DNA of 64,000 bases. Origin: Methanolobus sp. ZRKC5. Lineage in GTDB: Archaea; Halobacteriota; Methanosarcinia; Methanosarcinales; Methanosarcinaceae. The notes below the pieces were generated by a model. It was given only the letters and a program-made list of their open reading frames with translations. It was not told where the DNA came from and searched no databases. The DNA is taken from contig NZ_CP151792.1 of NCBI RefSeq assembly GCF_038446525.1, positions 2,046,001 through 2,110,000 of the forward strand. Direction: 5' to 3'. Both the position numbers and the translations under genes were made by a program. Below, in pieces: positions 1 through 64,000 of this stretch (its first letter is position 1; each line of letters begins with the position of its first letter).

Positions 1-45
1 GTCAGATACCTTGTTTGGTCTGACAATTGCACGAACCATTTGCAT
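1..45 (-). CDS. nifI1: NifI1 (PII-type nitrogenase regulator), N-terminal fragment
   Basis: The minus strand reads MQMVRAIVRPNKVSD from an ATG at 45 to the window edge. This is the typical start of a PII-family protein. The ATG lies 10 bases past the nifH stop codon, and its ribosome binding site GAGGTGA overlaps that stop, so the two genes are translationally close. In methanogen nif operons the gene after nifH is nifI1, whose product acts with NifI2 to switch nitrogenase off when ammonium appears. Only 15 codons are visible, so the assignment rests on this start and on position. Confidence 0.75.
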   Translation of the reverse strand, partial: MQMVRAIVRPNKVSD

Positions 46-55
46 TTTTTTCACC

Positions 56-895
<840 letters not shown>

Positions 896-972
896 TTATT
901 TGATGTGTTTTTTTTATTGAATTTGTTGTATGAATGTGTGTTATTGGAGCTGCTTCATTTCACATCATACAA

Positions 973-1005
973 CGGAATCCTATGTACTAGGTTACAGTAT
1001 TTAAA
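973..1005 (-). promoter_or_regulatory. nifH promoter with candidate NrpR operator
   Basis: On the minus strand a TATA box TTTAAATA lies at 1005-998, about 120 bases ahead of the nifH ATG. Directly downstream, 973-990 reads CGGAATCCTATGTACTAG on the plus strand and contains the inverted repeat CCTA-N5-TAGG (979-991). A similar string sits at the same place behind the amt TATA box. Position between TATA and the presumed start site fits repression by NrpR, whose gene is at 9540-10514. The protein-site link is inference. Confidence 0.55.
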
Positions 1006-1048
1006 CATTTCTATTATTGGATTCTGTTAAGTTAAGGAGTATGAAAAT

Positions 1049-1723
1049 ATGAACGAAAATCAAAATTTTAATATACACCCTGATAATTTAATTAAGTTAA
1101 TGTCAAATGAAAAATATGATAAATCTATTCATGAAAATTTCACACTTAAATATAATGGGGGTGCGGTAGAATCACATGAAATGAATGCAAATGATCTTGC
1201 TAAATCATTAATGGCTTTATCAAATGTACTTGAACGAGTTACATACATTACAAACGGATCAAATTCTAATATATTTGTCAAAGTAAAAGGTTCATTTAAA
1301 CCGGGGTCATTTGATGTTGATCTTGTAACTCTTTTGACGTGTGCTGGTGTACAAACAGTTGTAAATTCGGTTGCTATTATAGGATTTATAAAAGATAATT
1401 TTAAATCATTGATATGGTTTTTCAAAAAAACGAAAGGAGAAAAAATTGAATCAATAAACCATCTTGATAGTAACAATATTGAATTGATTTTGAATAACTG
1501 TGAGAAAATCACAGTTAATAACTATGTGTTAGCCGCATATCAAGATAAAGTTGTAAGAAAGGAAATTGAAAATTTTGTATCTCCATTAGAAGATATGGAC
1601 ATGTCAGATATTACATTATTACATAATGGCATTGAACAAACAAAAATCACACGTGATGAACGAAAATATTTTTACGCACCTGGTGAAGATGTGATTGTTA
1701 ATAAAAGTACTGATTATTTGTAA
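1049..1723 (+). pseudogene. AT-rich orphan protein, 3' end cut off by IS66 insertion
   Basis: The frame gives 224 residues. The stop codon TAA is supplied by the inverted repeat of the IS66 element that begins at 1720, so the native C-terminus is missing. I do not recognise the family. Visible features are a hydrophobic stretch around residues 90-120, consistent with one or two short membrane segments, and a mostly polar remainder. A Shine-Dalgarno sequence AAGGAG at about 1035 fixes the start. Base composition is much richer in A/T than nifH or nrpR, which suggests acquisition by transfer, as for the orphan at 49167. It could still be expressed as a truncated protein. Confidence 0.5.
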
Positions 1724-3341
1724 CTATTCAGCCTGACTGTTTTAATGATGCAAAAAACAATATACTATGGCTTCATTCTATGTGTTAAAAAATATTCAGT
1801 AAAATATCATAAAAAACGTCTATCAATCTGAGGGGATTTGTATAGACCGCGAAGAAATACTTGCAGTTTATGAAGCTGGTCCAGAAGCAGTAGTAGAACT
1901 TGTAACTCGATTACTTGGGATAATTGAACATCAATCTCTCCAAATTGCACAACTTGAAGAGCGTGTCAGGCATTTGGAAGAAATGCTTGAAAAGAATAGT
2001 CGCAACAGTAGCAAACCACCTTCTACTGATTCTTATGCACGGAATAAACCAACCGTTAAAAGTCAAAGAAAAAAGACCAATAAGCATGTAGGTGGTCAAA
2101 ACGGTCATCCTGGTACTACATTAAGAATAAATGATGATCCGGATGAAGTTATTGTTCATCCTGTTAATCAATGCGTCAATTGTGGGAGATCGTTAGCTTC
2201 TGTTCCCTCTGACTATGAAAGAAGACAGGTCTTTGACATTCCTCCTATAACTATCAATTGCATTGAACATCGTTGCGAGATTAAAACATGTCCCAAATGT
2301 TCTCATGTAAACAAAGCTCTTTTTCCAGATGGTGTAACTCAGCCGACTCAATACGGTCATCGAGTTAAGTCATTTGCAGTTTATTTGCACACTTACCAAT
2401 TACTTCCTTATCAGCGTGTTACCAAGTTGTTCTCTGATATTTTGGGATGCAAGATAAGTCCTGCTACTTTGGTGAACACGGAACGTAGTTGTTTTGAGAA
2501 GCTTGGAGCTTTTGAAAATACAGTGAAACATCTCCTGAAAGAATCTCCTGTCATCAATCTGGATGAAACAGGAATGAGAATAAATGCAGTTCGTAATTGG
2601 CTTCATGTGGCAGGTACAGACAAACTGACCTATTATTTTGCACATCGCAAAAGGGGCTCAGAAGCAATGGATGCTATGGGCATATTACCAGGTTACACTG
2701 GTGTTGCAACACATGATTTTTGGAAACCGTACAACAAATATGAATGTCAACATTCATTATGTAATGCACATTTATTACGAGAGTTAACTGGAGCTTCCGA
2801 AAACAGGGATCAACAGTGGCCAAAGATAATGAGTGATCTCTTGATATGCATTAAACATCATGTTGATAATGATCTTTTAGATACTGAGCTAATTCAAAGG
2901 TTCAGTGAGGATTATGATCACATAACTTGTTTAGGAGTGAATGAAAATCCTCCTGATCCGGAATCAAATGTGCGGTCTAAAAAACGAGGACGTAAGAAGC
3001 AGACCACGGTAAAGAATTTGCTGGATAGGTTTATTGGCCATAAAGAGGATATCTTACGATTTATGTACGACCAAAACGTTCCGTTTGATAACAATCAGGC
3101 TGAAAGAGATATCAGAATGACGAAAGTACAGCAGAAGATATCAGGTACTTTCCGCAGTGAACAGGGTGCAAAAAATTTCTGCCGTATAAGAGGATACGTG
3201 TCTACTGTTAATAAGAATTCTGAATCTGTTATCGATGCAATTAGTGCAATATTTTATGGCAATTCATTTGTTCCAAAGTTGCAGAATTGATCGTGGATGA
3301 AGAAATCAGCTTGGTGGAAGTGAGCTAGGCTGAATAGTTAC
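1720..3341 (+). mobile_element. IS66-family insertion sequence, complete
   Basis: The element is about 1.62 kb. It is bounded by inverted repeats GTAACTATTCAGCCT at the left (1720-1734) and its complement at the right (3327-3341), and encodes one IS66-type DDE transposase. The small accessory ORFs of classical IS66 elements are absent, as in the single-ORF ISBst12-like branch. The flanking octamers are GATTATTT on the left and CATTTTAC on the right. They do not match, so the expected 8-bp target duplication is missing. This points to recombination or deletion at one side after insertion. The left end truncates the gene at 1049, and the right end lies 30 bases before the start of the reductive-dehalogenase-like gene. 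Confidence 0.85.
1842..3290 (+). CDS. IS66-family transposase
   Basis: The reading frame is open from 1842 and gives 482 residues, of which the part from 1974 begins at a TTG. The N-terminal region reads DREEILAVYEAGPEAVVELV and then a coiled segment, followed by KNSRNSSKPPSTDS, the hallmark IS66 N-terminal motif. Next comes a zinc-binding region with paired CxxC motifs (CVNCG, CPKC). The DDE catalytic core includes INLDETGMRI, ATHDFWKPY and the final glutamate in FDNNQAERDIRMTK. The Shine-Dalgarno GAGGGG (1830-1835) is placed for a start at 1842, but the codon there is ATA instead of ATG. Translation may use ATA or fall back on an internal start. It is the probable source of transposase for the four MITEs in this window. 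Confidence 0.85.
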   Translation: MDREEILAVYEAGPEAVVELVTRLLGIIEHQSLQIAQLEERVRHLEEMLEKNSRNSSKPPSTDSYARNKPTVKSQRKKTNKHVGGQNGHPGTTLRINDDPDEVIVHPVNQCVNCGRSLASVPSDYERRQVFDIPPITINCIEHRCEIKTCPKCSHVNKALFPDGVTQPTQYGHRVKSFAVYLHTYQLLPYQRVTKLFSDILGCKISPATLVNTERSCFEKLGAFENTVKHLLKESPVINLDETGMRINAVRNWLHVAGTDKLTYYFAHRKRGSEAMDAMGILPGYTGVATHDFWKPYNKYECQHSLCNAHLLRELTGASENRDQQWPKIMSDLLICIKHHVDNDLLDTELIQRFSEDYDHITCLGVNENPPDPESNVRSKKRGRKKQTTVKNLLDRFIGHKEDILRFMYDQNVPFDNNQAERDIRMTKVQQKISGTFRSEQGAKNFCRIRGYVSTVNKNSESVIDAISAIFYGNSFVPKLQN

Positions 3342-3371
3342 CATTTTACAATACTAAAAAGGTGAACAACT

Positions 3372-4719
3372 ATGGAATATGATGAAAGAGACACAATATA
3401 TTCTCGATTACAATTAAAGAAAGGTTCTAAGGAATCTGATGATTATTATTCCCTAAATCCTGACAACAAAGAATCAGATATGAAACTTAAGATGAAACTT
3501 TGTAACTATTCAGCCTGATAAAAACACTATCAATAGCAATCTTGACAAAAAGTTGAGACCTACATTTTATTAGGATCATTAATTTTGATTGTTGCCATTG
3601 ATTGCTTTTTTGATTCTTAGGTTGTTAGTGAGCAAACATCTCCGTTTTGATTAAATCAGTATCAATAGGCTAATTGTGGTAGGCTGAATAGTTACGAAAC
3701 TTTTTAGTAAAAAATCAATTGGAAAGGGAATGCCAGATAAAGATAAATCGGAAGGGAAACCTTCGAATCCATTTATGGGAATGGGAGAAGATGTATCTGA
3801 TCATGAATATGCTAGTATTCAATTAATGCAGGAATACCAAAGAATTGCAGCCGAAATAGATGACCAGGCTTACAATATGCCAGTAAATTCCAAAAAAAGG
3901 AAAATTCCTGCTAAAACGATGTCAATCCTGCTAAAAGAATTTGTGAAATTATCAGGTATAGATGTAGTTGGTATTACTAAGGTGGAACCTGGTGATTTAT
4001 ACACACATAGAGGTTCTAATAAAAAATCATATGAGTATGGAGAAAAAGTTGAGCACATATTCGAGTATGCAATCGTATTTGCAGCACCATTAGAATTGGA
4101 CTACATTAACCGTGGACCCAATAAGGAACTATTAATGTCTACAATGTTGGGATACGCTAAGAGTTCCGAAGTTGCAGCAAGACTTGTTATGTATATCAAA
4201 GATATGGGATACGATGCAATAACAGACAGTTCCACTTCTTATGAATCCCCCCTCTCCTTTTTAGGCGAAAAGGCAGGACTCGGTCAAATGGGTAGATGTA
4301 ATGCAGTTGTAAATCCTAAATATGGAAACCGTACAAAATTTGCTGCCGTCCATACAAATCTTCCTTTAATTGAAGATGAAATGATTGATTTTGGCTTACA
4401 TGAATTTTGTGAAATATGCAGATGCTGTGAAGACAACTGTCCGTCAAAAGCAATCTCCCATGAAAGTTCTGTGAGCGAAGATGGACGAAAATATTGGAAA
4501 CATGATGTTTCATCTTGTATGGAAATGTGGGTCAGAATGGGAACTAGTTGCGGAGTATGTATGTCTGCATGCCCTTTTTCACAGGGTGTTGATGAACAAC
4601 TTGTTTTAAGAATGAAAGGTAATAAAAATGTAATGGAGGAAATTCTTGAAACCCACCGTGAGAAATATGGGAAAAGAAACTATGAAAAACAACCTCTTGC
4701 TTTCATGCCTACAAAATAA
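3372..4719 (+). pseudogene. Reductive-dehalogenase-like (RdhA family) gene interrupted by a MITE
   Basis: An ATG at 3372 after AAAAAGGTG opens a frame reading MEYDERDTIYSRLQLKKGS, the typical start of RdhA-type proteins. After 43 codons it runs into the MITE and stops at 3516. Removing the MITE and one copy of its 8-bp duplication rejoins the frame exactly to the large downstream ORF (3730-4719), which would give an intact protein of about 380 residues. The C-terminal half has two ferredoxin motifs, CEICRCCEDNCP and CGVCMSACPFS, as in reductive dehalogenases and the related queuosine reductase QueG. No Tat signal is seen, so the ancestor was cytoplasmic. An internal start at 3730 could still make a 329-residue N-truncated protein. 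The substrate is unknown. Confidence 0.8.
3502..3695 (+). mobile_element. IS66-derived MITE, type A copy 1 (194 bp)
   Basis: The element has 15-bp inverted repeats GTAACTATTCAGCCT identical to those of the IS66 element and no coding capacity. It is flanked by a perfect 8-bp target duplication GAAACTTT (3494-3501 and 3696-3703). The interior shares nothing obvious with the IS66 element, so it is probably moved in trans. The sequence appears identical to the copy at 22420-22613, which lies in reverse orientation. It splits the reductive-dehalogenase-like gene. Confidence 0.92.
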
Positions 4720-4770
4720 TTTTAGGTTTTGTAGAATTCCTCATTTAGATAACAAATATTGACAAATATT

Positions 4771-5040
4771 ATGAATCCGAATTCACACAATGCTAAGTGG
4801 AAGACTTGGTTCGAAGCGTTCCAGCTATTTTTGTATGGCAAGACGCTTCAATCGTGTCTACCAGTGGCACTTATTGTCGGCTTACTTTTGTCAACTATCA
4901 ATCAAAGTGATGTTATTTTAAATGGAGCTGCAACCACCATTACATGGCTAAAAGTCGGAATGAACTTTGTTATACCATTTTGTGTTTCCAGCTATGGAAT
5001 ACTTAAAGGGTGTCGTTTAGAATCCCCAATAGTCATTTGA
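4771..5040 (+). CDS. NrtS-like small membrane protein
   Basis: From the ATG at 4771 the product is 89 residues. It has two hydrophobic segments, LPVALIVGLLLSTI and WLKVGMNFVIPFCVSSYGIL. The pattern ALIVGxxLxxINQ...W.KV...VPFCVS resembles the NrtS family, annotated as nitrate/nitrite transport proteins. A TTG at 4759 in the same frame is possible, but no clear ribosome binding site supports either start. The gene begins about 50 bases after the reductive-dehalogenase-like gene on the same strand, where RdhA genes usually have a small membrane anchor (RdhB). Whether this protein served as that anchor is speculation. Confidence 0.55.
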   Translation: MNPNSHNAKWKTWFEAFQLFLYGKTLQSCLPVALIVGLLLSTINQSDVILNGAATTITWLKVGMNFVIPFCVSSYGILKGCRLESPIVI

Positions 5041-5079
5041 TGTGCATCTTTTCTTAATTCAAAGCTATAATTCAAGTTT

Positions 5080-6558
5080 TTATTTCTGGGCTTTCTTTAA
5101 TGTGAACCAGAAAATACTTCCTTTTCCTTCCGGATTATCGTTCACTCCTACACTTTCGCCATGCAAGTCCGTGATTCTTTTTACAATAGCAAGCCCGATT
5201 CCATTTCCTTTTATATTATCTTTATGCAATCTATTAAAACGATCGAAAACAGCTGCTTTGTCTTTATCTGGTATGCCATCTCCCTGATCGGTAATATTCA
5301 CCTTCCATTTGTCACCAACATCATCAACTTTTATTCGAATAATTGTACTGTCAGGGCTGTATTTTATTGCGTTTGAAAGCAGGTTAGAAAAAACACCTTG
5401 TATCATTGGATTGGCCAGTACAGGATAAGAAATACCTGATAACATGTCCACTTTAATCCCTTTATGCTCGATTTCCGGTGTAAAACTTTCAATTGTATCT
5501 CGTATTATTGGTCCAAGCTCTGTTCTTACAAAAACCATCTCTTCCATTGATTCCAGTTTTGCAAGATGTGCTGCATCCTCGATAAGTTCAATAAGTTTTA
5601 AATTTGATTTCTTGATATTATCGATTATACGTTTTTGTTCATCACTGGGGTTTTTTTCTTCAAGTATCTCAGTAAATGACTTTATTAGTCCTGCAGGATT
5701 TAGCAGATCGTGGCGTAATACATCGGTGAAAAGATCCTTCAGATCATTGGAATGCTTGAGCTTGTTTGCATATTCCATCAACTTGATCTCGTCTTTTCTT
5801 TTCTCTGTGATGTCTTCTCCTGATATCAGGATGCTTGTAATGTTATGTTCTTCATCAGTCCGGACTGAATCATACCACCTGAACAGTCTTTCTTTTCTGG
5901 TGAGGGTCATTATGGGATATTCATGGTATTCAGGGCTATTGGATTTTCCTTTTTTCAGAAGTTTGTCATATTTGCTTTTTACATGCTCTACATAAGTTTC
6001 TGCAACAAAAAGGTCCAACCAGTCTCTATTAATGATATTCTCTCGTTTATAACCAAGAATATCAGCACCTTTTTTGTTTATGTGGATAAGTTTGTAATTT
6101 TTGTCAAGAACAGCTATCAATACTCCGACACAATCTAGGTATTCGTATGCTTTGTTGCGGTCAGTGAGTAGTGAATCATGCTGCTCTTTGATGCGCAAAA
6201 GGGCTCTTATCTTTTCGTTAAGTTCAAATTTATCAGCAGGTTTTTTCAGGAAGTCATCCGCACCAACTTCAATTCCTTTCTGATGATCATTCCTGGATGT
6301 CAAGGCAGTGAGCATTATAATGGGTATAAAATCAAGTTTGTAGTCCTGCTTGATTATTTTGCATACTTCAAACCCGTCCATTCCGGGCATAACTACATCA
6401 AGCAGTATGAGGTCTGGACTTTCTGTTTTCACGATTTTAAGCGCGTCCTCACCATTTGAGGCTGCAATTATATCGTAAGTCTCAGAAAGATATGATGTAA
6501 TAAGTGCTACGTTGATCCTCTCATCATCAACGATCAATATTTTATTTTGGTGCTTCAA
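5080..6558 (-). CDS. Response regulator-PAS-histidine kinase hybrid
   Basis: This 492-residue cytoplasmic signalling protein has a receiver domain at the N-terminus (about 5-118; phosphoacceptor aspartate in LILLDVVMPGMDGF). A PAS sensor domain follows (about 145-255), then a HisKA helix pair with the histidine in VLRHDLLNPAG (about 285), and a HATPase_c domain (about 380-490) with NLLSNAIKYSPD, DQGDGIP and GNGIGLAIVKRI. No membrane segment is seen, so the signal is internal. The receiver-first order is common among archaeal kinases. The start appears to be TTG at 6558. No partner regulator is adjacent. The kinase core closely resembles that of the frameshifted gene at 45086. Confidence 0.88.
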   Translation of the reverse strand: MKHQNKILIVDDERINVALITSYLSETYDIIAASNGEDALKIVKTESPDLILLDVVMPGMDGFEVCKIIKQDYKLDFIPIIMLTALTSRNDHQKGIEVGADDFLKKPADKFELNEKIRALLRIKEQHDSLLTDRNKAYEYLDCVGVLIAVLDKNYKLIHINKKGADILGYKRENIINRDWLDLFVAETYVEHVKSKYDKLLKKGKSNSPEYHEYPIMTLTRKERLFRWYDSVRTDEEHNITSILISGEDITEKRKDEIKLMEYANKLKHSNDLKDLFTDVLRHDLLNPAGLIKSFTEILEEKNPSDEQKRIIDNIKKSNLKLIELIEDAAHLAKLESMEEMVFVRTELGPIIRDTIESFTPEIEHKGIKVDMLSGISYPVLANPMIQGVFSNLLSNAIKYSPDSTIIRIKVDDVGDKWKVNITDQGDGIPDKDKAAVFDRFNRLHKDNIKGNGIGLAIVKRITDLHGESVGVNDNPEGKGSIFWFTLKKAQK

Positions 6559-6603
6559 GTATATCGTGTATATTTATATTAAATATACTATATTAAGTGT
6601 GTG

Positions 6604-6945
6604 CTATTTTGTGTTGGGACGAATGTCTTTGTAATATGCCTGATCGCTGCTTGCGTTCCCATTCACAATGTCCATTACTTCCCTGAAACTCTCAAGTGAG
6701 GCTTCGATGTTCTCTATTATCTCGTTTGCAAGAACATCAGGGTCAGGAAGATTGTCAAGGTCTGCAAGGCTTTTGTCCTTGAGCCAGAAGATATCAAGGT
6801 TTGTCTTATCCCTGGCTATGATATCATCGTAGCTAAATCTGCGGAAATACCCTTCTGGATTTCCTCGCTCCAGTTCTCTTTGCGATTGTGACGGTCTTTC
6901 GGGTTGTAGCACTGGATGAATTCTTCAAAATTTCTTTTTTCAGAC
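6604..6945 (-). pseudogene. HsdM (type I restriction-modification methylase) C-terminal remnant
   Basis: Minus-strand translation from about 6945 reads LSEKRNFEEFIQCYNPKDRH, then shifts frame near 6865 into NPEGYFRRFSYDDIIARDK and onward through LDIFWLKDKSL and NLPDPDVLANEI to a stop at 6604. This is the C-terminal tail of the N6-adenine methylase subunit of type I restriction systems. The catalytic domain and the 5' end are gone, a stop lies just upstream, and no hsdS or hsdR is nearby. It is a decayed remnant and not a functional gene. The 6946-7175 stretch upstream holds no recognisable gene. Confidence 0.75.
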
Positions 6946-7175
6946 AAGATTCAAATAAGAATCCACAAGTAACCAGAAAAGCCATCAATTCAAAATAGAA
7001 AAGCACAATGTAAAAGTGAATTAGGGAAGAGCCCCAGAAAACTATGGAAATACTATACATTGTGACAACTGGACTTGCAGAATCCTGTGGAATAGGTATA
7101 TTGAATTCCCGGGGCTCACTGTGATTGTTCTGTAATGTAAGTAAGTATGTTTTTAAAAATAAAAGAAGAAGAAGA

Positions 7176-7192
7176 AAGCACTTAAAGTGCTT
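7176..7192 (-). terminator. Hairpin overlapping the glnK stop codon
   Basis: AAGCACTT (7176-7183) and AAGTGCTT (7185-7192) form a perfect 8-bp stem around the glnK stop. On the minus strand it is followed by a T/C-rich tract (TTTCTTCTTCTTC). This is the likely 3' end of the amt-glnK transcript. Confidence 0.5.
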
Positions 7193-7520
7193 CTCCGTCT
7201 GTTTCTCCTGTGCGGATCCTGATAATCTTGGCCACAGGGTAGATAAAGATCTTACCGTCACCGATTGAACCGGTTTCTGCGGTCTTCACGATGATATCGA
7301 CAACCTTGTCAACATCATCATTTTCGATTACTATTTCCATCTTAATCTTAGGCAGTAGGTCAACGCAGTACTTGCGTCCTCTCCACTGCTGCATTACACC
7401 CTTCTGCTTACCGCGGCCTTTCACATCTGTCACGGTGATACTTTCATATCCTGCTTCATCAAGTGCATCCTTTACTTCGTGTATCTTTGTTGGCCTTATG
7501 ATTGCTTCAATCTTCATCAT
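7182..7520 (-). CDS. glnK: PII nitrogen regulatory protein GlnK
   Basis: This 112-residue PII protein senses ATP/ADP and 2-oxoglutarate and plugs the Amt channel when ammonium is abundant. The start MKIEAIIRP, the T-loop region GRGKQKGVMQQWRGRKYCVDLLPK and the C-terminal GSIGDGKIFIYPV match the family. The T-loop holds a tyrosine at the usual position. It begins 5 bases after the amt stop codon, with its AGGAGTGA binding site inside the end of amt, so the two are co-transcribed. Expression is probably controlled by the nitrogen promoter ahead of amt. Confidence 0.95.
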   Translation of the reverse strand: MMKIEAIIRPTKIHEVKDALDEAGYESITVTDVKGRGKQKGVMQQWRGRKYCVDLLPKIKMEIVIENDDVDKVVDIIVKTAETGSIGDGKIFIYPVAKIIRIRTGETDGEAL

Positions 7521-7525
7521 TTAAA

Positions 7526-8938
7526 TCACTCCTCCTGAATCATGAATTCTGGGTATGCGCTGATTCCGTGTTCTACAATGTCCAGTCCTGCAATCTCGTG
7601 TTCTGCGGATACGCGCAGTCCAATTGTCAAGTCGAGTACCTTGAAGATTATGAATGAGATACCAAATGCCCAGACTATACTAAGTATGGCACCGACAACC
7701 TGGATAAGGAACTGTTGGTATCCACCGTAGATAAGTCCTGCTCCGGCTGCTGTGTATGCTGCATCTGCAAGCATTGAACCGTCACCCTGTCCGAGTGCGA
7801 AGATACCTACTGCGAGGAGTCCCCAGGTACCACAGTATCCATGTACTGCGATTGCACCTACTGGGTCATCCAGCTTGAGTGTATTTTCATTGAACATTAC
7901 TCCTGCATATACTATGATTCCAGCTATGAGGCCAATGACAACTGATGCCCAGTTAGTAACTGCACCACATGGTGCTGTGATTGCTACAAGACCTGCAAGC
8001 ATACCGTTTGCAGTAAGGGACGGGTCAGGCTTTCCGGTCTTCATCCAGGTGATTATCATAACCATGATCGCACCTGCACCTGCTGCCAGGAAAGTGTTCA
8101 CAATTACCATACTAACATATGGGTCGTTACCATCAAGGGTACTGCCACCGTTGAATCCTACCCAGCCGAATGCCAGTATAAGGGTACCGAGGAATGCCAG
8201 TGGAAGGCTGTGACCTGGTATTGGTATTGCCTTGCCGTTCTTAAACTTTCCAATTCTTGCACCGACGATCATTACACCTGCAAGAGCTGAGTATCCACCA
8301 ATTGAGTGTACAACACCAGATCCTGCAAAGTCATGGAATGATGCACCAATTGAATCTACAAGGAAACCGCCTGTAAGTATTCCTGCACCGCTCCATACCC
8401 AGTGTCCGTATACAGGGTAGATGAGTGCAACCATAAATATTGTGTAAATGAGATATGCCTTGAAGTCAGTCCTCTCAGCCATTGCACCGGAAACGATTGT
8501 TGCACCGGTTGCTGCGAAGACCATCTGGAACCACCAGCTGTTCCATAATGCATTGTCAGCACCAACCAGGAAGAACTGGTCAATACCTATAAGACCTGCA
8601 AAATCAGCACCGTACATGATTCCCCAGCCGACTGCCCAGTATACTATGATACCAAGACTTATTGTCATGAAGTTCTTCATGAGAATGTTGGCTGTGTTCT
8701 TGGTTCTTGTCAGACCGATCTCAACAAGTGAGAAACCGGCATGCATAAGGAACACTATTGCACCTGCAATGATCAGCCACATGACTGTGAGTGCAGTTTC
8801 AAGGTTTGCTATTGATTCGCTGTTCTCTTCTACTGTTCCTGCGGATGCCGGAACTATAAATAACATAAATATGACGCTCATCAGCAGTAAAGCCTGCCAG
8901 ATCATCTTTGAATTGAGTTTCTGTGATATTCCATACAT
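7526..8938 (-). CDS. amt: Ammonium transporter Amt
   Basis: From the ATG at 8938 the protein is 470 residues. A cleavable-looking signal segment ending PASAG precedes the usual eleven membrane helices. Family landmarks include MHAGFSLVEIG, DFAGSGVVHSIGG and the conserved VHGYCGTWGLLAVG near the end, which carry the pore histidines. It conducts ammonium/ammonia across the cytoplasmic membrane and is gated by the GlnK protein encoded downstream. An upstream GTG at 8945-8947 is in frame, but it overlaps the binding site AAAGGTG, so the ATG is preferred. The gene order amt-glnK is common in archaea. Confidence 0.95.
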   Translation of the reverse strand: MYGISQKLNSKMIWQALLLMSVIFMLFIVPASAGTVEENSESIANLETALTVMWLIIAGAIVFLMHAGFSLVEIGLTRTKNTANILMKNFMTISLGIIVYWAVGWGIMYGADFAGLIGIDQFFLVGADNALWNSWWFQMVFAATGATIVSGAMAERTDFKAYLIYTIFMVALIYPVYGHWVWSGAGILTGGFLVDSIGASFHDFAGSGVVHSIGGYSALAGVMIVGARIGKFKNGKAIPIPGHSLPLAFLGTLILAFGWVGFNGGSTLDGNDPYVSMVIVNTFLAAGAGAIMVMIITWMKTGKPDPSLTANGMLAGLVAITAPCGAVTNWASVVIGLIAGIIVYAGVMFNENTLKLDDPVGAIAVHGYCGTWGLLAVGIFALGQGDGSMLADAAYTAAGAGLIYGGYQQFLIQVVGAILSIVWAFGISFIIFKVLDLTIGLRVSAEHEIAGLDIVEHGISAYPEFMIQEE

Positions 8939-8971
8939 GAGTAACACCTTTGATTTGTTTTATTAGGAAGA

Positions 8972-9005
8972 CGGATTCTATGTGTAGACTTACTATTATT
9001 TAAAT
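8972..9005 (-). promoter_or_regulatory. amt promoter with candidate NrpR operator
   Basis: A minus-strand TATA box ATTTAAAT lies at 9005-8998. Just downstream, 8972-8987 reads CGGATTCTATGTGTAG on the plus strand. This resembles the nifH string CGGAATCCTATGTACTAG in sequence and in distance from TATA (about 8-11 bases). Such a site fits nitrogen repression by NrpR. The rest of the intergenic stretch up to 9284 is A/T-rich with nothing else I can name. Confidence 0.5.
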
Positions 9006-9284
9006 ATATTGGTTTGCGCACATTACTTAATATTTTTATTTTGTTCATTACTTAATTTTAATGGAATGTTGTGCACATTTAGAGCCCAAACTGAGCAAAA
9101 AATCATAAATCCCACACATTAGATATTTTTCATTTCAAGCAATATAATAGAAGTCCCTTTTTTTCACACATATTCTTCATATTCTTGTGGTGTGCTGGGG
9201 TAAGAGCTTAATATCAGTTGAATTATGAAAAAAGTTTACAAGCAATAAATTGGTTTTTATATGTGTATTATTTTTGTGGGGAGT

Positions 9285-9440
9285 ATGTCTGCTGTTTTTA
9301 CAAAAATTATGATTGGACAGTTCAAAATTGAAAGGTCAATAGAGAAAATCCTCGCTCTTGGTACAATAGGGATTAAAAAAGCAATTTTCAGATACTATAC
9401 CTATGAAAAGTTCAGGGTCAATGGACTTGATTTCATATAG
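9285..9440 (+). CDS. Possible 51-residue basic protein
   Basis: An ATG preceded by GGGGAG opens a 51-codon frame: MSAVFTKIMIGQFKIERSIEK, then LALGTIGIKKAIFRYY and a short tail ending GLDFI. The product is basic and partly hydrophobic, and no family is recognised. A TATA-like TTTTTATATG lies about 30 bases upstream. The spacing between GGAG and ATG is shorter than usual. It sits between amt and nrpR, so it could be a small regulator or chance coding. Confidence 0.3.
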   Translation: MSAVFTKIMIGQFKIERSIEKILALGTIGIKKAIFRYYTYEKFRVNGLDFI

Positions 9441-9539
9441 TATCTTCTTCATTGAATTTGGAAGGGGCATTATCAATGCTAAGTAAATAAATACGGTAAA
9501 AAATAATACGTATCTGGTTGAAGGTATTGAGCAATCCCA

Positions 9540-10514
9540 TCAAAGTCTCTTCATCTTGCTATATTCCATAACAGTTGACACCGGATGTGTATCTACATTG
9601 ATCCCGGCTTCTTCAACAGCAGCAACAGAATTTATTCCTACCATTACGGGGATGCCGACCTTCCCTCTTTCTATAGGTGCATAAAAAACATCTTCTCCTT
9701 GGTCACCTATTGTAATATGGCCGCTGATGTCATCTTTTTTTGCCATTTCCATAATCTCTGCTGCCCTCTGGGCTGCAGATGCAGGTATCTGGCGCACGTT
9801 TGCAAGCATCTTTCCATTGCCTGTATCAATGGCTTCAAGTATGGACGTTGATTTACGCCTGAGGAATATCTTAATTGGGTCAATGGATGTACCGCTATAT
9901 GATATGAGGTCCAGAAAACCAGTTGGATTATAGTCTTCCATTTGCATAAGACCGCCATAAATGGGGACTACAGGGACACCGTTATTCAAAAGTAAGCCGT
10001 CAAAAGTGATACTACACACAGTGGCGATGGCAACTTTTCCATCAGGCACATAGATATCAAGGTCTGTATCCTCTTCAATAATTCCTACTCTTGGGCTGAT
10101 GGTTGCACCATGATCCATTGCATATCTTATAATGTCTGTGGCATTATCGTAATCATTTTTGTCAATGTTTGTTATATTGACAATAACATTGCCTTTGCCG
10201 GATTCCATGTCATAGTTTGCTTTATACATCAGCTCTTCGATCTTGGTAATAACAAAACCAAACCTGTCACTTATAAGCGCATCACTGAGTTCCTTCTTGC
10301 CACGTTCGGTTATAGTGCGTCCGATGTATCCGTGTTTCTTAGTGAATCCTCTTTCATCCAGTATGCGTAAATGATATCTTACGGCTCTTTCTCCTATCGC
10401 ATAACCACGATTGTGGAGCTCGTCAGCTATAAGGCGCGCACCTACTGGCTTGTCACTTTCACTGATAATGCGCATAATTTCGACAAGCTTTCTCTCAACG
10501 TTTGGGTCAGTCAT
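9540..10514 (-). CDS. nrpR: Nitrogen transcriptional repressor NrpR
   Basis: The 324 residues consist of an N-terminal winged helix (about 1-75, with GERAVRYHLRILDERGF as recognition region) and one NrpR regulatory domain (about 80-320; landmarks TFDGLLLNNGVPVVP, YSGTSIDPI and GKVGIPVMVGINSVAA). NrpR represses nif, gln and amt genes in euryarchaea and releases DNA when 2-oxoglutarate rises. One regulatory domain plus the DNA-binding domain matches the NrpRI type of Methanosarcina, which works with a separate NrpRII. The latter is not in this window. Its place next to amt-glnK supports the role. Confidence 0.93.
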   Translation of the reverse strand: MTDPNVERKLVEIMRIISESDKPVGARLIADELHNRGYAIGERAVRYHLRILDERGFTKKHGYIGRTITERGKKELSDALISDRFGFVITKIEELMYKANYDMESGKGNVIVNITNIDKNDYDNATDIIRYAMDHGATISPRVGIIEEDTDLDIYVPDGKVAIATVCSITFDGLLLNNGVPVVPIYGGLMQMEDYNPTGFLDLISYSGTSIDPIKIFLRRKSTSILEAIDTGNGKMLANVRQIPASAAQRAAEIMEMAKKDDISGHITIGDQGEDVFYAPIERGKVGIPVMVGINSVAAVEEAGINVDTHPVSTVMEYSKMKRL

Positions 10515-10604
10515 TTTTTCACCGAAGATGGTTGTTGATGGCTATTGTCAACGAAGTCGAAGTATTAGTTATATTCTATGTCTATTTAAGATGTACTGTT
10601 AAAT

Positions 10605-12284
10605 TCATATCCTTCCTGTTCGAAGAATATACACTACCAACCACATTCCCAAAAATCCTGCCATCAAAAACCCGATGACCCCAAGCAGTGGAACTCCCCA
10701 GATATGTGGCGCCATTCCTGTTTGAATTACCAGGGATGATCCTACGATTATGGCTGAAATGATAAGACTAAAGGCAAGACGATTGCTTGCCGCATCGATC
10801 TCAGCAACTACCCTGTCAAAACCCTGGGGTTCAAAGCGCAGTTTGAGGTAACCCCGCTCAGCGATATCCAGTACATGGGATATCTTCATAGGTGCCCGGT
10901 GAAGAACACGGGACCAGTTGCTAATGTCCCTATAAGCGCTGCCTGCAATATTAGTAAGCCGAATACGGTCCTTAATTGCCTTCTTTGCAAAAGGTTCTGC
11001 TACAATTGTCAGATTTATCTGCGGGTCCATTATGCTACTAAAACCTTCTATGGTCATAGCACCCTTTGATAGCAGTGCAACATTGGCAGGAACTCTGACC
11101 TGGTATTTTCTCAGGACATTTATCATTTCTTCCAGTATCAGTGCAGTATTAAGCTGGCTTAAGGACCTTCCATAGTATTTGTACAACAGGTTATCAATGT
11201 CGATCTTAAGCAATGCTATATCCACTTTATCTCCTATGGAACCAAGATCCCTTAAAAGTTCAATGTATAATGCTGTGTCTCCTTTGGTGATTGCAATAAG
11301 TTCGTCAATGAGTAGATTGCGCATATCATGAGAAAGGAATCCTGCCATCCCAAAGTCCAGAAGTGCTATCCTGCCATCTTTCATTATGAACACGTTTCCG
11401 GGATGAAGGTCTGCATGGAAGAACCCGTCATCATAAACCTGTTTCATGAATGCTTTGAGTACGTCGATAGCTACTTCTTTCCTGTCCACTTCCATTTTGG
11501 CAAGTTCTTCAAAGGAGCTGCTTTTAACCCCGTCAATGTACTCCAGGGTCAGAATCTTCATACTGGTACAATCCCAATAGACCTTAGGGATGTATATGCG
11601 TGGATCTTCCTGGAAGTTGTGGGCAAAGTGTTCGGCATTCCTGCCTTCCTGGGTATAATCCAGTTCTGCTTTGATAGAACGTTCAAACTCTTCAACAATT
11701 TCGACAGGCCGATATAACTTTGCTTCTGGCAGGTGTTCTTCTGTAAAAGATGCAATGCTGTACATTATGTCAAGGTCTGCTTCTATGATCTTTCTGATTC
11801 CTGGTCTCTGGACTTTGACAACTACATCATTACCGCTCTTTAATTTTGCACGGTGAACTTGACCAATTGAAGCTGCTGCAATGGGTATTTCTTCAAAAGA
11901 CTCATAAAGGTCCTTGATATCAGAGCCCAATTCTTCTCTGATGAGCCTTTCAACTTTTTCAATTCCAAAGGGCTGTATGTCATCCTGAAGTTTGGAAAAC
12001 TCCTTTATGTAGTCAGGAGGTATCAAGTCCTGACGCATGCTGAGTATCTGACCAAGTTTTATGTAGGTAGGTCCAAGTTCTTCAAGCATCAATCTGGCAT
12101 TTTTGGGTCTGGAATCGGTGTCTTTTATTACCTTTTCCTGTTTTTTGATCCTTGATCTTAAAGGTCTGATATTACCTATTCCCATCCTGTCAGCAATGTA
12201 TCCAAACTCGTATTTCACGAGGGCATCAACGATCTTCCCATATCTTCTGATCATTAAATATCTGTGGATTTTACGGTTTCTCAT
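10605..12284 (-). CDS. UbiB/AarF-family atypical kinase
   Basis: This 559-residue member of the ABC1/UbiB family has the signature GPTYIKLGQILSMRQDLIP (KxGQ motif) near residue 70, AAASIGQVHRA, and the catalytic elements HADLHPGNVF and LLDFGMAGF. The C-terminus has two hydrophobic helices (about 500-555), which anchor the kinase-like domain to the membrane. In bacteria and mitochondria relatives support quinone synthesis. In a methanogen of this group the likely client is methanophenazine or another polyprenyl lipid, which is inference. It stands alone on the minus strand after nrpR. Confidence 0.88.
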   Translation of the reverse strand: MRNRKIHRYLMIRRYGKIVDALVKYEFGYIADRMGIGNIRPLRSRIKKQEKVIKDTDSRPKNARLMLEELGPTYIKLGQILSMRQDLIPPDYIKEFSKLQDDIQPFGIEKVERLIREELGSDIKDLYESFEEIPIAAASIGQVHRAKLKSGNDVVVKVQRPGIRKIIEADLDIMYSIASFTEEHLPEAKLYRPVEIVEEFERSIKAELDYTQEGRNAEHFAHNFQEDPRIYIPKVYWDCTSMKILTLEYIDGVKSSSFEELAKMEVDRKEVAIDVLKAFMKQVYDDGFFHADLHPGNVFIMKDGRIALLDFGMAGFLSHDMRNLLIDELIAITKGDTALYIELLRDLGSIGDKVDIALLKIDIDNLLYKYYGRSLSQLNTALILEEMINVLRKYQVRVPANVALLSKGAMTIEGFSSIMDPQINLTIVAEPFAKKAIKDRIRLTNIAGSAYRDISNWSRVLHRAPMKISHVLDIAERGYLKLRFEPQGFDRVVAEIDAASNRLAFSLIISAIIVGSSLVIQTGMAPHIWGVPLLGVIGFLMAGFLGMWLVVYILRTGRI

Positions 12285-12474
12285 TATCTTCCTTTGACTT
12301 CGATTTTTTTGTTTGGGTGTATTATTATTTATGGTAGGCTTTATTATTAAATTATCGTCGATACCTGTGTTTTAAAATTTAGAGGGACAGTTATATAATT
12401 CCTTCTTCCAAGTTAATATTGTCAGAAATTATCTGGCGATTTGTTCTAAAAGAAATAATAAGGAGTGAGGAAGA

Positions 12475-12744
12475 ATGTTATTTTTTGATATAAGTTCATG
12501 GGATCCCCATGATAGTGAACAGGTAATTGAGCATTTCAAGAACTTAAAACCCCCGGCAGGTATTAACATTGTCAATCAGTGGGTCGATCTTAATGGAGGA
12601 AGGTACTTCATTCTCTATGATGCTGAAAATTCAGAAGCATATGCTGAATTCAATATTCCATGGTCCGACATCTGTATGATAGACAGTGTACCTGTAATGG
12701 AATCCACGGATTTCATAAAACTTATGATTGCAAAGGGACTATAA
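12475..12744 (+). CDS. DUF3303-like small protein
   Basis: The 89-residue protein begins MLFFDISSWDPHDSEQVIEHF. It has the compact alpha/beta pattern of the DUF3303 family, small ferredoxin-like-fold proteins of unknown role. A strong AAGGAGTGAGG binding site precedes the ATG. It is a single gene, with convergent neighbours downstream. No catalytic motif is visible. Confidence 0.6.
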   Translation: MLFFDISSWDPHDSEQVIEHFKNLKPPAGINIVNQWVDLNGGRYFILYDAENSEAYAEFNIPWSDICMIDSVPVMESTDFIKLMIAKGL

Positions 12745-12770
12745 TTTCCCTTATTTTTTATTTTTTGTCT

Positions 12771-13319
12771 TTAATTAGCAGGCATCAACGTGATTATTTT
12801 TTCACTGTCTCCTATCTTCACAGTGAATTCTCCATCAGGCAGTGCACTGGTGTCATATTTATGACTAAAGTTGCCTGCAATATCAGCTTTGATAGTCTGG
12901 GTGGCTACAAAATCTATCTTTACTTCCTTTTCGCCATCCATTGCGTTTCCTTCTACGGCAATTTCATAGTTCCCGGCTGGCACATTCTTTTCAAAGAATT
13001 CAGCAATTCCGTTCTCAGCATCAAAGCTACGTTTAAAATCTACGAACATATGGACGATAAAATTCAAGTCCGCTACTTTTTGTGACCTTACTTGAAAACT
13101 GTTACTACCGCCAGGAATTCTAATATTCTCAAATACATATCTATATTCATTGTCAATGACCGGAGTGTATATCGTGAATGAAACTGTCATTCCTATGTTT
13201 TCTCCAGGGCTTGTTTTTCCTACTATGTCCAGTATATCTCCGGTGTAGGGTTTGGTGGGAGAAATGCTCCATTCATCTAATGGTGCATTCGGGTTCTCCT
13301 CCGTTTGGTCATAGATCAA
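12771..13319 (-). CDS. Ig-like surface-type protein, possibly 5'-truncated
   Basis: The frame from the TTG at 13319 encodes 182 residues of beta-rich sequence with PTKPYTGDILDIVGKTSPGE and two Ig-like units, as in archaeal surface proteins that bind nothing obvious. No normal signal peptide or ATG is present. The frame stays open upstream to about 13375 (FSKSDNLFLIFSKILYSLI), and a good binding site AAGGAGGAG lies there, but no ATG, GTG or TTG follows at the right distance. The gene may have lost its start, may use a rare start codon, or may be the tail of a larger protein. Function is unknown. Confidence 0.45.
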   Translation of the reverse strand: MIYDQTEENPNAPLDEWSISPTKPYTGDILDIVGKTSPGENIGMTVSFTIYTPVIDNEYRYVFENIRIPGGSNSFQVRSQKVADLNFIVHMFVDFKRSFDAENGIAEFFEKNVPAGNYEIAVEGNAMDGEKEVKIDFVATQTIKADIAGNFSHKYDTSALPDGEFTVKIGDSEKIITLMPAN

Positions 13320-13391
13320 AGAATAAAGTATCTTTGAAAAAATTAAAAAGAGGTTATCGCTTTTGCTAAAGATTACTCCTCCTTTTTAATG

Positions 13392-13739
13392 TTAAACATC
13401 CTTCTCTTCGTCGTCTGAACCTGTGAGCTTGTCAAGTTTTGCATCAAGTTTTTGAATGATATCTTTGAGTTCCCTGACTTCATCTTTTGTTGCAATGTCA
13501 GCCTTGTTCATGGTTTCCTGAACCTTGGTTGATATCTTTTTCTCGAGATCTTCCTTCTGCTTCTTTTGCTCATCAACTACTTCACGGACGAATTTCTTAC
13601 CCTCTTCTTTTTTGATCTCCCCGTTTTCTATAAGATCGTCTGCAATATCCTGTATCTTCTCCTCTGTCAATGCCCACAACCCGATTCCAAAAAGGCCAGC
13701 CTTTTTCATGATTTCTGTGATATCTGAAAAGTCTTTCAT
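13392..13739 (-). CDS. Phasin-like coiled-coil protein
   Basis: The 115 residues start with a short amphipathic helix (MKKAGLFGIGLWALTEEKIQDI), followed by long charged heptad-like helices to the end. This matches the small phasin/polyhydroxyalkanoate granule regulator-like family, which is widespread in organisms without such granules. GGAGG upstream sets the start. The gene is 145 bases downstream of atwA on the same strand and could be read with it. The role is unknown; a membrane- or granule-surface scaffold is only a guess. Confidence 0.6.
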   Translation of the reverse strand: MKDFSDITEIMKKAGLFGIGLWALTEEKIQDIADDLIENGEIKKEEGKKFVREVVDEQKKQKEDLEKKISTKVQETMNKADIATKDEVRELKDIIQKLDAKLDKLTGSDDEEKDV

Positions 13740-13884
13740 TTAAAACCTCCACTAATTAATTATCGTGTGTTACAATAAAAATCTTATTCTGAAAGCTATT
13801 AGTATTGATACAGGGTTTAACCTGGATGTTATATTTCAAATCCTTGTAAGTAAAAATAAAAGACAAAAAAAGAAAATAGAACCT

Positions 13885-15606
13885 TCAGTTCTTCATCAAT
13901 TCACTGATGTCATGTTCAAGGTACTTCGCATGACTCATCTCTATTAGTTTGCTGCATACTGCATCAGGTTTTCCATCCATGATTATCTTTGCATTGTCAA
14001 TGAGAATCGCCCTGTGTGCAGCTTCCCTCACAAAGTCCATGTGATGGCTTACAAATACAATACTTGTATCAAATTTCTGATTGATCCTCTTCAAAGAATT
14101 AGTAACATCTCTGAGGGTGATCGGATCAAGGTCGCCGAAAGGCTCATCTAATATTAATATTTCCGGACTTGATACAAGTGCCAGTGCGATATATGCTCTT
14201 ACATGTTCTCCGCCACTTATCTGATAAGGGGTTTTGTCGAGTACTGAAAGTGGAAGATCAAGAGCTTCGAATACGCCTACTGCATGTTTGTCAACATCTT
14301 CTTTTGTGACCAGGGGGAAAAGTTTGGAGTATATGTCGATAGACATATTCAGTTCCCTAAGAACCTTGTCTTTCTCGTCTTCATTGACTTCAGTGATTCT
14401 GTAAAGCATGTCAAGAGCTTCATCTGATATGCCTAGCTCTGCAGCTCTCTTTCGGGCATATAAAAGTGATCTTTCACCTTTAAGACGCAGTTTGAATGCC
14501 ATTTGATCCCTGATGGTAGAGTGTGGTGAAAGTGTGAACTCCTGATGCATGATGCTCATCTTCCTACGCAAATCAATGCGCTGCGTTGTGAAATCTATGA
14601 TATTCATCCAGCTTCCATCATGCAGATAACTGATATCTCCTTCTTTTGGGAACCTGAGACCTTCTATCATTTTCAGGAGCGTTGTTTTTCCTGCACCGGA
14701 AGGTCCGATAAATGCAGTTATCTCTCCTTTGTTAATGTCAAGTGAGAGGTCTTCAAATTTTAACACTTCTCCGACTCTTAAAATAAAAAAACGGTTTGAT
14801 AGTCCTGTTACTTTTATTATTGGGCCTTCATCATCTCTTTTTGGTAGTGGGACTTGCTCTTCAATATCCTTGAGGAAGTGTTTCAGTACCTTTTTAGCTT
14901 CCCCAATCTCTACGATCTTGCCTTCTTCCAGATATGCGACCCTGTCTGCAAGGTAGAGGTGGACTTCAGGAAGGTGTGAAACGACAATAATAGGAATGTT
15001 GAGTTCTTTCTTGATGTTCTTTATGAGGTCAAGCATGTCCTGTTTTGTATCGGGACCTGTCATGGTCACAGGTTCATCCAGAAGTAGTATGCGTGGTTTT
15101 GCTGCAAGCTGGCGTGCAAGTATAAGCCTTTGCTTCTCTCCGCCACTTAATAAATTGGTAGAATGCTGTGCCTTGTTTTCAAGTCCTACAAGACGCATGT
15201 AATACATGGCTTCTTTTTGTACCTCATCATAGTTGTGCGCATCAAGTTCAGGTACGCCTTCGTGTCCTTCTGTAAGAGCATTCAGCCTGCGGATTATATT
15301 TTCAATTGCAGGTCCGCTCCAGAGTCCGAAATTACGTTGAAGGTGTATTGCGCTGTTATTTGTAAGGAATTTAAGTTTTTGTTTGTCTGCATTTGGCTCG
15401 ATCCTTTGTTCATCGAGTTCAAAATAACCTGAATCAAAATCTTCTATTCCTCTGAGTATCTTCAAAATAGTGGTTTTTCCGCTCCCGCTCTTTCCGGTAA
15501 TTCCAAGAATCTCTCCGTCTGCAACATTAAAACAGATGTTATCCAGAATTCTTTTCTTTTCGTTATTGAATTCATACTCTTTTGAGATATTGCATACTTC
15601 AAGCAT
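13885..15606 (-). CDS. atwA: Methyl-CoM reductase activation ATPase AtwA (component A2)
   Basis: This 573-residue protein carries two ABC ATPase domains in one chain and no membrane segments. Domain 1 has Walker A GKSGSGKTT (about 40), signature LLSGGEKQR and Walker B ILLLDEPVT. Domain 2 has GPSGAGKTT (about 305), ISGGEHVRA and ILILDEPFGDLD. The layout and length match component A2, which with other factors uses ATP to reduce Ni in methyl-coenzyme M reductase to the active Ni(I) state. It is methanogen- and ANME-specific. The neighbours are the GGGPS operon upstream and the phasin-like gene downstream. Confidence 0.9.
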   Translation of the reverse strand: MLEVCNISKEYEFNNEKKRILDNICFNVADGEILGITGKSGSGKTTILKILRGIEDFDSGYFELDEQRIEPNADKQKLKFLTNNSAIHLQRNFGLWSGPAIENIIRRLNALTEGHEGVPELDAHNYDEVQKEAMYYMRLVGLENKAQHSTNLLSGGEKQRLILARQLAAKPRILLLDEPVTMTGPDTKQDMLDLIKNIKKELNIPIIVVSHLPEVHLYLADRVAYLEEGKIVEIGEAKKVLKHFLKDIEEQVPLPKRDDEGPIIKVTGLSNRFFILRVGEVLKFEDLSLDINKGEITAFIGPSGAGKTTLLKMIEGLRFPKEGDISYLHDGSWMNIIDFTTQRIDLRRKMSIMHQEFTLSPHSTIRDQMAFKLRLKGERSLLYARKRAAELGISDEALDMLYRITEVNEDEKDKVLRELNMSIDIYSKLFPLVTKEDVDKHAVGVFEALDLPLSVLDKTPYQISGGEHVRAYIALALVSSPEILILDEPFGDLDPITLRDVTNSLKRINQKFDTSIVFVSHHMDFVREAAHRAILIDNAKIIMDGKPDAVCSKLIEMSHAKYLEHDISELMKN

Positions 15607-15668
15607 CGTTAAAACTCCTTGGATGGTTCAGGTCTGAAAAATATATAAGAAAAAGGAAAGCCCTTTAA

Positions 15669-16412
15669 TTACTTCTTAATAGCTGAAACAAGTTCTTTAA
15701 TCTTTGCAGTAACATTTGAACTTTCTTCAAGAATAGTCCCTGTTACTATCATGTCGGCTCCTGCAAGTGCGCATAACTTTGCAGTCTCACCGTCTCGTAT
15801 TCCGCCACCAACTATCAATTTGTTGTCACCGAGGACATGTTTTACTGCCCCTATCATTTCCGGGGTCACAGGTGCATCAGCACCGGAACCTGCTTCCAGG
15901 TAGGTGTAGTGCATGCCAAGGTATTTTCCTGCAAGTGCATAGGCAACTGCAAGTTCTGGCTTATGTTTTGGTATGAGTCTGGCATCGCCGACCCAACCAA
16001 CCGTCCCTCCAGGTTCTACTATTAAGTATGCCATGGAGATGGGTTCAATACCACTCTTGTAAACAAGCGGTGCTCCCATTGCCTGGTTTGTCGTGACAAA
16101 ATTAATATCACGGGAATTCAGCAGGCTCATGAATAAAATAGCATCAGCATATCTGCTGACACCTGCCGCGTTGCCTGGGAACAGTATGGTAGGTTTGTCT
16201 GTCTTCTCTTTTATCTTAAGGAGTGTCTGATCAAGTACCACCCCTCCGGCTCCTGTGGAACCACCGACCATAATAGCATCTGTTCCTCCAAGGCTTGCAG
16301 CATATGCAATCTCTGCAGCCTCTTCCGGAGTCTGTGATGCCGGGTCGATAAGTGTCAAGTGAACTGTACCTTCGCTTTCTGCGATCTTGTTAAGGTACTC
16401 TTCCACTTGCAT
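15669..16412 (-). CDS. Geranylgeranylglyceryl phosphate synthase
   Basis: From the ATG at 16412 (MQVEEYLNKI) the protein is 247 residues. It joins geranylgeranyl diphosphate to sn-glycerol-1-phosphate, the first ether bond of archaeal lipids. TIM-barrel landmarks are HLTLIDPASQTPEEA, MVGGSTGAGG, YLEAGSGADAPV and VGGGIRDGETA. The frame is open farther upstream, but that part overlaps ribosomal gene L40e out of frame, so the longer version is rejected. It starts 8 bases after the L40e stop, indicating an operon. The second step enzyme is encoded at 54569-55420. Confidence 0.93.
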   Translation of the reverse strand: MQVEEYLNKIAESEGTVHLTLIDPASQTPEEAAEIAYAASLGGTDAIMVGGSTGAGGVVLDQTLLKIKEKTDKPTILFPGNAAGVSRYADAILFMSLLNSRDINFVTTNQAMGAPLVYKSGIEPISMAYLIVEPGGTVGWVGDARLIPKHKPELAVAYALAGKYLGMHYTYLEAGSGADAPVTPEMIGAVKHVLGDNKLIVGGGIRDGETAKLCALAGADMIVTGTILEESSNVTAKIKELVSAIKK

Positions 16413-16420
16413 GAGAAAGA

Positions 16421-16567
16421 TCAGCCTCTCGTTTCCTTGGATTTCATACGCAGGTCTTTGCAACCGCATTTTCTGCATCTTGTTGCACGTACTGCATTGC
16501 GGGCATTGCAATCCATACAGATCTTCTTTATCAATATCCTGTTTTCAGCTTCTGGGAATCTTGCCAT
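16421..16567 (-). CDS. rpl40e: Ribosomal protein L40e
   Basis: A 48-residue protein begins [20 protein letters not shown] and contains the zinc-ribbon cysteines CMDC...CRKCGC, followed by a basic tail ending KETRG. This is the archaeal large-subunit protein L40e, present without the ubiquitin part found in eukaryotes. It is easy to miss because of its size, and a larger frame covers it. The pairing L40e-GGGPS with an 8-base gap suggests one transcript. Confidence 0.93.
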
Positions 16568-16783
16568 TATTTTCACCTAAATGATTGTAATATGTATTAT
16601 TAGAATAATAGGCTGCTTACATGATGCTCAAAACATATAATTGTTTTGGCAAATCCATGTTCTATTTCGTATCCTATTGAGTTATTCTGTCACTGTCTTC
16701 TATGGTATAAATACTCATGCTAATTATCGTTTCTACAGGACAAACTATTTAATAAGTATCATCATTAATAATTAACGATTGAT

Positions 16784-17431
16784 ATGACAAATGATGATCT
16801 GGAGCAAAGAAGACAGGAATGGTATGATAGGATGAAGAAAGAGGGTAAGCTCAATAAGAGTCCTACTGATGATCATAATGCAAAACTGAAGACCCTGCAG
16901 AACCCGGTTCGAAGAGATATCATCAAACACCTGAATGATAAGAAGATGACCTTCGATGAACTAAAGGCCGAGTTCAAGCTGCAGGATATGCCGATGAAAC
17001 TGCATCTGAACATGCTGGAAGCTAACCTTTACATTGAAAAAGAGGATGAAACAACCTACGTCATCACACCACGCGCAGAGGTCTATCTTGAGAGTATTGA
17101 ACCAACAGATGACCTAAAACAAAGAAGAGATGAATGGTACGAGAAAGCAAAGAAAGAGGGCAAGCTCAAGGAGAACCCCACTGAGGACCATAGGGCTGGT
17201 TTGAAGGCTATGCAGAATCCTGTTCGCAGGCACATTGTTGAAAGTCTGGGTGAAGGGAAAATGAGCTTTGATGAGGTCAAGGCCAAGTTTGACCTTAATA
17301 ATGTACAGGCAAAGCTGAATCTTGATATGCTTGTGGATACTCTCTACATTGAAAAAGAGGATGATACGACTTACGTTATCACACCACGTGGTGAGGCATT
17401 CCTTGAGAACGTTGAACCAAAGCACCTGTAA
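16784..17431 (+). CDS. Tandem-duplicated winged-helix protein
   Basis: The 215-residue protein consists of two copies of a roughly 105-residue unit (about 4-107 and 111-212). Each starts with a charged helix (RRQEWYDRMKKEGKLN / RRDEWYEKAKKEGKLK), then an ArsR-like winged helix (LQNPVRRDIIKHL / MQNPVRRHIVESL), and ends with IEKEDxTTYVITPR. The copies are clearly homologous but diverged, so the duplication is not recent. One chain could act as a built-in dimer on DNA. It diverges from the L40e-GGGPS operon. Function is unknown; a transcription regulator is likely. Confidence 0.7.
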   Translation: MTNDDLEQRRQEWYDRMKKEGKLNKSPTDDHNAKLKTLQNPVRRDIIKHLNDKKMTFDELKAEFKLQDMPMKLHLNMLEANLYIEKEDETTYVITPRAEVYLESIEPTDDLKQRRDEWYEKAKKEGKLKENPTEDHRAGLKAMQNPVRRHIVESLGEGKMSFDEVKAKFDLNNVQAKLNLDMLVDTLYIEKEDDTTYVITPRGEAFLENVEPKHL

Positions 17432-17459
17432 TAATTAACAAATTAAAAAAGAAATAGAT

Positions 17460-17477
17460 ATGGGGTTTCAGCCCCAT
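17460..17477. terminator. Hairpin between convergent genes
   Basis: ATGGGG (17460-17465) and CCCCAT (17472-17477) form a 6-bp stem with a 6-base loop. It lies between the winged-helix gene and the convergent gatB, so it may end either transcript. Confidence 0.45.
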
Positions 17478-17478
17478 C

Positions 17479-18900
17479 TTATTCATTCAGTTTTGCAATG
17501 AGTTTTTCTCTTGCTTCACGGGCATCAGCACGTCCCTTTGTCTTTTGCATTACCTTACCAACAAGGAAGTTCATTGATTTCTCCTTGCCTGCATGGAAAT
17601 CTGTTACAGCTTCCGGATTCTCGGCAATTGCTTCTTCAACGGCTGTTGCAACAATATCATCTGCCACCTTGAGAAGTCCTTTCTCTTTGACAATGTCCAG
17701 TGGTTTGCCTCCGTTATCCCTTACAGTACGGATAATCTCAACGCCACTCTGTTCTGTGATCTTGTCACTGGTAACCAGTTCAATGATGGCAACAATATCT
17801 TCCACTGAGAATGCATTGATGCTAAGATCGCGGTAGTTGAGTTCACCTTTAAGGATATCTGCAACCCATACTGCTGCTGCCTTGGGGTCTACCTTTGCTG
17901 CCACATCTTCGTAGAAGTCTGCTACTTTTATTTCGGTTGTGAGCGCCCTTGCATGCATGTCGATGATGCCGTATTCTTTGACGAAACGCTCTCTCTTTGC
18001 ATCAGGAAGTTCCGGCAATGTTTTGAGTATTTCCGGTACTCTGTCTGCCACTCTCAAAGGTACAAGATCAGGTTCAGGGAAGTAACGATAGTCATTCTCT
18101 GTTTCCTTGGTACGCATGGAAAGTGTCACGCCTCTGGCTTCATCGAAGTGTCTGGTTTCCAGTGTGATCTCGCCACCACGTCTGATGTGGTTCTTCTGCC
18201 TCATTATTTCGTAGAGCAGTGCCCTTTCAGCACCTTTGAAGGATGAGATGTTCTTGACCTCAACACGCTCTCCCATGAACACAGAAACATTGGCGTCAAC
18301 CCTCATTGCCCCTTCAAGGTCGCCATCGAAAACGTCGAGATAATCAAGGATACTTCTGAGTTTGTCAAGATAGCGTCTTGCTTCCTTTGGACTTCTCATG
18401 TCAGGTTCGCTGACGATTTCGACAAGTGTCATTCCGGAACGGTTGTAGTTAATGAGTGTACCCTTGGACTTGTCAATGCTTCCCATATGCTGGAGTCTTC
18501 CGGGATCCTCTTCCATATGTGCACGTGTTATTCCTATGACTCGTTCCCCGTCCTCGCCTTCAATTACTATCTTTCCTTCGCCTGCTATCGGGAAATCATA
18601 TTGGGTAGTCTGGAAACCTTTTGGAAGGTCAGGGTAGTAGTAGTTCTTCCTGTGGAACTGGGTCTGCTCCACAATGCTGCAGTTCAGTGCAAGCCCTATC
18701 TTCATGGCGTACTCAACTGCTTTCTCGTTGATGACTGGCAATGAACCTGGAAGTCCCAGGCATACAGGACACACATGGGTGTTGGGTTCGGAGTCGTGGT
18801 ATTTTGTGGAACAGCCACAGAACAGCTTTGTGTTGAGCTTGTTCAGCTGGACGTGGACCTCAAGTCCTATCCTTACTCCGTCAGGGTTCTCATAAACCAT
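17479..18900 (-). CDS. gatB: Asp/Glu-tRNA amidotransferase subunit B
   Basis: The 473-residue protein is the GatB subunit, which binds misacylated Asp-tRNA(Asn) or Glu-tRNA(Gln), phosphorylates the side chain and transfers ammonia received from GatA. The N-terminus carries GLEVHVQLNKLNTKLFCGCS and CPVCLGLPGSLP (zinc site), then FHRKNYYYPDLPKGFQTTQ, with the YqeY-like tail at the C-terminus. Its start overlaps the gatA stop by one base, showing tight coupling. It is third in the operon gatC-gatA-gatB. Confidence 0.96.
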   Translation of the reverse strand: MVYENPDGVRIGLEVHVQLNKLNTKLFCGCSTKYHDSEPNTHVCPVCLGLPGSLPVINEKAVEYAMKIGLALNCSIVEQTQFHRKNYYYPDLPKGFQTTQYDFPIAGEGKIVIEGEDGERVIGITRAHMEEDPGRLQHMGSIDKSKGTLINYNRSGMTLVEIVSEPDMRSPKEARRYLDKLRSILDYLDVFDGDLEGAMRVDANVSVFMGERVEVKNISSFKGAERALLYEIMRQKNHIRRGGEITLETRHFDEARGVTLSMRTKETENDYRYFPEPDLVPLRVADRVPEILKTLPELPDAKRERFVKEYGIIDMHARALTTEIKVADFYEDVAAKVDPKAAAVWVADILKGELNYRDLSINAFSVEDIVAIIELVTSDKITEQSGVEIIRTVRDNGGKPLDIVKEKGLLKVADDIVATAVEEAIAENPEAVTDFHAGKEKSMNFLVGKVMQKTKGRADAREAREKLIAKLNE

Positions 18901-20327
18901 TATGCCACCTCCGGTGGTCTTCTGGTGTGGTGATCTGTATTCTGCTCGAAACTGTAAGCTGCCTTGATGATGGCATTCTCATCGAAGTGCTTGCCTATTA
19001 TTTGCAGTCCAACAGGCATGTCGCCTGCAAATCCACATGGTACTGAGATGGATGGTACACCTGCAAGGTTCATCGGTACCGTGTTGACATCTGAGAGGTA
19101 AAGTGAAAGTGGGTCCTCTATCTTCTCTCCTATCTTGAATGCCGGTGCTGGCATGGTTGGTGCCATAAGCACATCAACATTTGCAAGAGCCTTATCAAAG
19201 TCCTGCTTCACAAGGGTCCTTACCTTGAGTGCTTTAAGATAGTATTTGTCATGGTAACCTGCTGAAAGTGCGTAGGTTCCAAGCAATACCCTGCGCTTGA
19301 CCTCGGTTCCAAAACCTTCTGCACGGGTCTTTGATGCCATTACGTGCCAGTTTTCTCCATCTGCACGGTGTCCGAATCTGGTTCCGTCAAAACGTGCAAG
19401 GTTGGATGAGGCTTCGCTCATGGCTATAATATAATAAGATGCAAGTGCGTATTTTGTGTGTGGCATGGATACCTTCTCGTAAGTAGCTCCCATGTCCTCA
19501 AATATGCTGATGGCATTCCACACAGACTTCTCGACATCCTTGTCGATACCCTCACCGAAGTACTCATCAGGTACACCGATCTTCATTCCTTTTACATCAT
19601 CTTTCAGGGCATTGCTGTATGTGTTTTCCCTGTTGATGGATGTGCTGTCCCTTTGATCGTATCCTGCGACAACATCCATAATTGTCGCAATGTCTGCTAC
19701 ATTTGTTGCCAGAGGGCCAATTTGTTCCAGTGAGTTTGCGTAAGAGATGAGTCCGTACCTTGAGATACATCCGTAAGTTGGTTTGAGTCCCACTACGCCA
19801 CAGTAAGCTGCCGGACATCTGACCGACCCACCGGTGTCTGAGCCAAGTGATATGGGTGCCTCGCCTGCTGCAACAACAGCGGCACTGCCACCTGATGAGC
19901 CGCCTGGTACTCTGTCAAGGTCCCATGGGTTGAATGTGGGTCCGTAGCAGCTGGATTCGGTGGAAGTTCCCATGGCAAATTCATCCATGTTGGTCTTTCC
20001 GAGAATTACTGCGCCTGCTTCCTTCAATCTCTCGATAACGTGTGCATCGTATGGTGGCACGTATCCCTGCAATATCTTAGATGAACAGGTTGTGGAGAGT
20101 CCTTTTGTGGATATGTTTTCCTTAATAGCGATAGGCACTCCTGCAAGGGGTCCTTCGTGGCCGTTTGAGTCTATTTCACGAGCAACATTTATTGCCTCGT
20201 CCCATACAGTTGTGAATCCATTTATCTTACTCTTGCCGATGGCCTCGATGTAGGTTGCTGTGACCTCTTCGGCTGAAGAGTCTGCAATTCTTTGCTTTAT
20301 GTTTGAAATATCAGTCCATGCTGTCAT
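18900..20327 (-). CDS. gatA: Asp/Glu-tRNA amidotransferase subunit A
   Basis: From the ATG at 20327 (MTAWTDISNIK) the protein is 475 residues. GatA is the amidase subunit that releases ammonia from glutamine. The Ser-cisSer-Lys triad is visible as the lysine in VPIAIKENIST and the serines in VPGGSSGGSAA and SLGSDTGGSVR. A GTG two codons upstream is in frame but sits inside the binding site GAGGTG, so the ATG is preferred. Middle gene of gatCAB. Confidence 0.95.
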   Translation of the reverse strand: MTAWTDISNIKQRIADSSAEEVTATYIEAIGKSKINGFTTVWDEAINVAREIDSNGHEGPLAGVPIAIKENISTKGLSTTCSSKILQGYVPPYDAHVIERLKEAGAVILGKTNMDEFAMGTSTESSCYGPTFNPWDLDRVPGGSSGGSAAVVAAGEAPISLGSDTGGSVRCPAAYCGVVGLKPTYGCISRYGLISYANSLEQIGPLATNVADIATIMDVVAGYDQRDSTSINRENTYSNALKDDVKGMKIGVPDEYFGEGIDKDVEKSVWNAISIFEDMGATYEKVSMPHTKYALASYYIIAMSEASSNLARFDGTRFGHRADGENWHVMASKTRAEGFGTEVKRRVLLGTYALSAGYHDKYYLKALKVRTLVKQDFDKALANVDVLMAPTMPAPAFKIGEKIEDPLSLYLSDVNTVPMNLAGVPSISVPCGFAGDMPVGLQIIGKHFDENAIIKAAYSFEQNTDHHTRRPPEVA

Positions 20328-20336
20328 TTGCACACC

Positions 20337-20618
20337 TCACATGATCCTTGGGGCTTTGAAATTGCCTTCCTGCTTGTTCTCTGTGTTTGCAAGCACGTCT
20401 TCCTGTGGCATGGATGGCTTAACAACATCTTCCCTGAATACGTTCATAATGTCTGCAACATGGTATGTAGGTGGCACATCTTCGGTATCAACCTCATCGA
20501 GCTGCCCGAAATATTCCAGCACGGAGTTGAGCTTCTGCGCATAAGCATCGGATTCTTTCTCATCGATCTCGATGCGTGCGAGCCAGCCTACGTGTTCTAC
20601 TTCTTCTTTAGTGATCAT
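20337..20618 (-). CDS. gatC: Asp/Glu-tRNA amidotransferase subunit C
   Basis: The 93-residue protein is the small GatC subunit that wraps around GatA and stabilises the GatAB complex. It shows the usual start ITKEEVEHVGWLARIEI, LNSVLEYFGQLDEVDTEDVPPTYHV and the C-terminal region with LREDVVKPS-like sequence. It is the first gene of the operon and ends 9 bases before the gatA start. Confidence 0.94.
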   Translation of the reverse strand: MITKEEVEHVGWLARIEIDEKESDAYAQKLNSVLEYFGQLDEVDTEDVPPTYHVADIMNVFREDVVKPSMPQEDVLANTENKQEGNFKAPRIM

Positions 20619-20894
20619 CGTAAGTTCCTCGAATTTGAAATAGAGTAATATGTATAGATATTTAAGTGTTAGAAAAGCAAATGATTATATTAAAAATGTT
20701 GGTTAAAGAAACTGATTTTAGATTTCTTTAACCTGTCAATGCACGTAACTATTGAAACCATGAAATGGTTAATATTCATGCACAATCCTGACAGGTATAT
20801 TAGATTATATATTTTAATTGTTTGAGTAGTTCTACAGAACGGATTTTTGTTAAGTTGATGTTTTTCTTATTTCACCGTCAGCTATACAAAGATG

Positions 20895-20930
20895 GTTGTA
20901 TCTACAACTATTGTAAGTTGCACATACAAC
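20895..20930 (+). promoter_or_regulatory. Two tandem palindromes ahead of the MarR gene
   Basis: GTTGTA-TC-TACAAC (20895-20908) is a perfect palindrome. GTTGCA-CA-TACAAC (20917-20930) repeats it with one changed base. The centres are 22 bp apart, about two helical turns, so two dimers would bind the same DNA face. A TATA-like stretch lies upstream (about 20803-20815) and another just downstream (TTTAAAAAAT, about 20939-20948). MarR proteins bind such sites and often repress themselves. The rest of 20619-20894 shows no gene. Confidence 0.6.
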
Positions 20931-20971
20931 TATTAGAGTTTAAAAAATCTATTAAAGGGGAGCATAAGACT

Positions 20972-21409
20972 GTGTATACTAAATTCGTTGGAAAACACAT
21001 TTCATATCTCCACAGATATGCTCGTAGATATTATGACAAAGAATTGGAGCCCTACGGTTTTGGAGGTGCACAACTCCGTATTTTGATGCCCCTCTACAAA
21101 ATGGATGGTATTAATCAGGGATCACTTGCTCAGATAATAAAGGTAGATAAGACCACAATTGCAAGAACTATAAAAAAATTAATTGATGGTGGTTATATTT
21201 TAAGGCAGGTCGACGAAAATGATAGACGCTCATATCGTATTTTTCTGACGGAGAAAGGAAAATCAATAGAACCTGAAATGATGAAGATATTCACGAAATG
21301 GGAGGAGAATCTCTTATTCAAATTTGACGTTGATCAAAGAAAAGAGATTCTAAAATTAATTGAAATTATGCATATGAATGCATCCGATATTGTGGATGAT
21401 GCTAGTTGA
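20972..21409 (+). CDS. MarR-family transcriptional regulator
   Basis: A GTG at 20972, after AAAGGGGAG, gives 145 residues beginning VYTKFVGKHISYLHRYARR. The winged helix is clear: LAQIIKVDKTTIARTIKKLI as recognition helix and VDENDRRSYRIFLTEKGK as the wing with the MarR DRR motif. The frame is open upstream to 20822, but that part contains the palindromic operators and lacks a binding site, so it is rejected. It lies 48 bases ahead of the marker 8 gene on the same strand and may control it. The ligand is unknown. Confidence 0.85.
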   Translation: MYTKFVGKHISYLHRYARRYYDKELEPYGFGGAQLRILMPLYKMDGINQGSLAQIIKVDKTTIARTIKKLIDGGYILRQVDENDRRSYRIFLTEKGKSIEPEMMKIFTKWEENLLFKFDVDQRKEILKLIEIMHMNASDIVDDAS

Positions 21410-21457
21410 ATTTTAACTTTAAAAATACATATCATATAAATTTAAAAGGTGACGGAT

Positions 21458-22306
21458 ATGCCTCATGTAATGGAACTTTTAGGAAAGACGAGAGTTGTTG
21501 TAAAAGATGGTAAAGTGGTAGAAGTAGGGGAACCTATGGTCGATTGGTGTCCTTTATTTGATAAAATGCGTGGAATAAAAAAAATCACTAAAGATGCGGT
21601 CAGGGAAAATATGGAATTCCGCATAAAGGATTTCGGCATGTTCACAGATGATAGGATACTGGAGCATGAGGTCTTTGTTGGATTTGGGGCATCAGAAGTT
21701 ATGATGACCGGTCTTCGAAGAGACTTTCTTGATACGACAGTAACCGTTTGTGAGGGTGCAGGAACCGTTATCACCAATAACCCAACCCTTGTTCAGGGAA
21801 TGAGTGCCAGGATGTCAGGACTTGTCGAAACAGAGCCTATTGATGGTATCATCAATGGAATCGGAGAGATGGGAGGAGTTATCCTTGATCCATCTTCTGC
21901 AATTATCGACCCGGTAGCTGGTGTGGAGAAGGCAGCACAACTTGGTTATAAGAGAATTGCAGTTTCTGCCGTTGACCCAAATACTGCAAAGAAACTTCGT
22001 GAAGTTGAAGCTGAACTTGATCTGGAGCTTATAATAATCGGTGCACATACCACAGGTCTTAGCAGGGAGGATGCACTTGAACTCATTAATTATGTTGATA
22101 TCATCACAGGTTGTGCATCAAAGGCTATAAGGGATGTTATCAAGCCTCTTGCACAGGTTGGAACCGCTGTTCCCTTGTTTGCAGTAACTCAAAAAGGCAA
22201 AGAACTTCTGCTTGAACGTGCAAAGGAAGTAGAGAGTCCAATTCTTATTAATACAATGGCATTACCTGCACTTCCTGAGCACAAACAACCAAGAGGAATG
22301 ATTTGA
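21458..22306 (+). CDS. Methanogenesis marker protein 8 (DUF2099)
   Basis: From the ATG at 21458, with AAAGGTGA well spaced, the protein is 282 residues: MPHVMELLGKTRVVVKDGKVV. Further landmarks are VDWCPLFDKMRGI, EGAGTVITNNPTLVQGMSARM and ITGCASKAIRDVI. It matches the DUF2099 family, found almost only in methanogens and methane oxidisers and called methanogenesis marker 8. The biochemical function is not established. Association with a MarR regulator suggests it is controlled, perhaps by a cofactor or redox state, which is inference. Confidence 0.8.
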   Translation: MPHVMELLGKTRVVVKDGKVVEVGEPMVDWCPLFDKMRGIKKITKDAVRENMEFRIKDFGMFTDDRILEHEVFVGFGASEVMMTGLRRDFLDTTVTVCEGAGTVITNNPTLVQGMSARMSGLVETEPIDGIINGIGEMGGVILDPSSAIIDPVAGVEKAAQLGYKRIAVSAVDPNTAKKLREVEAELDLELIIIGAHTTGLSREDALELINYVDIITGCASKAIRDVIKPLAQVGTAVPLFAVTQKGKELLLERAKEVESPILINTMALPALPEHKQPRGMI

Positions 22307-22419
22307 CCATTTCTTCATTTTATTTTTCATTTTTCTCTGTGGTTCCTTCATAATTGCTTACTGGAAGGCAGAAACCTGATGGCAGAAATAGATATTTCGG
22401 TCTGTTTTTTTTTTTTTTC

Positions 22420-22613
22420 GTAACTATTCAGCCTACCACAATTAGCCTATTGATACTGATTTAATCAAAACGGAGATGTTTGCTCACTAACAACCTAAGA
22501 ATCAAAAAAGCAATCAATGGCAACAATCAAAATTAATGATCCTAATAAAATGTAGGTCTCAACTTTTTGTCAAGATTGCTATTGATAGTGTTTTTATCAG
22601 GCTGAATAGTTAC
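22420..22613 (-). mobile_element. IS66-derived MITE, type A copy 2 (194 bp)
   Basis: Its reverse complement appears identical to the copy at 3502-3695. Both ends carry the 15-bp repeat, and an 8-bp duplication TTTTTTTC flanks it (22412-22419 and 22614-22621). It lies in the non-coding gap after marker 8, so no gene is broken. Confidence 0.9.
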
Positions 22614-22889
22614 TTTTTTTCTTTCATTATTTTATTTGGTTTTTCTGGCATCAGGATTTACTTATAAGGTCATATATACCGTCTTTCATACCAGTTTTGG
22701 TTCCAAACATTTCCTATTTCTAATTTTATTTGCCTTTTTATCAGCATAGTAACAAATAGTCAATAATCCATTCTGCAAGCAAGCATGCATTATTTGATCT
22801 CTAAATAACATTATTCTTGCTAATGGTTTGAGTTTCCGGAAGCTCTCATTATTTATTTTAATAAATACTACTTGCTGCAATTACTCAAG

Positions 22890-22920
22890 TATATATCTTG
22901 TTAGTATTGTCTTACTAACA
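22890..22920 (+). promoter_or_regulatory. TATA box and perfect palindrome ahead of the RND operon
   Basis: A TATA box TATATATC lies at about 22890-22897. Right after it are the inverted half-sites TGTTAGTA (22899-22906) and TACTAACA (22913-22920), a perfect 8-bp repeat with a 6-base spacer. The palindrome covers the expected start site and ends 6 bases before the ATG of the exporter gene. This is a strong repressor-site geometry. The TrmB regulator encoded in the same operon is the obvious candidate binder. The stretch 22614-22889 otherwise holds no gene. Confidence 0.65.
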
Positions 22921-22926
22921 GTTATC

Positions 22927-25248
22927 ATGTCTGCAAAAATAATATTTGAAAAAATAGGGGCTTTTATAGAAAAATGGCCCAAGGGTATAATTCTCGTAGC
23001 TATACTCCTGATGTTCGTATCATTGCAGGGTGCAGGCCTGATAGAGCATAAGAGTGGAACTGACACTTTTGTTGAAAAAGATTCAGAGCTCTACCAGAAT
23101 TATGATCACATCTATAAGACTAATTTTGGAAGCGAAGTTGTAATGGTACTTGTAGATTCTGATGATGTAAGAGAATCTGAAGTTCTGGAAGCAATTGATG
23201 ATTTTGACGGTATTATCGAGCAGGATAAGGGCGTTGAGAATGTTGTCAGCCTTGCCTCACTGGTCAAAGATACAGCTTATTACGTGACCGGGCGTACTGA
23301 AATACCAAACAACGATGACAAAATACTGACAATTATCGATCAATTACCATCTGCTTACGTTGACCAGTTCATGCCTGACACAACACATACCATTATCATG
23401 GTTCAGATGCCTGGAAATATTGATGAGAGCAATAAACAAAGAGTTCTTTCTCAGGTTGAAAGAGCAATTGAAGTAGTTGATTTCCCGTCAGGTACTACTG
23501 CTGTTGCCACAGGTGATCCGGCATTCATGATAGCAATGTCAGAGGAAATGAGCTCAAGCCTCCAGATCATGTTACTCCTTGCTTTCATTCTGATGATATT
23601 TGCTCTGCTGGTGGTGTTCCGGCACGTCAGATGGTGTCTGATGCCAATTCCTGTGGTTCTGGTAGGTCTTGTATGGACCTTTGGAGCAATGGGTTATCTC
23701 AATATACCTATGACAATGGCATCCATGGCAGTATTCCCTATCCTTATAGGTCTTGGTGCAGACTATGCGATCCAGTTCCATAACCGTGTGGAAGAAGAAC
23801 TTGCAAAAGGTGAATGTGTCGAAGACGCCATAATCGACACAATAAAACACACCGGTCCTGCAGTGGGTGTTGCTGTTGTAGCTACGTGCCTGGGTTTCAT
23901 TGCTCTTCTCATATCCTCTGTTCCGATGATACAGGACTTTGGAAAAATGAGCCTTGTAGGGGTAATCCTTTGTTATCTTGCTGCTATGTTCGTTCTTGTT
24001 TCTGTATTGTACATACTTGACAGACGGGCTGAAAAAAAGCAGAACAGCTGCTCGGTCAAATCTACTCCTGTAAAGCAGGTAGAACCAACAGAGACTGTAA
24101 TTGGAAGAACGATCTCAAGTGTTGCGATGTTCACGGCAAAACGACCTTTGATCATCATTGCCCTGGCATCTATCCTTGCAGTTGCAGGACTGTATGCTGA
24201 TGAGCACGTAGGGGTACAGACCGAGACTAAGGATTTTGTACCGCAGGATATGCAGGCCTTGCAGGACCTGAACAAACTGACCAGTGTTATGAATGGTATA
24301 GATAATATTAACATCATTGTCAAAGCCAATAATGTTCTGGACCCGGATGTGTTGCAATGGATGGTAGATTTTTCGGAACGGGAAGAAGAGGGCAATAGTC
24401 ATATTACAGGATCAAGTAGTATCGGTTCTTTGATCGATTCAAGTTATGGTTCAATACCTTCTGATAAGGATACGATCACTTCAGTTACTGATAGTATATC
24501 CACAGTTGTCACTGATCAGTACCTGGAAGGTAGAAATCTTGCCGTAATGAACCTCCAGCTTGAGAGTGACCTTACTACAGAGCAGCTTACAACCACAATT
24601 GATCTGGTCGAGAATGACCTTGAGTGGTACACTCCACCGGCAGGGGTTTCAGTCACAATCACCGGTTCAAAGGTGATGTCAACTTCCATTATAGATGCTC
24701 TTACATCAGGAAGGACTCAGATGGGTTATCTTGGAATGGCTATCATTTTCCTTGGTATGCTTGTCATCTACAGGGACTGGTTGAAAGCCGTATCCACAAT
24801 ATTACCAATTGTAATGGTCACAGGATGGATAGGCGGTGTGATGTATCTCCTTGATATGGCATATAATCCCCTGACTGCTACGCTTGGGGCTCTTGCAATA
24901 GGTATTGGAGCCGAATTTACAATACTTATGCTTGAACGTTACTTCGAGGAACGTGATCGAGGAATGGAACCATATGATGCTATGGAAAGAGCTGCATCCT
25001 CAGTAGGACCGGCAATTATTGCATCAGGTTCTACCGTAATATTCGGTTTTTCAGCCCTCATAGTATCTTCGTTCCCAATGTTAAGCGATTTTGGAAAAGT
25101 TACGGTGATAGCTGTGGCTTTTTCATTGTTCAGTACAGTCGTTGTCCTGCCACCTATCATGGTGAATCTGGATTTGTGGAGATCAGGACGTAAAGTATCA
25201 GATAAATATTCAGATAAAAATGTAGAAATTAACAAGGTGAGTATATGA
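22927..25248 (+). CDS. RND-family (MMPL/HAE3-type) exporter
   Basis: From the ATG at 22927 (MSAKIIFEKIGAFIEKWPKG) the protein is 773 residues with two homologous halves. Each half has one membrane helix, a large outer domain and a five- to six-helix sterol-sensing-like bundle (about 215-395 and 590-745). Landmarks are GLGADYAIQFHNRVEEEL and its partner GIGAEFTILMLERYFEER, whose acidic residues carry protons. The earlier in-frame start at 22828 would span the promoter palindrome and is rejected. It overlaps the next gene by 4 bases. In archaea such pumps are thought to move lipids or hydrophobic compounds; the cargo here is unknown. Confidence 0.88.
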   Translation: MSAKIIFEKIGAFIEKWPKGIILVAILLMFVSLQGAGLIEHKSGTDTFVEKDSELYQNYDHIYKTNFGSEVVMVLVDSDDVRESEVLEAIDDFDGIIEQDKGVENVVSLASLVKDTAYYVTGRTEIPNNDDKILTIIDQLPSAYVDQFMPDTTHTIIMVQMPGNIDESNKQRVLSQVERAIEVVDFPSGTTAVATGDPAFMIAMSEEMSSSLQIMLLLAFILMIFALLVVFRHVRWCLMPIPVVLVGLVWTFGAMGYLNIPMTMASMAVFPILIGLGADYAIQFHNRVEEELAKGECVEDAIIDTIKHTGPAVGVAVVATCLGFIALLISSVPMIQDFGKMSLVGVILCYLAAMFVLVSVLYILDRRAEKKQNSCSVKSTPVKQVEPTETVIGRTISSVAMFTAKRPLIIIALASILAVAGLYADEHVGVQTETKDFVPQDMQALQDLNKLTSVMNGIDNINIIVKANNVLDPDVLQWMVDFSEREEEGNSHITGSSSIGSLIDSSYGSIPSDKDTITSVTDSISTVVTDQYLEGRNLAVMNLQLESDLTTEQLTTTIDLVENDLEWYTPPAGVSVTITGSKVMSTSIIDALTSGRTQMGYLGMAIIFLGMLVIYRDWLKAVSTILPIVMVTGWIGGVMYLLDMAYNPLTATLGALAIGIGAEFTILMLERYFEERDRGMEPYDAMERAASSVGPAIIASGSTVIFGFSALIVSSFPMLSDFGKVTVIAVAFSLFSTVVVLPPIMVNLDLWRSGRKVSDKYSDKNVEINKVSI

Positions 25249-26330
25249 TTTCACTTAAAAATGCAAAGTTGCTTACGATTGCACTCCTGTTACTTAGCTG
25301 TATGCAGGTTGTGTCTGCAAGCATAGATGAGGATGTTGTTTCAGAAATTGCAAGCGATTATTATGATGTTTACGGTTCTCCTCATTTGAAAGCTAACCTC
25401 GCCTGCGATGAAGTATTTGAGAGAGGAGAAGAAGCAGTTCTGTATGTGAACCTGATGAATGATGGTCAGGTCACAGGATACGAGGCCGACGATGATGAGA
25501 TAGAAGATGATTTCAGGGATGGTCAGATCGGTGAGGCTCTCACCAGATCGTTCATGGCAAGCGAACTTGCTTCCGACAGGGCGATTACAAAGGCTGAATC
25601 CATAACTGCAACACTTTCACTTGTTGACCAGGACACTCCTATAGATATTCAGTTAGACACATTGCTCCTGGGTTCTATAAGTTCAGGAAAATCACTTGAA
25701 GAACCTGCTGGGTTTCCAATAGAAGTATATGACAGCGCAAAGGCTGGAACCTATACTTTGAAGCTGGATGTCTCTTACAGATACCAAAAGGATTCTGCTG
25801 TCACTCCTCCATACGGTGACACATACTACTGGTACGAGGAAATGAACCAGACAATGTACATTGATGTTGTCGTTGAGGATGAACCTTATTTCAAGGTTAT
25901 AAAGACCGAGTCCGATCTCCAGGCAGGTGACAAGGAAACCATTAACATTACATATGCCAACACAGGAGACGATATCGCATATGATTGTATCGCAAGGGTA
26001 AGTGTTGTCGATCCGTTCACTACCACAGATGATGAAGCATATCTTGGTGACATGTATCCGGGGGATTCAAAGACTGCAACTTTCGAGGTAAATGTGGCAG
26101 AGGATGCTACTATTAAGCCCTACGCTATAAGCACGGAAGTAAAATATACGGATAAGCACGATGAGAGCCAGTATTCAGAAGGCCTAAAGGCAACAGTGAA
26201 CGTTGGTGCTTCCGAATCAAAGTTGAATGGAACCACTATGTTCGGTGGTGTTGTTGTTCTTGGTCTTGTCAGTACACCTCTGTATATGAGGTCTAAGAAA
26301 AAGAACAAGAAAGAAGAAAATGACAAATAA
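25245..26330 (+). CDS. COG1361-type secreted surface protein
   Basis: The 361-residue protein has a signal peptide (AKLLTIALLLLSCMQVVSA), Ig-like/CARDB-type beta domains (LKANLACDEVFERGEEAVLYVNL about 45; DLQAGDKETINITYANTGDD about 225) and a C-terminal membrane helix followed by a lysine-rich tail. It is probably anchored outside the cell by that helix. The start overlaps the exporter stop as ATGA, so translation is coupled. A fixed pairing with an RND exporter suggests a periplasm-like adaptor role, which is inference. Confidence 0.8.
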   Translation: MISLKNAKLLTIALLLLSCMQVVSASIDEDVVSEIASDYYDVYGSPHLKANLACDEVFERGEEAVLYVNLMNDGQVTGYEADDDEIEDDFRDGQIGEALTRSFMASELASDRAITKAESITATLSLVDQDTPIDIQLDTLLLGSISSGKSLEEPAGFPIEVYDSAKAGTYTLKLDVSYRYQKDSAVTPPYGDTYYWYEEMNQTMYIDVVVEDEPYFKVIKTESDLQAGDKETINITYANTGDDIAYDCIARVSVVDPFTTTDDEAYLGDMYPGDSKTATFEVNVAEDATIKPYAISTEVKYTDKHDESQYSEGLKATVNVGASESKLNGTTMFGGVVVLGLVSTPLYMRSKKKNKKEENDK

Positions 26331-26353
26331 AATGTAATTACGCAATTAGTATT

Positions 26354-27142
26354 ATGAATTCACTAATAGAATCTCTCCAGCAACTGGGTCTGACATCCTA
26401 TGAGGCAAAGGTTTTGGTCACACTTACGCAGTACGGGAGCAGGAATGCAGCGGATATCCATGCTCTTTCGGGTATCCCACGCTCTGCTGTGTATGGCGTT
26501 ATAGACCGGCTTAAGGACAGGGGATTGGTTAAAGTCCAGAATACCAAACCAATGCGATATAGGGCATATGCTCCTGATGTTATCATTGACAAATTAAAGG
26601 CGAGTTATGAGGACGCTGTGAAGTTCTCTAATGAGCAGCTTGAGACTATCTATCAGGCACAGGAAGGTAGTGTGGAAGAGGATTCTGTGTGGAATATAAG
26701 TGGTGTGAAGAATGTCAATGATAAGATTCTCCAGATGATGGAATCCGCCGATGAAGAAATCATATTTGCGTCCTCATATTCTTCTCTGAAAAAGGTGATA
26801 GAGGTCTATCCTATCATGGATTCCATAAGACAGATGATTCAGGTGAAGCTCGGTGAAGGAGTTAAGATAAAGATAACCGGCAGGGACAAGGCCCACGTTA
26901 TAGATATTGCAAAGGAGTTTTCCGGTGCTGAAATAAGGGTATATAAGGAAAAAAGCAACGTAAACCCTTTAAAGGGTGGTATACTTGTTATTGATAATGA
27001 GGAACTCCTTGTAATAACTATTAAGGATGATATAGCTCCGTTGACGCTTAATGCCACATGGTACAATGGGAAAGAGCATGTTTGCATCTTCAGACATTTC
27101 ATTGAGGCTGAATGGGATACATCGCGTCCTGTTGACGTTTGA
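26354..27142 (+). CDS. TrmB-family transcriptional regulator
   Basis: The 262-residue protein has an N-terminal winged helix (LGLTSYEAKVLVTLTQYG about 11-28; IPRSAVYGVIDRLKDRGLV as recognition helix) and a C-terminal TrmB/PLD-like ligand domain (about 110-255). It lies 23 bases after the surface protein gene, so it is likely in the exporter operon and may bind the palindrome at 22899-22920 to regulate itself. The ligand of this member is unknown. Classical TrmB proteins bind sugars. Confidence 0.85.
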   Translation: MNSLIESLQQLGLTSYEAKVLVTLTQYGSRNAADIHALSGIPRSAVYGVIDRLKDRGLVKVQNTKPMRYRAYAPDVIIDKLKASYEDAVKFSNEQLETIYQAQEGSVEEDSVWNISGVKNVNDKILQMMESADEEIIFASSYSSLKKVIEVYPIMDSIRQMIQVKLGEGVKIKITGRDKAHVIDIAKEFSGAEIRVYKEKSNVNPLKGGILVIDNEELLVITIKDDIAPLTLNATWYNGKEHVCIFRHFIEAEWDTSRPVDV

Positions 27143-27205
27143 TGTGTAATTTTGTTCAGTGCGCATAACACGGATCATGTGACTATATTTTCTGAGGTTT
27201 ATCCG

Positions 27206-27544
27206 ATGGGTATAGTAAAAATAGCTCTTAAAGCTTTGTTGAAGGAAAAGTTCTACAAGGTGCAGCTACACACAAAAACACTCTCCCTTGCAAGCAAAAG
27301 GCCAGATCTGCCTCTGTACACAAGGGTGCTTGCAGGTGGTGTTGCCATTTATGTTCTAAGCCCTATCGATCTGATTCCTGATTTTATTCCTGTCATAGGA
27401 ACTATTGATGATATAATCCTGATTCCTCTAGGGTTCCTATTGGTCAGGAAACTGATTCCTGAGTCTGTTATGATGGAATGCAGGTGTGAGGCCGAGCGGA
27501 CTCTGGGTCATAAGAACATGTCAACCAGTACTTCGGAAAACTGA
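27206..27544 (+). CDS. DUF1232 (YkvA-like) membrane protein
   Basis: From the ATG at 27206 (MGIVKIALKALLKEKFYKVQ) the protein is 112 residues with the family core TRVLAGGVAIYVLSPIDLIPDFIPVIGTIDDIILI. It has two hydrophobic helices. GAGG 10 bases upstream supports this start over the earlier in-frame one at 27152. It follows the TrmB gene on the same strand and may be the last gene of the exporter operon. Function is unknown. Confidence 0.8.
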   Translation: MGIVKIALKALLKEKFYKVQLHTKTLSLASKRPDLPLYTRVLAGGVAIYVLSPIDLIPDFIPVIGTIDDIILIPLGFLLVRKLIPESVMMECRCEAERTLGHKNMSTSTSEN

Positions 27545-27632
27545 CTTTCGTCATTAAGCTATTGATAATAATCTATATCTCATAACGGATAGTATCTTTT
27601 CTGAAGCAAGTTTCAAGGAGTTTTGAGAAAGA

Positions 27633-28310
27633 ATGGGCGAGCAAACAAATCCGTGGGAATGTATTAATGGCAAAAACATCCCGACAACAATTGAGCTTGA
27701 CCCGATAATCTACAAATACACATCTCCTGCCTGCCGTATTCTTGACATAGGTTGTGCCAACGGAAAAGTAAGTCTTCCACTGGCATTGCATGGTTATTCG
27801 GTAACCGGTGTTGATGTCAACACCGAGGTTCTGAGCATGGCAAAGTCCTCTTCAAAATCTCAGAACTGCTCGCAAATTCCATTATTTGTCAAGGGCAATG
27901 CCACAACTCTTCCCTTCCCTGACGCAAGTTTCGATGTTGCTGTAATGCAGGCTTTCCTGACTACCGTTGTCTCAAAAGACGACCGTGCCAGAATAATCCG
28001 TGAAGCGTGCAGGGTTCTGAAACCACAAGGCCATCTCTACATCGCAGATTTCGGTCAGACCTGGCATTCTAAGATCTATCGTGAACGGTACATCAATGAC
28101 CTGCCGGTGACAAAGGAGGAGGGTTCGATCGTTGCTTATGATGAGGTAACCGGGGAAGTTGCTTATATTGCTCATCATTTCACTGAGAAGGAGCTTGTTC
28201 TTTTGTTGATTGAGAACGGGTTTGAGGTTGAGTATTTCAAGAATGATGAGTTTGTGACGAGGACTGGGAAAAGGGTGAATGGGTTTATTATAGTAGCCAC
28301 AAAATTATGA
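27633..28310 (+). CDS. Class I SAM-dependent methyltransferase
   Basis: The 225-residue protein has the Rossmann-fold methyltransferase motif I ILDIGCANGKVSLPLA (about 31-46), motif II VTGVDVN and post-motifs TTLPFPDASFDVAVMQAFL and CRVLKPQGHLYIADF. The length and absence of extra domains fit a small-molecule methyltransferase, but the substrate cannot be read from sequence. It converges with another methyltransferase gene, the stops being only 17 bases apart. The two are different subfamilies. Confidence 0.8.
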   Translation: MGEQTNPWECINGKNIPTTIELDPIIYKYTSPACRILDIGCANGKVSLPLALHGYSVTGVDVNTEVLSMAKSSSKSQNCSQIPLFVKGNATTLPFPDASFDVAVMQAFLTTVVSKDDRARIIREACRVLKPQGHLYIADFGQTWHSKIYRERYINDLPVTKEEGSIVAYDEVTGEVAYIAHHFTEKELVLLLIENGFEVEYFKNDEFVTRTGKRVNGFIIVATKL

Positions 28311-28327
28311 GCTTCTTGTTATCTTTA

Positions 28328-29134
28328 CTATTTCCTCCCCACACCCTTAAAGAACATATAATTGAAAGTCCCATACTCCGCCGCCGTCCTGTGAAGATCC
28401 TCAATCCCTCTGTCAAAGGTTTCCGCATCAATAATTCCCATCTCAATGGCACTCTCCCTGACACCTTCAACCATGGGGATGATTGTCTTCCTAACAAAAC
28501 CTTCCTCCATGTGCGGTCGGCTGGAATCGCTGTAGGCCATGCGGGGCGATACTGCAATGTTTGTGAATCCTGCTTTTTTGATAAGTGGGTAGACCTGCCT
28601 GCCGATGAGTGAATTGCCTTCGAGTCTTGCCTGCGCTCTTACAAGGCTATTCCAGGCTTTTACTGCGTCCTCTGTTTCGGGGTGGAAGAAGCATGAGCCG
28701 TGGTCTCCTTCGATAACTGTGATTGTGCCGCCTTTGCGGAGTACTCTGCGCAGGTTTGCAAGAGCCTGGACTGGCTCCTTTAGGTGTTCGAGCACGAAGC
28801 AGACGAAAACGTGGTCGAAACTCTCATCCTCAAAGGGGAGGTCGAAGATACTTTCCACACGGAACTCCACATTTTTAACTCCCTCTTTGGTGGCACGTTC
28901 TTTAGCTTTGTTCAGGGAGTCCTCTGATATGTCTATGGATGTAATCCGTGCATGTGGGCTATTTTTCGAGAGGATCACCGTCTGGGCGCCGATGCCACAT
29001 CCGGCTTCAAGCACTTTGCTGTTTGGCGGGTATTTTGTATCGCTGTGCAGGAGTTCTTCAAGTGTATTTGCCTGGTCGCGGAGGCGGACAGATTCCTTTT
29101 CGGAATAACCGTGGACGTAGTCATAGGAGGTCAT
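28328..29134 (-). CDS. Class I SAM-dependent methyltransferase
   Basis: The 268-residue protein shows motif I VLEAGCGIGAQTVILSK (about 40-56), ITSIDISEDSLNKAK and DLPFEDESFDHVFVCFVLEHL, then LRRVLRKGGTITVIEGDHGS. It resembles UbiE-like/sterol-type methyltransferases. The C-terminal third (residues 180-268) is family-specific and probably binds substrate, which is unknown. It converges with the methyltransferase at 27633. No ribosome binding site is obvious ahead of the ATG, so the message may be leaderless. Confidence 0.78.
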   Translation of the reverse strand: MTSYDYVHGYSEKESVRLRDQANTLEELLHSDTKYPPNSKVLEAGCGIGAQTVILSKNSPHARITSIDISEDSLNKAKERATKEGVKNVEFRVESIFDLPFEDESFDHVFVCFVLEHLKEPVQALANLRRVLRKGGTITVIEGDHGSCFFHPETEDAVKAWNSLVRAQARLEGNSLIGRQVYPLIKKAGFTNIAVSPRMAYSDSSRPHMEEGFVRKTIIPMVEGVRESAIEMGIIDAETFDRGIEDLHRTAAEYGTFNYMFFKGVGRK

Positions 29135-29314
29135 AATAGAATATTGGATGTTGATGCTTAAAAAAGTAGGTTTTTTGTGTCACTACTCTCAGATATTTCC
29201 CTTCAGCATCCCTGTCAGAAATACAATTACAAGGCAGGTAAAAGTAACTGTAAGTGCCAGAATTGTTCTATCTTTATTCTTTTTATCAAGCACAGGGGTA
29301 ATGATAAAATTAAT

Positions 29315-29508
29315 GTAACTATTCAGCCTGATAAAAACGCTATCAATAACAATCTTGACAAAAAGTTGAAACGTAAATTTCATTAGAATCATTTATTTTG
29401 ATTGTTGCTATTGATTGCTTTTTTGATTGTTAGATTGTTAGTGAGCAGACATCTCTATTTCGATGAAATCAGTACCAATAGGCAAATCGTGCCAGGCTGA
29501 ATAGTTAC
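29315..29508 (+). mobile_element. IS66-derived MITE, type B copy 1 (194 bp)
   Basis: It has the same 15-bp ends and length as type A but a diverged interior (for example GGCAAATCGTGCCAGG near the right end against GGCTAATTGTGGTAGG). A perfect 8-bp duplication AAATTAAT flanks it (29307-29314 and 29509-29516). It differs from the type B copy at 48828-49021 by a single base as far as I can see. It lies in a gap between genes (29135-29622) that otherwise shows nothing convincing. Confidence 0.9.
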
Positions 29509-29622
29509 AAATTAATGTTCTATTTTGAAAAGAAGGAATCTACGAAACTGCTATCTCATTCGTACAGCAGTATTTTACAATTAATAAAAATAGATTGGCA
29601 GTATCAGGACTGCCATAAAAGC

Positions 29623-30783
29623 TCAAATATTCTGCCTGCGGTTAAGTGAATACATCTGTATCTTCTTCATCTTCGCAAGGTTAAGAGCACCCTTTATCTC
29701 TTTTTCCTCAAGCAGTTTTGAGTCTATATAACCGTTATCAACAGCTTCATTATACAATTCATATCCCAGACCTGAGCGGGCAATGACCGTGGTCCGTCCC
29801 TGTGGTGTACCGACACCGCCAAAAGATATATCGGCATTCTCAGCTGCCATATCCGTACAGAATTTGCATGAGCTGCTCCTGTACACGTCCAGTTCATGTA
29901 GAGGATAGACCTTTAGCTCTTCAGGGGTGTGGAATTCAAACTGACCCTTACGAATCTTCATGGATTCGATATCTTCCAGACGTATGTTCTTGCTTTCCAC
30001 GAATTCCTTAATTCCTTCGTAATAGAAAGTATCCATACAGAACAGTCCCATTTTCAGTATATTCGCTCTCATGAATAGATTCAAAAATCCGTATGGGCTT
30101 TTTTGCATCTTGGTGACAGCATCGATATTACAACTCGGACCTACAAAAGCGATACTTCTCCAGCCCTGTTTTATGGCACTCATCAATGCATTCATTGTCA
30201 TGCTGTGACTGTACATACTGCCGGAAGAGTCCAACAATTCTTCGCATGTCCGTGCGATCATGGGTACGGGTTTCCACGGTTCCTCTTCTGATCTTTTGGT
30301 GACGATGGCACAGTCGATGAGTCCTTCATCAAGTGCATATGCAAGCATTGCAGTCACAACTCCACCATCCTGTCCCTTGATATCGGGAAGTGCTGAACGT
30401 GCACTGTAAGCATTGCGTAGCTTTCCGATGAGTCCCTCTTCAGTTGTTATGGTTCGAGGACACTGATTGTAGCAAACACCACATGCAGTGCATTTGCTCA
30501 CAAGTGTGGGCTGATCGTTTTTGATAGCTATGGATTCACATGCTGCTGAGCAGGCTCCGCACAAGGTGCAGATTCCCGGCTTGATTATATCCTTCCTTAG
30601 TTTCCCAAAAGATATGCGCTCTTTTTCAGGGATGGATCTCTTCATTCGTATAACGCTTTTTTCGAGGTGCTCGAATTTAACCTGGCACCAGTCGGAACAA
30701 AAATGGTACGTTTTTCCTCCGTATTCTGTATTACACGGAGACCCCTCAGGGACAATTTTTTTACATATAGGATCGATCGGCAT
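29623..30783 (-). CDS. YHS domain fused to F420-dehydrogenase beta-type (FrhB-like) subunit
   Basis: The 386 residues begin with a YHS metal-binding domain (about 1-45; DPICKKIVPEG, YHFCSDWCQVKF). Two ferredoxin motifs follow: CTLCGACSAACES (about 73) and CTACGVCYNQCPR (about 97). The rest is the FrhB/FpoF domain (about 125-375), which in relatives binds FAD and F420 and passes electrons between F420H2 and iron-sulfur clusters. This order, Fe-S then FrhB, matches the electron-input half of F420-dependent sulfite reductase Fsr. Here it is separate and has an added YHS domain. It is divergent from a siroheme reductase-like gene. The likely job is to feed F420H2 electrons to that partner, by inference. 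Confidence 0.8.
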   Translation of the reverse strand: MPIDPICKKIVPEGSPCNTEYGGKTYHFCSDWCQVKFEHLEKSVIRMKRSIPEKERISFGKLRKDIIKPGICTLCGACSAACESIAIKNDQPTLVSKCTACGVCYNQCPRTITTEEGLIGKLRNAYSARSALPDIKGQDGGVVTAMLAYALDEGLIDCAIVTKRSEEEPWKPVPMIARTCEELLDSSGSMYSHSMTMNALMSAIKQGWRSIAFVGPSCNIDAVTKMQKSPYGFLNLFMRANILKMGLFCMDTFYYEGIKEFVESKNIRLEDIESMKIRKGQFEFHTPEELKVYPLHELDVYRSSSCKFCTDMAAENADISFGGVGTPQGRTTVIARSGLGYELYNEAVDNGYIDSKLLEEKEIKGALNLAKMKKIQMYSLNRRQNI

Positions 30784-31001
30784 CTTAATCTCCCAGGATC
30801 ACGGATGTCCTTTTAGGATGCGTTATATTGTTCTTATTGTATAAAACAAAATTTGAATTATATAATCATTAAGGTTCGCAGCATCATGATTATTAGTGAT
30901 ATTTCCTGTGTTTGAGGGATGTTCCAAAATGTTTTTATGCCAGCTATTTATTACTAAACCAGTTATCTATTCCTTCACTATTAACAGGTGTTTCAAATAA
31001 C

Positions 31002-31017
31002 TTCCATATAAATGGAA
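31002..31017 (+). promoter_or_regulatory. Palindrome over the TATA box of the sulfite-reductase-like gene
   Basis: TTCCAT-ATAA-ATGGAA is a perfect 16-bp palindrome whose centre is the TATA box itself. It lies 15-31 bases before the ATG at 31033, so the message is nearly leaderless. A dimeric repressor here would block TBP. The rest of the 249-bp divergent gap (30784-31032) has A/T-rich promoter sequence for the leftward gene and no ORF. Confidence 0.55.
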
Positions 31018-31032
31018 CAGAAAGTGACCTAA

Positions 31033-31902
31033 ATGGTAAAAAGAAATTCAGACAAAGACCTGCTAAAGGAAAAAGGTTTTCTTTCCCAAAGGCAGGATGA
31101 TTACTTCTCCATGCGCTTGCACGCTGCAGGTGGCAAACTGACATCCGATTATCTCAGGGCAGCAGCTGATGCTGCCGACAGGTACGGTAAGGGCTATGTA
31201 CATGTGACCTCCCGTCAGGGCATGGAGATACCGTTCGTTCATCTTAACAATACAGATGATGCCAGTGAGCAAATGATTTCAGCGGGAATTGGTCCGGGAG
31301 CCACCGGAAAAAAGATAAGAGCTGTCGTGGCATGCCAGGGAGACAGTGTTTGCAAACGTGGTCTTATTGACTGTCAGGGAATATGCGAAAAAATAGATGG
31401 GTTATACTTTGCAAAACCAGTTCCTTACAAGTTCAAGATAGCAGTAACTGGCTGCCCCGCATCCTGCCTGAAAGTTCAGGAAAACGATTTCGGTATCATG
31501 GGTTTTGAAGAACCTGTTTTTATTGAAGACAATTGTGTCATGTGCAGGCAATGCGAAAAAGCCTGTGGTATGTTGGCCATAAATATTGAGAGTAGCAGCC
31601 TTTACCTTGATATGCATAAATGTGTATCCTGTGGTTTGTGCATTGCAGCATGCCGTAAAGATGCCATGCAAACAAAGGCACAAGGGTTTGCTATCTTCGT
31701 TGGTGGTAAAGTCGGTAAAAGACCACGCATGGGCGACCAGTTGCTCAGGACGAACAAAGAGGAAGTTGTGTTTGATATCCTCGAAAAGACCATTGAATAT
31801 TATCGTCAGAATGCTTTTGAAGGAGAACGGCTGGGCGATGTCATTGACCGGAATGGTATGGATCATTTTGGGGAAACAATAAAGTATCCCAGGCAAAAAT
31901 AG
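31033..31902 (+). CDS. Small siroheme sulfite/nitrite reductase-like protein (Dsr-like)
   Basis: The 289-residue protein has an N-terminal ferrodoxin-like half domain (about 15-80; GKGYVHVTSRQGMEIPF), then the coupled siroheme/[4Fe-4S] ligands ACQGDSVCKRGLID (Cx5C, about 98) and TGCPASCLKVQ (Cx3C, about 138). Two ferredoxin motifs follow, CVMCRQCEKACG and CVSCGLCIAACR (about 173 and 198). This is the compact dissimilatory-sulfite-reductase-like type known from methanogens. The substrate of this class is unproven; sulfite, nitrite or a sulfur intermediate for cofactor synthesis are options. It faces the YHS-FrhB gene and leads a radical SAM gene. Confidence 0.82.
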   Translation: MVKRNSDKDLLKEKGFLSQRQDDYFSMRLHAAGGKLTSDYLRAAADAADRYGKGYVHVTSRQGMEIPFVHLNNTDDASEQMISAGIGPGATGKKIRAVVACQGDSVCKRGLIDCQGICEKIDGLYFAKPVPYKFKIAVTGCPASCLKVQENDFGIMGFEEPVFIEDNCVMCRQCEKACGMLAINIESSSLYLDMHKCVSCGLCIAACRKDAMQTKAQGFAIFVGGKVGKRPRMGDQLLRTNKEEVVFDILEKTIEYYRQNAFEGERLGDVIDRNGMDHFGETIKYPRQK

Positions 31903-31954
31903 GTTATGTAACTATACTACTAAAAAAGGTCATATTTTCGCGAATGGAGAATTC

Positions 31955-32932
31955 ATGAAACCAGAAACTAAAGCACAACTTATCTCAGTAGGTTCCGTAA
32001 ACATGGATCCTACTCTCATTCACGGTTTGACCATCCCCACAGCCGGTCCTGGAGCTGGCAATGTAGCCTTTTTTTTCAACTCTGGAGGAAACCGTGTCCG
32101 TCTCGCTGTTAAAAAAGAATCTCCATTAAATGCAGAAATGGAAAATGGGGAACTTGTGATAAGAAGGGACGGTGTTGAGATTGCAAGAGGCAATATTGAA
32201 GAGGAACTCATCCACTGCCCGGATCAGGCTTTCATTACTATGTGTGAGAAATGTATCTTTGACTGCAAGTTTTGTCCTGTCCCAAAATTAGGTGGCAAGG
32301 TTAAGACCATGGATGAGATGCTGAAGATGATTGCAGATGCCAACAGTACCGGTAGGATGAAGGCAATTTCCATCACATCAGGCGTTGAAATATCTGCAGA
32401 AAAAGAGGTTGACAGGGCTGAGGAACTTATTCGCAGGCTCAGGAACATATATAATGTTCCAATCGGTGTTTCCGTATACCCGACTGAAGGCAGCACACGC
32501 AGGCTTAAGGACGCCGGTGCTGACGAACTCAAATACAACGTTGAGACCATGGACAGGGATATCTACGCGGTTGTCTGTCCCGATCAGGACCTTGAGCACT
32601 TACTTGATGCATTAAGAGAAGGCGTTGAGATATTTGGAAAGAACAAAGTCTGTTCCAATTTCATAATCGGCCTTGGGGAAACGGATGAATCCGCAGAGAA
32701 AGGCATTGAGGAACTCGTATCCATAGGCGTTGTTCCAATTCTAAGAGCCGCTGCCAGACACCCGTTACGCGAAGGCGAGGTGACAATAGAAAGACCATCT
32801 GCAGAAAGGTTACTTCATCTCAACCGTTTCCTGAGGAGAAAACTGGATGAGCATGGTCTGCGTGCAGATACTTTTGATACGATGTGTTTGCCGTGCACAG
32901 GATGCGATATCAATCCGCATTCGGACCTTTAA
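31955..32932 (+). CDS. Radical SAM protein of unknown function
   Basis: The 325-residue protein has the radical SAM cluster motif in CIFDCKFC (CxxxCxxC, about 92-99) within a TIM-barrel. It also has ISITSGVEISAEKEVDRAEEL (SAM-binding region) and ELKYNVETMDRDIYAVV, reminiscent of biotin synthase/lipoyl synthase-like enzymes. Extra cysteines LPCTGCDINPH at the C-terminus could hold another cluster. GGAG 8 bases ahead of the ATG sets the start. It is 52 bases after the Dsr-like gene and probably co-transcribed. I do not recognise a named family; sulfur insertion or cofactor maturation would fit the context. Confidence 0.75.
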   Translation: MKPETKAQLISVGSVNMDPTLIHGLTIPTAGPGAGNVAFFFNSGGNRVRLAVKKESPLNAEMENGELVIRRDGVEIARGNIEEELIHCPDQAFITMCEKCIFDCKFCPVPKLGGKVKTMDEMLKMIADANSTGRMKAISITSGVEISAEKEVDRAEELIRRLRNIYNVPIGVSVYPTEGSTRRLKDAGADELKYNVETMDRDIYAVVCPDQDLEHLLDALREGVEIFGKNKVCSNFIIGLGETDESAEKGIEELVSIGVVPILRAAARHPLREGEVTIERPSAERLLHLNRFLRRKLDEHGLRADTFDTMCLPCTGCDINPHSDL

Positions 32933-33008
32933 GCGATTTTTCTCACGTAGCTCTTATCAGCTATTTTATAATACTCGATAGAACATTGTAATGTGATTAA
33001 AAAATTTC

Positions 33009-33032
33009 AACAGCACATTTCTCAATGCTGTT
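33009..33032. terminator. Bidirectional terminator-like hairpin
   Basis: AACAGC (33009-33014) and GCTGTT (33027-33032) form a stem with a 12-base loop between the convergent radical SAM and von Willebrand A genes. T-rich or A-rich tracts lie on both sides, so it could end transcripts from either direction. Confidence 0.45.
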
Positions 33033-33076
33033 CAAAAAAGAAAAATGGAAAGGGTAATTAATCTTTATCAGATCAA

Positions 33077-34285
33077 TTACTTCCTTCTCATAAACACAAA
33101 TGCTAGGCCCATTATTGCAGCCATTGGCAGTATAACCGTTGGGAATTCTGGTATATCTGCAGCTGGTGATGATTCACCAGGCACTGTGATTTTAACATCC
33201 TGTGAAGCCAGAATAGCTCCGTCTGCTACAAGGTGTATCTTAAAATTGTACTCTCCAGAGGCAGTTCCAGCAGGTACTGTAATTGTCACGTCGAACTGCT
33301 TTGTTTCGCTTCCTTTGACATCAGTGTATGACTCTGGGGTCCATGATACCCAGCTCTCATAACCTGGTTCTACTTCAAGGGTAAGCGCATCGATGTTTGA
33401 TACTACATCACTTACAAGAGAAAGAATAGCATTCTTTACTTCAGCTGAGTCGTCGATTTGATAAACATTTCCACCGGTAATACCTGTCCAGTGAGTCCAG
33501 TACTCCAACTTGCTTGAACTACTTTGTACTTCCAGAAGGGTAATGTCGTTGTTCTTCATTTCCTGCAGGACAGTTTGAAGGTCGAGGTCATCATTTCCTA
33601 CGCCGATCTTGCTGGAGTCTGATGTTTCATCCATTACTCCATTCCTTCCTGGGTTTCCACCGGTAGTATAAATCCCGGTTTTACCAGGTACGTCTTCGTT
33701 CAGGTTGTTGTCATGAGGGATATCATCAGCGAAATTGATGAATATCTTCTTTGCTCCCGTGCGATAGCCTATTGTTGTATCAGCATAGCTTTCATAGAAT
33801 ACACGAGTATATCCTTCAGGTCCATCGCTTCCGTAGCCAAGTGATAGGCCGTTTATTGCACTGGATATTGCCGCCTTATTATTTGTTATTGCATTGTCCA
33901 TGTTGTATGGGTAATCGCCGCGTGAAGCTACGCCGTATGTGTTAGAATAGCCAAATGAATTGTATTGATCTACATCATCCATGTATGATACCACACCGAA
34001 CTGTGCATCAGGAACCTCGGAATCTACCGCAGTCATAATGTCAACAGCATTGGATTTTGCTGTACTGAGGACATCGCCCATACTTCCGGTAAGATCAAAG
34101 CTGAAAACTATATCAGCTCTTCCTATGGGGGTCGCGTCAGTTATCACTGTTTTCGTTTCCTCTACGGATTCCCCTGGATTCAGAGTGGTCTCTATAGAGA
34201 CTGGCGTAAAGACTGTTGCTCAGGCTGTTGAAAATAACAGCAGGGTCGCAACAATCATTATTGTAATTATATTAATTTTTCTCAT
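33077..34285 (-). pseudogene. Von Willebrand A surface protein (PEF-CTERM) with in-frame TGA in the signal peptide
   Basis: Read from the ATG at 34285 the frame gives a signal peptide MRKINIITIMIVATLLLFSTA, then a TGA at 34222-34220, then ATVFTPVSIETTLNPGESVEE in the same frame and an uninterrupted domain. Downstream comes a von Willebrand A domain (IVFSFDLTGSMGD, MIDAS motif DxTGS) and a beta domain. The end is IPEFPTVILPMAAIMGLAFVF plus RRK, the PEF-CTERM tripartite signal recognised by an archaeosortase. Full length would be about 402 residues. A GTG at 34147 could start a signal-less 356-residue protein, which would not reach the surface. The TGA needs confirmation. Confidence 0.75.
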
Positions 34286-34747
34286 TTTTCGTACCAACAT
34301 TTCTATCGTAAAGTGATAGTAATTCCAATTCCGTGAATAGTTATGGGTGTATTTATCTTTTTCGAAAAAATGTGTAGTTGCCATCTACTTAGATTTATTC
34401 ATATATCCTTCCCTATGATAGATGAAATAGTTTAAAATACGAGATCAATTGACATGTTTTTATTTTCATGTTCAATGACGCTGATTCGAAGTGCTTAAAT
34501 ATATTTGAACTAGATATTTGATTCGGGAACTACATATTCTTACTCAAACTCATGTTTAAGGATTGATATATGCAACCATCTTCACAATATTGTTTTTAAT
34601 AATACTGATTAAGAATGTTCCCATGTCTAAAACTGACACTCTTAAGAACGTTTCTTGAGCCAATTTTCTTGACAAATGACTATGCATAGATCTCGATGAT
34701 ATCAAATTTATCAAACAGGTATTGTAGCATACATCGGATAGTCGTTG
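34286..34747. other. 462-bp gap without a gene
   Basis: This A/T-rich stretch lies upstream of the von Willebrand A gene and downstream of the copper operon, both on the minus strand. It contains TATA-like strings for the leftward gene (for example about 34349-34358). No ORF, repeat or RNA gene could be supported. Confidence 0.5.
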
Positions 34748-34981
34748 TCAATCTTCTTTTTTCTTAATAATCCCAGGCCACACAGAAGCCGCCACGATCA
34801 TGCTCAGGATGAACACAAAGACCATGCCTGCAATGATGTCCACCTGGCTGTACAGTGGCACGGTTCTGGAACCATTGACCAAAAAGGAAAGCCCTGCAAA
34901 AATGATGACAAGCAAAAGTCAAGAAACTACGCTTGCTATAAGTGCGTATTTTCCTGCATTCTTGTCTGATACTTTATCCAT
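34748..34981 (-). pseudogene. Small two-helix membrane protein after copA, with in-frame TGA
   Basis: An ATG at 34981 lies 12 bases after the copA stop, with binding site AAGGAGGCG overlapping the end of copA. The frame reads MDKVSDKNAGKYALIASVVS, a TGA at 34921-34919, then LLLVIIFAGLSFLVNG, a short loop, and MVFVFILSMIVAASVWPGII before a lysine-rich end. Without the TGA it would be a 77-residue protein with two membrane helices. A TGG-to-TGA change is the simplest explanation. It is probably linked to copper export by position; function is unknown. Confidence 0.6.
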
Positions 34982-34993
34982 TTGGACGCCTCC

Positions 34994-37759
34994 TTATTTT
35001 ATCCTGCTTCTCTTCATGAGCAGGGAATTCGTTGTGACCGAAATTGAGCTCATAGCCATGAAAGCCGCTGCAAGTTCAGGGCTGATGACTATCCTGGTGA
35101 TGAATGGATAGAGTATACCTGCGGCAAGCGGTATACCAATACTGTTGTAACCGAATGCCCAGAACAGGTTTTGCTTGATCTTGTTCATGGTCAGGCGACT
35201 TAGTTTTATGGATGCCAACACATCTCGCAGGTCGTTCTTTATCAGGACTATCTGTGCGGATTCCATTGCAACATCCGTTCCAGCTCCCATTGCAATACCA
35301 ATGTCCGATTGTGTTAGTGCAGGTGCATCATTGATGCCATCACCTACCATTGCGACGATTCTGCCTTCTTCCTGGAGTTTCTTAATTTCCGATGCTTTGT
35401 CTCCCGGAAGCACTTCTGACAGTACTCTGTTAATTCCAAGCTGGGCTGCTATTGCGTCCGCAGTCCTGCGGTTGTCTCCGGTAATCATCACTACTTCAAT
35501 GTCCATCTTTTGTAGCTTTTCCACAGCCTCTTTTGAGTTTTCCTTGAGGGTATCTGCAACTGCGACAATTCCAATCGTTTGTCCTTCTTTTGCAACTATC
35601 ATTGCAGTCTTGCCTTCAGCTTCAAGGCTTTCCATGTTCTCAGTGAGCGATGAGGTGTCAATATCATTGTCTTCCATGAGCTTGCGGGTTCCAAGTAGCA
35701 CCATGTTGCCATCGATAGTGGCTTCAACACCATGTCCTGCGATAGAGCTGAACTGCTCCACAGTCCTTATATCCAGTTTCTTTTCCTCGGCAGCCCGAAC
35801 AATGGCTTCTCCAAGGGGATGCTCGGAGCCTTTCTCTGCACTTGCTGCAAGTGTAAGAATCTCATCTTTATCATGGCCAGCAGTCAGCACAATATCGGTA
35901 AGTTCAGGCTTGCCTTTAGTGAGGGTTCCTGTTTTATCGAATACGATTGTGTCGATTTTCAGTGTTCTTTCAAGGGCTTCACCACTCTTTATCAGGATGC
36001 CGTTCTCAGCTCCCTTTCCGGTACCTACCATAATGGCGGCAGGCGTTGCAAGTCCCACGGCACATGGGCAGGATATCACAAGCACGGTGATGGAAATAAG
36101 CAAAGAGAATAGGAACGGACTTGCTATTCCTGAGTGTACTGCAACATCAAATCTCTCATACCCTATGAAATACCAGAAGAAGAACGCTGCCAGTGCAATA
36201 ACGTGAACTACGAGAATGAAATGCCCGGCTACAACATCGGCTATACGCTGTATGGGTGCCTTAGAGTTCTGGGCATTTTCCACGAGTTCGATTATCCTTG
36301 CAAGGGCGGTGTCAGCACCAACGTTGGTGGCCTTGAATTTCAGTGCACCTGATTTATTGAGCGTGGAGCCGATAACCATGTCATCAACGTTCTTTTCCAC
36401 AGGGATACTCTCGCCTGTGATCATTGACTCGTCCATGGCAGACGAACCCTCTACAATAACCCCATCAACAGGTGCTTTTTCTCCGGGTCTAACAAAGACG
36501 ATGTCATCTACCTGTACATCTTCCACAGGTATTTCTTTCTCTTCACCGGCAACGATAATTCGTGCTGTCTTCGCCTGCAAGCCGATGAGTTTCTTAATGG
36601 ATTCGGATGTTCTCCCTTTAGCCCTTGCTTCCAGATATCTTCCAAAAACGATGAAAGTGATAAGCATCACTGCTGTGTCATAATACACATGCTCGTAGCC
36701 AGGACCAAGATTAAGGTAACTTGCTGCAATGCTGATTACATAAGCCGCCCCGGTACCGGTGGCTATCAGCAGGTTCATGTCGGTGACACCATGTTTCAGT
36801 CCACGGTACGTGCCAACGAAAAACTGCCTTCCTGGGAACACCATAACAATGGTTGCCAGCACGAACAGCAGATTCCTGTCAGAGAGTAGGGCTGGCACAA
36901 AACCAAAAGGACCCGGAAACATCATTTTCATATTCCCAAGCATTATTGGAATTAAAATTGCAACGGAAATAAGCAGGTTGTTCCTCTGCTGTCTGATTTC
37001 ATGTTTCCTTTCCTTTCTTTCCCTGTCTTCTGATTCCTTTCTATCGGCCGGAAGGGAAGCTGAATATCCTATACCATCCACGGCTTTCTTTATTTCATCT
37101 ATCGAGACAAGGGATGAATTATATTCTACCTGTGCTCTTCCTGTGGTAATATTCACACTTGCAGAACTAACGCCTTGCAGTCTCTTGAGGACTTTTTCAA
37201 CGTTCTGGGAACAGGCCGCACATTTCATTCCGCCTACTTCAAGCACGATCCTGTCTTTAACAACATGATAACCTATATCCTCAATTGCATTTTCCATCTC
37301 CTCCGGGGAGATGAGTGCAGGATCATAACTGATAGATGCTCTTTCCATTGGCAAATTCACAGAAGCAGATATCACAGCATCCCGTTTATTCAGGGCCTTT
37401 TCGATGTTCTGTGCGCATGCAGAGCATTGCATACCTGAGACCTTGAAGGCAATTTCCTTAACAGTTCCTGGCTCCGCTTTGCTTTCTTCCGGCTCTTCAT
37501 CATCAATTATTATTGGACACGCTGCCTCTTCTTCATCGGGAACCTGACAGGCATCTTCACCAACTTCATAGCCTGCGTCAGTAACGGCTTTTTTAATATC
37601 CTCAAGGGCAATGGTCTCTGTATCGAAATCAACAGATGCCATCTCGTTTTCAAGGCTGACCTCAACAGAATTCACACCTTCGAGATTTGATATTGCATCA
37701 TTCACACGCTTGTGGCAATGCATGCATGTCATGCCGTATACTTTGATATCTGCTTTCAT
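34994..37759 (-). CDS. copA: Copper-translocating P1B-type ATPase CopA
   Basis: The 921-residue protein has three N-terminal heavy-metal-associated domains (GMTCMHC about 10; GMQCSAC about 105; GMKCAAC about 175). Eight membrane helices follow, including the ion site [12 protein letters not shown] (CPC). The ATPase domains carry [10 protein letters not shown] (phosphorylated aspartate), the SEHPLG motif and [13 protein letters not shown]. It pumps Cu(I) out of the cell at the cost of ATP. Three metal domains is at the high end for archaea. It lies between copZ and a small membrane protein gene in one leftward operon. Confidence 0.95.
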
Positions 37760-37800
37760 ATTGCTGGAAAAAGTAATAAAATTAGTTTATTTTTGATACT

Positions 37801-38010
37801 TCAGACTACAATAGTATAACCTGCGTCTGCTACTGCTGCCTTAATGGCATCAAGGTTTGCAACAGAATCATCAAAGGTAACTGTTGCCTTTTTTGTTGTA
37901 AGGTCGACTTTTACTTCACTGACCCCGGCAATTGCACCAATGGACTTTTCCACGTTTGCCTGGCAGTGTCCGCACATCATACCTTCGATCTTAATTGTTT
38001 CTGTAACCAT
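37801..38010 (-). CDS. copZ: Copper chaperone CopZ
   Basis: The 69-residue protein is a single heavy-metal-associated domain with the Cu(I) site GMMCGHC near residue 10 and the usual beta-alpha-beta pattern ending DAGYTIVV. It would carry Cu(I) to the ATPase encoded 41 bases downstream. AGGAGAGAG precedes the ATG. It heads the operon, behind a TATA box flanked by a palindrome. Confidence 0.93.
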   Translation of the reverse strand: MVTETIKIEGMMCGHCQANVEKSIGAIAGVSEVKVDLTTKKATVTFDDSVANLDAIKAAVADAGYTIVV

Positions 38011-38050
38011 TGTTTTCTCTCTCCTGGTTAGTAGTCATTTGATGTATCAG

Positions 38051-38074
38051 TTATATAGGTTTCACGCTTGTGAA
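38051..38074 (-). promoter_or_regulatory. copZ promoter with palindrome at the TFB-recognition position
   Basis: A minus-strand TATA box CTATATAA lies at 38058-38051. Two bases upstream is the palindrome TTCAC-N4-GTGAA (38061-38074), covering the BRE where TFB binds. A metal-responsive repressor could act there. No regulator gene is adjacent. Confidence 0.5.
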
Positions 38075-38088
38075 GTATTGTTAGAAAT

Positions 38089-39111
38089 TCAATATGTTCT
38101 GACGCATTGTTCTATCATTTCTTTCCATTTCCCAGGTTCATTAACATCAAAATAATGTTTTACTACAACACCGGAATCTTCCAACACAAGCAACTGGTCT
38201 TTTTTGAGGAAACCACTTTTTAGTTCAACGCCAACGATTTTCTTGTTGGAAATCTCCTTCTGTCTCTCCCCGGAAATCTCGGAAACAATTAGACGTTTGT
38301 TTGTGAGTATTATTAGTTGTGTTCCATTTCTTGATGAGAGCTTCAGGTGTTCGCCCCTCAGGTATTCCGGGCGAAGGGTTTCGAATATATTTGCTAGCTC
38401 AGGAAGTTTTCTGGAGGTAATAGGATACATTTTGAGTTTTTTATTTCCTGTTATTATTACGGATCTGTTTGGTTCGTTATGCAATCCTAAAATGTCCTTT
38501 ATTTCGATGCGTTCTTCAATGTTTGAACTTTTTGAAAAGAAGCTGGAACTTTCCTTTTTGAGGAACACATTCTTATTTGTCAGGATGATGGTGAACTTTT
38601 CATTTCCCATCGTTACTACTTCATTTGCAAGAACTTTCTCTCCTCTTTTCAGAATAGCTCCATTGCCTATTTTCTCTGGCAGTTTATCAGTATTTTTCCC
38701 AGAATTGTTCGCAATTTCTGAGTACTGGTTAGGTAAATAGTGGTTGAGCATTTCCACAAGCAGATTTCCATCTATGAGTTTGAGGTTATGCTCTGCTGCT
38801 TCTTCCATTGCTTCTTTAGTGAACGAAGAGGTTGCAGCAATTATCACGCCATCAACATGGTCACGATATCTGAGACTGCTATATTCTCTTACTTCCTTTA
38901 CACCTACGGATTCTGAATATCTCTTCGCCTGGACCAGCCATTTGTGCGTGAGTCCGAAGTTCTCTATCATAATAACAATGTCAATTCCTCTGTCTCTGGA
39001 GTATTGGGTAAGTTCTGTCTTGTATCCTATACTCGAAAAAAGTCTTGAGAGAAGTACTTCAAACTCCTGCGGGTCGATTCTAAGTATATTCTCAAGTGTC
39101 CATTTTGCCAT
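38089..39111 (-). CDS. Mrr-like nuclease domain fused to PH-like domains
   Basis: From the ATG at 39111 (MAKWTLENILRIDPQEFEVLL) the protein is 340 residues. The N-terminal 125 form an Mrr-type PD-(D/E)xK nuclease domain: GIDIVIMIENF supplies the aspartate and WLVQAKRY the QxK variant of the active site. The remainder holds two bacterial-PH-like units (about 165-245, TIILTNKNVFLKKES; about 255-335, LIILTNKRLIVSEIS). Such Mrr proteins cut modified or foreign DNA; PH-like parts may place it at a membrane or sense stress. No methylase partner is nearby. The 46-codon in-frame extension upstream has no binding site and is rejected. Confidence 0.72.
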   Translation of the reverse strand: MAKWTLENILRIDPQEFEVLLSRLFSSIGYKTELTQYSRDRGIDIVIMIENFGLTHKWLVQAKRYSESVGVKEVREYSSLRYRDHVDGVIIAATSSFTKEAMEEAAEHNLKLIDGNLLVEMLNHYLPNQYSEIANNSGKNTDKLPEKIGNGAILKRGEKVLANEVVTMGNEKFTIILTNKNVFLKKESSSFFSKSSNIEERIEIKDILGLHNEPNRSVIITGNKKLKMYPITSRKLPELANIFETLRPEYLRGEHLKLSSRNGTQLIILTNKRLIVSEISGERQKEISNKKIVGVELKSGFLKKDQLLVLEDSGVVVKHYFDVNEPGKWKEMIEQCVRTY

Positions 39112-39318
39112 TTTTATCCCTGTTAGTCTATTGTTTTGATGTTTATTCCTTTTTCCCAGATTTTCCCGGAGGGCATGGTATTGCGTAGTAATTGCACAAC
39201 CATACAAACAATTAAATGTGTTAATAACAGATACTAAAGAGAAATCCAACGTCTATATCAAATCATGTTCACAGTTAAATATCTGTAAACAATAATACTT
39301 ATCAAAAAGGTGTATTTC

Positions 39319-39711
39319 ATGGATGAATTAGAATCTATCAGGCAAAAAAGGATGCAGGACTTACAAAGATCTCTGGAGAAAAACCAGTATCCTTCAGGTC
39401 CGGTGACAATTGCAGATGCAACATTTGATGAATTCGTATCAAAGTATCCTTTGGTACTGGTGGATTGCTGGGCGCCGTGGTGCGGTCCTTGCCGTACGAT
39501 ATCTCCTGTTCTCGATGAATTGGCAACCGAAATGCAGGGAAAATTAGTCATTGGCAAGTTGAACGTAGATGAGGACAAAATGACAGCTGTAAAATTTGGA
39601 ATAACTAGTATTCCTGCTATGCTTATCTTCAAAGAAGGAAAATATGTTGATAAGTTAATTGGTGCTGTACCTAAACAGAATATCACCCAGAAACTTCAAC
39701 CCTATATGTGA
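39319..39711 (+). CDS. Thioredoxin
   Basis: From the ATG at 39319 the protein is 130 residues. A charged N-terminal helix (about 1-30) precedes a standard thioredoxin fold with active site CWAPWCGPCRTI (WCGPC about 55) and the cis-proline loop in GITSIPAML. It reduces disulfides in cytoplasmic partners. An in-frame GTG at 39310 overlaps the binding site AAGGTG. It lies 9 bases ahead of the marker 14 gene and is probably co-transcribed. Confidence 0.92.
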   Translation: MDELESIRQKRMQDLQRSLEKNQYPSGPVTIADATFDEFVSKYPLVLVDCWAPWCGPCRTISPVLDELATEMQGKLVIGKLNVDEDKMTAVKFGITSIPAMLIFKEGKYVDKLIGAVPKQNITQKLQPYM

Positions 39712-39720
39712 GGGAAACAA

Positions 39721-41157
39721 ATGGCATATAAACCCAGAATTGCAGAAAGTCCTTCAGTTCGCTTACTTGATCTTAAAAACAAATCCAAATCATATTTTAT
39801 TGTGGCATCGGTAGAAGTGGGTAATACCACTACAAAATGTATTCTCACCGCAACCAATCTGGAAGACGGCAAGACAAGGCTTGTTAAAAAAACAGTTAGT
39901 ATGACAAGGGATGTACGCCCTCCAAAACCAGGAGAAGAGGTATTTGGAATGACACTGAACGGTGTCGAGCTGACAAGGGAATCGGTTGGTGAATTGGTTA
40001 AAAATACTCTCCTTGGAGCTGTGAAGGACGCAAATCTTGACATTAAGACAGACGTTCATTTCGTTGTCAGATCTACAGGTGTTGTTGCAGGTTTTGATTC
40101 TCCTGATGAAGTAGGTGAGTTCATCAAGGCACTGGCAGACGGATGTCTAATGGCAGGAGTACCGCCAAACCGAATGACTCCACCAATGTCTATTTCTAAT
40201 ATCCCTGACAGGTTCCAGAAATACTCCAAACTTGAAAAAGTGATATTTGATGGTGCAGTGGCAAGTGTGACTCCTCCTACCGGTGCAACAGGTGTTGAGA
40301 TAGTTGCTAACGAAATGGAAGGAGAACTTGCAACTGCGGGAATTAAGGAAGGTGCAAAATGGGTGGACGTGGATTTCCGCAATCCATGTATTTCCATGGA
40401 TTTTGGTACCACTCTTGACGGCAGGATAATCAGCCCTGATCTTCCTTATGCGAAGACCATCGGAAACTTCTGTGGTTACGCCGGTGCTATTCCTGATGCG
40501 ATTATCAAAGGAACTGGTGAGGTTGATTCCAAAAAAGGTACTGCACTTGATATTTCCGGTGACAAGTCACTTGATGGGATCAGTCTGAAACTGAAAGGCA
40601 AAGCTATTCATGAATATGCAGAGAAAATATTGAACTATATCATTATTGAGAAAGTTCCCAAAGGCCGTAATCGATACGGCAGTGTTCCTGTGAATTCAGA
40701 GGCTGCAGATGCGATAAACGTAGTACTAATTGGCTGTGATATTGGTGACAATGGCTCAGATATGGATAAACTGGCAGTACTTGGAGCTGAGATCTATGAA
40801 AAGCATAATATGAAGTTTCTGTTCGCTGTCATCGATGAGGTCATGGGGCGTGTAGTGCAGCGTCTTGTCAAGGTGGCACAGGATGAGGGTCTTGTTTTTG
40901 AGGACACTGCAATAGGTGTCACTGGAAGGGCAGGTATAACCGGCAACAAGCCAAAACTCATACTGAAGTACCTTCATGAACTTGGCATCAACCACAAGAT
41001 CGACGAGCATGTTGTATTCGTGGATGACGGTCTTGCACGTGGTGCCGCTGTTATGGCAAGGTGCATGAATTCCCTGGGTACTACCTTTAATCCGTTGGGT
41101 GGTCACCGAGGCGGAAAATGCATACTTGCTCAGCGTATTAAATTGCAGAACAAATAA
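39721..41157 (+). CDS. Methanogenesis marker protein 14
   Basis: The 478-residue protein has an actin/HSP70-like ATPase look: FIVASVEVGNTTTKCILTATN at the start, CISMDFGTTLDGRIISPDLPYA in the middle and FVDDGLARGAAVMARCMNS near the end. It matches the marker 14 family, present in methanogens and of unproven function. A fold related to corrinoid-protein reductive activators would fit, which is inference. It follows a thioredoxin gene by 9 bases, hinting at a redox-linked role. Confidence 0.85.
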   Translation: MAYKPRIAESPSVRLLDLKNKSKSYFIVASVEVGNTTTKCILTATNLEDGKTRLVKKTVSMTRDVRPPKPGEEVFGMTLNGVELTRESVGELVKNTLLGAVKDANLDIKTDVHFVVRSTGVVAGFDSPDEVGEFIKALADGCLMAGVPPNRMTPPMSISNIPDRFQKYSKLEKVIFDGAVASVTPPTGATGVEIVANEMEGELATAGIKEGAKWVDVDFRNPCISMDFGTTLDGRIISPDLPYAKTIGNFCGYAGAIPDAIIKGTGEVDSKKGTALDISGDKSLDGISLKLKGKAIHEYAEKILNYIIIEKVPKGRNRYGSVPVNSEAADAINVVLIGCDIGDNGSDMDKLAVLGAEIYEKHNMKFLFAVIDEVMGRVVQRLVKVAQDEGLVFEDTAIGVTGRAGITGNKPKLILKYLHELGINHKIDEHVVFVDDGLARGAAVMARCMNSLGTTFNPLGGHRGGKCILAQRIKLQNK

Positions 41158-41168
41158 TAATAGGAATT

Positions 41169-41185
41169 GGCAGGATAATCCTGCC
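41169..41185 (+). terminator. Terminator hairpin after marker 14
   Basis: GGCAGGA (41169-41175), loop TAA and TCCTGCC (41179-41185) make a perfect 7-bp stem 12 bases after the stop codon. A/T-rich sequence with short T-runs follows. The remainder of 41186-41574 holds only one doubtful small ORF. Confidence 0.6.
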
Positions 41186-41228
41186 AGTTAATATTTTCAT
41201 TAAAGCGTAACCCAAAAAAGCTATATTA

Positions 41229-41327
41229 TCATGTTCTTCTTTTTTGCTGCCTTTTCATCTCTTTCTGAAACTCGATTTCATGTTTTTTCACGGATCTGTC
41301 ATGCCTGTTAGCTTTCATATTTTTCAA
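41229..41327 (-). CDS. Possible 32-residue basic peptide
   Basis: A TTG at 41327 after GAGGTG opens MKNMKANRHDRSVKKHEIEF and a strongly basic tail rich in K, Q and R. The charge and well-placed binding site suggest a small nucleic-acid-binding protein, but the low complexity makes chance coding possible. No family recognised. Confidence 0.3.
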   Translation of the reverse strand: MKNMKANRHDRSVKKHEIEFQKEMKRQQKRRT

Positions 41328-41574
41328 AATAGCACCTCATAATTTTCCATTTATGATGTGTTTAACTACCAGCTAAGCGTAAATGCCTACAAACTGTATT
41401 ACACTGTTGATTCTTCAGTAATTCTACTCCTTTCTTGTATTTATCAAAATTAAATTTACAGAAGAGGAATTTATATTTTTTGTTTTTTTCCTGAAAGGAA
41501 GCAACAAGAATATCAATTATTTCCTTATGGTGCAATATATCTATAATATTAAGTTTTGGAATCTTATTTTATTA

Positions 41575-43305
41575 TCATTTTTTTGGAATGCCAAGTCTGA
41601 CGCACAGTTGCTTCAGGCTCATGGTATTGATAACATCTTCCTGTTCTATCCATCCCCTTCTTGCAACATCTATCCCAAATGATATATTGTCAAAATGGTC
41701 AATTGCATGTGTGTCTGTGTTGATGGCAATCTTAACACCATATTCCTTTGCTTTTCTTGCATTGGTGTCATTCAGGTCAAGTCTCCATGGCGAAGAATTG
41801 ATTTCCAAGGCTTTGTCGTTGTCTTTTGCCACGGTTAGTATTTTATCCATATCCACGTCATATGCAGGTCGTTTGCCGAATTTTCTGCCGGTGGGATGAG
41901 CAAGTATATCCACATGTTCATTCTCAAGGGCTGCAAATATCCTCCTGGTCATCTTGTTCATGTCCTGTTCAAGTCCAGCATGTACCGCCACAATTACAAT
42001 GTCCAGTTTCTCAAGGATGTCATTACTGTAATCCAGCTTTCCGTCTGCTTTAATATCGCATTCTGTACCTGAAAGTATCCTTATGTCGTCGAATTTCTCA
42101 TTGAGAACCTCTATCTCTTCGATATGCTCAAGCAACCTTTTTTCAGATAATCCGTTGGCAATACCTGTGGAATGTGAGTGGTCTGTGATTGCAATGTACT
42201 CATATCCGCGCTGAATGGCCGCCTGTGCAAGTTCTTCTATTGTGTTTACACCGTCACTCCAATTGGAATGGACATGAAGATCGCCTTTAATATCTTCTTT
42301 CTCAATCAGGTGAGGAAGCTTTCCTGTGAGGCTTGCTTCTATCTCTCCCCGGTTCTCTCTGAGTTCGGGGGTCAGGTATTCCAGTCCCAGAAATTCATAC
42401 AGGTCTTTTTCCTTGCTGCATGGTGTGAGTTTGCCACTGCTTTCATTTGTAATGCCATACTCGTTCAGGCTGTAACCTTTTGAGAGTGCAATTTTTCGAA
42501 GGTGAATATTATGTTCTTTTGAACCCGTGAAATGCTGCAACATTGAACCAAATGAAATCTTTTCAACAACTCTCAGGTCCACACGCAGGTTTCCAGGATA
42601 CATGACAGCACTTTTAGAAGTTCCTGATTCCAGTACCTCTTCAACCTTACTCAGATTTACAAAGGTTCGAAGTGTCTTTTCCGGATCATCTGAAACTGCT
42701 ATAAGGTCAATATCTCCCACAGTATCCTTCTTTCTTCGCAAGCTGCCTGCTATGACTACCTTTTCGATATATGGGCTGGAGGACAACTCCTCAGTTATCT
42801 CTTTTGCGATGTATGTGGCAAGAGCTATTTGGTGTCTTCCCTGATCCTTGTCCTGTTGAAGTCGGATAATCGACCTGAGGATCTTATCTTCCTGTTTCTC
42901 ACCCATTCTTGGAAGTCTCCGTATCCTGTGCTCCCTGGCAGCCTTGCTTAGTTCATCAATAGATGTGATACCAAGTTTTTCGTAGAATTGCCTTGCCATT
43001 TTCGGACCGATGCCGGGAATATTCATTATATCCATGATGCCATGTGGTACTTCTTTCACTGTCTTCTCATAGGCGTTGAATGAACCGGTTTCCAGCATTT
43101 CTACTATTTTGCCTTTAAGTGCTTCACCGACTCCTGGTAAGGTGTCGATTTTTCCATTCTTGTATAATAACACCAGTTCTTCATCAAGTCCTTTTATCGT
43201 CTTTGCGGCAGTTGTATATGCTCTGGTCTTGAACGGATTCTCTCCCTTGAATTCCAGAAGTTTTGCTATCTGGTTGAACCTTTCAGCTATCTGGATATTG
43301 TCCAT
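41575..43305 (-). CDS. polX: PolX-type DNA polymerase/3'-5' exonuclease
   Basis: The 576-residue protein has an N-terminal helix-hairpin-helix region (TLPGVGEALKGKI about 53; MNIPGIGPKMARQFYEKLG about 92). The family X polymerase palm follows, with catalytic aspartates in AGSLRRKKDTVGDIDLIAVS (about 185-205) and LRVDLRVV. The C-terminal PHP phosphoesterase domain (about 340-570) has GDLHVHSNWSDG, ITDHSHSTG and LAHPTGRKFGKRP metal ligands. It fills short gaps in base excision repair, and the PHP part trims 3' ends. It lies 18 bases after the DUF166 gene in the same direction. Confidence 0.93.
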   Translation of the reverse strand: MDNIQIAERFNQIAKLLEFKGENPFKTRAYTTAAKTIKGLDEELVLLYKNGKIDTLPGVGEALKGKIVEMLETGSFNAYEKTVKEVPHGIMDIMNIPGIGPKMARQFYEKLGITSIDELSKAAREHRIRRLPRMGEKQEDKILRSIIRLQQDKDQGRHQIALATYIAKEITEELSSSPYIEKVVIAGSLRRKKDTVGDIDLIAVSDDPEKTLRTFVNLSKVEEVLESGTSKSAVMYPGNLRVDLRVVEKISFGSMLQHFTGSKEHNIHLRKIALSKGYSLNEYGITNESSGKLTPCSKEKDLYEFLGLEYLTPELRENRGEIEASLTGKLPHLIEKEDIKGDLHVHSNWSDGVNTIEELAQAAIQRGYEYIAITDHSHSTGIANGLSEKRLLEHIEEIEVLNEKFDDIRILSGTECDIKADGKLDYSNDILEKLDIVIVAVHAGLEQDMNKMTRRIFAALENEHVDILAHPTGRKFGKRPAYDVDMDKILTVAKDNDKALEINSSPWRLDLNDTNARKAKEYGVKIAINTDTHAIDHFDNISFGIDVARRGWIEQEDVINTMSLKQLCVRLGIPKK

Positions 43306-43323
43306 ATTTCCCCATTTATAAGC

Positions 43324-43992
43324 TCAGTCTTCTTTTTTCTTCTGAATCGCATCTTCGACGGCTTTTTTATGAATCTCCCCGGATTCATGGATGCCGCCCA
43401 TATTTCCCCTGATGGCCCTGCATGGATATTGTTGTATGAGCAGTCCGGCTCTGGCAGGTGCTTCTTCTACCTTCATTCCTACAAGTTCCTTTGCCATGTG
43501 CCACGTGCTTCCACATGGTGCCCCACATAATACTTCTACGGATTCTATTATACCTTTATCGACATCAATATCAAGGACAGGGCTTGATAGGTGCGAACAA
43601 AGTTCTTTTGTTTCCGGCTTTTCCTGAAGGGTGCAGCATATATCCTCAACTTCAATGAGCATGTCATACTGTTTTGCTATATCTTCAAGTTCCACAACAG
43701 GTGCTTTTGATGCTCCTCCAGGTACTATCAGGGCTTTTACACCGGCTTTTCCTGCCATATGGGCTATTGCCGCGGTAAGGTCCGGATGAAGTGAATAGGT
43801 GATAACAATGTCCGAATCGAACACGGAGTTGTCTATATTGAGTCCTTCCAGGAATTCATTTGGCTCATCGATGAAGTCAGGCAGCATCTGCGGCACGGAA
43901 GTCTGAACTACTTCCATTTCAGTTTTTGAGCTAATGGTATCTATCAGGCGGTTCCCATACTTTCCCCTGGTAATTACTCCAATTGTTGTCAT
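43324..43992 (-). CDS. DUF166 family protein
   Basis: The 222-residue protein begins TTIGVITRGKYGNRLIDTI and contains ITYSLHPDLTAAIA and ALIVPGGASK, typical of DUF166. The conserved cysteines lie in ICCTLQ, EVLCGAPCGSTWHMA and QYPCRAIRGNMGG. The family is found mainly in methanogens and relatives; the cysteine set suggests a metal cluster or thiol chemistry. The function is unknown. It is first of a two-gene unit with polX. Confidence 0.75.
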   Translation of the reverse strand: MTTIGVITRGKYGNRLIDTISSKTEMEVVQTSVPQMLPDFIDEPNEFLEGLNIDNSVFDSDIVITYSLHPDLTAAIAHMAGKAGVKALIVPGGASKAPVVELEDIAKQYDMLIEVEDICCTLQEKPETKELCSHLSSPVLDIDVDKGIIESVEVLCGAPCGSTWHMAKELVGMKVEEAPARAGLLIQQYPCRAIRGNMGGIHESGEIHKKAVEDAIQKKKED

Positions 43993-44113
43993 TTAGTATC
44001 CTTTTCAGGGTTCTTTTCCTTTGCATATAGTTTTGCCGGATGCATATACGTTATATTTATACAACCGATTACTATATTTATCATTGTGAGTCATATTTAT
44101 TTGAGGAATAATT

Positions 44114-44242
44114 ATGGACAACTATGACCCTAATAAAGTATACTTCAGATGCAATACATGTGAATTCGTTTTTATGGAAAATCCTGATATGTTTCCGGTG
44201 AAATGCCCACAGTGCGTCAGTGAAGACGTCTTAAGGACATAA
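44114..44242 (+). CDS. Rubredoxin-like zinc-ribbon small protein
   Basis: A 42-residue protein reads MDNYDPNKVYFRCNTCEFVF, then ENPDMFPVKCPQCVSEDVLRT. The CNTC and CPQC knuckles would bind one zinc or iron ion. GAGG lies upstream. It is divergent from the DUF166 gene and precedes tmk by 68 bases on the same strand. Such stand-alone ribbons are common in archaea and usually of unknown role. Confidence 0.75.
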   Translation: MDNYDPNKVYFRCNTCEFVFMENPDMFPVKCPQCVSEDVLRT

Positions 44243-44310
44243 AAGGGAATCAGAGTTTTTGTGGAACAAATACTCTAAATAGTATTCCTTTGCTTTCATT
44301 GTTGATGCTC

Positions 44311-44913
44311 ATGAAAGGTAAACTCATCACTCTGGAAGGTATAGATGGTTCTGGTAAATCGACGATAACAAGTCTGTTGAATTCAAATTCCAGATTCTCA
44401 GAGTTTGTTTTCACAAGAGAACCCACAACTGGTTGGATAGGTGAGGCTGTGAACCGTGCCATCCATTCTGATACGGATAACCTTGCAGAGCTTTTGCTTT
44501 TCACCGCAGACCATGCAGAGCATATCTCTAAGCTCCTGCTCCCTGCTCTGGAAGGTGGAAAGAATGTGATTTCAGATCGTTATTCAGGAAGCCGTTATGC
44601 TTACCAGGGTATGACATTAAAAAGCCGGTTCGCTGATCCTGTGAAATGGATCCAGGACATTCACAGGGGCTGGACTGTGGACCCCGATCTGACAATCCTC
44701 TTTGACATAGAACCGGACATTGCTGTGGAGCGATGCGGCAATCGCGGGGACAAAACCAAATTTGAGAAGATAAGTTTCCTTGAAGGTGTGAGAGAGAACT
44801 ACCTGCGGCTTGCCAGGGAAAACCCAGAAAGATTTGTGATAATTGATACTGACCGTAGTATCGGCGAGATTGAATCTGAAGTTCTGGATGCAATTTTTTC
44901 ATTTTTACGATAA
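44311..44913 (+). CDS. tmk: Thymidylate kinase
   Basis: From the ATG at 44311 the protein is 200 residues. It phosphorylates dTMP to dTDP. The P-loop GIDGSGKST (about 10), the dTMP-binding VFTREPTTGWIGE, DRYSGSRYAYQG and the lid region RCGNRGDKTKFE are present. Earlier in-frame TTG and ATG codons exist at 44290 and 44305, but the start at MKGKLITLEG is the family norm. No binding site is seen, so the message may be leaderless. Confidence 0.93.
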   Translation: MKGKLITLEGIDGSGKSTITSLLNSNSRFSEFVFTREPTTGWIGEAVNRAIHSDTDNLAELLLFTADHAEHISKLLLPALEGGKNVISDRYSGSRYAYQGMTLKSRFADPVKWIQDIHRGWTVDPDLTILFDIEPDIAVERCGNRGDKTKFEKISFLEGVRENYLRLARENPERFVIIDTDRSIGEIESEVLDAIFSFLR

Positions 44914-45085
44914 GGATTGTATCACATTGATTTTTATGTCATGCTAATATTTCATTTATCAATTTTATACAATTGGTAAAATGAATCATCATGTTTAATA
45001 TATTGATATATAGCTAGAGGTCATACTTTACTTATGTAGTATTTATGTTCACAATTATTCTGCAAAAATCAGGTCTGGTTAGACA

Positions 45086-46934
45086 ATGCTTGATTCGATA
45101 ATTGTTCGGAACGCACCAATTGGAATATGTGCTTTTGACAGAAATGATGACTTCATTCTTTTTAATAATGCAATGGAATCTATTCTGGGTGTGTCTGCAG
45201 AGGATGTGATTGGAAAGAACCTCTTTCGTGATATTCCTAATCACACGCTCGATGGCAATCCAGGTTTAAGGCAATTGTATATTAATACTAAGAGTTCCCT
45301 TAAGGAATCCTTCAAGCAGCGGATGCATGTAATCACTCCCTTGGGTAAACATATTTTTCTTTCCGTACGTATGGTGCCTTTTTTCAGTGAAAGTGGGGAT
45401 TATGAAGGCATTGTTATCTATTTGGAAGAAGTGAGTGAGAATTACTACAAGGAAAAGGTTCTCATCGATGAGATATATAATGTCAGGAACCTTGAATCGA
45501 TCTATAAATGTATACCTATCATTACTTTTAGCTGGTCATGCCAAGAGGGGTGGCCTGTCAAATATGTGTCCGATAACATTTCTCAGCTTGGATATAGTAA
45601 AGAGGATTTTGAGTCGGGTGGCATGAGGTACATTGATATTGTTCATCCTGATGATATTGAAAAACTGGCATCAGATGTGGCTGCATTTGAGAGTACCGAT
45701 CAGGTATACCTTTCTGAAGATTATCGCCTGGTAAGTAAAGCAGGTGATGTCATTTGGGTAAATGAAATATCCCTGCTCAGTGAGAATGGCGGTGACCATC
45801 CTTTCCGCTATAATGGTATAATTATTGATATCACTGAGAGAAAAATGAAGGAAAAGGAACTTAAGCAAAGTAAGGCACGTATTGAGAGTATATTCAGGGC
45901 AGTACCTACCGGAATAGGCGTTGTGTCTGACAGGGCATTTGTAGAGGTTAATGATAATTTATGTGAAATGCTTGGTTATTCAAGGGGAGAATTCGTTGGC
46001 CAAAATTCCAGAATGATATATCCTGATGATGAAACATATGAACATGTGGGTCTGGAGAAATATTCCCTGATAAATGAGAGGGGGACAGGAATAGTAGAGA
46101 CTAGGATGGCTCGCAAAGATGGTGTGATAATCGATGTTATTCTGAGTTCATGTCCTATTTACCCTGAATCATTTTCAAAAGGTGTTACTTTTGCAGTACT
46201 TGACATAACTAATATGAAAAATGCAGAAAGAGAACTGCAAAAACACACTAAAGAGCTTGAACAACTAAATCATTTGAAAGATCTTTTTTCTGACATCATA
46301 CGTCATGACCTGCTTAGTCCTGCCAGTACTATAAGTGGTTATACGGAAACTCTTGAGGAACTTGAAGTAGATGAGAAAAAGCTTCGCTTCTTACGTATGA
46401 TCTCAGAAAGTAACAAAAAACTGATAAACCTGCTTGAAAGTGCTTGCAGATATGAGAAACTCAATTCCATCGAAGAAATAGACTATCATAAATATAGATA
46501 TTGCCGGCGTTTTCAAAAATATAATATTCGACTTTTCTCGACAGATCAAAAACAAAGGAATCATTTTAAAATTATCTTCCGATAATCCCTGTTATTCCAG
46601 TGTGAATCCTCTTGTAAGTGAAGTTTTTATGAATCTGTTATCCAATGCTATAAAATACGGACCTGAAAACAATGTCATCAGCATTGATTTCATTGATGAA
46701 GGTAAATTCTGGAAAGTCACGGTCACTGACCGTGGGGATGGAATTCCAGATTCATATAAGCCTTTTTTATTCGACCGTTTCAAACGTGCTGATAAAAAAG
46801 GTGTTAGGGGCACAGGCCTTGGACTTGCCATTGTCAAACGTATCATGGAGCTACATGATGGCTACTATGGCGTAGAGGACAATCTGGAAGGAAAAGGCAG
46901 TGTTTTCTGGGTAACCTTCAAAAAAGTAAGTTAG
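45086..46934 (+). pseudogene. PAS-PAS-PAS histidine kinase with a frameshift before the ATPase domain
   Basis: The first frame (45086-46585) encodes three PAS domains (about 1-115, 140-255, 265-375) and a HisKA region with the phospho-histidine in DIIRHDLLSPAST. After YEKLNSIEEIDYHK, near 46485-46497, homology moves to another frame: IDIAGVFKNIIFDFSRQIK and on into the HATPase domain (NLLSNAIKYGPE, DRGDGIP, GTGLGLAIVKRI) ending at 46934. One extra base, or two lost, in the run CATAAATATAG explains it. Without correction the product has no ATPase domain and cannot autophosphorylate. It could be a true lesion or a sequencing error. The core resembles the kinase at 5080. Confidence 0.8.
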
Positions 46935-46946
46935 TGACCCCACAGG

Positions 46947-47183
46947 TCACTCAAGTCCGTTCTCATCAGCGAATTTGATAAGAGCTTCTCCAAGTGTGCG
47001 AGTGTATTTAGGATTCAGGTTAAAACGTGCTTTCTTCTGTCCGCTTCTTTCCTTTGCGATCTCTATGTATTCGTTTTCGAATCTTTCACTTGATGCGAGG
47101 GTAATGGTCAGGAACCAGCCGGCTCCCATCTTAATTTCTCCATAGTTCTCGCCTATTTCTACATTGTCTTCCTTGTCTGCCAT
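46947..47183 (-). CDS. Conserved small protein of unknown function
   Basis: The 78-residue acidic protein reads MADKEDNVEIGENYGEIKMG, then WFLTITLASSERFENEYIEIA and a helical end TLGEALIKFADENGLE. A beta-sheet followed by one helix is predicted by eye. No motif is recognised. It ends 12 bases from the end of the kinase gene, converging with it, and shares the strand with the HisA-like gene upstream by 36 bases. Confidence 0.6.
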   Translation of the reverse strand: MADKEDNVEIGENYGEIKMGAGWFLTITLASSERFENEYIEIAKERSGQKKARFNLNPKYTRTLGEALIKFADENGLE

Positions 47184-47219
47184 GATTACACCGATAAATG
47201 ATAATTTTGTTATATAATG

Positions 47220-47930
47220 TTACTTCTGAATTTCATGAAGGGGGATGGAACCGTTGTGTAGTGCGGTTGCAACAAGTGCGCCCTTTATTCCTATCTCTTC
47301 CAATGCCTTAATGTCTTCCACGTTGCGGACACCGCCGCCAAGAAGTACATTATGTTCAGAGATAGAGACAATCTTACTTAAAAATTGTGAATCCACGCCA
47401 CTTGATGTTCCAACTCTGTCAAGGTCCAGGATTATTATGTTATCCAGATCATAGTCATTCAGTAGTTCTACTATTCTGAACGGGTCATCAGGCATAGATG
47501 GGTCGCTTGTGAGTATCTTACCATTCTTTTTGTCAATGCTGACATTAACTCTTCCAGGATATAGTGAAATAACCGTCTTTATTGTATCAAGGGATGCGGT
47601 CTCGGTTCCCAGTATAATGGATTGTACTATTTCCATAACATCCTCTGTTTCAGAAACGGATGTGATTCCAGGATCCAGCATTACCTTTGTATTCTCAGAT
47701 ATGGCTTTTATGATATCAAAGTTCTTTTCCCTCTTGCCAATCTTCTCAAGCAGGTTGAGGTCTGCTATGTATACTTCTGCTGGTTTTACGGCATCGACTA
47801 TCTTAACGGCATTGGATGTGTTGCATATGCAGCTGGAGAAATGTATGGGTTTATATTCACTACGATTCCCGCCCTGCGCATGGACTACGGTCCGGTTGAA
47901 TATATCAAGAACGAAAATGATACGAAACAT
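47220..47930 (-). CDS. HisA/HisF-like TIM-barrel protein
   Basis: From the ATG at 47930 the protein is 236 residues and begins MFRIIFVLDIFNRTVVHAQGG, the classic HisA-type start. Phosphate-binding turns VLLGGGVRNVED (about 195) and LVATALHNGSIP (about 220) and the barrel strands IIILDLDRVGTSSG fit the family. It is shorter in the middle than true HisA and lies head-to-head with the methanofuran gene mfnB, so it may have a cofactor role and not a histidine role. Its substrate is not known to me. Confidence 0.7.
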   Translation of the reverse strand: MFRIIFVLDIFNRTVVHAQGGNRSEYKPIHFSSCICNTSNAVKIVDAVKPAEVYIADLNLLEKIGKREKNFDIIKAISENTKVMLDPGITSVSETEDVMEIVQSIILGTETASLDTIKTVISLYPGRVNVSIDKKNGKILTSDPSMPDDPFRIVELLNDYDLDNIIILDLDRVGTSSGVDSQFLSKIVSISEHNVLLGGGVRNVEDIKALEEIGIKGALVATALHNGSIPLHEIQK

Positions 47931-47975
47931 ATATAATTGATACACCTGTCATGCTATAAAAAAAGAGGTTATAAT
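47931..47975. promoter_or_regulatory. 45-bp head-to-head promoter region hisA-like/mfnB
   Basis: The two ATGs are only 45 bp apart. ATATATAATT (about 47930-47938) fits the rightward TATA box, and the complement of CTATAAAAAA (about 47954-47963) the leftward one. Each TATA box lies near or within the other transcript's leader, so the genes probably share control. AGAGGT lies just ahead of mfnB. Confidence 0.45.
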
Positions 47976-48674
47976 ATGAAATTACTAATAAGTCCTATCA
48001 ATCCTGAAGAGGCAATCGCATCACACGAAGGCGGTGCTGACATTGTTGACGTAAAGAATCCAAAAGAAGGTTCACTTGGCGCAAATTTCCCATGGATCAT
48101 AAGTTCGGTAAAGGAAGCGATCAAGTCTGAAAAGCCAATCAGCGCAACAATCGGCGACTTTAATTTCAAACCGGGCACAGCATCTCTTGCAGCACTTGGT
48201 GCCGCAGTTGCAGGTGCAGATTACATCAAAGTCGGTCTTTATGATGTGCAAACCGAGGGTCAAGCTCTCGAAATGCTTACCAACATCACAAAAGCTGTAA
48301 AGGACTTTGACCCTGAGAAAAAGGTAGTTGCATCAGGTTATTCTGACTATGAGCGTATCAATTCCATCAATCCACAACTGCTTCCTGCCGTCGGCGCAAA
48401 AGCAGGTGTTGATGTGGTAATGGTAGATACAGGTATCAAGGACGGTCGCTCCACATTCGAATTCATGGATGAGGAAGCACTCACTGTTTTCACAGCTGCT
48501 ATTCGTGAAGTAGGTCTGCTCTCAGCTATTGCCGGTTCACTCATTTTCGACGATATCCCGGTGCTCAAGCGCATTCAGCCTGACATAATAGGTGTTCGTG
48601 GCATGGTATGTGGCGGAGACCGTGATGACTGTATCAGGGCTGAGCTTGTTGAGAAATTGAAGAATGAGATGTAA
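47976..48674 (+). CDS. mfnB: (5-formylfuran-3-yl)methyl phosphate synthase MfnB
   Basis: From the ATG at 47976 the protein is 232 residues. MfnB condenses two glyceraldehyde-3-phosphate molecules into the furan precursor of methanofuran, the first C1 carrier of methanogenesis. The TIM-barrel shows KLLISPINPEEAIASHEGGA, DIVDVKNPKEGSLGANFPW with active-site lysines, SATIGDFNFKPGT, and KVGLYDVQT. The C-terminal phosphate site is GVRGMVCGGDRDD. Length is typical. It diverges from the HisA-like gene. Confidence 0.92.
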   Translation: MKLLISPINPEEAIASHEGGADIVDVKNPKEGSLGANFPWIISSVKEAIKSEKPISATIGDFNFKPGTASLAALGAAVAGADYIKVGLYDVQTEGQALEMLTNITKAVKDFDPEKKVVASGYSDYERINSINPQLLPAVGAKAGVDVVMVDTGIKDGRSTFEFMDEEALTVFTAAIREVGLLSAIAGSLIFDDIPVLKRIQPDIIGVRGMVCGGDRDDCIRAELVEKLKNEM

Positions 48675-48688
48675 CTTCGGTTACATCT
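48667..48688 (+). terminator. Terminator hairpin over the mfnB stop
   Basis: AGATGTAAC (48667-48675) and GTTACATCT (48680-48688) form a perfect 9-bp stem with a TTCG loop. The stop codon TAA lies in the stem and TCTATTTTT follows. It is a compact, convincing terminator. Confidence 0.65.
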
Positions 48689-48827
48689 TCTATTTTTGAC
48701 AGCTTTTTACGATTCAGCCTTGCTATTGTTCTTGGACAAGTGGTTGATGGGTTGTAATTGCATGGACTGCAATTTATGGCTGAAGCATAACAGGGGCGTT
48801 TTACAAATGTCCAGCAAATCTTTCCGA

Positions 48828-49021
48828 GTAACTATTCAGCCTGGCACGATTTGCCTATTGGTACTGATTTCATCGAAATAGAGATGTCTGCTCACTAACA
48901 ATCTAACAATCAAAAAAGCAATCAATAGCAACAATCAAAATAAATGATCCTAATGAAATTTACGTTTCAACTTTTTGTCAAGATTGTTATTGATAGCGTT
49001 TTTATCAGGCTGAATAGTTAC
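48828..49021 (-). mobile_element. IS66-derived MITE, type B copy 2 (194 bp)
   Basis: It is the reverse complement of the 29315 copy with a single base difference seen. The left flank CTTTCCGA and right flank AAATCAGT differ, so no target duplication remains. The right side abuts fragments of two other elements, which suggests nested insertion followed by deletion. Confidence 0.85.
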
Positions 49022-49139
49022 AAATCAGTATCAATAGGCTAATTGTGGTAGGCTGAATAGTTACTATTTTTTAACACATAGAATGAAGCCATAGTATATT
49101 GTTTTTTGCATCATTAAAACAGTCAGGCTGAATAGTTAC
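49022..49139 (-). mobile_element. Stacked remnants: type A MITE end and IS66 left end
   Basis: 49022-49064 equals the last 43 bases of the type A MITE, including its inverted repeat. 49065-49139 is the reverse complement of the first 75 bases of the IS66 element (1720-1794), without a mismatch that I can see. Together with 48828-49021 the region has one left-facing and three right-facing repeat ends in 312 bp. Residual ends may still be substrates for the transposase. Confidence 0.85.
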
Positions 49140-49166
49140 AATTATTATACGTGGGGCAAACTTTCG

Positions 49167-49598
49167 ATGGAAATGTTAACCTTACAAAAAGAAATACTTG
49201 ATAAATATGCATCATGGTATGGAAATAGTAAACCATTAATAGAAAAATATAATCCCGGCTGGCGTAACACTTTCAAGGTACACAATAAAATAATCAATCG
49301 CCACATAAATTTATCTGACCAAACAGTCGAGGTCAATCATGAAAAAATGTACCAAGTATTCATGGAGTCTTTTAGATATCAAAAGAGTATGGTTGATCCC
49401 ATAGCAAACATAATTGAAAGCCAATACATTTTTTTTATAAACAAACACAAAATAAACCAAGCATTTAGAATAGCTTCTAATGTAGCTAAAAAGCAATGGC
49501 AATACATTCTTGCTTTATTAGCTTTTATTGTTTTACTCGCAGGTGCTATTAATGGTTGGCCTGTAATAACTGAATTTATTAACACAACTTTAACTTAG
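49167..49598 (+). CDS. AT-rich orphan protein with one membrane helix
   Basis: The 143-residue protein has a soluble N-terminal part (MEMLTLQKEILDKYASWYGN) and a membrane helix near the end (WQYILALLAFIVLLAGAINGW, about 111-131). No family is recognised. Base composition is A/T-rich like the orphan at 1049, and both lie directly beside IS66 left ends, which suggests a shared foreign origin. No clear binding site precedes the ATG. Confidence 0.5.
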   Translation: MEMLTLQKEILDKYASWYGNSKPLIEKYNPGWRNTFKVHNKIINRHINLSDQTVEVNHEKMYQVFMESFRYQKSMVDPIANIIESQYIFFINKHKINQAFRIASNVAKKQWQYILALLAFIVLLAGAINGWPVITEFINTTLT

Positions 49599-49870
49599 AC
49601 CCCCTACTCCTCATATTCCTATTCTTAAAAATTAAATCTTCTTCCTTTATTATGGGCTATAAATCGGGATATAACCTGCCTTTAAAAATGTTCATTTCCT
49701 TTGACCTGATACATTTTCAGAAAATCCCGGATTATTGAACTCCTGCAAATTTCAAATCATCCCCACCCAACACCCCAAACCCCAGAAGCGTTAAATCATA
49801 GTTCTACTGAATATATTATTAATGACGACCATCGATACCGTATTTAAGACTGGACTTGTGGTGATAGGTT

Positions 49871-52108
49871 TTGACTGAAGAAATAATCGTCAGCGTTGGT
49901 CAGGCATATCCTCGTGATGCAGGAAGAGGAATTGCCAGGCTTGATAAGCCCCTCATGCAGCAGATAGGCGCCATCAGTGGCGATATCATTGAGATCAAGA
50001 GCAAGGAAAAATGCTATGCAATAGTCTGGCCCGGTTATCTTGAGGATGCAGGCAAGGAACTTGTGAGGATAGACGGTAACCTCAGGAACAATGCAAAAGT
50101 AGGTATTGATGATAAGGTTACTCTGAAAAAGGTTCAGGTGGTGGAGGCTGAGGCTGTGACTCTGGCTCCAACACGGGAAACGCATCTTGTGGGAGGTGCA
50201 CGTTTCATTCTTCGGATATTGGAAGGTCGTCCTGTTGTAAAGGGACAGAATATCCGTGTTGAGACGGTGAACAATCCTATTTCTTTTGTGGTACTTTCCA
50301 GCAAGCCATCGGGGCCTGTGGTTGTGACAAGGAGTACCCAGATACAACTCAGGGAGAAGGCCGCAATTGCAGAGAGCACAACCGGTCAGGTGACATATGA
50401 GGACATCGGAGGTCTCCAGAGGGAACTGGGACTTGTGCGTGAGATGATAGAGCTTCCACTCAAGCATCCGGAATTGTTCAACAAACTGGGTATCGACCCC
50501 CCCAAAGGTGTCTTGTTGTTCGGGCCGCCGGGTACTGGCAAGACCCTGATCGCAAGGGCAGTCGCAAGTGAGACTGACGCCAATTTCATTTCTGTAAGCG
50601 GACCTGAGGTAGTTTCCAAATACTACGGTGAAAGTGAGCAAAAGCTGCGTGAGATATTCGAAGAGGCGCAACGTAATGCTCCAACCATTATTTTCATAGA
50701 TGAAGTTGATTCCATAGCTCCCAAACGTGATGAGGTCGTGGGGGAAATGGAACGCAGGATAGTTGCACAGCTACTGTCCCTGATGGATGGTCTTGCTTCA
50801 AGAGGCAAAGTCATAGTTATCGCTGCAACTAACCGCCCCAATTCAATTGATGAAGCACTGCGCCGTGGCGGCAGGTTCGACAGGGAAATAGAAGTAGGAA
50901 TCCCTGATTCAAGTGGACGTTTGCAGGTCCTTTATGTACACACAAGAGGCATGCCTCTGGAAAAAGGACTGGAGCTAAAGGAAATAGCTGCGGTGACCCA
51001 CGGATTTGTGGGTGCTGACCTGTCAACCCTGTGTAAGGAAGCTGCAATGCATGCCCTGAGGCGTCTTCTTCCTGAACTGAAAATAGATGATGTTGAGGAT
51101 GAGATCCCGCCGGAGTTTATGGAAAAGCTGGAAGTGTCCAAAAAAGATTTCGATGAGGCACTGAAGAATATAGAACCCTCTGCCATGAGGGAGGTTTTCG
51201 TAGAAGTACCCCACGTGAGCTGGGAAGACATCGGTGGTCTGGAGGGAGCCAAGCAGGAGTTGATAGAGGCTGTAGAATGGCCCCTGAAGTATCCTGATCT
51301 GTTCGATACGGTGAGCACAAAGCCACCGCGTGGTATCATGTTATTTGGTCCTCCTGGTACAGGTAAGACAATGCTTGCAAAGGCAGTGGCAACCGAGAGC
51401 GAGGCAAATTTTATCAGTATCAAAGGTCCTGAACTCTTCAGCCGCTATGTTGGAGAGTCTGAGCGTGCGGTTCGTGAGACTTTCCGTAAAGCAAAACAAG
51501 CTGCTCCAACTATTATTTTCTTTGATGAGATCGATTCCATGGCTTCTGAGCGTGGTTCCAGTGTTGATGCACATGCAACCGAGCGTGTGGTAAGCCAGAT
51601 ACTCACCGAAATAGATGGAGTGGAGGAATTGAAGGACGTTGTAATAGTCGCTGCCACCAACCGCCCGGATATTGTTGATCCTGCTCTGCTGCGTCCGGGT
51701 AGGTTTGACCGCCTTATCTATGTTCGTCCTCCTGACAAACAGAGTCGTGAAAAGATATTCAATATCCATCTTACAGATAAACCCCTTGAGAATGATGTGA
51801 ATATCCGTGAGCTTGCCGACATCACCGAGGGTTATGTCGGTGCTGATATCGAGTCAATCTCCCGTGAAGCTTCAATGCTGGCCCTTCGTGAGGTAATAAC
51901 TCCGGGTCTTAGTCAGGAAGAAGCTATGAAAAAAGCTGCCGGTCTGAAAATCACAGCCGAGCACTTCCTCAAAGCCAAAAAAAGAGTAAAACCTACAACT
52001 TCCCGCAGCGCCATGAGTTTCTATGAGCAGGCGGCTGAATCATTTGCAAGATATGCGGCCAATGAGGATGAGAAAAGTACAGGTGAAGACGAAAGGGCGT
52101 ATCAGTGA
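49871..52108 (+). CDS. Cdc48/VAT-type AAA+ ATPase
   Basis: The 745-residue protein has the N-terminal double-psi barrel domain (about 1-185) and two AAA+ modules. D1 shows [18 protein letters not shown] and [17 protein letters not shown]2 shows [18 protein letters not shown] and [16 protein letters not shown], each with arginine-finger segments. It forms hexameric rings that unfold substrates for the proteasome and other pathways. The start is TTG at 49871 with GGTGAT upstream. A short ATG frame (49822-49878) overlaps this start. Length is normal for archaeal VAT. Confidence 0.95.
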
Positions 52109-52207
52109 ATATGTGATGCTCTACTTATCCATCATTTAATTGGATAAGCAGCATCAACAAAATGGATTCAACCTGATTTTAATTCAAAAAAGAAAACAAG
52201 AAAAAGT

Positions 52208-52230
52208 AAAGGGACTATTATAGCCCCTTT
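52208..52230 (+). terminator. Terminator-like hairpin after cdc48
   Basis: AAAGGGACTA (52208-52217) and TAGCCCCTTT (52221-52230) pair with one mismatch around a TTA loop, about 100 bases after the stop. Nothing else could be supported in 52109-52566 except a TATA-like CTATATATGC (about 52514-52523) before the next gene. Confidence 0.5.
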
Positions 52231-52566
52231 CCCTTAACTTAATTATCCTTGTTCTTTTGTTTACTATTGCTATCTAAAAACTATTTTTATTCAGAAAGTG
52301 GCATTTGTTTGAAAAGCAGGGCTCTAAAATATGTTTTTGCAATTATCAATATAGGCTCAAAATGACAATAATCCCAATGAATGGCATACATAATATTCAG
52401 AAACGAGTGCACTCTTAATTGAAAATGGAGTCACTATTAAAATATGAGGTAAGTACAGGAAACTACATCCATCTATTTTGGACTACCAAAAATACTTTAA
52501 GCCAACTCTACCCATCTATATATGCAGGGCAGGTAATCGAATCTGCCTCTACAGGAAGATAATCAC

Positions 52567-53271
52567 ATGCTAAGGCAGCGTTTTGTTCTGGATACAACTG
52601 CATTGACCGACCTGCAGACAAGAGAAAAGCTTGGTGAAGATGGTTTATGCGGGGGAATGAGGGAGGTATTAGAGCTTATAGCTAGCTCCAGGTTAAACCT
52701 TGGTATAAGTTGTTATGTGCCTTTTCCATCAGTTTACAAAGAGCTGCATGACTTTGCTCAGAACAACGGTTGTGATGATGATGTTATCGCGAAGATTGAT
52801 ACATGGCTTGTGAAAAAGGCTCCTGATAGGTATAATGTGCAGATTCCGTCTAAGGTATTCCATGAATATGTATCACACATGCGTGAACGTATCAACAAGG
52901 GCATGGTCATTGCTGAGGAAACTATCTGGGATGCATCTACTGAGTGCCTGCTCACCGATACTAAAGCAGAGACGAAAAAGGATATTAGTTTTGATATCGA
53001 AAAGAGAGTTATTGGCGGGCATATTGGGAAATTCAGGAACAAGTACCGTTCTGCTCTTCGTTATGGTATTCTTGACAGTGCTCCTGACATAGACGTTCTT
53101 ATACTTGCAAAAGAGCTTGATGCTGCTGTTGTTGCCAGTGATTTCGGGATACAGAAATGGGCTGAAGAACTTGGTGTCAGGTTTGTGCCTGCAAGTACGT
53201 TCCCCATGATATTGCAGGAATATCTGAAGCATGTAGAATCATCTGGAATAATTCCTTCTGAAAATGAGTAG
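52567..53271 (+). CDS. HARP-type PIN protein (RNA ligase partner / protein-only RNase P homolog)
   Basis: The 234-residue protein begins [20 protein letters not shown], with the PIN-domain aspartate in VLDTTALTD. It has the central helical insert [19 protein letters not shown], and acidic residues in [15 protein letters not shown] and [16 protein letters not shown]. This is the family once called RNA ligase partner (MJ_0950/COG1458), later recognised as homologs of Aquifex RNase P, which can cut tRNA 5' leaders. Its role in archaea that also keep RNA-based RNase P is open. It stands alone, 65 bases before the SAM synthetase gene. Confidence 0.82.
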
Positions 53272-53351
53272 TTATTAATTCAATGCCATTCTAATTAAAA
53301 TTACATATACTAACTGCCGATAGTGGTCAGTAATCTTTGGGAGGGGTTAAA

Positions 53352-54566
53352 CTGAGAAATATAACCGTAGAGAAATTCAGGGCAGCAAGTGCTCCGGAAC
53401 AAAACCTCGAAATTGTTGAAAGAAAGGGACTGGGTCATCCTGACAGCATCTGCGATGCTATTATGGATCAGATATCTGTAAATCTATGTAATGAATACCT
53501 TGAGAAGTTCGATACGATCTTACATCATAATACGGATAAATGCCTGCTTGTCGCCGGGGAAACTGCTGGAATCTTTGGTGGGGGTATTGTAGTTGAACCC
53601 ATGCGTCTTGTTATTGGTGACCGTGCAACTTTCAAGGTAGAAGACACAGAGATCGATGTTGCCAATATAGCGGTGGATACTGCAAAAAGGTGGTTCGATG
53701 AGAAGCTACGTTTTGTGCAGCCGGACTTTGTGGAATATCAGGTAGAACTCAAGCCAGGTTCTGCAGAACTCACAGACATCTTCAGGAGACAAAAAGGTAT
53801 ACTTGGTTCCAATGATACATCGGCTGCAGTAGGGTATGCTCCCCTTTCTTTCACTGAACAGGCAGTACTGGATATGGAAAAGCACCTGAACTCTGCCCAG
53901 TTCAAAGAAGAATATCCGGAATCAGGTGAAGATGTCAAGGTCATGGGCATAAGGCGGGATACAAAATTAGACATAACAGTTGCAATGCCACTGATCGACT
54001 CTTTTGTTGATTCCGAGCAACATTATTTCAATATGAAGAATGACCTTTTTGGAGCTATGAACGGATATCTGGTGTCTTACATGGAAGAGAAAGGTGTGCA
54101 GATGAACACATCTGTCTCGTTCAATAATCTTGATATTCCGGGTCGTGGCATGGAAGGGATCTATACAAGCGTTACAGGTACATCAGCCGAAGATGCCGAC
54201 TGCGGACAGGTTGGAAGAGGTAACCGGGTAAATGGTATAATTCCCCTAAACCGTCCGGTTAGCAGTGAAGCAGCAGCAGGAAAGAATCCGGTGAGTCATG
54301 TGGGTAAGATATACAATGTTCTTTCCCATCATATTGCAGGAAGAATTGTGGAAAAAGTGCCTGATGTGAAAGAGGCATATGTATGGCTTCTGAGTGACAT
54401 CGGTGTTCCTATTGATACTCCCAAGGTGGCGGCAGCCCAGGTCATTATGGAAAAGGGATCAGTGGATTCAGTGGCAAAAGAAATAGAAGGTGTAATTGAT
54501 TTCGAACTCGAACATATCCAGGATTTTTGTATGCAGCTTGCCAGGGGTATGATAACCGTTTATTGA
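53352..54566 (+). CDS. mat: Archaeal S-adenosylmethionine synthetase
   Basis: The protein makes SAM from methionine and ATP. Archaeal-type landmarks are VERKGLGHPDSICDAIMDQIS, LVAGETAGIFGGGIVVEP, GTSAEDADCGQVGRGNRVNG and PVSHVGKIYNVLSHHIA. The strong binding site GGAGGGG (about 53340-53346) is followed five bases later by CTG AGA AAT ATA, matching the usual archaeal start M-x-RNITVE. No ATG is present; an in-frame TTG at 53337 lies before the binding site and is less likely. With CTG the length is 404 residues. It ends two bases from the stop of the convergent prenyltransferase gene. Confidence 0.9.
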   Translation: MRNITVEKFRAASAPEQNLEIVERKGLGHPDSICDAIMDQISVNLCNEYLEKFDTILHHNTDKCLLVAGETAGIFGGGIVVEPMRLVIGDRATFKVEDTEIDVANIAVDTAKRWFDEKLRFVQPDFVEYQVELKPGSAELTDIFRRQKGILGSNDTSAAVGYAPLSFTEQAVLDMEKHLNSAQFKEEYPESGEDVKVMGIRRDTKLDITVAMPLIDSFVDSEQHYFNMKNDLFGAMNGYLVSYMEEKGVQMNTSVSFNNLDIPGRGMEGIYTSVTGTSAEDADCGQVGRGNRVNGIIPLNRPVSSEAAAGKNPVSHVGKIYNVLSHHIAGRIVEKVPDVKEAYVWLLSDIGVPIDTPKVAAAQVIMEKGSVDSVAKEIEGVIDFELEHIQDFCMQLARGMITVY

Positions 54567-54568
54567 TA

Positions 54569-55420
54569 TCAGACACCGGCTATGAAAGATATGAGTGCGA
54601 AGGCCATTGCCATCTTAAACATTTTTGATGACTTTGCCGGATCATTCTTCCCGAGTATCTGATAAACAGCAACGATAAAGAGCATGTCAGCTAAAGCAAC
54701 TATGAACAGGTAGCGTATACCCATGAGTGATTGCAGATAAGGCAATGGGCTTGCTAGTACTGCAACAAAACCTATCAGTGATGCCAGATATGCTGCCTTT
54801 TTTGCTCCGATGATTATCGGCAGTGTGCGTGCTCCGTCTTTACTGTCACCTTCAATATCTTCTATATCTTTTACTAGTTCGCGGGCTATGGTTGCCAGGG
54901 TTGCCAGCAGGAAAAGTACAAATATCCCGTTGATTCCTCCGTTTTCAAAGAACACAGCACCGCCAAAGAGGAATGTAGAACCGGTAAGATATCCAACAGC
55001 AATATTTCCTAAGAGAGGCGTGCGTTTCAGGCTACTTGCATAATATATGAGTAAAAGAGAGTTGACAAGGGCAATAAAACCACATATCAGGTTTATAGAT
55101 GCTGCTATAAGAGTGCCAATTGCAAAGAGTGCCAGTGAGAAATATAAGGCGGTCTTAAGACCTATCTTTCCGGAAGATATTGGTCTTTCAGGTTTATTTA
55201 TCCTGTCAATCTCAACATCAAAATAGTCATTGATGGCATTGCCTGCGCCAGTTACCAGAAAGACTACAAGGAATACCTTTGTTGCATCAAATATCGGAAA
55301 CTGGGTGGAAAGCGGATTATTAGCTGCAACGATGTTGTAGGCTATAAACACTCCAATTATTGCGGCAATGGCTGCCATAAGGCAATTGCCCGAACGCATC
55401 AGTTTTAGGTACGCTTGCAT
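54569..55420 (-). CDS. Digeranylgeranylglyceryl phosphate synthase
   Basis: This 283-residue UbiA-family prenyltransferase adds the second geranylgeranyl chain in archaeal ether lipids. The first aspartate motif is [20 protein letters not shown] (about 60-79) and the second is [21 protein letters not shown] (about 180-200). Eight to nine membrane helices surround them. It lies 8 bases after nadA in the same direction, so it is probably part of the nadX-nadA transcript. Its stop codon lies 2 bases from that of the convergent mat gene. Confidence 0.92.
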
Positions 55421-55428
55421 ACTATAGA

Positions 55429-56346
55429 TTACCTGTTTCGTTTCACTTCAAGCATCCTGTCAAGTGCGATTCTGGCTTTGACTCTGATATCCTCTGGAAC
55501 AGTAATTACATGTTGCATCTTTTCAAGAGAGTTCAGCAATGAGTCAAGATCAATGGCTTTCATCTCCGGACAGACTGCAAATTCAGAGACACTATAGAAT
55601 CTTTTACCTGGATTGTCCTTTTCCAGCTTGTGAAGGATGCCACTTTCAGTGGCAATGATAAACTCATCTCCTGAGTTCTTGGCGTACTCAACCATTCCGG
55701 TGGTGCTGAATACCTTATCTGCCATGTCAATTACATCCCTGCGACATTCCGGGTGTGCAAGTACTTCGGCATCAGGATGTTCTTTCTTAGCCTTGATGAC
55801 ATCTGTAACAAGTATCTGGTTATGTGTGGGGCAGTATCCTTCCCAGGGGATTATCTTTTTTGTGCTGTACCTGGAAACATAGTCTGCAAGATTCTTGTCA
55901 GGGACGAACAATATTTCATTTTCTTCAAGGGAATTGACGACTTCAACTGCGTTTGCTGATGTACAGCAGATGTCACTTTCTGCTTTCACCTCGGCTGTTG
56001 AGTTTACGTAACACACGACTGCAGCATCAGGATATTTCATTTTCTCCTCGCGCAAGGCATCGGCGGTTATCATTGATGCCATAGGACAACCTGCATATTT
56101 TTCCGGCAGAAGCACGGTTTTTTCTGGACTCAGGATGGCTGCACTTTCAGCCATAAAATGAACTCCGCAAAACACTATGACTTCAGCTTCCTGTTCCATT
56201 GCCTGTTTGCTCAGTCCTAGGGAGTCGCCTGTAAAGTCTGCAATGTCCTGTATCTCTCCTCTCTCATAGTTGTGTGCGAGGATGACAGCATTACGTTCTT
56301 TTTTTAACTCCTGTATCTTTTCAATGATATGTTGAGTGTCTTGCAT
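55429..56346 (-). CDS. nadA: Quinolinate synthase NadA
   Basis: From the ATG at 56346 ([11 protein letters not shown]) the protein is 305 residues. It condenses iminoaspartate with dihydroxyacetone phosphate to quinolinate with a [4Fe-4S] cluster. Landmarks are [23 protein letters not shown], the cysteine in [25 protein letters not shown], and [13 protein letters not shown]. It follows nadX, which supplies iminoaspartate. Confidence 0.94.
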
Positions 56347-56431
56347 TAGATCATAACCTTTTGTAAGTGACAATTCTGTCCATAAATCAATTTTATGAAT
56401 ATGTTGGAGATAGATTACTGTAATTTCCAGT

Positions 56432-57247
56432 TCATGTCCCAGTCTGGAACGGATTGGATATCTTTTTAAGGGTAGCTATGGCAGAAAGGGATGCAAGATA
56501 GCTGCTCTTTGGATTTGTAGGCGACGGAACATTCTCGACCCGTGTTGTAAACTCTCCGAATGCACCTTCAACGGATATCTCGTGTATGTTGCGTGTAAGT
56601 GCCGGATTTGCTACTATCCTTACCTTGGTTTTCTCAAAACCAATACCTGCAATGCTTAGGGTTGCAGCGACATTGACATTTGCAGGGAAAGCTTTTACCG
56701 CTTCACTGGCAGGCCCTTCAAAAATAACAGTTTTCCCGTCGATCTTGTCCAGATCGATCTTGTTTATGATAACATAAGGTGCTCCTGCAAGTCCTCTTGG
56801 CGGTTTTTGGGTTGTGAGTGTGACTGAGTATATTTCCTCGGTTGAAGCTGATTTGAGTCCGTCAAGCCCGACAATAGCTCCGGAGGGGAGATACACTTTG
56901 CAGTTGTTATCTTTTGCAAGTTCCTTTATGGCGTTATGCAATTTTTCGTCTGCAAAAGCACCCACACTCATTATCATAACATCACAATGTGCATGGAGAG
57001 CTGCTGGTATTACCTCATAGACAGCCTCCTGTGATGCGCATTCTACAAGAAGATCTATCTGTTTGATCATTGTAGCAGGTTCTATTATCTGAGGGTTGGA
57101 GATTTTGAGGGTGGATAACAGTCTATCCACATCATCCTTATTCCTGTCATAAATAGCAAAAAGCTCTGCTTCAATGATGCCATCATCAATGGCTTTGCAT
57201 ATGCTGGTTCCGATTGTCCCACAGCCAATAAGTCCTATCTTAAGCAT
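56432..57247 (-). CDS. nadX: L-aspartate dehydrogenase NadX
   Basis: The 271-residue protein oxidises aspartate to iminoaspartate, replacing the oxygen-dependent NadB, as expected in an anaerobe. The Rossmann start is [19 protein letters not shown]. Further landmarks are [39 protein letters not shown] and [16 protein letters not shown], with the catalytic histidine downstream in [12 protein letters not shown]. It is the first gene of the leftward NAD operon, divergent from nadC. Confidence 0.93.
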
Positions 57248-57376
57248 TATTTATCCCTGAAAATTGAGCTTATTTAAGTAGATTTGTTGATTACTGCTTA
57301 TATTGATTAGTTAAGTAGGTTTTGCTTATATGCTGAAAGAATATAAATCACTTTACTGCACATACCCATAGGTAAT

Positions 57377-58204
57377 ATGATGTTCACACATGAAATAGAG
57401 AGTTTCCTTGAAGAGGATCTGGGATATAATGATATTTCCTGCAAGCTTGTTCCAGAAAGGCACGTAGAGGCTGTTATTTTCACGAAAGAGGACTGCACAT
57501 TGGCAGGACTTGATGTTGCACGATCGTTCTTCGATTATTTAGGGGTAGTTTATACCACAAACTATCTGGATGGTGACAGTCTCTCAAAAAGTGATACAAT
57601 ATTTTCCTTAAGTGGGAGTTCTCTTTCTATTCTTAGGGCAGAAAGACTTGTCCTTAACTTCCTTGGTCATCTTTGTGGAGTAGCAACGAACACAAGAAGA
57701 TGCGTAGACATAGCACGTAAATATTCGGATGTAAAGATAGCATGCACAAGGAAGACGACACCGGGACTTCGCAAATATGAGAAAATGGCAGTGATTGCAG
57801 GTGGTGGTGACTCTCACAGATTCAACCTTTCAGATACTATAATGATAAAGGACAACCACGTGAAAATGATGGGTGTGGAAGGTGCTCTGTTATCTGCTAA
57901 GGAAAAGGCAGGTTTCACACAGAAAATAGAGGTTGAGGTTGAATCTGCTGCAGATGCCCTGACGGCTGCAAGAGCAGGTGCTGATATTATCATGCTTGAC
58001 AATATGGGTCCGGGTGCGGTCATTGACACTGTGGAAACGTTGAAAAGATCATCGATACCTGAGCACATTATAATAGAGGTCTCTGGTGGTATCAATACAG
58101 ATAATCTGGAAGAATACGCAAAGACCGGGGTCGATGTAATATCCATGGGTTCTCTTGTTCATCAGGCTCGATGGATAGATGTCAGTCTTGAACTAATTAT
58201 ATGA
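57377..58204 (+). CDS. nadC: Nicotinate-nucleotide pyrophosphorylase NadC
   Basis: The 275-residue protein converts quinolinate and PRPP to nicotinate mononucleotide. It shows EEDLGYNDISCKLVP at the start, LNFLGHLCGVATNTRRCVD, TRKTTPGLRKYEKMAVIAGGG with substrate-binding R/K residues, and DTIMIKDNHVKMMG. ModD is a close relative, but the nadX-nadA neighbours favour NadC. A TATA box GAATATAAATC lies about 30 bases upstream. The divergent gap of 129 bp is shared with nadX. Confidence 0.9.
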   Translation: MMFTHEIESFLEEDLGYNDISCKLVPERHVEAVIFTKEDCTLAGLDVARSFFDYLGVVYTTNYLDGDSLSKSDTIFSLSGSSLSILRAERLVLNFLGHLCGVATNTRRCVDIARKYSDVKIACTRKTTPGLRKYEKMAVIAGGGDSHRFNLSDTIMIKDNHVKMMGVEGALLSAKEKAGFTQKIEVEVESAADALTAARAGADIIMLDNMGPGAVIDTVETLKRSSIPEHIIIEVSGGINTDNLEEYAKTGVDVISMGSLVHQARWIDVSLELII

Positions 58205-58339
58205 CCGATTTGCGAAACATATATCGATAAATGTTTGTTCTCACACAAATTTTAAAAACGATTATAATCATAAGATTTATATCAAAAACAGCGTATTTTA
58301 CTGAAAAACAAAATCAAATTCTGATTACCTGAGGAAAAT

Positions 58340-59602
58340 ATGGTTCAACCCACTCGATTCTTTGTCATTTCTCTGTGTATGGTTATTTTCTGTCTGGCAA
58401 CGGCTGGAAATGCCTCCGCAGCGGTAGAGTTGTACAATGGTACCATTACAATGGGTGATGGGTACCAGATAAACAATTTTGTCATCGATGTTACAGACGC
58501 CTTTCCCAGTGCAGAGTCCGCCTCATTCTATGTGTATAACAATGGAAATAAGGTTGATGATTTTCTTGTAAATGAGGATAGTTCTTATGAATTTGATTTT
58601 GAAGATGATGCTACAATAGATATCACTCTCATATCAGTTAGTAGCGGAACTCTTCCTGTGGTCAGGGTTTCCATAGTCCTTAACAACTATAATGTTGGCG
58701 ATGTCTATGAAAGTGGAACTATTGATGGTGGTTATAAGTATGCTATATATTCAGGTACTCCTGAACTTAAGATCACAAAGACAGTTGATACATCTCAACT
58801 CAATGTAGGTGATCTTGTACGTGTAACCGTAAATGTTGAAAATATTGGTGACGATGAGGCAACAGACGTTATCTTCCAGGATCCTCAGCAGGCAAAATTC
58901 TTGTTATATGAATCTTTTGTAAGCCAGACCGGAATCACGTCAGTTGAAGTGGGCGAATCCAAAACTATATTTGTTTATCAATTGAAAGCAACTGAATCAG
59001 GCACTTATACTCTTGCACCCACAACTGCCAGTTTTTCGAACACTGCCGGATTGGATTTCCCGCAGGCTTCATCAAATTCCCCTGTGATCACAGTGGGGGC
59101 AACTGAGGATATTGTGAATGCTGAGCTTGAATTCACAACAACCCTCGATAAATACACAGTTAATAGGAATGATGGCATCCATGGCACCATCAAGATCAAA
59201 AATACAGGGGATACTTCGGCAACAGGTGTGACAGTGAATATTCAGGTTCCTGAAGGTCTGGAACTTGAAGGTGGTCCTGGAATAGAAACTATCTCAGGTG
59301 TGCCAACAGTATATATGGAATCTTTCGGTGTTCAGCAGGAAAAAGAATTCTCTTTTACTTTAAAGGCTGCAGAAGTAGGCACCTATACTATCACTACCCA
59401 GAACAGTTACCTTTTCAGCAATGGTGTTGATGCTCAACTGCAGCAGGTCAGTTCGGACTCAGTGACAAACAAGATATTTGTTACAAAAGGTAAATATGAT
59501 CATCTCTTCGAACAGCCTATATATGTATATGCAATACCTTTAGTTATAGTTGGAGTTATAGCCGCCTGGATATTCTACAGGCACAAACAATATAAGTTCT
59601 AA
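58340..59602 (+). CDS. COG1361-type surface protein
   Basis: The 420-residue protein has a signal peptide (FFVISLCMVIFCLATAGNASA), then several beta domains of CARDB/DUF11 type (ELKITKTVDTSQLNVGDLVRV about 150; NRNDGIHGTIKIKNTGDTSAT about 275). It ends with a membrane helix YVYAIPLVIVGVIAAWIFYR and short basic tail. It would be exposed on the cell face. The promoter has CATAAGATTTAT (58269-58280), which recurs before the next gene, a CetZ-like tubulin. The function is unknown; such proteins often pair with ABC transporters, and an ABC ATPase lies two genes on. Confidence 0.78.
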   Translation: MVQPTRFFVISLCMVIFCLATAGNASAAVELYNGTITMGDGYQINNFVIDVTDAFPSAESASFYVYNNGNKVDDFLVNEDSSYEFDFEDDATIDITLISVSSGTLPVVRVSIVLNNYNVGDVYESGTIDGGYKYAIYSGTPELKITKTVDTSQLNVGDLVRVTVNVENIGDDEATDVIFQDPQQAKFLLYESFVSQTGITSVEVGESKTIFVYQLKATESGTYTLAPTTASFSNTAGLDFPQASSNSPVITVGATEDIVNAELEFTTTLDKYTVNRNDGIHGTIKIKNTGDTSATGVTVNIQVPEGLELEGGPGIETISGVPTVYMESFGVQQEKEFSFTLKAAEVGTYTITTQNSYLFSNGVDAQLQQVSSDSVTNKIFVTKGKYDHLFEQPIYVYAIPLVIVGVIAAWIFYRHKQYKF

Positions 59603-59678
59603 TCTATAGATTTATAACTAAAGGAAGCTATCATAAGATTTATCTGATTATAATTATATTATCATTTGGAGGAATTAA

Positions 59679-60785
59679 TTGCTCAACATACTCATCGTTG
59701 GGAACGGTCAATGCGGAAACCGTATACTGGATGCGATTAACAGGGAGGCTTTTGGTAAGAAGAGCCGCTTTGGCAAGTACTTGTCCCAACAAAAATACAA
59801 AAGCAATGTGCAAACAATTGCTATCAATACTGCAGTGAACGATCTAAAGGAGATGAAGTTCACAAAAGCAAAGGACAGGATACATATTCCTCATTTGCAT
59901 GGCGTTGGCGCCAACCGAAATGTGGGTAAGCATGTTTTTGAGGATAACAAAACCCATATAATGAGGCAGATCGAGGAAAGAGGGAGCTTTGATGTATGTT
60001 TTGTTATAACATCTGCGTCAGGTGGGACCGGTTCTTCATTTACCCCTATGCTTGTAGAGGAACTCAAGGAAAAGTATGATTTTCCGGTTTATGCCGTAGT
60101 GGTACTTCCTTTCAGGGAAGAGGGCACGCTTTATCTTCAAAACGCTGCTTTTTGCTTAAGGGATATTCGTGAAAGCGGAGCAGATGGAATTATACTTGCT
60201 GACAACCAGTTCCTTAAACAAATGGGTGGCAATGTTGAATCTGCTTACAATGGCATCAATGATATGGTAGCCAGACGCCTCCTTTTCCTGCTAGATGCAC
60301 TTGACAGTGAAATGATGATGGTCACTGACCTTGGTGACTTCAAGACTGTCATGAGCGGTGGCGCAGGGCTTGCGACAATAGGCTTCTATGAAGCAGATAC
60401 GGATATGCCTGTGAGGACCGCTATTCAGAATGCTCTTTCTCCTTCTGGTTTATTATTCTCCAGTGATGTCTATGATGAAGCCAGCAGGGCTATGGTCATT
60501 ATAAGGGGTGACCGGGAGCGTCTGAGCATTGATGAGATCTCCACGGAAATTGATAAGTTATCAAGTTCTGTAGGTCATGTTTTCAAAGGTATTATTGTCC
60601 GGGATGGTGAACTGCCGCAAGTACTTGCAGTTCTGACTCTTGAATCCGCATCCGAACTCGAGAAGCTTTACGCGGTAGCTGTGGATGCTATCAAGTATGA
60701 ACGTGCAAAGAAGGAACGTGTTGCCAACGACAAAGAAGTAGATCGTGCATTCTCACAAATAGACGGAATGGACCCATCTTATTGA
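59679..60785 (+). CDS. CetZ-like tubulin/FtsZ superfamily GTPase
   Basis: The 368-residue protein begins MLNILIVGNGQCGNRILDAI, and the GTP-binding T4 loop appears as ITSASGGTGSSFTPML instead of GGGTGSG. The later region keeps the FtsZ/tubulin order but lacks an obvious FtsZ C-terminal tail. These points suggest the CetZ group, which controls archaeal cell shape. The start is TTG with TTTGGAGGA upstream. Polymerisation behaviour cannot be judged here; FtsZ proper would be elsewhere. Confidence 0.75.
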   Translation: MLNILIVGNGQCGNRILDAINREAFGKKSRFGKYLSQQKYKSNVQTIAINTAVNDLKEMKFTKAKDRIHIPHLHGVGANRNVGKHVFEDNKTHIMRQIEERGSFDVCFVITSASGGTGSSFTPMLVEELKEKYDFPVYAVVVLPFREEGTLYLQNAAFCLRDIRESGADGIILADNQFLKQMGGNVESAYNGINDMVARRLLFLLDALDSEMMMVTDLGDFKTVMSGGAGLATIGFYEADTDMPVRTAIQNALSPSGLLFSSDVYDEASRAMVIIRGDRERLSIDEISTEIDKLSSSVGHVFKGIIVRDGELPQVLAVLTLESASELEKLYAVAVDAIKYERAKKERVANDKEVDRAFSQIDGMDPSY

Positions 60786-60936
60786 AGTCCCCTTTCCGTT
60801 ATTTTTTTTATTGTGATACATTTCTGTTTTTGATTATTCGTGCAGTTGTTGCGGCTTGTATGCCTTTACCACTCGCTATGAAATCAAATACATTGAAATA
60901 GTCTAAACCTCAATAAAGGTATCAGAGGTTTTTATT

Positions 60937-61638
60937 TTGGCTGATGATAACAGGTCAGATATTATTCAGATACGTGGACTTTCCAAGGTATACATGAATG
61001 GAGTTGAAGTTCATGCTCTTGATGACGTAGATCTTGATATCAAAAGAGGTGAGTTCCTTTCTATTATTGGTCCATCAGGGTCTGGAAAAAGTACTCTTTT
61101 GCACATGATAGGTATTCTTGATACGCCGACTTCCGGTATGATTTCCATAGATGGGAGGGTAATTACCGAGATGTCAGAAAAAGAGAGATCCAAAGTGCGC
61201 AACGAAGTATTGGGTTTTATTTTCCAGTATCATCATCTTATGCCTGATTTCAATGCTCTTGAGAATGTTATGATGCCTCTTTTGATAGGTGGTATGAAAA
61301 ACAAAGATGCAAAAAGGAAAGCTTCTGCTTTACTTGAAGAGGTTGGCTTGAGTGATCGTATGGAACACCTTCCTAGTCAGCTATCAGGTGGCCAGGCCCA
61401 GAGAGTTGCCATTGCCCGGGCTCTTGCCAATGATCCGGGTATAGTTATAGGTGATGAGCCCACAGGCAATCTCGATACGAAGGCAAGCGACATGATCTAT
61501 GACCTGCTGCGAAAACTTAATCGTGATAGGGGACAGACCTTTATTCTTGTTACTCATGATGAGGAAATGTCCAAAAAGACCGATCGCATCATCAGGATCG
61601 TTGATGGTCGGATATCAGGAGATTCAATAGAAGGGTGA
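60937..61638 (+). CDS. ABC transporter ATPase (MacB/LolD type), without permease
   Basis: The 233-residue protein shows Walker A GPSGSGKSTL (about 45), Q-loop FIFQYHHLMPDF, signature LSGGQAQRVAIARAL and Walker B IVIGDEPTGNLD, typical of ATPases that serve FtsX/MacB-type permeases. No permease gene is in the following genes, and the next CDS begins 4 bases downstream. It may work with a permease elsewhere and with surface proteins such as the one at 58340. The start is TTG. Confidence 0.88.
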   Translation: MADDNRSDIIQIRGLSKVYMNGVEVHALDDVDLDIKRGEFLSIIGPSGSGKSTLLHMIGILDTPTSGMISIDGRVITEMSEKERSKVRNEVLGFIFQYHHLMPDFNALENVMMPLLIGGMKNKDAKRKASALLEEVGLSDRMEHLPSQLSGGQAQRVAIARALANDPGIVIGDEPTGNLDTKASDMIYDLLRKLNRDRGQTFILVTHDEEMSKKTDRIIRIVDGRISGDSIEG

Positions 61639-61642
61639 ATTC

Positions 61643-62083
61643 ATGGAATATTCAAAAGGAAATATCGGAAGGGTATTTACAGTTCGTCTGGACCAGGGAG
61701 ATGATATTCTCTCAGAACTTGAAGGTCTGGCTGTCACAGAAGATATCAGGTCTGCGATGTTCATGATGCTCGGAGCTGTAAAAGAAGCAAGTCTTGTTGT
61801 AGGTCCGAAGACAAATGATGTTCCTCCTGATCCACAATGGGCAAAATTCAGCGATGCTCATGAGCTTATAGGTATTGGCAATATATTCCGGGAGGATGGT
61901 AAGCCAAAGATACACCTTCATGTAGCTGCAGGAAGGGGTGAATCTGTTAAAACAGGTTGCTTGCGCAGAGAAAGTGAGGTATTCATGGTTGTAGAGATAT
62001 TTATCATGGAAATATCAGGAATCTCAGCTAATAGGGTATTTGATCCGAAAAGAGGTTTTGCCCCTGTAACATTTTCGGATTAA
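61643..62083 (+). CDS. PPC/DUF296 domain protein
   Basis: The 146-residue protein matches the PPC (plant and prokaryote conserved, DUF296) domain: IGRVFTVRLDQGDDILSEL at the start, HLHVAAGRGESVKTGCLRRE, and ESEVFMVVEIFIMEISG. Related proteins form trimers and some bind DNA. The histidines in KPKIHLHVAAG could bind metal. It begins 4 bases after the ABC ATPase stop, so they share a transcript. Confidence 0.8.
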   Translation: MEYSKGNIGRVFTVRLDQGDDILSELEGLAVTEDIRSAMFMMLGAVKEASLVVGPKTNDVPPDPQWAKFSDAHELIGIGNIFREDGKPKIHLHVAAGRGESVKTGCLRRESEVFMVVEIFIMEISGISANRVFDPKRGFAPVTFSD

Positions 62084-62095
62084 GAATAAACCCAA

Positions 62096-62479
62096 TTAAC
62101 CATTATTACTAAGTCCCTTGAGTTGCTCAAGGGCATCAACCATTTCCAGATTCTTCTTTAGGGCTTTAGACTCGAATGTCTTCACAATCTCTTCAAATGG
62201 TACGACAAGTTTGTAATATTTTACAGGTCTTCCTTTGTCTGTATTCTTTTTTTCGTTCCTTTCATTTATCCATCCTCTTTCTCTCAATGGACGCATAGCA
62301 ATACTTACTTCCGGCTGTCTTAGTCCTGATGCCTGTTCAATGTTCTGGGATGTCAATTCATCTCCGCATACCAGGCAGGCAATAGATATTGCTTCGGTTC
62401 TGGGTACCTCCAGACCTTGCAAAAGTTCAATAATTTCATAACCTTTCCCATCTAAAAGGTCAATATCTCCAGTTTTCAT
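62096..62479 (-). CDS. Winged-helix transcription regulator
   Basis: The 127-residue protein has a winged helix (about 25-100; LTSQNIEQASGLRQPEVSIAMRPLRERGWI as helix-turn-helix, RPVKYYKLV as wing) and a C-terminal helix that may dimerise. The family is common in methanogens, without assigned ligand. It converges with the PPC gene, with only 12 bases between, and diverges from enolase. Confidence 0.72.
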   Translation of the reverse strand: MKTGDIDLLDGKGYEIIELLQGLEVPRTEAISIACLVCGDELTSQNIEQASGLRQPEVSIAMRPLRERGWINERNEKKNTDKGRPVKYYKLVVPFEEIVKTFESKALKKNLEMVDALEQLKGLSNNG

Positions 62480-62635
62480 TTGATACTAATAATACTTTTA
62501 AGTTTATATAATTTATGTGTATATAAATGTGCTCGAATTTAATTTGACCAATTTATGTGAATAAAAGAAGTGAACGGTAACAATATATACGGTAATTGCA
62601 AAGTAGGTGTTATAATAAGACGAAGGTGGAATAGG

Positions 62636-63910
62636 ATGCCGTATATTGATGATGACAGCAATTACAAAATAAGAAAGATTCATGCACGTGAGATTCTGGA
62701 CTCCCGAGGAAACCCTACAGTCGAAGTAGATGTCTATACTTCATGTGGATTCGGCAGGGCTAGTGTTCCTTCCGGTGCATCTACAGGAAGCAATGAAGCA
62801 CTAGAGTTGCGCGACAAAGAAGACCGTTACAGGGGAAAGGGTGTTCTTGATGCAGTCGACAATGTGAACACGACTATAGAGGCCGAAATATTGGGCATGG
62901 ACGTCAGAAAGCAGCGTGAGATCGATGGTCTGATGCTGGCATTGGATGGTACTGAGAACAAGATGGAACTTGGTGCAAACTCTATTCTTGGTGTTTCCAT
63001 GGCAGTTGCAAGAGCAGCTGCTGACTCCATGAACATGCCATTGTACCGCTACCTCGGTGGAATTAATGCCTACACACTTCCTGTTCCGACAATGAACGTG
63101 CTTAACGGTGGAAAACATGCAGGTAACGATCTTTCCATTCAGGAATTCATGATCCAGCCAAAAGGCGCAGAATCATATTCTGAGGCTCTGCGAATGGGTA
63201 CTGAAACATATCATGCACTTGCCAAGATACTTGAATCAAAGTACGGTGCTTCAGCAACAAATGTAGGTTATGAAGGTGGTTATGCACCGTCCATTGAAAT
63301 GACTGCTGATGCCCTTGATGCTCTTGTGAGTGCAATTGAAGAAGCAGGATATACGGAATCTGAGATAAGCATTGGCCTTGATGCAGCAGCATCAGAATTT
63401 TTCGATGGAACTAATTATTCCATTGACGGGAAAATGCTAAAACCTGCTGAACTCGTTGACTATTATCTTGAGCTTATAGAAACATATCCTATCATCCTTA
63501 TCGAGGATCCATTCCACGAGGAGTCATTTGAAGACTTTGCAGCTCTTACAAATGATGCATGGGATACTTTCATTGTAGGCGATGACCTTTTTGTGACAAA
63601 TGTCGAACGTTTGGCAAGAGGTGTGGAAATGGGTGCTGCAAATTCACTGCTTTTGAAAGTGAATCAGATAGGCTCCCTGTCCGAGTCATTCGATGCAGCT
63701 AACATGGCAAACCGCAATGGATACAGTGTTGTAGTGAGCCATCGTTCCGCAGAGACAGAGGACACAACCATTGCCGATATCTCAGTAGCAATCGGTGCAG
63801 ACCTCATCAAGACCGGAGCACCTGCAAGAAGTGAGCGTACTGCAAAATACAACCAGCTTCTCAGAATTGAAGAAGATCTGGGTGAAGCAGCACGTTACAT
63901 GCAAATTTGA
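62636..63910 (+). CDS. eno: Enolase
   Basis: From the ATG at 62636 (MPYIDDDSNYKIRKIHAREIL), with AAGGTGG upstream, the protein is 424 residues. It interconverts 2-phosphoglycerate and phosphoenolpyruvate. Landmarks are AREILDSRGNPTVEVDV, VPSGASTGSNEALELRD, metal ligands in GLDAAASEF, LIEDPFHEES and VGDDLFVTN, catalytic lysine in LLLKVNQIGSL, and the SHRSAETEDTTIADISV loop. The frame extends to 62570, but this has no binding site. A terminator hairpin begins within its stop codon region. Confidence 0.96.
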   Translation: MPYIDDDSNYKIRKIHAREILDSRGNPTVEVDVYTSCGFGRASVPSGASTGSNEALELRDKEDRYRGKGVLDAVDNVNTTIEAEILGMDVRKQREIDGLMLALDGTENKMELGANSILGVSMAVARAAADSMNMPLYRYLGGINAYTLPVPTMNVLNGGKHAGNDLSIQEFMIQPKGAESYSEALRMGTETYHALAKILESKYGASATNVGYEGGYAPSIEMTADALDALVSAIEEAGYTESEISIGLDAAASEFFDGTNYSIDGKMLKPAELVDYYLELIETYPIILIEDPFHEESFEDFAALTNDAWDTFIVGDDLFVTNVERLARGVEMGAANSLLLKVNQIGSLSESFDAANMANRNGYSVVVSHRSAETEDTTIADISVAIGADLIKTGAPARSERTAKYNQLLRIEEDLGEAARYMQI

Positions 63911-63928
63911 ACTAGAACTTAGTTCAAA
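63906..63928 (+). terminator. Terminator hairpin after enolase
   Basis: TTTGAACTA (63906-63914), loop GAACT and TAGTTCAAA (63920-63928) form a perfect 9-bp stem that includes the stop codon. A T-run (TTCTTTTTTTATTTT) follows within 10 bases. No further gene is seen up to the window end. Confidence 0.65.
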
Positions 63929-64000
63929 CTTGCTCTATTCTTTTTTTATTTTGAGTTATATTTCGCTTTTCATTCGAGCAAGGGGACAGTGAGGCTTCCC

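Follow-up and report, generated by a model that had tools for sequence, protein, structure and literature searches.

We read the locus described here as a sulfur-assimilation neighbourhood and not as a single split enzyme, an interpretation in which we place moderate confidence. Its components would be a small assimilatory-type siroheme reductase, a non-obligate F420H2 donor and a sulfur-linked radical SAM protein. The relation to sulfur is drawn from the active site of the reductase and the genomic context of its sister group, as well as from the neighbours of the radical SAM family in other methanogens.

Layout of the locus and class of the siroheme protein

The three genes lie in a 64,000-nucleotide stretch (the window) of the 3.05 Mb genome of Methanolobus sp. 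ZRKC5. The proteins and motifs that an initial annotation had read from the DNA are all present, as seen from Pfam domains and cluster motifs:

29623..30783, minus strand: YHS-FrhB, 386 aa, composed of a YHS domain, two [4Fe-4S] clusters and an FrhB/FdhB core (Pfam, PDB relatives, FrhB tree)
29674..30429, minus strand: FrhB core, residues 119-370, an FAD/F420 module by homology
30460..30570, minus strand: two [4Fe-4S] motifs of YHS-FrhB, C72 to C108
30667..30777, minus strand: YHS domain, residues 3-39, with Cys7 and the two Cys of YHFCSxxC (Pfam)
30784..31032, no strand: divergent promoter region of 249 bp between YHS-FrhB and Dsr-LP
31033..31902, plus strand: Group III Dsr-LP, a small siroheme sulfite-reductase-like protein, 289 aa (Pfam, alignment to Fsr)
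31333..31467, plus strand: siroheme-[4Fe-4S] ligands C101-x5-C107 and C141-x3-C145 (alignment)
31534..31653, plus strand: inserted ferredoxin domain, C168/171/174/178 and C197/200/203/207 (alignment)
31955..32932, plus strand: radical SAM protein (rSAM), 325 aa, of an uncharacterised, sulfur-gene-linked methanogen family (Pfam, loci)
32252..32275, plus strand: CX3CX2C SAM-cluster motif, C100/C104/C107
32885..32905, plus strand: C-terminal CxxCxGC motif, C311/C314/C317

The genes of YHS-FrhB and Dsr-LP diverge across the 249 bp, and in the window 52 bp separate Dsr-LP from rSAM. About 30 bp immediately upstream of the YHS-FrhB gene (30784-30812) are strongly conserved in most of the Methanolobus compared and extend past the ribosome-binding site. 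When a shared operator was sought in this gap, the conserved stretch was found next to YHS-FrhB only and a clear palindrome was not found. Downstream, between rSAM and CopA, the window carries a gene for a VWA-like surface protein (33077-34147); none is found there in the other Methanolobus loci compared.

Judged by its sequence, the siroheme protein of the window is a Group III Dsr-LP as defined by Susanti and Mukhopadhyay, who in 2012 described this class along with free-standing homologs of the N-terminal half of Fsr (PMC3448663). As in other members, the siroheme-[4Fe-4S] centre belongs to a free-standing protein that also has two ferredoxin clusters and the sulfite-binding Arg/Lys residues; no defining sequence feature distinguishes the window protein from the class, and its gene neighbourhood alone is particular to Methanolobus. 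The class was still termed biochemically uncharacterised in 2018 (PMC6286981), and our literature search found no biochemistry for any Group III Dsr-LP. Pfam recognizes NIR_SIR_ferr and NIR_SIR domains and two 4Fe-4S motifs, and the full-length protein aligns to the C-terminal half of Fsr (E 5e-43).

The initial annotation held that a shared system would be unlikely if the siroheme ligands varied among orthologs. All four ligands of the siroheme cluster are found in the window protein, and they are conserved, with C101, C141 and C145 present in 64/64 homologs and C107 in 59/64. The eight cysteines of the ferredoxin domain, corresponding to a peripheral and an additional [4Fe-4S] cluster, are likewise present in 64/64, so that the twelve cluster cysteines are kept across the 64 homologs save for C107 in five divergent rows. 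Asparagine occupies the position of the second siroheme-cluster cysteine in exactly five rows of the Dsr-LP alignment. In one Candidatus Methanoperedens genome (G056, locus L218) two Dsr-LP genes stand in tandem, the second being a member of a divergent five-row clade. Five basic residues, R28, R61, R96, K133 and K135, align with R355, R388, R423, K460 and K462 of Fsr and are kept in 63-64 of the 64 homologs. In Fsr, R355, R423, K460 and K462 are the sulfite ligands, and R388 is the arginine typical of assimilatory enzymes (PMC10229431).

In the Dsr-LP tree (65 rows), the clade holding the window protein, clade B, contains sequences from Methanolobus, Methanomethylovorans, Methanosarcina, Methanococcoides and Methanohalophilus. 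Its sister group is encoded in PiT / Dsr / CysH / CysD-CysN or Sat operons (loci L124, L127, L130, L131, L132, L211, L213, L216, L225, L232, L233 and L238), and this placement in sulfate-assimilation operons points to assimilatory sulfite reduction. In our reading, Dsr-LP would reduce sulfite to sulfide at its assimilatory-type siroheme-[4Fe-4S] centre, with electrons probably entering through its own two-cluster ferredoxin domain. In most Methanosarcina (L119, L121 and others), the clade B gene follows two genes for AzlC/AzlD-like membrane proteins, which were named by eye.

The YHS-FrhB flavoprotein

Pfam assigns YHS-FrhB a YHS domain at residues 3-39 (E 2e-10) and both FrhB_FdhB domains, N (E 7.5e-27) and C (E 3.3e-40), whose scores of 93.7 and 137.9 bits compare with cut-offs of 22 and 23.3. 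The eight ferredoxin cysteines and C218, C249, C306 and C309 of the FrhB core are invariant among 26 homologs. The core matches the structures of F420-dependent enzymes with Z-scores of 26-33, reaching about 32 for FrhB and the ethanotroph F420-CODH component and 26-27 for Fsr. Since the confidence of the predicted model is moderate (pLDDT 77.6, pTM 0.63), we make no claim about the placement of the YHS domain. YHS-FrhB is a candidate F420H2-oxidizing electron-transfer flavoprotein, and its proximity to Dsr-LP bears out the earlier view that an F420H2-type flavoprotein adjoins an assimilatory-type siroheme reductase. It shares an N-terminal two-cluster ferredoxin domain and the FrhB core with free-standing FrhB modules such as FpoF, FGltS alpha and the F420-CODH component 8riu_B, but differs from them in the YHS domain added in most members and in belonging to a clade of its own with Asgard homologs.

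The extra YHS domain to which the initial annotation drew attention is real in the window protein, yet it is dispensable in the family. It has been lost from Methanomethylovorans and from some second copies in Methanolobus, is absent from the Asgard homologs and is decayed or degenerate in M. profundi, and we therefore rejected it as a defining part of the protein; in ANME-2 one of its cysteines is replaced by histidine. These losses also bear on the possibility that YHS-FrhB serves in metal handling or stress, driven by F420H2 and linked to the nearby copper ATPase, the sulfur genes being incidental. YHS domains generally bind metal, and CopA is found near YHS-FrhB in Methanolobus, ANME-3 and some Methanoperedens. 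However, several lineages lack YHS cysteines or have other residues in their place, and CopA is not found near YHS-FrhB in Methanosarcina and Methanohalophilus, and we regard a metal-handling role as very improbable. In the literature searched, no paper joining a YHS domain to a methanogen F420 protein was found.

Several relatives of YHS-FrhB deserve description. The Asgard proteins (L189, L190, L193, L195), the closest relatives found beyond Methanosarcinales, lack the YHS domain and are longer at the C-terminus by about 100 residues. In six Methanococcoides genomes (G092-G095, G099 and G100; loci L101, L102 and L155), the YHS-FrhB gene has an in-frame TAG at about residue 343, beyond which homology continues, and the codon is possibly read as pyrrolysine. 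Paralogs without YHS (L166, L167, L168, L181) are located after LarB-LarC or LarB-LarC-LarE, genes of the nickel-pincer cofactor, which suggests that they are an F420-linked partner of that pathway.

The split-Fsr question and gene linkage

The initial annotation took the two redox proteins for a split relative of Fsr. Taken further, this would make them a dedicated F420-dependent sulfite reductase, in which YHS-FrhB and Dsr-LP form a complex as the halves of Fsr do, with rSAM acting in maturation or on the product. The resemblance is genuine: Dsr-LP aligns to the C-terminal half of Fsr and YHS-FrhB to the N-terminal half, ferredoxin parts included. The two genes are divergent neighbours in 14 Methanolobus, and a split haloarchaeal aFsr has already been proposed (PMC3448663), providing a precedent. 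Yet the differences from Fsr are not confined to the two divergent genes and the added YHS domain. In the phylogeny of FrhB cores, YHS-FrhB and the Asgard homologs form one clade (91/85), apart from the rows of Fsr-N, FpoF-like and FrhB-like proteins, so that YHS-FrhB is a separate paralog and not half of a split Fsr. In addition, an intact, fused Fsr is encoded elsewhere in the same Methanolobus genome. The tree and the intact Fsr together led us to reject a split Fsr, and clade B Dsr-LPs and YHS-FrhB each occurring without the other, together with a near-universal rSAM found irrespective of Dsr-LP, also weigh against it. All in all, we consider a dedicated split reductase unlikely.

The linkage survey does not sustain the view of a conserved three-gene set either. 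Clade B Dsr-LP is present in 15/27 Methanolobus genomes, always at this locus, and is flanked by YHS-FrhB in 14/27, the remaining genome (G128) having kept Dsr-LP and rSAM without YHS-FrhB. Ten further Methanolobus carry YHS-FrhB and rSAM without a clade B Dsr-LP, and the divergent YHS-FrhB/rSAM pair also occurs in Methanohalophilus, where Dsr-LP is not found between the partners, and in two further genera. Thus, the conserved unit is the divergent FrhB/rSAM pair. The gap between Dsr-LP and rSAM is 22-95 bp in most of the Methanolobus loci examined; in three Methanolobus the two genes are split by other genes, a reversed kinase gene in two of them. In Methanosarcina, YHS-FrhB lies beside mmp14 and before GatCAB, with rSAM and Dsr-LP at other sites.

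Dsr-LP also persists where YHS-FrhB does not. In Methanosarcina G150, G153 and G177, YHS-FrhB is broken or partial, and in G151, G159, G162 and G172 no YHS-FrhB match was found at the threshold used; Dsr-LP is intact in all of these. This pattern of loss shows that Dsr-LP does not depend on YHS-FrhB. Across Methanosarcinaceae genomes with a completeness of 95% or more, in a table compiled by hand, presence of clade B Dsr-LP and of YHS-FrhB is weakly associated (41/8/16/9, p = 0.08, kinship ignored), and strict co-occurrence of the two was accordingly rejected.

The same observations fit a simpler account, in which a housekeeping region with mmp14, thioredoxin and GatCAB has long held YHS-FrhB and rSAM side by side, Dsr-LP lies between them by chance, and the three proteins do not cooperate. 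The pair without Dsr-LP in ten Methanolobus and in Methanohalophilus, the dispersed arrangement in Methanosarcina, the survival of Dsr-LP after loss or breakage of YHS-FrhB and the disrupted Dsr-rSAM spacing in three genomes would all be expected from conserved gene order alone. Nevertheless, all 15 Methanolobus with a clade B Dsr-LP carry it at one and the same locus, and the rSAM family is associated with sulfur genes independently of this locus. We regard conservation of gene order without cooperation as a serious possibility, though a less than even one. Under the preferred reading of a sulfur-assimilation neighbourhood, YHS-FrhB would oxidize F420H2 and relay the electrons along its N-terminal clusters, and a role as an F420H2-linked electron donor is reasonable; it would be a plausible, non-obligate donor to Dsr-LP, either directly or via ferredoxin.

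The radical SAM family and its sulfur context

The third protein is a clear member of the Radical_SAM family in Pfam (E 3.5e-15, 57 bits against a cut-off of 29.5). Both cysteine motifs, C100/C104/C107 of the SAM cluster and C311/C314/C317 near the C-terminus, are invariant among 22 homologs, as are C88 and C208. The C-terminal cysteines, together with C88 or C208, may bind a second Fe-S cluster. The predicted model (pLDDT 93.4) is most similar to lipoyl synthase (Z 20.6 over 229 residues, rmsd 3.1), and lipoyl synthases are followed by HydE and BioB, within an overall Z range of 17.9-20.6. The sequence also matches LipS2, BioB and LipA, but weakly, with scores far under the NCBIfam cut-offs in every case (54.9/270, 43.7/225 and 30.9/310 bits, respectively), and rSAM differs from lipoyl synthase, BioB and HydE in a family-conserved N-terminal domain and the C-terminal CxxCxGCD. 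As lipoyl synthase, HydE and BioB have a common fold but different functions, the fold of rSAM is no proof of sulfur insertion. None of the literature searched names an MSMEG_0568-type radical SAM protein and, as far as we could find, the family is uncharacterised.

Members of the family are encoded in 172/186 Methanosarcinales genomes and by many genomes elsewhere in the phylum. In distant methanogens, 7/20 rSAM loci lie near genes for SepCysS, MetY, MetX, CysE, CysK, ThiI, LarE or MoeB/ThiF, usually several of them together, versus 0/40 control loci taken from part of the same set of genomes; the p value of 2e-4 is indicative, since the sulfur-gene classes were picked after the loci were seen and the seven positives represent four families. 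These neighbours support the suggestion in the initial annotation that the function of the radical SAM gene is related to sulfur. Methanohalophilus (G108) has a further rSAM copy, with a sulfate-assimilation cluster some 6 kb away (locus L132). We suggest that rSAM acts in sulfur metabolism, of cysteine/homocysteine or of a cofactor, probably by radical sulfur insertion with the help of a second Fe-S cluster. A more specific version, in which rSAM inserts sulfur in the thiol or cysteine/homocysteine metabolism of methanogens and, in Methanolobus, receives sulfide from the co-oriented Dsr-LP and F420H2 electrons from the divergent YHS-FrhB, appears quite unlikely; if true, it would tie the redox state of F420 to radical sulfur insertion.

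Methanogens widely encode Group III Dsr-LPs, to which no function has been assigned. The placement of one of them in Methanolobus, with an F420 module on one side and a radical SAM gene on the other, and of its sister clade in sulfate-assimilation operons, offers concrete tests. The rSAM family, near-universal in Methanosarcinales, uncharacterised as far as we could find and linked to cysteine/homocysteine genes, may carry out a sulfur step of methanogens to which no enzyme is assigned.
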